DNA of 28,154 nt, from IMG/VR virus record IMGVR_UViG_3300044637_000380, positions 1 through 28,154 of that record; one strand, 5' to 3'. The position numbers were made by a program, and so were the translations under genes. The stretch comes from a virus. Positions within the stretch are counted from its first letter, which is position 1, and each line of letters opens with the position of its first letter. Shown here piece by piece: positions 1 to 28,154 of the stretch. Below the pieces are notes generated by a model. It made no database searches. It was not told where the DNA came from and saw only the letters and a program-made list of their open reading frames with translations.

Positions 1-537
1 TCCAAAGATACCAGCAGGGGCATCGTATTGTGCAGGAATATTCTTGTCACGCCATGAGAACGTCACTTCGTAACGCTGCAATTCATTGTTCTGCTCAGGC
101 AAGATGAAGTTCGCTGAGGTAGTAATACCAACCGGAGGGTTGATGTATATCACCTTTCCGCTGTCGCACATGTACGCAAGTATCCATGCAATGCGGCGGT
201 TGTTTACATCATTCCAGAAAGTATTGTTCTCGTCAGTTACGTTTGCATCAAACAAGGTTGCAGTACGGTCTTCGTTGATACGAATTGCAGTACCGCAGCC
301 GATTGGGCTGTCAACAGTTACCGGAGAACCAGCAGGAAGAGCGAATCGGATATCCTCGATGAGTTTTGCAGTGCCGGCAATTAACAATGCGTCAACTGCT
401 GCTTCATCTGAAGGATTAACCAATTCCGTACCGCAGGCTCCCACGATAATCGCAGAAACACCTCCGAGCTTGTATTCGTTGCAGTTTACTAAGTTGTGAT
501 CAAGTAGCGATGAGTCGCAGTAGCTTACACAAGCCAT
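1..537 (-). CDS. Virion structural protein, possibly tail tube (3' end cut off)
   Basis: The ORF starts at the ATG at 537 and stays open for 179 codons to the left edge, so its C-terminus is missing. The protein starts MACVSYCDSSLLDHNLVNC and is Cys-rich at the N-terminus, like other virion proteins here. The last visible part (LQRYEVTFSWRDKNIPAQYD, then APAGIF) has the look of a beta-rich tail-tube or similar stacking subunit near its natural end; this is an impression, not a family match. It lies downstream of the tape measure and two tail proteins, behind its own -7 box and a roughly 75-nt leader, which fits an abundant structural protein. It could also be a minor head or neck protein. Structural role likely; exact role uncertain. 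Confidence 0.55.
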   Translation of the reverse strand, partial: MACVSYCDSSLLDHNLVNCNEYKLGGVSAIIVGACGTELVNPSDEAAVDALLIAGTAKLIEDIRFALPAGSPVTVDSPIGCGTAIRINEDRTATLFDANVTDENNTFWNDVNNRRIAWILAYMCDSGKVIYINPPVGITTSANFILPEQNNELQRYEVTFSWRDKNIPAQYDAPAGIFG

Positions 538-575
538 AGTATAGAGATTTGAATTGTTGGTGGTTGCCTGTTGAA

Positions 576-597
576 TAGGACGGCTTCCGAACTCCTA
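576..597 (-). other. Hairpin in the leader of the 537 structural gene
   Basis: On the minus strand TAGGA and TCCTA flank an inner CGG-AAG-CCG stem, with an unpaired GTT on one side. It lies between the candidate promoter at 619-626 and the ATG at 537. There is no T-tract, so it is not a terminator. It might stabilise the mRNA or be chance. Confidence 0.25.
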
Positions 598-618
598 CGT
601 CTCTATGATGATCTACTG

Positions 619-626
619 CAAATTTA
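619..626 (-). promoter_or_regulatory. Bacteroidetes-type -7 box for the 537 structural gene
   Basis: The minus strand reads TAAATTTG, a perfect TAnnTTTG, just after the stop of the upstream gene (631) in a 93-bp gap. No clear TTTG lies 19 bp upstream (only an AT-rich TTTA-like stretch), so the -33 part is weak. The gap and the length of the leader favour a real start point. Confidence 0.45.
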
Positions 627-630
627 CGAA

Positions 631-2280
631 TTATTCCTGATATAAATTCACCAGGTCTTGAGTTGTAATTCTTTCGCTGTCTTGAGTCAGAATGAATGGC
701 TCATCATCTTGGTCAAGAATCGAAGGCAAGCAGTCCGCATCCACGCCAATGCATACCGTCTTACGCACCTTGTCGTTCTTCTTGTACAAGTCGATAGTCA
801 AGCTTCCAAGGTCATCGGCATTGTCGTATTCGATTGTCGGGAATTCACCATCGGCAGGGAAGACAATCTCTCCGTTCACATAGCAGTTGTCAAAGTAGAA
901 CACCAGCGAAAGGAAGTCGAGCACGTACTCAGGCAATCTGCCGAAGTGATAGCTTAGCTTCTTCTTGCGGTCCACATAGCTTGCCTGCCATCTGCCTGAT
1001 GCGTATCTGAACAAGTCGCTGTCCGTGTCGTACTGAGGCTGAAATCTGCGGCCCTCAAGTCGGATGCCTGGAAGGAATGAAGTGCCATAGAACGCCATGC
1101 CGAATTGATTCTCTCCGTTGCAACCTTCAATCTTGAAGAAACGGCAGTCATCGCTGAAGTCACCAATCTGAATCAGGTCGCTGTACTTGTCGTATGTGGC
1201 CCAGTTCTTATCTGCTAAAACGGTTATCTTGCTGACAGTAATCTCGCCATCAAGCGATGCGCCGAACTGAGTAGCACGCAAGCTTACAAATCCGGTTTGC
1301 GTATTGGTGAAGACAAAGTTGTATGTGCCTGCTGTGGATATTGCGCTGTCGTATTGAATGCCATCCACTCGGAAGCTAAGCCTCGCATTGATGATTGAAT
1401 CAACCACGATGGTCACATAGTAGTCTTTGTCCTCGCACAGCTCAGTGATGCTCACAAGCTCCGTTGCATTGCCTAATGAAGTTAGTGCAATACTTGCGCC
1501 GCTGCCAGGCAAAACCCAATCGTCTGCGCCAATCAATGGCGTAGAAGTCCACCCAACAGGAGGGCAAGTTAAACAGCCAGGCGAAGCATTGAAGAACGGA
1601 TTGTAAATGAAGTGCTGTCCGCAAGTGTTTTCGCAGTAGTCCGCAATCGCTAACCGATAGCAGCCCGGCTCAATGGTATAGTCTGCAAGGTTAATTGCAG
1701 CGGTTAAGTATTGATCCTTCAATGTCAGAACAGGGTCAAACCTTTCAACTACCGCAAGCGTTTGCGCATCAACCAAGCCAGTAAACAGCCATCCGTTTGC
1801 TAATGATTCTACGCTGTCAACAGTGAATGTGCCATCGAAAAAATCTCCAGCCAAGCCAACGAAAAAAAACGCAATTATTCCATTGGCTTGATCATAATTT
1901 TCAACTATAAAAGTATGCGTGCCTGGTGCAGATAAATTGATGGTTGTGCCCACCAAAGTCCCAACAGCTAATGTTCCGCTGTTATACGTGTCTATTGTTA
2001 CCGTTATTCTCCAATTCCGAACTACATCATAAGTCTTATAACTTGCTACATATCCGCCTGAGTTTCCTGTTCCTGTTATAGTGCTGCCGCTTTGAGTCCA
2101 ATCTCCGAAAAGAAACTCTTGATAAAATTGAACTGTGCCGCATTCGCCTACCTCAAGTTGGTAGAATAACTGGTCATTGAAGTCAGCAAGCTGCGCGAAC
2201 TCAGTGCCACAGCCCTCACATACCTCAGGCAGTTGACTGTTGAATATTATCGGTTGATTCGGTATCGAGGTGTAACTCAT
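631..2280 (-). CDS. Tail protein with two carbohydrate-binding-like beta domains
   Basis: 549 residues; the start ATG overlaps the TGA of the previous tail gene by 4 nt. An N-terminal region with CEGC (residues 22-25) is followed by a domain of about 110 residues (roughly 50-160), a linker with CENTCGQHF and CLTC, and a second similar domain (roughly 230-355). Both domains run from Trp/Gly/Ser-rich strands through a Tyr-x-Val/Ile-Thr strand to a Gly-Thr-His/Tyr-x-Phe strand and end in T-V-hydrophobic, as expected of galactose-binding-like jelly rolls. The C-terminal third is a conserved-looking tail domain ending in ILTQDSERITTQDLVNLYQE. Position after the tape measure suggests a tip or adhesion role. 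The first beta domain is more AT-rich than its flanks, suggesting an acquired module. Domain calls are by eye. Confidence 0.6.
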   Translation of the reverse strand: MSYTSIPNQPIIFNSQLPEVCEGCGTEFAQLADFNDQLFYQLEVGECGTVQFYQEFLFGDWTQSGSTITGTGNSGGYVASYKTYDVVRNWRITVTIDTYNSGTLAVGTLVGTTINLSAPGTHTFIVENYDQANGIIAFFFVGLAGDFFDGTFTVDSVESLANGWLFTGLVDAQTLAVVERFDPVLTLKDQYLTAAINLADYTIEPGCYRLAIADYCENTCGQHFIYNPFFNASPGCLTCPPVGWTSTPLIGADDWVLPGSGASIALTSLGNATELVSITELCEDKDYYVTIVVDSIINARLSFRVDGIQYDSAISTAGTYNFVFTNTQTGFVSLRATQFGASLDGEITVSKITVLADKNWATYDKYSDLIQIGDFSDDCRFFKIEGCNGENQFGMAFYGTSFLPGIRLEGRRFQPQYDTDSDLFRYASGRWQASYVDRKKKLSYHFGRLPEYVLDFLSLVFYFDNCYVNGEIVFPADGEFPTIEYDNADDLGSLTIDLYKKNDKVRKTVCIGVDADCLPSILDQDDEPFILTQDSERITTQDLVNLYQE

Positions 2281-4331
2281 GGCAGTAGTTTGTTGGATCT
2301 TAGTTCGAATTGTGCGCCCTTGCGCATTACTGATTCAATCTGAATATTCTTGATGTAGGTCGGAGAAACAGCCAGTGCATCATCTTTCCGACCCAGTAGA
2401 ATCGGCTTCGATGTCTCGCTTGTGATGGCGTTAATCTCGGCCATTGACAGCGGTCGCTTGAACTTGTAGAGATAGGCTTGAACGTCATTGATATCTACGG
2501 GCTGCAAATCATTTGGAAGCCCAAAAGGAATACCAGAACCACTAAAATAGGATTGCTTGAATCCTTCAGGAAATGTGTGGTTATTTAAAAAAGCCTGCAA
2601 ATTATCAAACGGCGTAGAAGATACACGCTGTGTGTAGCAATTTACAACTACCTTGTCGCCTGTATTGCAAACGATTGTGTAGTTTAATATTTCACGCCAG
2701 TTCTTTGTTTTGCTTAATGTTGTTGCATCAGATGTTTGGAAGCCTATTGCAACTCCAGCCGAATCATAATGCTCAATTCGCAGCTTGATTTGTCTACCCC
2801 ATTCAACAGGATCGGGTGCAAATGGAGGCGTTCCATCCCTTACCTCGTCCCAAATCATTAATGCGTTAAACCTATAAATACCAGCGGCTGGAACGGTGTA
2901 AACATCAAAAAGGAAATTATTTCCATTATCCGTTATCTCATTTAAAAAAACAGCATAATTTCCATTAGCCGTTTTAATGTCTTGGAAAAAACTATTATTG
3001 AAAAAATATAAATCTGAATTTATACCGCCGCCAGACTGAACATTAAATATCGTTTGTGATGGACTTATGCCACCTAAGAAAGAAGTTAGAGTATTTGGAT
3101 AACCATTAATCCAATTAGCCGAAATGTTTTCATTTCTTAAATCACCATTGTAAATATTTTGACCAGCATTATATGGGTCAAATTTACGTGCGCTAAAAAC
3201 ATAATCGGGCGAAGGCAATGTAATTGGAAAATATTGTACTTGAATTATTGCAGGATTTGTTTCATAATTCTCTGATGCATGAACGTATATGTCTTCAATT
3301 ACGTTTGTGTCAAATATAACATCATCGCTTTTTAAGCCTAAGATGTTTGATGTATTGCACTCGCCTTGAAATCCAAATGTCTCAGGTCTAAAACCTCTAA
3401 ATACAGTTTGCACAAATTCGCAAGGCGTTGCGCCGCCGTTGCATTGCCCTTGCTCTAAAAACAATTGATTGCCAAATTCAGCCGCTTGATACAATCGTGA
3501 TGTATCGAACTGCATTTCAATATCGGGCTGGTCATCCAATATAACTGATGCAGAGCTTTGCTGAAAATATGAAATCGGCTCAATGCGAAGCAATGGTCTT
3601 CCGTTGGCTTGCTTCTCGAAGCCCATGCCTAAGTTTAGCTTTTGCCTTAAAGCATTATAAACGATTTCGAACGATGCAGATATTGAATCGTTTGACTTTG
3701 TTCGAATATGAAAGCCAGTTGTATACGCAAAAGTGTTTATCAGTAATGGTGTAGCTTGATCGTAAAAAAAGTAATTAGATTCAAAATCGATTAACCCATC
3801 ACTCATGCAATTAACTAAATGCTTAAACACATCATAAATGCCATAAGCATAAGCTGGGTTTGATGGATCTGTTACACCAGTCGAAGGCGTAAACATCCTT
3901 AGCTTACGTTTATTTGGCGGTATAATTGACACGCCATTCTTTGATGTTGTTAACGCAAGCGAAAACGGGATGCTCTTGTTGTTGTTAATCTTGGTGCTGA
4001 ATGTCTCATCGTACATCTTCGTTTTAACCTGGCACCGGTCGAGTAGGAAGTTGCACTCCGTTGCAATGATGTATCCATCCACAAGCTTCTCCCACGTTCC
4101 TGATGCGCAAAGGTATTGCACCGATACGCGAACCAATTCGCAGTAGCCTGACGTTGCCAACTTATTGTAAAGATAACCGAACACATCACCGCCAAAGATT
4201 AACTCATTGTCAAAGGATGTTATGCGAGCCCCAATGGTTGTGTCCTCTGTGATAGTGATGCCGAAGTCCTCAGGGTTAAGCGGCTGACCTCTGTCAAGGT
4301 TATCAATTAAGAATTTTAATTCTGATGCCAT
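2277..4331 (-). CDS. Tail-tip / baseplate-like protein
   Basis: 684 residues, starting at the ATG at 4331, 16 nt inside the end of the tape-measure gene. The N-terminus (MASELKFLIDNLDRGQPLNP) is followed by a beta-rich part with E, DGY and ECNFLLDRC segments, like a distal-tail or tail-hub protein that joins tube to fibre; this assignment rests mainly on position. From about residue 370 to 580 the protein becomes Asn/Phe/Tyr-rich, including a candidate beta-sandwich (AAGIYRFNALMIWDEV, then KLRIEHYDSAG). That DNA (about 2540-3350) is clearly more AT-rich than the ends of the gene, which suggests module exchange. No enzymatic motif was seen. Confidence 0.6.
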   Translation of the reverse strand: MASELKFLIDNLDRGQPLNPEDFGITITEDTTIGARITSFDNELIFGGDVFGYLYNKLATSGYCELVRVSVQYLCASGTWEKLVDGYIIATECNFLLDRCQVKTKMYDETFSTKINNNKSIPFSLALTTSKNGVSIIPPNKRKLRMFTPSTGVTDPSNPAYAYGIYDVFKHLVNCMSDGLIDFESNYFFYDQATPLLINTFAYTTGFHIRTKSNDSISASFEIVYNALRQKLNLGMGFEKQANGRPLLRIEPISYFQQSSASVILDDQPDIEMQFDTSRLYQAAEFGNQLFLEQGQCNGGATPCEFVQTVFRGFRPETFGFQGECNTSNILGLKSDDVIFDTNVIEDIYVHASENYETNPAIIQVQYFPITLPSPDYVFSARKFDPYNAGQNIYNGDLRNENISANWINGYPNTLTSFLGGISPSQTIFNVQSGGGINSDLYFFNNSFFQDIKTANGNYAVFLNEITDNGNNFLFDVYTVPAAGIYRFNALMIWDEVRDGTPPFAPDPVEWGRQIKLRIEHYDSAGVAIGFQTSDATTLSKTKNWREILNYTIVCNTGDKVVVNCYTQRVSSTPFDNLQAFLNNHTFPEGFKQSYFSGSGIPFGLPNDLQPVDINDVQAYLYKFKRPLSMAEINAITSETSKPILLGRKDDALAVSPTYIKNIQIESVMRKGAQFELRSNKLLP

Positions 4332-6685
4332 GCGTATCTTGAGTCAAAGCCGTTGATGTTTACAACTGTATTCTTATTGCGCATATCCCTGCGCAGCCCT
4401 TTTATCTCCTTCTCCATGCTCTTGCTGTTAAGCGATGCGTTGACTGTTATGCCATCGCGCTTGCCGTTCATCGAATAGCCAGCGATAGCAGGGCGCACAT
4501 ACTTCTCATCGATGTACTTTCTGAATGCAGCACTTGATGTGTTCATCGCATCCAGAGCCTTGCGATGCTGTGACACGGACACCTTATTCACCACGTACTC
4601 GCCCTTCTCCGCTTCAATCAATGTACCGCCTGCCTCATGGCTTCTGCCTCCAACTGCGCCCCCCTTCTTGAACTTAGGGATTGGAGTGGCTGCTATGATG
4701 GCAATCTGTGCAGCACCAGCGGCTATTGCTATGGCTGTTTGTATAGGATTGCCTGCGGCCTTAGCAACGGCTACCGCCGCATTAATTGTTGCTTCAAATA
4801 TTGCAGCTGCCTTATCGGCTGCCGCTTGCTTGCGTTTTTCTGCTGCAACCTTTTGTGCCGTCCTTAATTGCAATGCTTCGAGCTTGCGTTGCTTCTCCGC
4901 TTCGCTTAATGTGCTTTGTTCGATAGCAAGCTTTTCAGCTTCTGATGAAGCTGTAATCTCTTCAATTCGCTTTTGCGATTGTATGCCTTGTAGTTCAATT
5001 ATACTACTAAATAAATCGGCTGTCGCTTGAGCTATTTCAGAAAGTTGATCGAGTTGTTCATCATTTGATTTCTTGCGCTCATCACGAATAGCCGCTTGCG
5101 TTTCTGCCTCAATAAGTTTTATCTCATTGTCCGCTTTTGCTTTTTCATCAACAGTCAAACGTATTGCATCAATCTGCTTTTTTGATTCGAGCTCAATCAA
5201 CTGGATGCGCCTTTCACTTGTGCTGCCCTCTTCCGCTTCCAACCTTTTGAGCCTGTTTATCTGGCCATCAAGAAGCCCCTCATTAATCGACTCAAAGCTT
5301 TTTGCTATCTCTTCGTCACGCTTCTTTTTTTCCTCCGCAAGCTTCTCAAGTTCTTTCTGATATTCTTGCTCAATCCCAAGTCTCAGATTCTTGCTGAACT
5401 CAGCATTCTGCTCATCCAGCTTATTGATTGATTCACGCGAAGCCTTTGCAACTTCGAGCTCTGTCTCAGCTTGTTTCTTTGCAGCCTCAGCAGCAATGTC
5501 TGCCGCCTTCTTGGCTGCTTCGGTTCGAATGATAAGAATATTGTTTTGAGATTCAGCAATCGCATCTGCTGCATCTCTTGCGGCTTGAATTGCCTTTTCC
5601 TTTTCTTGCTCATCAAGCTGGACAATCTCGCTTGATTTATTGCGATAGTCTGTAAGTATCTTTTGATTCGCAGCAATCACTGCCTGCTCTCTTTGAATCT
5701 CAAGTTCTGTTGTGCTTCTGCCTGCTGCCTTCTCAACTGCGATTCTGCGCTCATAAGACTTCACCACAGCATCAGCCGCAGCATTCTGCTTCTTGGTGGC
5801 TGCATCGAATGCGGCTCCAGCACGCTCTGCATCATCGGATGCACCTACCCACTCTTTAATGGTATCAACAACATCACCGATTGCATTGCTTACCGTCTTG
5901 AATCCTGGTATCGAATTCTCCAGGGCTCGCTTCACCTTATCGAAGTTCTCAACCAATGCAATCAAGCCAATCACCAACAGGCCGATTCCAGTTGCAGCAA
6001 GTGCAATCCTGAATGCCTTCATTGCGCCGGTCGAAGTTCCAACTACTGCGGCATAGCCTGCCTGTGCATTAGTCAGCACAAGAGTCTTGATCTTGCTTTC
6101 CTCAAGCAATAAGTTCGCAACTTGCTGCACTCCGTTGGCAATGGCTGTTGCTGCCTGCACCTTGAGCAATGCCTTCTGCAAATCCTCGCTCTCAGAGCCA
6201 AACAACGCAGCCGCACCTTGCGCAATCTCGAAGCCTGCCGCAAGTCCTTGCGTGGCTTGCACTGCCGCATCAAACTTGAATGTATCGCTTGCAAGGTTTG
6301 CAACTCGCGCTCTGGTATCTCCAATCTGGTCCTCAAGTCTTGCGGCCTCAAGTGTCAACTGCCGGAACTGAGCCGTGCCACCTTTGCCGGATACCTCAAG
6401 CTGACTGAGTTCATTCTTTAATCCCCTTAATTGCCCTGTTAAGGTCTTGCCCTTGGATGTTAATTGGTCGAATGCTTTGTTCTGGTCTGCCAGGGCTTTC
6501 TTCACTTCACCGCCTGAGAACGCTGCGGCGATGCTTTTGCCTGCGCTCTTGTAGGCATTGGCAACCTCCTTCGAGCTTTCCTGTGCTGATGCAACTACCG
6601 CATCATTCGCCTTGTTTACTTCGTTGACTGTTGCCTTCAGGCTCGTAGCCTCGGCCTCATAGATGATCTCAACCTTTGTTGCCAT
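4316..6685 (-). CDS. Tail tape measure protein
   Basis: 789 residues, the scaffold that sets tail length. A helical N-terminus is followed by a strongly hydrophobic segment at about 227-246 (ALAATGIGLLVIGLIALV), then a long charged, Ala/Glu/Lys-rich coiled coil from about 290 to 600. A second hydrophobic Ala/Ile stretch follows (about 630-665), then the KFKKGGAVGGRSHEAGG motif typical of phage tape measures, and a short C-terminal domain. By the usual 0.15 nm per residue the tail would be about 115-120 nm. The start at 6685 lies 17 nt inside the small upstream ORF, as expected downstream of a chaperone pair. No lytic or peptidase domain was seen. Confidence 0.92.
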   Translation of the reverse strand: MATKVEIIYEAEATSLKATVNEVNKANDAVVASAQESSKEVANAYKSAGKSIAAAFSGGEVKKALADQNKAFDQLTSKGKTLTGQLRGLKNELSQLEVSGKGGTAQFRQLTLEAARLEDQIGDTRARVANLASDTFKFDAAVQATQGLAAGFEIAQGAAALFGSESEDLQKALLKVQAATAIANGVQQVANLLLEESKIKTLVLTNAQAGYAAVVGTSTGAMKAFRIALAATGIGLLVIGLIALVENFDKVKRALENSIPGFKTVSNAIGDVVDTIKEWVGASDDAERAGAAFDAATKKQNAAADAVVKSYERRIAVEKAAGRSTTELEIQREQAVIAANQKILTDYRNKSSEIVQLDEQEKEKAIQAARDAADAIAESQNNILIIRTEAAKKAADIAAEAAKKQAETELEVAKASRESINKLDEQNAEFSKNLRLGIEQEYQKELEKLAEEKKKRDEEIAKSFESINEGLLDGQINRLKRLEAEEGSTSERRIQLIELESKKQIDAIRLTVDEKAKADNEIKLIEAETQAAIRDERKKSNDEQLDQLSEIAQATADLFSSIIELQGIQSQKRIEEITASSEAEKLAIEQSTLSEAEKQRKLEALQLRTAQKVAAEKRKQAAADKAAAIFEATINAAVAVAKAAGNPIQTAIAIAAGAAQIAIIAATPIPKFKKGGAVGGRSHEAGGTLIEAEKGEYVVNKVSVSQHRKALDAMNTSSAAFRKYIDEKYVRPAIAGYSMNGKRDGITVNASLNSKSMEKEIKGLRRDMRNKNTVVNINGFDSRYAWHQN

Positions 6686-6785
6686 TTTGAGCCTTTATTG
6701 CTGCCTCAAATTTAAGCAAATAAACTGAAACATCGGAGGCCATTAACTCATTGAACTCAGATATGCTCCCACCGGCCAAGCTCAT
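6669..6785 (-). CDS. Small tail-chaperone extension (gpT-like)
   Basis: The in-frame ATG at 6785 shares bases with the stop of the preceding gene (TGATG) and gives 38 residues: MSLAGGSISEFNELMASDVS, then YLLKFEAAIKAQNGNKG. Two readings are possible. It may be translated by re-initiation at TGATG. Or it may be the 3' part of a -1 frameshift product, because the same frame is open back past 6896 to the T8 run at 6961-6968 and sits in the -1 phase relative to the upstream gene. Either way it lies just before the tape measure, the place of gpT in lambda-type phages. Confidence 0.6.
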   Translation of the reverse strand: MSLAGGSISEFNELMASDVSVYLLKFEAAIKAQNGNKG

Positions 6786-7426
6786 CACTTGCTCTCGGAA
6801 TCTCTCTGCTGTCCTTTTAGCCCTGCTTTGCGGTGAGAACTCAGCTGGCGTAACGCCTCGCTCAGCTTTTGAATTTCCACCGTGTTGTATTCCCACAATG
6901 TCTGAAACTCTTCTGGAGAAATATTGAATAAGGGCATCAGCGGCTCGATACCCAAGCTGTAAAAAAAATCGTGAGCCGCCCCCTTGCTCAACTCTTCGAA
7001 TAAGGTTAGCTTCTGCTGATGCACATCGGGATTCACAACAGCCGGATTCTCATCTTCGCGGATGATCCAAGTCGCTGCGATGTTGAGCAGAAGATCGCGA
7101 TGAATCACTGTGTTCTGCCTTTCGCGAATCACATGGATGTATGCGCCCATCAATGCCGCTGTCTTGGGATTGCTGAGTCCAGCAGCAAGTGCCTTCTCCA
7201 TCTCTGTAAGTATGCGCTCCATCTCGCTTCCTGATAGCCCAGAGCTCAATCGCTCAAGCAATCCCATGCTCATGGCAAACCTCTCAAGTGGCATGTTCAA
7301 CTCCTTCGGGAAGCGATAGTACCTATGGCCGCCGTGCTTGAATACCTCAACAAGATTGTAGTTTGTTTTCTTACTGCGTATAAAAGTTGATTGCAGTCGC
7401 TCGCCTAATCTTTTGAATAATTTCAT
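6785..7426 (-). CDS. Tail assembly chaperone-like protein (gpG position)
   Basis: 213 residues, mostly helical. Notable parts are NYNLVEVFKHGGHRYYRFPK near the N-terminus and LSGSEMERILTEMEKALAAG in the middle. I do not recognise a named family. Its place, one gene upstream of the tape measure with a small -1-phase ORF overlapping its end, is that of tail assembly chaperones, which bind the tape measure while the tube polymerises. The ATG at 7426 lies 56 nt inside the upstream gene; no better later start is visible. The T8 run in codons for Asp-Phe-Phe-Tyr near residue 155 could be a frameshift site. C-terminal part is Lys/Gln/Ser-rich. Confidence 0.6.
   Translation of the reverse strand: MKLFKRLGERLQSTFIRSKKTNYNLVEVFKHGGHRYYRFPKELNMPLERFAMSMGLLERLSSGLSGSEMERILTEMEKALAAGLSNPKTAALMGAYIHVIRERQNTVIHRDLLLNIAATWIIREDENPAVVNPDVHQQKLTLFEELSKGAAHDFFYSLGIEPLMPLFNISPEEFQTLWEYNTVEIQKLSEALRQLSSHRKAGLKGQQRDSESK
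6961..6968 (-). other. Candidate -1 slippery run T8
   Basis: Zero-frame codons are GAT TTT TTT TAC, which contain the heptamer T-TTT-TTT. A -1 slip continues with TTA CAG CTT GGG and meets no stop until the end of the small ORF at 6669. No obvious strong stem follows. The competing explanation is ordinary re-initiation at the TGATG at 6785. Confidence 0.4.
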
Positions 7427-7625
7427 CCAGTGTGTTCTTTGTTGTGACTTCTTTGTCAGTGCTCAAGAACGTGATGAAGCAACGCTCCGCTTCATTGTCC
7501 TCATGCACTGTGCTTATGTCATGTGTGTTAATCAGTAAATCCGTCCACCTTTCCTCGCGCTCAAGAAGTTTGTCGATTTCATCATCAATGAGCAATGCTT
7601 CGACAATGATGAACCCGGTCAGCAT
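7371..7625 (-). CDS. Unknown small protein in the tail module
   Basis: 84 residues if started at the ATG at 7625, one base after the upstream TAA; a longer version from 7655 would overlap the upstream gene by 29 nt. The sequence has a hydrophobic start (MLTGFIIVEALLIDDEID), an acidic middle and a basic end (IIQKIRRATAINFYTQ). No family is recognised. Position between the terminase/connector genes and the tail chaperone suggests a head-tail joining or tail-completion accessory, but this is inference from order only. The 3' end overlaps the chaperone-like gene by 56 nt. Confidence 0.6.
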   Translation of the reverse strand: MLTGFIIVEALLIDDEIDKLLEREERWTDLLINTHDISTVHEDNEAERCFITFLSTDKEVTTKNTLDEIIQKIRRATAINFYTQ

Positions 7626-7626
7626 A

Positions 7627-7836
7627 TTACCAGCGTAACAACGGGCAGGCTTCATCTGTCAATCTCGTCTTAGCTGGAAGGAAGCAGCCGCACTCACGGC
7701 ATGTGTTGGTTGCCTTGATGCGATAGGGACACTCCTTGCAAATCTCCATGCGAGGCTTCGATACTTCTCTGCTCTCCTTAGTGTCAAACGCCCACAACGC
7801 CCAGCCGTGTGCGATATTCTTTAGCACTCTAAACAT
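7627..7836 (-). CDS. Small Cys-motif (zinc-ribbon-like) phage protein
   Basis: 69 residues. The second half has CKECPYR, then CRECGCFLPAKTRL, then ACPLLRW: two CxxC pairs about 10 residues apart, plus CF and a final Cys-Pro. This C-terminal pattern (CGCF.PAKT....CP..KW/RW) recurs in small proteins of many tailed phages near structural genes and probably binds zinc; no function is established to my knowledge. The ATG at 7836 overlaps the upstream stop by 16 nt. The N-terminal 25 residues are amphipathic and Trp-rich. Confidence 0.75.
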   Translation of the reverse strand: MFRVLKNIAHGWALWAFDTKESREVSKPRMEICKECPYRIKATNTCRECGCFLPAKTRLTDEACPLLRW

Positions 7837-8159
7837 TCGAGCAAGTTTATGGTTTGTGGTTCGTCAACGTCCATGTTCACAACGCTGAAGCTGATGCAGT
7901 CATACAGCACATCGCAGATGCTGAACTGGTCGCAGTTCAACCTGATGGTGTACCCTTGCAGCGCATCCATCTTCGCCCCGATGATCGTGATGATGCCATC
8001 GATGTCAGATGTAACCACGAAGCTTTGAATCCGCTTGGTGGCATTGTGCGTGATGGTAACGGTGTATTCAGTCTCAGGCGTAACAAGCCCGAAGCTTATG
8101 CCTGCATTGCAAGCCGCTACATTGATGCCTGAATCGAAACAAGGACTACATACGCTCAT
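7821..8159 (-). CDS. Cys-rich small virion-like protein
   Basis: 112 residues from the ATG at 8159, which overlaps the terminase TGA as ATGA; the longer frame upstream lies inside terminase and is not needed. The start, MSVCSPCFDSGINVAACNAG, resembles the Cys-containing start of the left-end structural protein. The rest is predicted beta-rich (TEYTVTITHNATKRIQSFVV) and ends QTINLLECLEC. No named family. Its place directly after the large terminase is where portal or connector genes often sit, but it is far too small for a portal. A connector or tail-completion role is possible, not shown. Confidence 0.65.
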   Translation of the reverse strand: MSVCSPCFDSGINVAACNAGISFGLVTPETEYTVTITHNATKRIQSFVVTSDIDGIITIIGAKMDALQGYTIRLNCDQFSICDVLYDCISFSVVNMDVDEPQTINLLECLEC

Positions 8160-9433
8160 AAGTAACGCTTTAGGATTGCGTTCACAAAGTAACGAAAACA
8201 ATCTAAAAAGTCAGCACGCTCCGCAATATTTTTCCTGTTCGTCTTGATAATCCCACCATTCGCATCACACTGCACTTGCTTCGCATCGAACACGAATCCC
8301 TTGCAACGCTTGGAGTTCACCTTGATGTCGAGCTTGCGAAGCGCAGCATTGCAATCGATTCTGCTGTTGTAGTGCGTGGGGTTTGCTGGAATCAGAAACT
8401 GGCTGTCGCTCATGCCGAGCCGCCGCTTGATCTGCGTGTAAGCGCTGGAGTTGTCACGCTGCTGCACAGTGCCGCCCTTGCCCATCGCATCGCCCGTGAT
8501 CCTGATGAGGCCCATCGGCACGCCAAGCGCAAGCACCGCATCGCAGAACGCATCCACGCTGCCCTTCTCTATCTTTATCTCATCCACCACCACCGCGCCC
8601 CTGCCAACATGCTGGATGACCAATGCGCAAAGTGGATTAATGTTGAAGTCCACAGACACATGCACCGGCACATTGCGATTCAGCTGCACGCTGTCATCGA
8701 TGTGCTTCTCATCAGCCCACTCATACAGGAACGGATTCGCCACGTCATCCATCACATCCCAATCACCCTCCACGAATCGGGCGTACTGAACAGGAGGAAG
8801 CTCCTTCAGGCTCTCCAGGTACTCAGCAGGAATGTGAGGGTTGTCAGTAATCTTGGAAGGGATGAAGCTCCAACGCTCCGGCAATGTGCCGTCCTTATAT
8901 CGCTCGTAGATGATTGACTTCACCCAGTTGTTCGCTGGATTGCACGTTGCCATGCAGACAATCGGCGGCCTTCCTTCAGCCTTGTTCCATGAGCCGATGC
9001 GCTCCTGCACTTTGTAGAATGTCTGCTCCTGCAATTCATTAACCTCATCCAAGCCTGCGCCATTCACCTCAAGTCCTTTGAAGCGGTTGAGGTCCTTGTC
9101 ATCGTCATAGCTCTCAGCCATGAACAGCAGCTCAGATCCATTGATAAACGTCACAACTTGCGTGTCTCGGTTCCAACTCTGCACGTATTGGTTGATGCCA
9201 TCATCGAGAATCGCGCTGAAGCTTGGGAAGGTTGTGCGCTTGAGATCCGGCAAGCTGCGCCTGATAATCACCCATCGGCTGCGCGGATATTCCAGTGCAA
9301 GGTAGCTGAGAGTCAGCAGCAGCCAGTAAGTCTTGCCACCTCGAATCGCGCCTCCAAACACCACCACGCGATGAGTGCCTGCCGTTGCCTGGTTAAATGC
9401 TTTTGTTTGCCTCTTGGTTAAACTGAAGGCCAT
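8156..9433 (-). CDS. terL: Terminase large subunit
   Basis: 425 residues; the motor that packages DNA into the prohead and cuts it. ATPase domain: Walker A FGGAIRGGKT (26-35), Walker B GAGLDEVNE (126-134) with the catalytic Glu, and coupling motif MATCNPA (161-167). Nuclease domain (RNase H-like): Asp262 in VDFNIN, acidic pair 284-285 in VVVDEIK, Asp315 in RITGDAMG and Asp411 in ADFLDCFRYF. Length is normal for the Terminase_6/terL group. The start ATG at 9433 lies 16 nt inside the tiny membrane-protein gene. No intein or break. Confidence 0.95.
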   Translation of the reverse strand: MAFSLTKRQTKAFNQATAGTHRVVVFGGAIRGGKTYWLLLTLSYLALEYPRSRWVIIRRSLPDLKRTTFPSFSAILDDGINQYVQSWNRDTQVVTFINGSELLFMAESYDDDKDLNRFKGLEVNGAGLDEVNELQEQTFYKVQERIGSWNKAEGRPPIVCMATCNPANNWVKSIIYERYKDGTLPERWSFIPSKITDNPHIPAEYLESLKELPPVQYARFVEGDWDVMDDVANPFLYEWADEKHIDDSVQLNRNVPVHVSVDFNINPLCALVIQHVGRGAVVVDEIKIEKGSVDAFCDAVLALGVPMGLIRITGDAMGKGGTVQQRDNSSAYTQIKRRLGMSDSQFLIPANPTHYNSRIDCNAALRKLDIKVNSKRCKGFVFDAKQVQCDANGGIIKTNRKNIAERADFLDCFRYFVNAILKRYL

Positions 9434-9555
9434 AAGTGATCATCATCATCCGTTGGATGGTCTTTCATGAAGGACTGCACCGCAAGGATGATGAACCAGC
9501 CGAACGCCGCACATAGCAGCAAGGTGGCAATCGTTATCACTGCGCCCTTAATCAT
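9418..9555 (-). CDS. Tiny single-pass membrane protein between the terminase genes
   Basis: 45 residues from the ATG at 9555, whose bases overlap the GATGATTAA end of the small-terminase-like gene; it ends TAA at 9418, 16 nt inside terL. Residues 3-27 are one hydrophobic helix (GAVITIATLLLCAAFGWFII), followed by a polar, acidic tail with four Asp in a row and LWPSV. Tight overlaps with both neighbours argue that it is a real gene in the operon. A membrane protein here is unusual; it might be a holin-like or superinfection-related protein, or anchor packaging at the membrane. Function unknown. Confidence 0.6.
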   Translation of the reverse strand: MIKGAVITIATLLLCAAFGWFIILAVQSFMKDHPTDDDDHLWPSV

Positions 9556-9850
9556 CGGAGTCTTTTGTCTTGATTATCACAAGCGGCTCAGTAGTCTTGA
9601 GCGTGGTCTCGCTTGTCTGCTTCGGCTTGCCATACCCTCGGTCAAGCAGCAACTCCGCTGCTCTGGTGTCGCCCTTCTTCGCCTTCGCATGAAGTGCCAT
9701 CAGTATCTCCTCGGCAGCCGTCAGCCCGTCCTTGTTCTCCTTGCCAAGCACGTTGGCCAGCAAGATGTGCAAGTCTGGAAGCTTAGGAGGTCTTCCACCT
9801 GCGCCTGTTCCTCCAGTTCTTAGCTTGCCTCCGTTTCTGCCTTCTCTCAT
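9548..9850 (-). CDS. Small terminase-like DNA-binding protein
   Basis: 100 residues. The basic, Gly-rich start (MREGRNGGKLRTGGTGAGG, then RPPKLPDL) and the helical core AAEEILMALHAKAKKGDTRA followed by AELLLDRGYGKPKQ resemble the short DUF5681-type proteins that often precede large terminases and are taken as small subunits. The core has the look of a short helical repeat ending in a G-Y-G-K-P-K/Q motif. It is the first gene of the packaging block. It could instead be another small DNA-binding protein, since no classical small-terminase helix-turn-helix is obvious. Confidence 0.6.
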   Translation of the reverse strand: MREGRNGGKLRTGGTGAGGRPPKLPDLHILLANVLGKENKDGLTAAEEILMALHAKAKKGDTRAAELLLDRGYGKPKQTSETTLKTTEPLVIIKTKDSDD

Positions 9851-9873
9851 GGTTTACGATGTTTAAACGATGT

Positions 9874-10185
9874 TTAACTCATGAACAGCACAGCCTGTGC
9901 GTCAGTGTTTTGCTCAATTTTATCGACTTGCTCTCGGCTGTTGTCATAGTGCAAATCGATATCCAATCGCTCAACTGTTCTCCACTTATCTGCTCCGTTG
10001 GTGAAGTAAATACGCAAGCGAGGGATTCCAAGTTTCGTGGCTATGGTAAACACCTCAGCAGATGCACGGCCTTCGTTTCGGGCTGTGATGATAAATACAT
10101 CATCGTCCTTATCGATGGCACGAATCGCAATGTCTTGCCCTGCTAAGGTGTCAAGCACTCCATCGATGTCGAATGATACTCTCAT
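9874..10185 (-). CDS. HAD-family phosphatase
   Basis: 103 residues. Motif I is FDIDGVLD (Asp6 nucleophile, Asp8 acid), motif II is FIITARN (Thr34), motif III is Lys67 in NGADKW, and motif IV is the acidic stretch DIDLHYDNSRE (about 76-85). This is a complete minimal haloacid-dehalogenase core, as in phage phosphatases acting on nucleotides or on DNA 3'-phosphates. The substrate cannot be read from the sequence. The ATG at 10185 overlaps the previous gene's TGA (ATGA). It sits between small early genes and the packaging genes, so a nucleotide-pool or DNA-end role is plausible. Confidence 0.8.
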   Translation of the reverse strand: MRVSFDIDGVLDTLAGQDIAIRAIDKDDDVFIITARNEGRASAEVFTIATKLGIPRLRIYFTNGADKWRTVERLDIDLHYDNSREQVDKIEQNTDAQAVLFMS

Positions 10186-10325
10186 CGGCGGTTACGTGCT
10201 TTACGGAATTTCTCAGCCTCTGACAATGCAATGGCTGCTGCTTGTTGTGATGAATATCCTTCGCTGATTAGCTTGCGGATGTTCATGCTGATAATCTCCT
10301 GGCTGTCTCCTTGGAATAGTGGCAT
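10182..10325 (-). CDS. Small helical protein (QQAAAIAL motif)
   Basis: 47 residues from the ATG at 10325, two bases after the previous stop, and ending in an ATGA overlap with the HAD gene. Sequence features: INIR-like helix (SMNIRKLISEGYSSQQAAAI), then ALSEAEKFRKARNRR. The pattern 'helix, Gly-Tyr/Lys-Pro, K/Q-QA-AIAL-x-A, basic tail' recurs in tiny proteins of many phages; no function is known to me. A TAAATTTG lies just upstream but overlaps the previous coding end, so coupling is the simpler explanation for its expression. Confidence 0.65.
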   Translation of the reverse strand: MPLFQGDSQEIISMNIRKLISEGYSSQQAAAIALSEAEKFRKARNRR

Positions 10326-10326
10326 G

Positions 10327-10725
10327 CTACAAATTTACTAAATTTTCGAAAAACAAGCTTTCTTGTGTGATATTAATCGCGTGACCCTTGTAGATGATCT
10401 CATCCAGTTGCGATTGATAGATGAACAAATCGTGTATTTTGCCTTCAATAAAAGCTTTCACAGTGTGACCAATTACTCCGCTTTTGTCTGCTGTTGGCGT
10501 AAGTATTCCAAAGTGATATTGCACATCATTCTCTTTGCTCAAGACAAGCTTATTGATCTTGCCAAGCTTTCGAATATCATCAACATCAAAGGCCACAGCA
10601 ACATCGTAGTCAATTGCCGGATGTGTTAAATATCCAAAATAGGAATGCGCCCCCATGTATGCCGAATCGACAAACACGCCAGCTCTGAGCCGGCGTGTGC
10701 ATTGTTTGTGGTTATAACTGGTCAT
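10327..10725 (-). CDS. Unknown protein, 132 residues
   Basis: The ATG at 10725 sits in the overlap with the previous gene's stop (ATGACCAGTTATAA) and gives MTSYNHKQCTRRLRAGVFVD. A longer frame to 10803 exists but would overlap the neighbour much more. The protein is mixed alpha/beta with aspartates in YDVAVAFDVDDIRKLGK and a beta-rich C-terminal half (VKAFIEGKIHDLFIYQSQLD). I do not recognise a family. It belongs to the block of small genes between the nuclease and packaging genes. Confidence 0.65.
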   Translation of the reverse strand: MTSYNHKQCTRRLRAGVFVDSAYMGAHSYFGYLTHPAIDYDVAVAFDVDDIRKLGKINKLVLSKENDVQYHFGILTPTADKSGVIGHTVKAFIEGKIHDLFIYQSQLDEIIYKGHAINITQESLFFENLVNL

Positions 10726-10909
10726 CTTTCCAAGCGTGGTATTTATCGCATCCGAGAGTGTAGTAATCTTTCTCTTCTGAGTCGTAAGGCTCGTCAGTGT
10801 CATGACGTTGTTGAGTTCTTACTTCCTCAAGGATGTTGTGAATGTTAGCATTCCACTCTTCTTGACTTGAGTAAGGATACCAGATTGTCCATTTTTTTGA
10901 TGTGTACAT
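10712..10909 (-). CDS. Unknown acidic protein, 65 residues
   Basis: Start chosen at the ATG at 10909 because it has the A/C-rich leader ACACACACACTATG that also precedes the primase gene; an upstream in-frame start at 10960 would overlap the gene before. The protein starts MYTSKKWTIWYPYSSQEEW and has an acidic run with DTDEPYDSEEKDYY. It is Trp/Tyr-rich and probably a small soluble early protein. Possible anti-host or DNA-mimic roles are suggested only by acidity. No family recognised. Confidence 0.6.
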   Translation of the reverse strand: MYTSKKWTIWYPYSSQEEWNANIHNILEEVRTQQRHDTDEPYDSEEKDYYTLGCDKYHAWKDDQL

Positions 10910-10953
10910 AGTGTGTGTGTTTTGATTTTGTATTGCATTTATCGTGCCAAAGT

Positions 10954-11142
10954 TTAGCAACCGTCTTCAGGCTCATGTCTCTTGCGCTCGATGGTCAAGC
11001 TTGCAAGATAATTGCGAACCATTTGGAGAATTGTTTCTTTAGCAGATGCAGGAACCCTGAAGGAAATTGTCGACATGCTTTCGCCATACATCGACTTTCG
11101 CCCGGCACCAGGTCTCCTGCCTCCGCGTTTTTCTGTTTTCAT
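10954..11142 (-). CDS. Putative ribbon-helix-helix DNA-binding protein
   Basis: 62 residues. The basic start GGRRPGAGRKS is AT-hook-like and common in small phage and plasmid DNA-binding proteins. It is followed by a short beta strand (MSTISFRVP) and a helix pair (ASAKETILQMVRNYLASL), the order of an Arc/MetJ-type ribbon-helix-helix repressor. It has the best promoter in the window: TTTG-19 bp-TACCTTTG ending five bases before the ATG, so the transcript would be leaderless or nearly so. It may regulate the small-gene and packaging block downstream. An internal ATG (residue 18) is a less likely start. Confidence 0.6.
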   Translation of the reverse strand: MKTEKRGGRRPGAGRKSMYGESMSTISFRVPASAKETILQMVRNYLASLTIERKRHEPEDGC

Positions 11143-11147
11143 GTGTG

Positions 11148-11178
11148 CAAAGGTATTTATTTGTTTGTGTTTTGCAAA
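11148..11178 (-). promoter_or_regulatory. Promoter (Bacteroidetes type) for the RHH-like gene
   Basis: The minus strand has TTTG at 11178-11175, then 19 bp, then TACCTTTG at 11155-11148: both elements and the spacing match the Bacteroidetes consensus. It overlaps the last codons of the upstream gene. The ATG at 11142 is five bases after the -7 box, so the leader is very short or absent. Confidence 0.65.
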
Positions 11179-11393
11179 TTAATATTATTCTTGTGCAGAA
11201 GCTTCAGCCAATTAAATGCCTTCACCGCATAAGTTCGATGCACTGAAGTGCCAGGCTTCGCTGTTGTCAGATACCTCGCGAGAGACCGATGCGCCTGCTG
11301 CGTTGAGGTGTAGGTTGTCGGCCCATCCACAAGCGTGCATTCATCTGGAAGCTTCTCGGTCATGTACTGGATGATCTTCGCGTATGTGCTCAT
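11157..11393 (-). CDS. Unknown basic protein, 78 residues
   Basis: Starts MSTYAKIIQYMTEKLPDEC; the ATG overlaps the nuclease gene's TGA as ATGA. It is helical and rich in Thr, Lys and Arg, with a central stretch TQQAHRSLARYLTTAKPG and a C-terminal helix FNWLKLLHKN. The helix lengths would suit a small DNA-binding fold, but no motif is definite. Its close coupling with the VRR-NUC gene suggests a joint role in DNA processing. Confidence 0.6.
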   Translation of the reverse strand: MSTYAKIIQYMTEKLPDECTLVDGPTTYTSTQQAHRSLARYLTTAKPGTSVHRTYAVKAFNWLKLLHKNNINLQNTNK

Positions 11394-11713
11394 GAGTTGA
11401 TGACCTTCAAGAATTCTTGTTCATTTCGCACGATGTGATACTCATGGCCCAAAGATATGCAGAGCTGCTGGAACTTGATTTGCAATGGTGACTGTTTGCC
11501 GGTGTCAGTCTTCCATTCGATCCAGCAAGTTCTACCTTCAGGCTTCATGAAGCACATATCTGCAACTCCAGGCACAACTCCCATCGCTTTGTTCATGGCT
11601 CCCTTGATGCCGTTAACGCTGTTGTTGTTGATGGCGAAAACTCTTCCACGTAAGTCGGGGCGAGCATTCCAGAGGTTTGTGAATGCCTTCGCCTGTGCTT
11701 TTACCTCACTCAT
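11390..11713 (-). CDS. VRR-NUC domain nuclease
   Basis: 107 residues, a single-domain PD-(D/E)XK nuclease of the VRR-NUC type. Visible motifs: GVVPGVADM with Asp52, the catalytic E-x-K in WIEWKT (Glu66, Lys68), the GKQSPLQ loop (Gln78) and GHEYHIVR near the end, all typical of this phage family. Stand-alone VRR-NUC proteins are thought to act as structure-specific or Holliday-junction nucleases in phage DNA processing. It is the first gene after the noncoding region at 11714-11999. Length is normal for stand-alone members. Confidence 0.88.
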   Translation of the reverse strand: MSEVKAQAKAFTNLWNARPDLRGRVFAINNNSVNGIKGAMNKAMGVVPGVADMCFMKPEGRTCWIEWKTDTGKQSPLQIKFQQLCISLGHEYHIVRNEQEFLKVINS

Positions 11714-11714
11714 A

Positions 11715-11725
11715 ATTGTTGCAGC
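11715..11725 (-). repeat. Origin-region repeat copy 1
   Basis: GCTGCAACAAT on the minus strand, just before the VRR-NUC ATG at 11713. It faces the tandem copies at 11979-11998 in inverted orientation. Confidence 0.5.
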
Positions 11726-11798
11726 TTAGTAAGGGTGCAACACAAGGTGTACATAGGTTGAACGGCCTCAATGGCTCTGATACCAAGATGTTCAGAGA

Positions 11799-11809
11799 TT
11801 TGTTGCAGC
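11799..11809 (-). repeat. Origin-region repeat copy 2
   Basis: GCTGCAACAAA on the minus strand, same orientation as the copy at 11715-11725. A related TTGCAACAAAT is at 11914-11924 on the plus strand. Confidence 0.5.
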
Positions 11810-11834
11810 TTGCACCAAAAAAAGACCCTGTTAC

Positions 11835-11885
11835 TATATACATGTGTGTGTGTGTGTGTGCGTGTGTGTGTGTGCATATATATAT
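11835..11885. repeat. 51-bp alternating pyrimidine-purine tract with TG microsatellite
   Basis: From 11835 to 11885 every odd base is a pyrimidine and every even base a purine: TATATACA, then TG repeats broken once by CG, then CATATATATAT. The tract is nearly palindromic at its ends. Such DNA forms Z-DNA or unwinds easily under negative supercoiling; it is also prone to length change. Similar CA repeats, much shorter, lead several start codons here. Confidence 0.9.
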
Positions 11886-11978
11886 TGTTATTTAATAAAA
11901 AAGAGGGTGTAAGTTGCAACAAATCGCTGAAGGCTGCATGAGAGTAGGGCTAAGATGTTGCAACTTGCTTTTTGCAAA

Positions 11979-11998
11979 GCTGCAACAAGCTGCAACAA
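11979..11998 (+). repeat. Tandem GCTGCAACAA repeat
   Basis: Two perfect, directly adjacent copies of the 10-mer GCTGCAACAA end one base before the primase stop codon. They are inverted relative to the copies at 11715 and 11799. Confidence 0.7.
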
Positions 11999-11999
11999 A

Positions 12000-14123
12000 T
12001 TACATCGGATTTCTGCTGACATAGTACATGGTAACGATTGAAGAGCCCTTTCGCTTACGGTCTTTCTCATAGCCTAATGCCGTGAGTATCGAGCCGATAC
12101 GCTGAATGTTTAGGTAGTTGAATTTCGTATCCACCATCAATCCCTGCTGAATATCGGTCAGCGACATCCACTCGCCGTATGTTGTCGCACTGCCAGGCAT
12201 GAGCTTCTTGTGGATCAAGTCCTCCTCTGGAGTCGAATGCTTGAAGGTCATGGTTGACTCATTCAGAGCAATGATATCTTCGCGCAGTATGGTGTAATCC
12301 CATCCGGCGCAATACATGGCATACAGCTCACGCCATAGGCCAACCTTGTCGCACTTGTTGTACTCATCCTGATTGATATCAAGAATGTGAATCGGAAGCT
12401 GCCTGCGGTTGCCAGTCGGATCGTTGAGTATCTGCGTCTCGTTGGACGTACCACAGAACACCGCCAAGCGGCGAAGGTCCACAGACACGCGGCCATAGGG
12501 CTCACGAACGTTGATGAACTCTTTGGAGGTTAATTCCTTGAGTCGCTTCTCTTCCTTCTTGGATTTACCACCGTACTCATCATCCATGATCATGAGCTTC
12601 AGGCACATGAGAATCTCATCATCCTTGCCGGCATCCATCTTCGACTCAGCGTATAGGTAGCGCAACTGCTTTGGTAGAAGATAGCGGAACCAGTGAGTCT
12701 TTCCAGTGCCTTGCTTCTCACCTGAGAAGATAAGCACCAGCGGCGAGTGATGACCGTAAGCAGAAGCAACCGCTGAAACCAGCCACTTGCAAATCCACTT
12801 ATCTGCATCAGGCGTGTCAGTGATTACGCTATTGAGCAGATGGGTAAGGTTCGGGCAAAGGTCGGAAGTGTGCAGGTCTTGCTCAAAGAACTCATGCAAT
12901 GGGTTGTATGTGTCGATGCGATTGGAGAAAATGATGGCCGTGACCAGGTCTTTTGTAGCCTCTTTGAAGATGGCTTTGCAGTCTAAGAATATGGAGTTAA
13001 TATCACTGTCATCGATGGCTCTTCCGTTGAGTTCAATCTTGCGCGTAACTACATTTTTTTTGAGGTCGAAAGTCTTGATAAATGCAGCAATGTCAGCACT
13101 TACGTTCTCCGATTTAAATTTAATATCCTTTGCTACTATCTCATTGACAACTTTCTCGCTTTGCTCTGGTGAAATGCCAGAAGCTTGGAGGGATTTCACG
13201 ATGGCATCTGGACCTAATCCGGCAGCACGTTGCGAGCTTGCAGCGCGAAGGATTTCCTTGGTCTGCTCGGAGTAGGCTTGGATGCCGTTCTGCTTGGCGT
13301 GGTAGTATATTGTAGCAATTGTTGACCGCTTGCCTTTGCTCTCGCTGTGGTTCTTCAGGCAGGCTGTGTACTGGGCATTGCAGTCATCGGAGTTGTACTT
13401 GCTTGAGTGCGAAGACAGCGTGTGAAAGTAATCACGACCACCTTCGCCGAATTCGCTCACAAGTGCATAAGCGATTTGAATCCACTCGGAGTAATCTTCG
13501 CAGAGGTTGAGCCCTTTGCGGTCCATCTCAGCGATCATGGCATCGAAGTCCGTCTTGATGACTGCGACCTTGGCAAGCTTGCGCTCCTTTGGCTTGGCAA
13601 GGTACTTCTTGAAAAGGATTGCCTTGGTGTTGATGTGAATCCAAGGGTCGTATGAGATGAAGCGAGCACGCGATACGTTCTTGCCTGACTGGTCAACGAT
13701 TAACTGGTAGGTGTGGTACAAGTACGATGCGATGCCATTAAACGCATCTGCGTGCCTTGTGCCGTCGATTTTCACGATCAGGCATAGTCCATGCCCACTG
13801 ATGGAAGTAAACGCGCTATAAATGTAGCTATCCGCTTGCACCAACTTCTTCGCCTCTTCTGGGTTGTCGATGTTGTCGATGTCGATGGCAATGAATCCGG
13901 AGTGCTCTTTGAGCGCATCGTCCTTTCGGTCGCTGAATTGACCTGATACGGTCACAAGCGGTGCAGATTTCTTGAGTTTATCACGCTCGGCCTTGTCGGG
14001 AGTTGCGCGAACTTGCAGAACTATGTCCTGCCATTTGCCTGTTCTGACTCCTTCCAAGAATGAGGAAAGCTCGAAAGAGTCGGCGTGCTTGGTGTAGATG
14101 CTTGAGTAGTGTGAGATGAGCAT
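12000..14123 (-). CDS. Primase-helicase (BT4734-like N-terminus + VirE ATPase)
   Basis: 707 residues in three parts. The N-terminal BT4734/AEP-primase-like domain has VSGQFSDRKDD, the acidic AIDIDNID (79-86), SGHGLCLIVKI (109-119) and SRARFISYDP. A PriCT-like helical region follows (about 192-280: WIQIAYALVSE...). The C-terminal VirE/SF3-like ATPase has Walker A SGEKQGTGKTHW (467-478), Walker B MIMDDEYG (511-518) and a sensor stretch RLAVFCGTSNE. It should make primers and unwind DNA at replication start. The ATG at 14123 follows the leader ACTACACACACT and lies 103 nt inside the helicase gene. This architecture is characteristic of Bacteroidetes phages and mobile elements. Confidence 0.88.
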   Translation of the reverse strand: MLISHYSSIYTKHADSFELSSFLEGVRTGKWQDIVLQVRATPDKAERDKLKKSAPLVTVSGQFSDRKDDALKEHSGFIAIDIDNIDNPEEAKKLVQADSYIYSAFTSISGHGLCLIVKIDGTRHADAFNGIASYLYHTYQLIVDQSGKNVSRARFISYDPWIHINTKAILFKKYLAKPKERKLAKVAVIKTDFDAMIAEMDRKGLNLCEDYSEWIQIAYALVSEFGEGGRDYFHTLSSHSSKYNSDDCNAQYTACLKNHSESKGKRSTIATIYYHAKQNGIQAYSEQTKEILRAASSQRAAGLGPDAIVKSLQASGISPEQSEKVVNEIVAKDIKFKSENVSADIAAFIKTFDLKKNVVTRKIELNGRAIDDSDINSIFLDCKAIFKEATKDLVTAIIFSNRIDTYNPLHEFFEQDLHTSDLCPNLTHLLNSVITDTPDADKWICKWLVSAVASAYGHHSPLVLIFSGEKQGTGKTHWFRYLLPKQLRYLYAESKMDAGKDDEILMCLKLMIMDDEYGGKSKKEEKRLKELTSKEFINVREPYGRVSVDLRRLAVFCGTSNETQILNDPTGNRRQLPIHILDINQDEYNKCDKVGLWRELYAMYCAGWDYTILREDIIALNESTMTFKHSTPEEDLIHKKLMPGSATTYGEWMSLTDIQQGLMVDTKFNYLNIQRIGSILTALGYEKDRKRKGSSIVTMYYVSRNPM

Positions 14124-15562
14124 AGTGTGTGTAGTTTCCTGTTTACGAAATCCCTGTGGAACTGGTCAAATCGTTTACCTTGTTCTTTGCACCAGAGCCT
14201 TGCAAGTTCGTGAATTTCTTTTTCGATTTGTGCGCGTTGCTGAGGTGTGATGTTGTGAAATATGCGCACAGCTTTGTTGAAAACATCCTCAACAAGCACA
14301 TAGAGTGAGCGATAAGTCTTGTTGTGCTTATGTGATTCGATTATCTTTTTTACATCGATGGCCTTTGATACTTGGATAAACTTCTCGATTTTCTCGTCCT
14401 TCGCTGCGATGACTTGGAAGACATGGCCGCAATCGCAAAGGCGCACGGCTGTGTGCATCAATGCGCCGCAATCAGGGCACTCTTTCACTGGTGCCACACC
14501 TTCGCCTGGCTTCTTCGGGTTGTGGAAGATATTGCTCCAGTTGCGAGGTGATGACCAGAGACCATGCGTGATGCAATTGCCTCCGAGGTCGATGATGGTG
14601 AATGCAAGCTTGATGTTATGCGGCCTTGCACCACGTCCGCACATCTGAAGCCAAAGCGGCATTGAGGCTGTGGCCTTGTTTACGATGACGGTCTCGATGT
14701 CCGGCTGGTCGAAGCCTGTGGTTGCAATGCCGATGTTGTTGAGAATTGCATCGGGCGTGTTGGCGAACCACTCCAATGTTGCGGCGCGATCTGGAGAGTC
14801 CGCATCGAGATGGCGCGAGTTGAATCCGGCTGCCACGAAAGCGGCGTTCACGGCTTGCGAGTGCTCAACATTGCAGTTGAAGATTATGGTCTTTTTTCCA
14901 AGCGAATGCTGTTTGTAGGCGTTCACTGTGCTGTCAATGTACTTTGGTGCTTTGTAGGCTGCTGCCATCTGTGCTGCATCGAAGTCTCCAGCCTTCATCT
15001 TGAGCTTTGCTCGGTCCACTATCTGCGCAGCGGAGTAGGTTACTTCAGGGCAAAGGAAGTCTTGCTCAATTAGTTCGGGAATGTCGATGCCGCAGATGAT
15101 GTCATCAAAGTAATTGCGCAGCGGATTGCTCTTGCGTGCTGCAAGCGGCGTGGCAGTGAAGCCGATGATGTACTGCGATGTGAAGTGCTCAATGACCTTG
15201 GTGAAGTTCCCAATGTGGCACTCATCGACAATGACAAGCCCGATGTTGGTAAACTGGTGCAGTCGCTTGTATGCCGTCTCAACCATTGCCACGTACACTC
15301 TCGCTGTCGGGATGGTGCGCATGCCTGCAACTACTGGCTGTGTTGGCAAGGCAATTGCCCTGCATGCCTGGTGAAGTAACTCCTCTCGATGCACAAGAAT
15401 CAGGATGTCGGTGTTGTTGCGAGCTGTGAAGCGGTCGCAAATTGCTGCGAAGCATACCGTCTTGCCTCCACCGGTTGCGAGCTGTGCCACCACTCTTTTT
15501 GTAGTGACAAGCTTCGCAGCGATGTTGTTAATGAAGCGTTCCTGATAGGGGCGGAGTTTCAT
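14021..15562 (-). CDS. SF2 DEAD/DEAH-type helicase with zinc ribbon
   Basis: 513 residues. RecA-like domain 1: LRPYQ (3-7), Walker A LATGGGKT (28-35), DECH box (113-116), FTATPL (135-140). Domain 2: IIFNCNVEHS, ATTGFDQPD and the arginine-finger motif QMCGRGARP (306-314). A Cys4-type ribbon follows (CPDCG at about 362-366, CDCGH at about 376-380), as in phage SSL2/RAD25-like helicases used in replication or recombination. The last 35 residues are Ser/Thr/Pro-rich and overlap the primase gene by 103 nt, so they may be a recent extension. The ATG at 15562 overlaps the upstream TGA (ATGA). Confidence 0.9.
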   Translation of the reverse strand: MKLRPYQERFINNIAAKLVTTKRVVAQLATGGGKTVCFAAICDRFTARNNTDILILVHREELLHQACRAIALPTQPVVAGMRTIPTARVYVAMVETAYKRLHQFTNIGLVIVDECHIGNFTKVIEHFTSQYIIGFTATPLAARKSNPLRNYFDDIICGIDIPELIEQDFLCPEVTYSAAQIVDRAKLKMKAGDFDAAQMAAAYKAPKYIDSTVNAYKQHSLGKKTIIFNCNVEHSQAVNAAFVAAGFNSRHLDADSPDRAATLEWFANTPDAILNNIGIATTGFDQPDIETVIVNKATASMPLWLQMCGRGARPHNIKLAFTIIDLGGNCITHGLWSSPRNWSNIFHNPKKPGEGVAPVKECPDCGALMHTAVRLCDCGHVFQVIAAKDEKIEKFIQVSKAIDVKKIIESHKHNKTYRSLYVLVEDVFNKAVRIFHNITPQQRAQIEKEIHELARLWCKEQGKRFDQFHRDFVNRKLHTLCSSHTTQASTPSTPTLSSFPHSWKESEQANGRT

Positions 15563-15771
15563 GACTCAAGTCGCTTATCCATTGGGATGAAGTCGGAGCC
15601 GTTGCCATTCACGATCTTGATGAAGTCCACTTCAACCTTTGCGGAGTTAATAATTACTTGAGCGACCTCAGCGATTGTGCGTGCTTTGTCGAGCTCCATG
15701 TCACCATCTTTTAGCATCTCTATTGTCTCGAATAGATGGTCTCTTAGGTGTTCAATCTTGTTCTTTGCCAT
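15559..15771 (-). CDS. Small conserved phage protein of unknown function
   Basis: 70 residues from the ATG at 15771 (MAKNKIEHLRDHLFETIEML); the alternative upstream start is TTG. The helical motif KARTIAEVAQVIINSAKVEV, followed by DFI, matches a short protein I associate with replication modules of many phages, where it is annotated only as hypothetical. The start lies 20 nt inside the HNH gene and the end overlaps the helicase start. A helicase accessory role is a guess from coupling. Confidence 0.72.
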   Translation of the reverse strand: MAKNKIEHLRDHLFETIEMLKDGDMELDKARTIAEVAQVIINSAKVEVDFIKIVNGNGSDFIPMDKRLES

Positions 15772-16369
15772 GTGATTCAATTTTGCGTTTTAGTTTAGAA
15801 AGTATTTTCATTGCCGATTTGACCTCTTCAGGGTATCGGTGAATTGTGTTAAGTCGCATATTGCTTTCGCGATCTACCAGCATGAGGTTCTCCACTTGCC
15901 AGTTGTCTTTGTTGCCATCGATGAAGCGCAGGAACTTACCTTCAGGTATTGGGCCGTTCTCCAGTTCCCAGGCAAGACGGTGAATCATCACCCAGCCTTG
16001 ACGGCCTTCTGCGATCTTCATCCATGTGTAGCCTTCGCCATCCACGCGAGTCCATCCGATTGGCTTGTGGTTTGCAGGCAGATGGCCCGGCTTGAATAGC
16101 GTGTGCTCTGGTGCGTTGTTACGTCCTTTTATTCCTTTGTTCCAAGCCTCTTGGCCTTTGTAGAATCGGTTGTTTATTCCGGCAATTGCCACAACAGGAC
16201 CATGTACTTTGCGGATGTACTCCTTTGTCTTTTTGATGCCGCGAGAGTTGGCGAGCTGGTGCACCTTGTTTATGCTTATGCCGAGCACCTCAGCCATCTC
16301 TGCTGTCCGCGTTGTTGGATATGCTTCGATGATGTAGTCAATCACCTCTTTTGGATACTTACTTCCCAT
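15752..16369 (-). CDS. HNH endonuclease with N-terminal HTH
   Basis: 205 residues from the ATG at 16369 (MGSKYPKEVIDYI), inside the end of the exonuclease gene; a start at 16378 is also possible. Residues 5-50 form a helix-turn-helix (TAEMAEVLGISINKVHQLAN), then a linker with AWNKGIKG and KPGHLPANHKPIGW, then the HNH_3 core HRLAWELENGPIPEG, FLRFIDGNKDN, ENLMLV. The central His of the classical motif is replaced (RFIDGN), as in a common phage subfamily (RFKDGN). Such genes are free-standing homing-type endonucleases or help terminases; its insertion between recombination genes fits a mobile element. Confidence 0.85.
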   Translation of the reverse strand: MGSKYPKEVIDYIIEAYPTTRTAEMAEVLGISINKVHQLANSRGIKKTKEYIRKVHGPVVAIAGINNRFYKGQEAWNKGIKGRNNAPEHTLFKPGHLPANHKPIGWTRVDGEGYTWMKIAEGRQGWVMIHRLAWELENGPIPEGKFLRFIDGNKDNWQVENLMLVDRESNMRLNTIHRYPEEVKSAMKILSKLKRKIESHGKEQD

Positions 16370-16949
16370 AGTTACCATCGAATTGATTGAGGAATCCTGC
16401 AATGAGCTCATAAGCATGGTCGAGCTCTTGCTGGTTGTGCCGGTATAGGTATAGGTCCTTGAACTGGCCCGACTTCTTGACCTTTGGAGGCACTCCGATG
16501 TAATAGAAGTCTTTCGGATCCCAGCCCATCAGCATGCAGTACCAAACGGCCTGCACATGGTTGAAGTGCTTTATCATGTCATCAGCGAAGGCTTGCAGAT
16601 TCTTGGCGGTTGTGGTCTTCACATCAGCTATTATCTTCATCTCATCCCAGCAGATATCCATCGCACCCTTGGCGAGCACGGTCTTGTCTCCAACTGTGAG
16701 CTCGCTCACCACGATGCGCTCCTTCTCGGATTTGTCGAAGAGCTCACCAAGTAGTTCCACCTGGTGAATTGCATCGTAGGTGTTGCGCACTGCATCGCCC
16801 ATCTCTGAGTAGTCGCATTCAAGAAGCGAGTAGTGAAAGTCCTTGCCATAGTTAAGCGATGCCTTTGCATAGCTGATGTCTCCAGTGTAGAATCGTTTGA
16901 TCCTGCTTGCGCTTACCGCTGGGTATTTTATGTAGTCTTCGCGTGTCAT
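16359..16949 (-). CDS. PD-(D/E)XK exonuclease (phage recombination)
   Basis: 196 residues. Motifs in order: SASRIKRF (binding helix), GKDFHYSLLE with His39, GAMDICWD with Asp98, the catalytic D-x-K in IADVKTTTAKN (Asp109, Lys111) and the QAVWY helix (Gln133, Tyr137). This is the Cas4/RecB-like exonuclease family found in phage recombination modules, where it resects DNA ends for an annealing partner. The neighbours (SSB-like and coiled-coil genes) fit that module, although no recombinase of the RecT/Erf type is recognisable. The ATG overlaps the previous TGA. Confidence 0.85.
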   Translation of the reverse strand: MTREDYIKYPAVSASRIKRFYTGDISYAKASLNYGKDFHYSLLECDYSEMGDAVRNTYDAIHQVELLGELFDKSEKERIVVSELTVGDKTVLAKGAMDICWDEMKIIADVKTTTAKNLQAFADDMIKHFNHVQAVWYCMLMGWDPKDFYYIGVPPKVKKSGQFKDLYLYRHNQQELDHAYELIAGFLNQFDGNYGK

Positions 16950-17215
16950 GAGTTGAAGGTTGATGTGGAGTAATATTCAAATGATTTGAATGCTGCTTTT
17001 GTTAATTCTTCTTTATTATCATTAAAATATTTTGTTTCAATAAGATTTCCATTTATAAATCCTGCTCTAAATACTTCAAACAAATTATCCTTCTCAATTG
17101 CAATGTACTTGTGAAAGTTGTTCAGGAACTGCCTGCCTTTGTCGCTATGCACGTCAAAGAATTCTGGATGCAATTCTCTGAGCTCTGTCATTAATTGCTG
17201 CACTGGTGTTTTCAT
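16946..17215 (-). CDS. Unknown protein, 89 residues, AT-rich
   Basis: Starts MKTPVQQLMTELRELHPEFF and continues with FLNNFHKYIAIEKDNLFEVF and an Asn/Lys/Tyr-rich end. The DNA is clearly more AT-rich than its neighbours (about 16970-17100), which suggests recent acquisition. Charged and helical; no motif. It is coupled by ATGA to the exonuclease gene, so an accessory or inhibitor role for that enzyme is possible but unproven. Confidence 0.65.
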   Translation of the reverse strand: MKTPVQQLMTELRELHPEFFDVHSDKGRQFLNNFHKYIAIEKDNLFEVFRAGFINGNLIETKYFNDNKEELTKAAFKSFEYYSTSTFNS

Positions 17216-17219
17216 AGTA

Positions 17220-17456
17220 TTACTTCAAATTAGGATTAGACTGTTGTGCTCTTTGGCGTGCTCTGCGGATGCTTTCGGCAGCTGGAAGTTTGCCCTCGCT
17301 CATCATGTCGAGTACTTCCTTTGCAGTTGTTGCATTGAGTTTGTCATAGCCGATTGTATCGGCCCAGACGTAAGCGATCAGTCTTGCATCGCTCTTGCGT
17401 GTTGCAGGCACGCGCTCAAGTATTGCGCGCACCTGCTTGGTAGGGTTATGCTTCAT
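17220..17456 (-). CDS. Small conserved phage protein (recombination module)
   Basis: 78 residues. The order VRAILERVPATRKSDARLIA, then a short spacer, EVLDMMSEGKLPAAESIRRA and RQRAQQSNPNLK recalls a short protein of many phages with RVPATR..D.. near the start and ESI.RARR..Q..NP.L. at the end. It is usually annotated hypothetical; the spaced basic helix would suit DNA or protein binding. The ATG at 17456 overlaps the previous TGA, tying it to the DUF1351-like gene. Confidence 0.72.
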   Translation of the reverse strand: MKHNPTKQVRAILERVPATRKSDARLIAYVWADTIGYDKLNATTAKEVLDMMSEGKLPAAESIRRARQRAQQSNPNLK

Positions 17457-18082
17457 CGTGTTATTGTTTGGATTTTCTCTTCATAAATCTCGATGCCTGC
17501 GATGGCATCCACGCCGCACTTCTCCATTGCCTTGAGTAGATTCTGGGTGAGGTCTTCGGGCTTGTACATTCCTGAGCCGAACAGGACACTCAGCACCTTC
17601 ATCCAGTCTACTTCGCCATTGATGCGAGTGCGGCGGATGGTGCGAATGCCTTTGATGTGGCTGTGCTGGATGCTCACCTCAGCGGTGTTATCCACAAGGC
17701 TCTCAAGTGTCGTGGCCTTCTCTTGCTCGGCTGCGAATTGCTTCTCACAAGCTGCGTTGTATTCGAGCATTGCCGTTTTTGTCGATGCGATGAAGCTTTG
17801 CAGCGGCATTGTTGCATCTGACTCGATTCGCATGAGTTCCTTCTTGTAGGCATCGAGAGGACCGGTGACCATCTTGCGCGCATCTTGAATGGCCTTGATT
17901 GCCTTGTTCACTTCCGCTATGGCATTGGATGCAGCGGTGTAGTGCATTACGTTGTCGATTGGATACGCTACGCCTTCATAGCTGTTGCGTTCGATTATTT
18001 GCTGGGCTGACAATACCTCAGCGGAATTTATTGTCTGATACAATTTCTCGATTGGAATTGTTATCTTTGCTATGCTGTTCAT
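17453..18082 (-). CDS. Coiled-coil protein of the recombination module (DUF1351-like)
   Basis: 209 residues. The middle (about 50-130) is a long amphipathic helix pair with the pattern KAIKAIQDARKMVTGPLDAY, then pL...I....lkYN.AcekQFaaEQ, like DUF1351-type phage proteins that often lie beside SSB and exonuclease genes. The C-terminal third (INGEVDWMKVLSVLFGSGMY, then GVDAIAGIEIYEEK) is a small mixed domain. Function is unknown in the family; a helper of DNA annealing is often assumed. The gene starts 19 nt after the hairpin at 18101-18130. Confidence 0.6.
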   Translation of the reverse strand: MNSIAKITIPIEKLYQTINSAEVLSAQQIIERNSYEGVAYPIDNVMHYTAASNAIAEVNKAIKAIQDARKMVTGPLDAYKKELMRIESDATMPLQSFIASTKTAMLEYNAACEKQFAAEQEKATTLESLVDNTAEVSIQHSHIKGIRTIRRTRINGEVDWMKVLSVLFGSGMYKPEDLTQNLLKAMEKCGVDAIAGIEIYEEKIQTITR

Positions 18083-18100
18083 GTGTTTTGATATGTGAAT

Positions 18101-18130
18101 AAGGCCGAGGTGTTGTGTGTCCTCGGCCTT
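18101..18130 (-). terminator. Strong hairpin between the SSB-like and DUF1351-like genes
   Basis: A perfect 10-bp stem AAGGCCGAGG/CCTCGGCCTT with a 10-base loop lies in the 56-bp gap. On the minus strand it is followed only by TTATTCA, so it would be a leaky terminator, a processing site or an attenuator that lowers expression of the genes after ssb. The plus-strand side has a better T-rich run. Confidence 0.6.
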
Positions 18131-18138
18131 TGTTATTT

Positions 18139-18801
18139 TTAGAATGGTAGGCCGTCTGAGTCGTTAGCGAATAGGCTGTCGAGATCGGGCTCATCAGTTA
18201 CAGTTGTGCTCTCCCACTTTGGAGCAGGCACAGCGGCAGGCTTGGCAGTAGTCCGAGCAATCCACTCATCCGATTTGCGGATGTCATCCTGAAGGAAATC
18301 CGGCAGCTTGTTGAATACTGCATCGCTGTGTTCGGTCGTGTCATAGCTTAGAAGTTCATTCACTGCTGGAGGGCACGCCATGCCTTTTGGAAGCGGCGAG
18401 ATGCTCATGATGTTCGCATAGGTACGGTCTTCTTTGCCGTTGTGTGCGATGTTCAACATGCAAGGATGTCCAAGCAGCTTGATGATGTCGAAGTCTCCAG
18501 CTTGCGCATCGGTCATCTTTTTGCCGACCCATGACTCCACGAACTTGCGAAGCGATGCTTTCTCGCCCATGCTGAGGTTGAATACTGTCTTCACATAGAA
18601 GGGCTGCTCGCCTTTCTCATCGCTGAAGACTGCTGTCTCAAGCGGAAGCTCGAATAAGAATTGCACTTTGCGTTTCTTGTTGCCCCACTTCTCATCGAAG
18701 GTAGTGCCTTTGTCAATGATTTGGTAGCATCTTGCTACGTGTGCTCCTTCGGGAGCGATTTGGCGGCTTGAGCCGTTGCCAGAGTTTACTGGTGCTTTCA
18801 T
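18139..18801 (-). CDS. Single-stranded DNA-binding-like protein
   Basis: 220 residues. A beta-rich core begins with APEGAHVARCYQIIDKGTTF and contains FLFELP, QPFYVKTVFNLSMGEKASLR, KFVESWVGK and LGHPCMLNIAH, consistent with the OB-fold phage proteins found in recombination modules. The C-terminus is disordered and acidic, ending LDSLFANDSDGLPF, like the DDIPF-type tip through which SSBs recruit partners. It should coat single-stranded DNA during replication and recombination. The ATG at 18801 is 10 bases after the previous stop. It could alternatively be a RecT-partner protein; homology needs testing. Confidence 0.68.
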   Translation of the reverse strand: MKAPVNSGNGSSRQIAPEGAHVARCYQIIDKGTTFDEKWGNKKRKVQFLFELPLETAVFSDEKGEQPFYVKTVFNLSMGEKASLRKFVESWVGKKMTDAQAGDFDIIKLLGHPCMLNIAHNGKEDRTYANIMSISPLPKGMACPPAVNELLSYDTTEHSDAVFNKLPDFLQDDIRKSDEWIARTTAKPAAVPAPKWESTTVTDEPDLDSLFANDSDGLPF

Positions 18802-18811
18802 GTTTAAAAGA

Positions 18812-19123
18812 TTAAATTGAGGTTAAAAGTGCTTGAGTTGATTGTTCGTGAAGGTACTCGGTAACAAGTGAAAACTGATTGTGGAATTCATCCATCTTGC
18901 AAGGGTCCCAAAGGCGTTTCTCTGGTGCAACGCCGTGCTCCATGCTGCGATGGTACTGGCGTGCGAGGTTAGCAGCTTGGCTATCGCATCGGGTGTAAAG
19001 CCCTTTGATGCATCCGTCATTTACAACCATGACCATAGTGCCGGTTAAGTGATTGTAATGAAAAAATTCTGTGCCCTTCCAATTCTTGAAGGTCGTTGCT
19101 GTTGAGAGTTCTGGTGTGTGCAT
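18812..19123 (-). CDS. Unknown early protein, 103 residues
   Basis: Starts MHTPELSTATTFKNWKGTEF with a beta-rich first half (FHYNHLTGTMVMVVNDGCIK) and a helical, His/Gln-rich second half. Two conserved-looking Cys (in CIKGLYTRC) could be structural. The ATG follows TTTATACAC, an A/C-rich leader. It lies just after the terminator at 19150-19174, so it probably begins a transcript with the SSB-like gene, though no strict -7 box is visible. No family recognised. Confidence 0.6.
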   Translation of the reverse strand: MHTPELSTATTFKNWKGTEFFHYNHLTGTMVMVVNDGCIKGLYTRCDSQAANLARQYHRSMEHGVAPEKRLWDPCKMDEFHNQFSLVTEYLHEQSTQALLTSI

Positions 19124-19149
19124 GTGTATAAAGGTGTAAAAGTTTAAGG

Positions 19150-19174
19150 AAAAAAGGGGGCGGTTAGGGCCCCC
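19150..19174 (-). terminator. Rho-independent terminator after the 19181 gene
   Basis: On the minus strand GGGGGC, a 7-base loop, GCCCCC and six T follow the stop at 19181 within seven bases. A pure G/C stem and a T-run make it a convincing intrinsic terminator. Confidence 0.8.
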
Positions 19175-19180
19175 GTGAGG

Positions 19181-19384
19181 TTAGGAAAAAAAAGAGCCGT
19201 AAGCTTGGCGAGCTGCAAGTAAATCGTTTATTTCATTTTGTAGTGCGACTTCTATCGCTTCCATTTCTTTAGTCCAAAAAGACTGCTCATGCATTTTGTC
19301 TAAAACACTTGAGCGTTTTGTAATTTCCGCTTCGATTGTTGGGTTGATTCTGAAACCGATTTCTGTGAAGGCTGCTGTTGTCAT
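19181..19384 (-). CDS. Unknown small helical protein with its own promoter and terminator
   Basis: 67 residues from the ATG at 19384 (MTTAAFTEIGFRINPTIEAE); the TTG at 19408 lies in the promoter -7 box and cannot be the start. Charged helices dominate (KEMEAIEVALQNEINDLLAA). The gene is a monocistronic unit: a consensus promoter 21 bases before the ATG and a strong terminator just after the stop. That isolation, at the upstream edge of the early region, suggests a regulator or an early host-directed protein made in quantity. No DNA-binding motif is obvious. Confidence 0.65.
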   Translation of the reverse strand: MTTAAFTEIGFRINPTIEAEITKRSSVLDKMHEQSFWTKEMEAIEVALQNEINDLLAARQAYGSFFS

Positions 19385-19405
19385 GGCTGTGATTGTTTTG
19401 TTTGA

Positions 19406-19435
19406 CAAATGTACAACCTTATTTTGATTTCACAA
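19406..19435 (-). promoter_or_regulatory. Promoter (Bacteroidetes type) for the 19181-19384 gene
   Basis: The minus strand has TTG at 19435-19433, 19 bp, then TACATTTG at 19413-19406. Both elements and spacing match the consensus. The ATG is 21 bases further on. Confidence 0.7.
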
Positions 19436-19501
19436 TACCTAAACAAAGAAAACAGCAAACCACCAGCGTAAAAAATCGCAAGTGCTTAATAATCAACGCA
19501 A

Positions 19502-20146
19502 TTATTTTGCGCGACCGATTGCGAATCCTGTAATGCCACCGAGCGCAAAAGCGAATGCCTTTGTCTCATACCACTTTTTCGGAGGCTGGGCCACAATTAC
19601 GTTGTGCATTCCTGTGACGCTTACGTATGGATTGTCTATGCCAAGGCGAACCACCTTGTCACGCTTACGCGAAAATAAGCCCTTACGCAGCGTATCTCCA
19701 ATTGCAACGGTATAACTTACCGGAATGATAATAGAATCGATTTGAAGCCTTCCTAAGCGGTTTATTGAGCCACCTATCTGAAGGAACTTCCCCTCTCGGC
19801 TGAATGACCTCGGCAGGCGTAAGTGCGGAAAGCTGTCGATATACACAGTCTCGCCAAGCTCGACTTGCGTCACCACCTTTGTACGCGTCTGGTATCTCAC
19901 CACCACTTCAGGCTCTCGCAGCTCCAAGGCTCGCAGCTTTGTGCCTGCCTCCGCGAGTTGGACGGCTTGGCTATGGATTTTGGAACTATCTCTTGCGATG
20001 CGCACAGTATACTCCGAATTCAGCGAATCAAGATACATGGCATTGCTTTCGGCCTCTCCTAATGCACCGCATGTGCGAAGCAATAGCAGCAAAATAAATA
20101 AGCAGATTGCCAATAGGCTCAGTGTGCTGATGTTGCTCTGGTGCAT
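19502..20146 (-). CDS. Spanin-like membrane protein (lysis)
   Basis: 214 residues. A hydrophobic helix at about 9-24 (LSLLAICLFILLLLLRTCG) is followed by a helical region (about 35-80), then a beta-rich part (VVVRYQTRTKVV, then GSINRLGRLQIDSIIIPVSY), and near the C-terminus a second hydrophobic Gly-rich helix (AFAFALGGITGFAIGRAK). Proteins of this shape end Bacteroidetes phage lysis blocks and are candidates for unimolecular spanins, which join inner and outer membranes after wall degradation. The gene is the last of the lysis block; its start lies 28 nt inside the 64-residue gene. Spanin function is inferred from shape and place. Confidence 0.55.
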   Translation of the reverse strand: MHQSNISTLSLLAICLFILLLLLRTCGALGEAESNAMYLDSLNSEYTVRIARDSSKIHSQAVQLAEAGTKLRALELREPEVVVRYQTRTKVVTQVELGETVYIDSFPHLRLPRSFSREGKFLQIGGSINRLGRLQIDSIIIPVSYTVAIGDTLRKGLFSRKRDKVVRLGIDNPYVSVTGMHNVIVAQPPKKWYETKAFAFALGGITGFAIGRAK

Positions 20147-20313
20147 TGTATTAATTCGTTAAGTCGTTTTATATACTCATCCTTGTTCCGCAATTCATTG
20201 AGCAAGATATCAGCCGCCACCTTCAGCGGCATAGCTTTTTCTGCAATATAAACAGCCAGCACCTTTACAAGTCTCTCATCACATTCGCAATCGGTAGCCG
20301 GAAGGTTGGTCAT
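20119..20313 (-). CDS. Unknown acidic protein, 64 residues
   Basis: The ATG overlaps the PAS-HisKA gene's TGA (ATGA) and the end overlaps the spanin-like gene by 28 nt. It starts MTNLPATDCECDERLVKVLA and is helical (AADILLNELRNKDEYIKRLN). There is no ATPase or receiver motif, so it does not supply the missing half of the kinase. It may be a partner of the PAS-HisKA protein, as coupling suggests, but nothing shows this. Confidence 0.6.
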   Translation of the reverse strand: MTNLPATDCECDERLVKVLAVYIAEKAMPLKVAADILLNELRNKDEYIKRLNELIQCTRATSAH

Positions 20314-20876
20314 ATTTGCCTGGTTGCTTTCTTAACTAATAGCCGGATGACATCATCAAGCTTATCAACGCTATTTGCAAGCATCTTCATCACATCATTT
20401 CGCTCCTGATCGGTTGCGCTTTCGTGCTCAATCATCATCTTCACCAAACCTCCGATTGAAGTCAATGGCTGGCGAAGTTCATGAGATAGCATGAAGCGGA
20501 ATTCTTCCAGAAGTATCTTCTGTCGTTCATGCTCATGGTTGCTTATGGAAGTAACATCGACAAGTTGAATCCCGATGAAGTGCAGCATGTCAACAATGGA
20601 ATAAATATTCCACATATTGTAACGCTCAGAGGCCATCTTCTGCTTTGTCTTGGCATAGGTGCGAATCGGGTCCGGAGTTTTTTTCTGTGCCTTCCTGATT
20701 GCACTTAGCAACTCATCGCGATCGGAATCATTGGCCGCAATGTCCAATATATTGCCTGGCTTAATGTGGCTGCTGTACTCCTTGAACAAATCATTGGAGG
20801 TGACGATATTGCCATCCTTATCGGTGATCACATAGAAGAGGTCGATTGATGACTCAAGGATGTGCAGGCTTGCCAT
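20310..20876 (-). CDS. PAS-HisKA protein without a kinase ATPase domain
   Basis: 188 residues from the ATG at 20876 (MASLHILESSIDLFYVITDK). Residues 5-108 look like a PAS sensor fold (DGNIVTSNDLFKEY; later IYSIVDMLHFIGIQLVDVTS). Residues 112-183 are a histidine-kinase dimerisation domain with a textbook H-box FMLSHELRQPLTSIGGL; His132 is the phosphoacceptor. The protein ends at the close of the second helix: no N, G1, F or G2 box of a HATPase follows, and the next gene does not encode one. It lies inside the lysis block, ATGA-coupled to the next gene, with TATCTTTG four bases before the ATG. It may dimerise with, or receive phosphate from, a host kinase; function is inferred. Confidence 0.8.
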   Translation of the reverse strand: MASLHILESSIDLFYVITDKDGNIVTSNDLFKEYSSHIKPGNILDIAANDSDRDELLSAIRKAQKKTPDPIRTYAKTKQKMASERYNMWNIYSIVDMLHFIGIQLVDVTSISNHEHERQKILLEEFRFMLSHELRQPLTSIGGLVKMMIEHESATDQERNDVMKMLANSVDKLDDVIRLLVKKATRQI

Positions 20877-20880
20877 ATCG

Positions 20881-20888
20881 CAAAGATA
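20881..20888 (-). promoter_or_regulatory. -7 box candidate before the PAS-HisKA gene
   Basis: TATCTTTG on the minus strand fits TAnnTTTG and lies in the 29-bp gap, but no TTTG is found 19 bp upstream. With the ATG four bases on, the transcript would be leaderless. Could be chance. Confidence 0.3.
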
Positions 20889-20905
20889 AGGCAAGGATTC
20901 AACTT

Positions 20906-21304
20906 TTAGGCTAATTCTTTACGTAAGTCCTGTAAAAGATTTGACCAGGCAGCACCGCATCCCATAAGATACTTTGCAGACATCCACAGAGTGAAGCTGA
21001 AAACAATGCCGTTTAAAAGTATGTCGTAATCCATAGGCGTTTCCAATTCTTGCGTGTTTCTTACAGGCTGAGGTTTGGCAGTATAGTACGTGGGAGCAGC
21101 TAACAAAGATACATCGCAGGGCTGAATAGTATCGAATGCGGTGAGAACTTTCTCCTTGCGAGGCTGTGCCATGACTGCCTCGAAGCTTTCGCGGTTAGCC
21201 TGTGCGAAGCTTGTATCTGCATTGGCTGCCTCCCAGCTCATGGTGTCGATGTTGAGCTTGTTGTGCCTTGCAATCTTTACTGTATCTCTACGAATCTGCT
21301 GCAT
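20906..21304 (-). CDS. Membrane protein of the lysis block, unknown
   Basis: 132 residues. A polar N-terminal 90 residues (MQQIRRDTVKIARHNKLNID...) are followed by a hydrophobic helix at about 97-118 (LLNGIVFSFTLWMSAKYLMG) and a short amphipathic C-terminus. The start overlaps the holin gene's stop by 17 nt. The topology (cytoplasmic or periplasmic N-terminus with one C-terminal helix) could suit an antiholin or a spanin component. No family recognised. Confidence 0.6.
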   Translation of the reverse strand: MQQIRRDTVKIARHNKLNIDTMSWEAANADTSFAQANRESFEAVMAQPRKEKVLTAFDTIQPCDVSLLAAPTYYTAKPQPVRNTQELETPMDYDILLNGIVFSFTLWMSAKYLMGCGAAWSNLLQDLRKELA

Positions 21305-21494
21305 CGCTTTTTGCTTTTGGAATATACCCGGCAGCGATTAATGCTGCAATGATGGCGGTTAACGTCTCGGCTGTTATCACTTTGAAGATTAGTAAAAATA
21401 TGGATACCAGAATCATCAGCGAGCCGATGGTGCCACGCCAGTGCTTGACAACGACATCCACAACTCGCCTTGGTTTGGTAGCCCTTTTCCTCAT
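21288..21494 (-). CDS. Putative holin
   Basis: 68 residues from the ATG at 21494; an in-frame TTG at 21533 is possible but weaker. A basic N-terminus (MRKRATKPRRVVDVVVKHWR) is followed by two hydrophobic segments (GSLMILVSIFLLIFKV and LTAIIAALIAAGYI) joined by a short turn with TAET, the shape of a small class II holin. It lies right after the lysozyme, which has no signal peptide and needs a membrane hole. The C-terminus is short and polar. Confidence 0.65.
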   Translation of the reverse strand: MRKRATKPRRVVDVVVKHWRGTIGSLMILVSIFLLIFKVITAETLTAIIAALIAAGYIPKAKSDAADS

Positions 21495-21540
21495 GGGTAA
21501 GTTTACGCAAAGAGGCGGCCCGTGTTGGCGCAATAGTGGC

Positions 21541-21999
21541 TTAGAAGTTACAAAGTGAGAAGTACAGATTAGCCTCTTCGCGGCGGCGATTGGTTAAGCC
21601 ATTTAATACTTTGCCGCCTGCCTTGTTCCACTTTAGGAACTCGTCCAAGATTGAAGGGTCAGCGGCGTTTGCTTTGGCCTTCTTGAGCAGCGTGGATTTC
21701 ACCAACGCACCAGTCCCCACGTTGTAGCTGAAGGCTACCAACGCATCGAACTGGCATTGATTCAAATTCGGTAGGTGCTTATTCACCGCGTCCTCATATG
21801 GCGAAAGCGTAGCGAGTAGCAATTGCGTTGCTTCCTTTTCGCTTGCGAGCTTTTCGCCGAGAATTATTTTTTTGCCGTTTGGGTAACGGGTTGAGCCGTA
21901 GCCTATGGTAACGACCCCAGCAGGGCAAAGGTAGGAACTAAGCCGCAAGCCCTCGTACTTCTTGATTAGGTTAAGACCGAGAAGCGAGGTGGAGCGCAT
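21541..21999 (-). CDS. Endolysin, GH24 lysozyme
   Basis: 152 residues, the usual length of a T4-type muramidase. The catalytic triad is Glu16, eight residues, Cys25, five residues, Thr31, within KKYEGLRLSSYLCPAGVVTI then GYG. Cys in place of the T4 Asp20 is a known active variant of the family. The conserved C-terminal features are QFDALVAFSYNVG and LTNRRREEANLY. It cleaves the glycan backbone of peptidoglycan. No signal peptide or anchor, so release depends on a holin. Its ATG follows the previous TAA directly. Confidence 0.93.
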   Translation of the reverse strand: MRSTSLLGLNLIKKYEGLRLSSYLCPAGVVTIGYGSTRYPNGKKIILGEKLASEKEATQLLLATLSPYEDAVNKHLPNLNQCQFDALVAFSYNVGTGALVKSTLLKKAKANAADPSILDEFLKWNKAGGKVLNGLTNRRREEANLYFSLCNF

Positions 22000-22500
22000 T
22001 TAGATGATAACGTATTGGAGGACTGCGTATAGGTATTGATAATTGAATTCGTCTGTTACAGATTGCAAATTTATATTAATCTTATCTGTTGCAGTGTCCG
22101 CTACTATGCCCCAAGTAACTAATTCTCCATTGCCTACTTCTTGATATGCAAGTATTCCAAATGCGTTTTTGGCTTGAGCAAAATCAGATGGAATAGGCAA
22201 GTCTAAATCAAATGTACACTGATTTTCAGCAGTACCCATTGTAACATCTAAAAATAGAGAGCAAGTTACTACACTACCAACACGAGAATAGTTACCACTA
22301 ATAACATTGACAATTGGGCTACCAAAAACATTTGTAGGCGTTGGATTCCATGCACCGCTTTCGATGTCGGGCAAACCGCCTACAAGATTTTGCACCTCAA
22401 TTTGTTTTGAAGTGTTGGTGCTTGTGTCAACAATGTAGAGTATATCGTCCGCTGCTGCTGCTCCTAACGTGGTTAAATCGGTTACTTTAACGCCTGCCAT
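22000..22500 (-). CDS. Small tail- or head-fibre protein
   Basis: 166 residues. The N-terminal KVTDLTTLGAAAADDILYIV followed by DTSTNTSKQI is the conserved start of many Bacteroidetes phage fibre proteins (a short virion-attachment region), and the rest (SGAWNPTP..., GNYSRVGSVVTCSLFLDVTM) resembles a beta-sandwich tip domain. It follows the large fibre and a 72-residue gene, and may be a second receptor-binding protein or a fibre cap. The DNA is more AT-rich than the adjacent fibre gene, in keeping with exchange of receptor-binding modules. Confidence 0.7.
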   Translation of the reverse strand: MAGVKVTDLTTLGAAAADDILYIVDTSTNTSKQIEVQNLVGGLPDIESGAWNPTPTNVFGSPIVNVISGNYSRVGSVVTCSLFLDVTMGTAENQCTFDLDLPIPSDFAQAKNAFGILAYQEVGNGELVTWGIVADTATDKININLQSVTDEFNYQYLYAVLQYVII

Positions 22501-22515
22501 AGTTGTAGATTTTTA

Positions 22516-22523
22516 CAAAGTTA
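22516..22523 (-). promoter_or_regulatory. -7 box candidate before the small fibre gene
   Basis: TAACTTTG lies 15 bases before the ATG at 22500, the same distance as the better box at 27011-27018 from its ATG, and both are followed by TAAAAA. It overlaps the upstream stop codon and lacks a clear -33 element. Confidence 0.35.
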
Positions 22524-22739
22524 CAAAGAATTTAAATACCCTAACGCATCGTCTGAAGTCTTAAACTTTTGCGCATTGATTTTATAATCCGATAGCGTGA
22601 TGCAATACACGCCCTGCTCAGTTATTACGTGAAATGAAGTTTCATCCACCGCCTCCCAGCGTGGTTCTGTTAGCCTAAGCCAAGGCATCCCCGTTGAGGT
22701 GAATTCGATGTTGGTGGATGTGATGTTTACGTTTGTCAT
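22521..22739 (-). CDS. Unknown small protein between fibre genes
   Basis: 72 residues, ATGA-coupled to the large fibre gene. Begins MTNVNITSTNIEFTSTGMPW and is beta-rich (RWEAVDETSFHVITEQGVYC), ending in an acidic helix (SDDALGYLNSL). It may be a fibre chaperone or cap, judging by place; phage fibres often need one. No family recognised. Confidence 0.6.
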   Translation of the reverse strand: MTNVNITSTNIEFTSTGMPWLRLTEPRWEAVDETSFHVITEQGVYCITLSDYKINAQKFKTSDDALGYLNSL

Positions 22740-25393
22740 AGCTTTTCAATTAAGTAGCCCGATACAAGTGTGGTGTCTGTTCCTGTTGTTTGTTGAGCCG
22801 CTAAGATAATATACTGCGTTTGCGTCCAATCAATATTTGTATTCGTGATTCCGTTTATTGTTCCTGTATCAGTTTGAAACGCAAATGTCGAAAGCATGGA
22901 CTGAGTAACAGTTGCGGACTTTATGAATAATCTTCTTTCGATTTGCCCATATAAACCAACTGAGCTAAAACTTGCAATAAGGTTAGCCCCTGTGAGGTTG
23001 TTGGCTGTATTGATGTAAACCCGAACTGTCATGTTTGCAGTTGTTGTACTCTTTTGGGTACGAAATGTAAGGCGAATGATATCCCCCACAGCATAAGTAT
23101 TCGCAGCAATAATCTGAGATTGTACAAGCTGGTTTGTTGTGCCTGTAATCGTTGCTGAATCGGTTGTGCTTTTGAAGGTGCTTATCGGCATTGTTGCCAG
23201 CGTGCCATCTCCCCTCACATACTGCGATGTCGTGCCGCTTGGTGTGTTGAACTTGCCGTTGAAGGTAGTCCAATCCCCCGAACTTAGCGCACCCCTATTG
23301 CTTGCGCTTGCCGTTGGAAGGTTGAACGTATGCGTTGATGTTGCCGAGCTTATGCCGAAATCCGTGCCAGCCGTTCCCGTTGCGAAGTTCTGCACTTGCG
23401 CGGTCAAGCCGTTTAGTGCGTTTAGCCCTGTGGTAAACGTGGTAATGACTTGGCAAAGGTTGCTGTTCTCAGTATGCAGCGTAATGTTGCGCCCCGATGG
23501 GGTTACGAATATGCGCACTGCGAGCCTATCGGTTGCAAGCAGAACCGTGCTTGGTACTGCAAGCGCACTGACGTATAAATCGACCACCGTGCCGCCTGTA
23601 ATTGCTTCGGGATTTGTAGCCCCTGAAGAGATGAGCGTAAAGGTTGCGCCATCGTATTTATACAATTCAATGTAAAAGCTCGGATTTCCACCGCCACTCG
23701 AAGCATTGAAGTAGGTTTCAAAGTTCCAATTGCCTGAAGGGATTGCCAAAAGATTCGGGTCGCCTGCATCGGTTAGGAATTGTGCGATGTAGCCATTGCC
23801 TTGCGCGTTTGTGCGCGTGAAGTTCGTACCACCACCAAGCACAGGAACGCGGCTCATTTCATAGTAATCATTGCCGCCTATTGTACCCTGACTGATTGAG
23901 CCGTTGAGGTAGTAGTTAACCGATGCACCGCCGCCGCCGCCAAGCGGAAAGTTCGCCAAAGAGCCATCGCCGCGAACGTACTGGCTAACTACGCCGTTGG
24001 CTGTAATGTCCACGCTCGGCGTAGTGGTATTATTCGGCACGTTAACGCTGAATGCTGGGTTAGTCGGTGTTGGCACTGTTGCCGCTACCGATGTGACCGT
24101 GCCATTGGTCAAGGTCGGAAACAGCGTAGGTGCGCCCGTTCCATCGAGATAGTCCGAGCTTGTCCCCGTTGGCACATCGAACTTGCCGTCGAAGGTGCTC
24201 CAATCTGCACTGCTGAGGTAGCCGTCCGAGCTTGCGCTGGCTTGGCTGATGCTGATGTCTGGAGTTGCGCCGCCCGTAGAACTTAGCGGTGCGGTTGCGG
24301 TTACATCTTCAACAATTGTCGCAGGCAGAACGGGAATTGTTGGCTTGTTTAATATCTGATTATTGCCAGTCGTTGCGTTCCAATCGGAAGGCTGTTGCAC
24401 AAGCGGAAAGCCTGCACCGAGGTTAGTCCAATAAGTTGCGTTCGTTGGAATTATCGAGTCGTTACTTGCGATGCATCGGTAAACATTGCCTGAATAATAC
24501 ACCACATCATTAATCGCATAAGCGTTTCCTGTTGCGGTTAGATGGTCCGTGCTAAATGGCAAGGCCACAAGTGTACCACCTCCACCTCCACCAGGCACAT
24601 TAACCTCAACCACTCCGGGCGAAGTTAGCGAAGCAGTCACGCCTGCACCAGTGAAGTTCAATGTCGTCGTGTTGGTGCTTACGTTTACTCCTTCTTCCTG
24701 CGTGCGCAATGGCGTGCCACCGCCTCCACCAATTGCAACTAATGGATCGGCTGGTGTGCCGTTTCCTGTGATAGTCACCCCATCCACAGCAACCGATGTG
24801 AGGCAAGGCTCACAAGGCTCGAAGTCTGGAAGCGGAATGTCACCAGTTGCGCATGTGTCATAGCAGCCGTCCTCAGATGAGGTGCTGATGTTCACATCCA
24901 CATCGATTGCAACTGCGGCCCATTCGTAATTCACTGGCAAGTATCTCGCCTCTGTTGCATAGCCACTTGGCACAACTTCGTAAGCAATCACTCCGATGGC
25001 CGTTTTGAATTGTGGGTCTGTGCCACTAATCAAGCGCAGCACGCGAGATGCTACCCAGTCCTGCGCATCAGCAGAGTCGCAAGGGAGGTGCGATTTGCGG
25101 ACCATCGCATAAGCCGTCATGCTGAACTTAGTCTCATATATCGACTTGCAGCCGGCAAGTCTGAGCGAATCATTCTTGCTCACTGTGATCTTGCCACGCT
25201 TGGCCCAGAACAATGTGCCCTGCTTCGCATCGTAATTGGTCACAGGAATCGCTTGGCCGTTGCCGATGTAGAAAGCCCAGGCTTTGTCATTGCCTTCGCC
25301 CACAAGTTCGCTGAGGCCGTATATCTGGTCGAAGATATTGCCAACTTCAATGCGTTGGTTAAGTCTGTCAAGTATGGTGGAGAGTAAGTTCAT
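22736..25393 (-). CDS. Large tail fibre / receptor-binding protein with internal repeats
   Basis: 885 residues. The first 180 form a globular attachment domain (GNIFDQIYGLSELVGEGNDK...), then Cys pairs (DGCYDTC, CEPCL), Gly linkers of 5-6 residues, and a module YAINDVVYYSGNVYRCIASN ending YWTNLG, which looks like CBM5/12-type sugar binding. Repeats then follow: SSADWSTFDGKF...GTSSDYLDGTGA and SSGDWTTFNGKF...GTTSQYVRGDGT, plus VVSQYVRGDGS. Two beta-sandwich tips are near 520-640 and 760-885. The N-QILNKPTIP segment is typical of fibres. The 3' end overlaps the next gene by 4 nt. It should bind the host surface; repeats invite recombination. Confidence 0.8.
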   Translation of the reverse strand: MNLLSTILDRLNQRIEVGNIFDQIYGLSELVGEGNDKAWAFYIGNGQAIPVTNYDAKQGTLFWAKRGKITVSKNDSLRLAGCKSIYETKFSMTAYAMVRKSHLPCDSADAQDWVASRVLRLISGTDPQFKTAIGVIAYEVVPSGYATEARYLPVNYEWAAVAIDVDVNISTSSEDGCYDTCATGDIPLPDFEPCEPCLTSVAVDGVTITGNGTPADPLVAIGGGGGTPLRTQEEGVNVSTNTTTLNFTGAGVTASLTSPGVVEVNVPGGGGGGTLVALPFSTDHLTATGNAYAINDVVYYSGNVYRCIASNDSIIPTNATYWTNLGAGFPLVQQPSDWNATTGNNQILNKPTIPVLPATIVEDVTATAPLSSTGGATPDISISQASASSDGYLSSADWSTFDGKFDVPTGTSSDYLDGTGAPTLFPTLTNGTVTSVAATVPTPTNPAFSVNVPNNTTTPSVDITANGVVSQYVRGDGSLANFPLGGGGGASVNYYLNGSISQGTIGGNDYYEMSRVPVLGGGTNFTRTNAQGNGYIAQFLTDAGDPNLLAIPSGNWNFETYFNASSGGGNPSFYIELYKYDGATFTLISSGATNPEAITGGTVVDLYVSALAVPSTVLLATDRLAVRIFVTPSGRNITLHTENSNLCQVITTFTTGLNALNGLTAQVQNFATGTAGTDFGISSATSTHTFNLPTASASNRGALSSGDWTTFNGKFNTPSGTTSQYVRGDGTLATMPISTFKSTTDSATITGTTNQLVQSQIIAANTYAVGDIIRLTFRTQKSTTTANMTVRVYINTANNLTGANLIASFSSVGLYGQIERRLFIKSATVTQSMLSTFAFQTDTGTINGITNTNIDWTQTQYIILAAQQTTGTDTTLVSGYLIEKL

Positions 25394-25947
25394 CGTTTGC
25401 TCATTGCGTTTATAATTTGCTCAACTAATTGCTGCGCGTGGTCCTCAAGCATCTCGGCCTGCTCTTGTTCTGTGGGCAAAAAGATTGCACCGTACTTCGC
25501 CTCAAGGCCATCGACCTTGCCAGTCTCCGATCCGGGCAAAGCAATTGCCGCCTCAAGTCCTTCCGTGATTACGTCCTCTGATAAGAATCCACCCTTGAGC
25601 TTGCCAGTCAATTCCAATGGCAGCTTTCTCGATGTGCCTGTCTTCAACTGGGCATATCCACCTGGGAAGTACAGGCTTTCAATTGGCTCGCCACGCTTAC
25701 CAATCTTGAACTTGCTTGGCGCACTTGCCAAGGCTCTTGGAGAAACGTAAATCGGAGTCGTGCTGTATGGCTTAGTCGGAAGCTTCTCGCCTGCTGAGTT
25801 AGTGCCTCCACTGGAGCCAGTGCCAAAGATTCGCTTAAACATGATGCGCTTCAATTCCCTCACTGCCGAATACAAAGGTGTGAACTTGGAAGTCCAGCCT
25901 TCATACAAGCTGTCGAGGTTCTTCTGAATTTCGGCAGGCGTTGGCAT
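25390..25947 (-). CDS. Head-tail joining protein (HK97 gp10-like candidate)
   Basis: 185 residues. Helical start (QKNLDSLYEGWTSKFTPLYS), a basic and Ser/Pro-rich middle (SPRALASAPSKFKIGKRGEP) and a final YGAIFLPTEQEQAEMLEDHA followed by a helix. The end, with Tyr-Gly then Phe-Leu-Pro before a long helix, recalls tail-completion or virion-morphogenesis proteins of the HK97 gp10/Mu gpG kind. Position between a virion protein and the fibre agrees. The stop overlaps the fibre start by 4 nt (ATGA). Confidence 0.45.
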   Translation of the reverse strand: MPTPAEIQKNLDSLYEGWTSKFTPLYSAVRELKRIMFKRIFGTGSSGGTNSAGEKLPTKPYSTTPIYVSPRALASAPSKFKIGKRGEPIESLYFPGGYAQLKTGTSRKLPLELTGKLKGGFLSEDVITEGLEAAIALPGSETGKVDGLEAKYGAIFLPTEQEQAEMLEDHAQQLVEQIINAMSKR

Positions 25948-25948
25948 G

Positions 25949-26995
25949 TTACGGCAGGGCTGTCACATATTTCATGTTCTTTCTGCAATCCCAGCAATGC
26001 GTGTCATCAGGCAGGCGCATGTTCTGCAACATTGCACCAAGCTCTTCGCCGTAGCGAGTTGCTGCGATGTCACGGGCTGCAACGATACCTTCGAAAGCAT
26101 CGGCAGTGGCAAACGGCTTGGACCCACGATTCACCACTACGGTTGTGTTAACCCTTTGATTCGGGCTTATGGTCAGCGCATAGTTGTAAACCTCAACAGC
26201 GGTGGCGTAAGCAAGCGGCAAGGCCATCAGCCCACCGATTGAGCACATCCATCCTTGGCGGTCGCAGTTTATGCTATATGTGAGACTCATTCCAGTAGTG
26301 TACTTACTTGAGCTGCTTGTCAGCACATTTGTGCCATCGGTAGTCAATTCAATCCCGATTGCATCCACGAAAGGGCAAATGTGTGATTCCCTTGGACCGC
26401 CTCCGCAAGAAGTGCATGTGCCCTTCTTTGGAGTGAACTTCACAGTATTGATGTCCGACTCGTACACGATTGCAATGTCAAGCTTGCGCTTTGCTGAGGT
26501 GAATGTCTTGCCGATGAACTGGTCCAATGCACCCTCTGCATAAGTGATCGTCTCAAGCAATTTGCCTGTGGTCATGTCGAAGATAAGCACCGGCACGTTG
26601 GTATTCGCTGAAGCAATTGCCAGGTTAATATCTGCAAGGTAAAAATTCAAGTAACTAACAGTATTCGGGTCAATCTTCAATCTGATGCCACCATAATTGC
26701 CAGCACCAAGTGCATTCTGCACATTGGCATAATTGGACACAACTTGTCCAACTCGCTTGTTCTCAATCACAGTGTCGCTCTTCATCATCGGGCTGAGCTT
26801 AGTCAGCACATCGGATGATATCTTGCGCCATGCGAAGGCTCGTTTATCTTCAAACAGCTCAACGCCGTTGAGATATTGGTCCGTGATAAGTTGCCCTAAG
26901 AATGTCTGATTGATTCCGAGGTCATCGATGTAGAGCCCTGTCGATGGCTCTGGTGATTCGCAGCCTCTCAATCCGAGTAGTGATTCAATGCACAT
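25949..26995 (-). CDS. Virion structural protein, Cys-rich, unidentified
   Basis: 348 residues starting MCIESLLGLRGCESPEPSTG. It is alpha/beta and rich in conserved-looking motifs: FEDKRAFAWRKISSDVL, GNYGGIRLKIDP, a CTSCGGGPRESHICPF Cys/His cluster near residue 200, and HCWDCRKN near the end, so it may bind zinc or form disulfides. It follows the capsid gene, a terminator and a new -7 box. A connector, second capsid protein or tail protein are all possible; no portal motif was recognised. It is probably conserved among Bacteroidetes phages. Confidence 0.5.
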   Translation of the reverse strand: MCIESLLGLRGCESPEPSTGLYIDDLGINQTFLGQLITDQYLNGVELFEDKRAFAWRKISSDVLTKLSPMMKSDTVIENKRVGQVVSNYANVQNALGAGNYGGIRLKIDPNTVSYLNFYLADINLAIASANTNVPVLIFDMTTGKLLETITYAEGALDQFIGKTFTSAKRKLDIAIVYESDINTVKFTPKKGTCTSCGGGPRESHICPFVDAIGIELTTDGTNVLTSSSSKYTTGMSLTYSINCDRQGWMCSIGGLMALPLAYATAVEVYNYALTISPNQRVNTTVVVNRGSKPFATADAFEGIVAARDIAATRYGEELGAMLQNMRLPDDTHCWDCRKNMKYVTALP

Positions 26996-27010
26996 CTCTT
27001 GAAGTTTTTA

Positions 27011-27018
27011 CAAAGATA
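27011..27018 (-). promoter_or_regulatory. Promoter -7 box downstream of the capsid terminator
   Basis: TATCTTTG, 15 bases before the ATG at 26995; it shares its first base with the T-tract of the terminator at 27018-27044. The -33 position falls inside the terminator stem (TTCG), so it is imperfect. It would restart transcription of the structural and lysis genes. Confidence 0.5.
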
Positions 27019-27044
27019 AAAAAAAGGAGGGCACGAAGCCCTCC
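27018..27044 (-). terminator. Strong rho-independent terminator after the capsid gene
   Basis: Minus strand: GGAGGGC, loop TTCGT, GCCCTCC, then eight T. It begins two bases after the -1-frame stop at 27047-27049, not after the zero-frame stop at 27127. Confidence 0.9.
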
Positions 27045-27046
27045 CT

Positions 27047-27136
27047 TTATTGCGTGGTTAGATTATCTAATCCGTCCTGGGTCAATAAGTCCTCATCGGC
27101 TTGCGAGAGTAAACCTACCGACCCGATTACGGGTTT
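27047..27136 (-). other. Candidate -1 recoded tail of the capsid protein
   Basis: The capsid frame ends GTA AAC CCG TAA. The heptamer AAACCCG (27130-27136) has the X-XXY-YYZ pattern exactly in frame. A -1 slip gives 27 more residues, VIGSVGLLSQADEDLLTQDG then LDNLTTQ, ending TAA at 27047. The tail repeats LLSQ, LLTQ, LTTQ and resembles the ILTQ/ITTQ end of the 549-residue tail protein. No start codon begins this frame. A sequencing indel is the main alternative. Confidence 0.55.
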
Positions 27137-28154
27137 ACGATAGAAACGCAGTTCACATAGTTAACACCAGCGAACTTGTCTGCTGATTCGTAGATGTCAG
27201 TCGGAAGAGTTACAATCTTTCCAGTTGTAGTCAACACGATTGACAAGTTACCGCAATCATCCTTCATGGTTAAGTCGCAAGGAACTCCAGCCGGTGTGAA
27301 CACCAAAGTCTTAGAGTAGTTGCTTCCAGCCACAGGAGTGATGCCAGTGTTCCAATCAGCAAGGTTGAAAGATAACCACTGGATTGCTCCGGCAGTTGTC
27401 ACCAACGCGCTGTTTTGGTCTCCCTGAGCAGCAGCTAAGCGAGAATCGTAAGCAAAGCCGAAACCGTTCTGCTGAGTGATTGCAAGAAGGTCTAAGCCGT
27501 ACTGAGAGCAGCAGCCTGCTGCCATCGCATTAGCATAACGCTGCATTGCTGCGCCACCGAATGCAACTGGTGCACCAGGGTAGTTCGCCATGCGAGTTGC
27601 TTGCTGAATATCAGCGATTGCAAATGGATTTGGCTCAGTTGTGCCGTTCATTGTAGCAATCTCCAAGCAGTCACCAGTTACAGTGTAGAAACCTTCTACA
27701 TCAGTTCCCCACTTTCCGATGTCAGCAACAGCTTGAACAGCAGCAGCAGAAGCAACTTTGCGGTCGATTACGTCCATCAAGCGCATTACTGACTCAAGCA
27801 CATAGCGAGAGTTCTCTTGGCAATGACGAGCGATATCAGCAGCATTGATAAGCTGTGATGCAGTGTAAGTGTCAGTCGTATCAACTGTGTAAGTTGTAGT
27901 GCTGTCACCGTAAGTGTTGGTTGAAGTACAAGTAAGGATGTCACCACCCTCTTCAACTTCAGTCTCAGGCAAACGCTGAATCCAACGTGCTTGAACGGTT
28001 TTTAATTTTCCACCGCCTGGAGATACTTCAGTGCGGATAAGTTTTGCGTTCTCAGGTGAAAGTAAGAACTCAAGAAAAGGAAGTTGCTCACGCTGACCAA
28101 CTTCGATGAAGAGCTCGCTAAGTGACATTTGCACATTAGGACACTCCGATAGAA
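27127..28154 (-). CDS. Probable major capsid protein (5' end cut off)
   Basis: At least 342 residues are visible; the frame stays open to the right edge (LSECPNVQ precedes the first in-frame ATG at 28128), so the true start is outside. Helical segments such as ARHCQENSRYVLESVMRLMD and VIDRKVASAAAVQAVADIGK, then PFAIADIQQATRMANYPGAP, YGLDLLAITQQNGFGFAYDS and a beta-rich end are like HK97-fold or related capsid subunits. A strong terminator and promoter change follow, fitting a highly expressed gene. No scaffold or protease is seen in the window. A -1 recoded tail is possible. Identification rests on features, not on a match. Confidence 0.6.
   Translation of the reverse strand, partial: LSECPNVQMSLSELFIEVGQREQLPFLEFLLSPENAKLIRTEVSPGGGKLKTVQARWIQRLPETEVEEGGDILTCTSTNTYGDSTTTYTVDTTDTYTASQLINAADIARHCQENSRYVLESVMRLMDVIDRKVASAAAVQAVADIGKWGTDVEGFYTVTGDCLEIATMNGTTEPNPFAIADIQQATRMANYPGAPVAFGGAAMQRYANAMAAGCCSQYGLDLLAITQQNGFGFAYDSRLAAAQGDQNSALVTTAGAIQWLSFNLADWNTGITPVAGSNYSKTLVFTPAGVPCDLTMKDDCGNLSIVLTTTGKIVTLPTDIYESADKFAGVNYVNCVSIVNP

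Follow-up and report, generated by a model that had tools for sequence, protein, structure and literature searches.

What is a phage to do with the PAS domain and HisKA helix pair of a histidine kinase when the ATPase domain that would normally accompany them is missing, and why should such a gene sit among the lysis genes? The gene that raises this question lies on the minus strand at positions 20310–20876 of the window, by which we mean the whole stretch of DNA analysed here (28,154 nucleotides; IMG/VR record IMGVR_UViG_3300044637_000380).

Domain content of the PAS-HisKA protein

The open reading frame starts with an ATG at 20876, its stop codon ends at 20310, and it encodes 188 amino acids. 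The initial annotation, made from the sequence alone, described a PAS-like domain joined to an H-box helix pair containing His132, with no ATPase domain; this description is borne out by the Pfam HisKA match, by alignments to known kinases and by an AlphaFold2 model in which both folds are predicted. Specifically, the HisKA model (PF00512) covers residues 129–178 with 32 bits against a gathering cut-off of 26.9, and the same model is found in 46 of 46 diverse homologues (E ≤ 0.01). No Pfam PAS model matched the window protein at E ≤ 5, but sequence models miss many PAS domains; because of this, the PAS assignment rests on alignments to PhoR (residues 15–181, E 1e-9) and ThkA (3a0r; residues 6–182, E 1.6e-7) and on the structure model. 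An earlier AlphaFold2 model from 13 close homologues had a pLDDT of 65 and uninformative fold matches, and an alignment of 46 homologues was used instead. The resulting monomer model has a five-stranded PAS fold with a mean pLDDT of roughly 80–94 over residues 11–100, followed by helices at residues 113–150 and 156–187 with a pLDDT of about 50–80, the first of which contains His132. When superimposed on PAS-B domains, the modelled PAS part gives a Z of about 13 and an rmsd of mostly 1.8–2.6 Å over 92–103 residues, and a Foldseek search with the full model returns LOV/PAS histidine kinases at E values of about 1e-6. LOV kinases are in fact the best PDB matches, yet the sequence has no visible LOV cysteine motif, and light sensing of this type was rejected.

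On this model, the protein is a PAS fold (residues 9–107; 20556–20852) followed by a HisKA, or DHp, helix pair (residues 113–187; 20316–20540) with nothing beyond it, the chain terminating after the second HisKA helix. The His132 codon occupies 20481–20483, and the residue lies in the context F-R-F-M-L-S-H-E-L-R-Q-P, with Glu133 next to it and Gln136 at the position associated with phosphatase activity. The protein belongs to the HisKA domain family but is not a histidine kinase.

A core gene of an uncultured phage group

Relatives of the gene are present on at least 356 IMG/VR contigs. Because these earlier loci had been found through the PAS-HisKA gene itself, we chose the structural protein encoded at 25949–26995 as the seed for a less biased test and took the 80 most similar loci, a set from which more distant relatives without the gene could be missed. 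PAS-HisKA is present in each of the 50 loci whose sequence covers the region; there is no locus without it among those that extend more than 7 kb downstream, and the other 30 end too early. In this set, the median identity to the window's PAS-HisKA protein is 55–60% in the two large lineages, compared with 50% for the lysozyme, 28–38% for the small neighbour that we call c4 and 35–38% for the spanin-like protein. It is similar to or higher than that of the holin candidate (25–58%), and it lies below that of the structural protein (67%). The gene is thus a core gene of a large uncultured phage group, and it diverges more slowly than the adjacent lysozyme.

Outside this group the picture is different. 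The only match among 50,697 records of phage isolates was a spurious one from Listeria (E 0.05), and the capsid-like protein of the window had no match in phage isolates either. The initial remark that phages rarely carry HisKA domains therefore holds for isolates but fails for the present group, where the gene is universal among the loci in which it could be looked for. In genome scans, patterns from the N-terminal part recovered no bacterial relative, and patterns from the HisKA part led to nothing beyond a generic kinase and, in a metagenome-assembled genome (MAG) of Bacteroidota, one phage-like contig (locus L104). A profile search of 296 Bacteroidota genomes returned, besides the L104 gene, only distant kinase frames with E values of about 2e-10 or weaker; hence no close cellular ancestor and no close homologue bearing a HATPase domain was found. 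When we looked for further viral HisKA boxes with a DNA pattern, two matches came up, both at the margins of unrelated phage-like loci and on the opposite strand. We found no account of an ATPase-less PAS-HisKA phage protein in the open-access literature.

The L104 homologue, which is 51% identical, is also informative about the host. Its short contig shares the local gene order (holin candidate, a second small neighbour called c2, spanin-like gene, PAS-HisKA and c4), and the strongest cultured match of the window's terminase is to Flavobacterium phage 11b (E 2e-23). Taken together with the type of promoter box described below, the MAG contig and the terminase match make a Bacteroidota host likely. 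This phage group probably infects Bacteroidota, the binning of a phage contig being in itself no proof of infection.

Lysis genes and a predicted promoter upstream of PAS-HisKA

The location of the gene within a lysis block, as originally proposed, is supported, although the individual assignments differ in strength. All of the genes are on the minus strand. The lysozyme, or endolysin (21541–21999), matches Pfam PF00959 with an E value of 2e-38. The 68-residue holin candidate (21288–21494), with two hydrophobic segments, has a conserved position and a weak match to the PHROG 565 holin (E 0.021). The 132-residue c2 protein (20906–21304) also has a conserved position and, by eye, one C-terminal transmembrane segment, and the spanin-like protein (19502–20146) is assigned by eye from the topology of its N- and C-terminal hydrophobic segments. 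Nearly all lineages examined have the order lysozyme, holin candidate, c2, PAS-HisKA, c4 and spanin-like gene.

The association with c4 is constant. The ATGA coupling of PAS-HisKA to a 64-residue gene, proposed at the outset, is confirmed for the open reading frame at 20119–20313; such an overlap is present in most lineages, with a gap of 4–13 nucleotides in others. The c4 homologues have 61–67 residues, with conserved P, E, DE, L, Y and MP positions, and always come next after PAS-HisKA; conversely, a search seeded with c4 found PAS-HisKA directly upstream in 24 of 24 loci.

In every lineage, the gene between the holin candidate and PAS-HisKA is a c2 homologue; these proteins have 130–169 residues, evolve fast and gave no confident family match. 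In L104, L106 and L107, the spanin-like gene is swapped for an unrelated protein, encoded upstream of PAS-HisKA, with a lipobox and a C-terminal transmembrane segment; this protein resembles a unimolecular spanin, an apparent non-homologous spanin exchange. Some lineages (L107:3986-4750; L162, L148; cluster c20) have a secreted-looking protein of 254–258 residues before the holin candidate; it has no NCBIfam match, and its C-terminal segment looks similar to type IX secretion tails.

Upstream of PAS-HisKA in the window is the sequence TATCTTTG (20881–20888, minus strand), which follows the TAnnTTTG pattern of the Bacteroidota sigma-A −7 box and occupies positions −12 to −5 relative to the start codon. 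The pattern is at exactly this place in 123 of 123 readable loci of the window's clade, against a chance expectation of 0.04 occurrences per 60 nucleotides, and in ten upstream regions with little other conservation (mean major-base frequency 0.48) all six fixed positions of the box are invariant. In L177, which has a GTG start, the box is at the same place; L127/L128, L243 and L107 have no such box at −12 to −5. Flavobacterium sigma-A promoters have this box at −12 to −5 counted from the transcription start (PMC9723704). With this spacing, the expected transcription start coincides with the first base of the start codon, and we predict from the sequence that PAS-HisKA has a private, leaderless promoter in the window's clade. 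Leaderless or near-leaderless mRNAs make up only 3.7–5.5% in Bacteroidota (PMC7366714; PMC9723704). A second box in the window, TACCTTTG (11148–11155, minus strand), starts 13 nucleotides upstream of the start codon of a 62-residue gene (10954–11142), which by the same pattern may also be leaderless; three other window genes have a TAnnTTTG box 23–29 nucleotides upstream.

These observations bear on the possibility that the protein is a dedicated lysis-timing sensor, in which the PAS domain reads an intracellular cue such as redox, energy or membrane state and the protein, with or without phosphorylation of the histidine, acts directly on one of its neighbours: the holin, c2 or the spanin. The predicted PAS fold and the fixed place between the lysozyme, holin and c2 genes and the spanin-like gene are what this would lead one to expect. 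However, in the window's clade the predicted promoter would uncouple the gene from the lysozyme and holin genes, so that its expression need not follow theirs, which weakens a purely lysis-timing role; furthermore, the neighbours diverge faster than PAS-HisKA does, and the position may be merely inherited. We consider this explanation unlikely.

Conservation of the H-box

Complete homologues (169 proteins, 107 of them distinct, a subset of the IMG/VR relatives) have 183, 188 or 189 residues. All 169 contain the box F-R-F-x-L-S-H-E-L and have L-[VIL]-K-K-A-[TA]-R followed by two final residues at the C-terminus, and His132 is invariant in all of them even as its codon varies synonymously (CAC in 105, CAT in 64). 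Both His132 and Glu133 are invariant in our alignment (A5), and across six or more lineages, with identities as low as about 50%, the histidine and its H-box are nearly invariant. In the window's clade, the H-box is the best-conserved stretch, with a mean identity of 95% against 63% in the next segment.

One relative departs from this pattern. In L204 (L204:2453-3001), whose PAS-HisKA protein is 49% identical to that of L107, the H-box has decayed to S-I-N-H-D-V-I-N-N, and the histidine and c4 are retained. With most of the H-box gone here, accepting phosphate may be dispensable in part of the group, and the sequence suggests that the lineage might differ in function.

It is worth considering whether HisKA is here a mere dimerisation scaffold for a regulatory complex of the PAS protein and c4, its histidine having a structural and not a chemical role. 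Isolated PAS proteins and pseudokinases do occur in bacteria, and c4 always adjoins PAS-HisKA. A conserved histidine can indeed be structural, which counts against reading the protein as a phospho-acceptor. Nonetheless, a scaffold does not readily account for an H-box that is more conserved than the segment that follows it, or for the retention of Glu133, whose counterpart in the kinase CrdS is needed for phosphorylation, and we regard this alternative as rather improbable.

Phosphate chemistry

If the histidine is phosphorylated, the phage does not appear to supply the other parts. In 25 related phage records of 28–62 kb each, which may be incomplete, there were no matches to HATPase_c, HATPase_c_2 or HATPase_c_5, to the receiver domain (Response_reg) or to tyrosine integrases, and control genomes gave matches. 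With neither a HATPase nor a receiver in these records, host proteins are the expected source or destination of any phosphate.

The residues around His132 bear on the kind of activity. Mutational work on the HisKA kinase CrdS showed that phosphorylation needs the histidine and the Glu next to it, and that phosphatase activity needs a Thr or Asn at +4; the N375Q change abolished phosphatase activity and left about 60% of the kinase activity (PMC3510030). The window protein has E133-L-R-Q136, which does not match the E/D-x-x-T/N phosphatase motif; at +4, nearly all members have Gln, three have Ser and one has His. The retention of His132 and Glu133, with Gln136 in place of Thr or Asn, favours, by analogy with CrdS, a protein that accepts or transfers a phosphoryl group and has no phosphatase activity.

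Isolated HisKA DHp domains, such as those of EnvZ and NtrB, do suffice for phosphatase activity (PMC3510030 and references therein), and the phage protein could in principle act in the same way on a host response regulator. This would fit L204, a single contig with the opposite, phosphatase-like pattern of Asp beside the histidine and Asn at +4. For the group as a whole it is improbable, as nearly all members carry the very residue that abolished the activity in CrdS.

Finally, the domain order matches that of a kinase cut after HisKA, but it is extremely unlikely that the gene is what decay or truncation has left of a captured histidine kinase, given its constant length, the lack of internal stops in 100 loci of the window's clade, their median dN/dS of about 0.09 and the lack of a HATPase in any frame of the records searched. 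The initial annotation had also raised the loss of a HATPase domain by frameshift; no homologue with such a domain, in frame or shifted, was found, and we reject this.

Discussion

The explanation that we favour, and to which we give about an even chance, is that the protein accepts phosphate under the control of its PAS domain, relies on the kinases or response regulators of the host to do so and is sited in the lysis block. It would be a soluble PAS-DHp protein in which the PAS sensor gates a dimeric HisKA bundle that holds a phosphoryl group on His132. The group could arrive by two routes: the ATPase domain of a host kinase might phosphorylate His132 in trans, through a mixed dimer or by docking to the DHp domain, or a host response regulator might hand its phosphate back. 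Either way, the phage would divert a host two-component pathway as it infects the cell, with the PAS domain in control and c4 as a putative constant partner or regulator. Each of the roles first suggested for the protein, namely mixed dimers with host kinases, a phosphate sink and the setting of lysis time, may still apply. A more elaborate and tentative version, in which the acceptor, made from a leaderless mRNA in the middle of the lysis block, reads together with c4 the phosphorylation state of a host two-component pathway and sets the time of lysis, seems to us improbable.

It is informative to compare the phage protein with known systems. The kinases ThkA (3a0r), PhoR and the LOV-kinase YF1 (4gcz) have the same PAS and HisKA pair with a canonical H-box, alignable in sequence or fold over both domains; the phage protein differs in having no HATPase, in being soluble and short and in having no cognate regulator that we could find in the genome. 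In Spo0B and ChpT, a DHp-type helix pair passes phosphate on within a known relay without autokinase activity, but these proteins keep a degenerate ATPase-like domain that the phage protein lacks altogether. The isolated DHp domains of EnvZ and NtrB likewise show that HisKA without an ATPase domain may be a functional unit, although these are laboratory truncations with Thr or Asn, whereas the phage gene is natural, conserved, fused to PAS and has Gln (PMC3510030). Phage phiCDHM1 also carries a two-component part without a cognate regulator, but its AgrC is a mirror image in that it has the HATPase domain (PMC3901668). Among predicted viral structures (BFVD), A0A6J5L941, an annotated histidine kinase of an uncultured Caudovirales, is another such phage part, and A0A6J5KZZ3, a 169-residue “PAS domain” protein also from an uncultured Caudovirales, has a similar size and predicted fold (E 6e-4) with an identity of only 12%. 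PAS-HisKA may act as a histidine phosphotransfer protein gated by PAS, with its chemistry borrowed from the host.

Phage-borne two-component parts are usually seen as occasional cargo. In this widespread group, by contrast, a kinase fragment belongs to the core genes and evolves slowly. Given that it is retained by all of the relatives in which its presence could be assessed, these phages probably plug the protein into host signalling. If confirmed, this would be a virus that depends on the kinases of its host to power its own sensor, and the idea that the state of host signalling feeds into infection or the timing of lysis would become directly testable.
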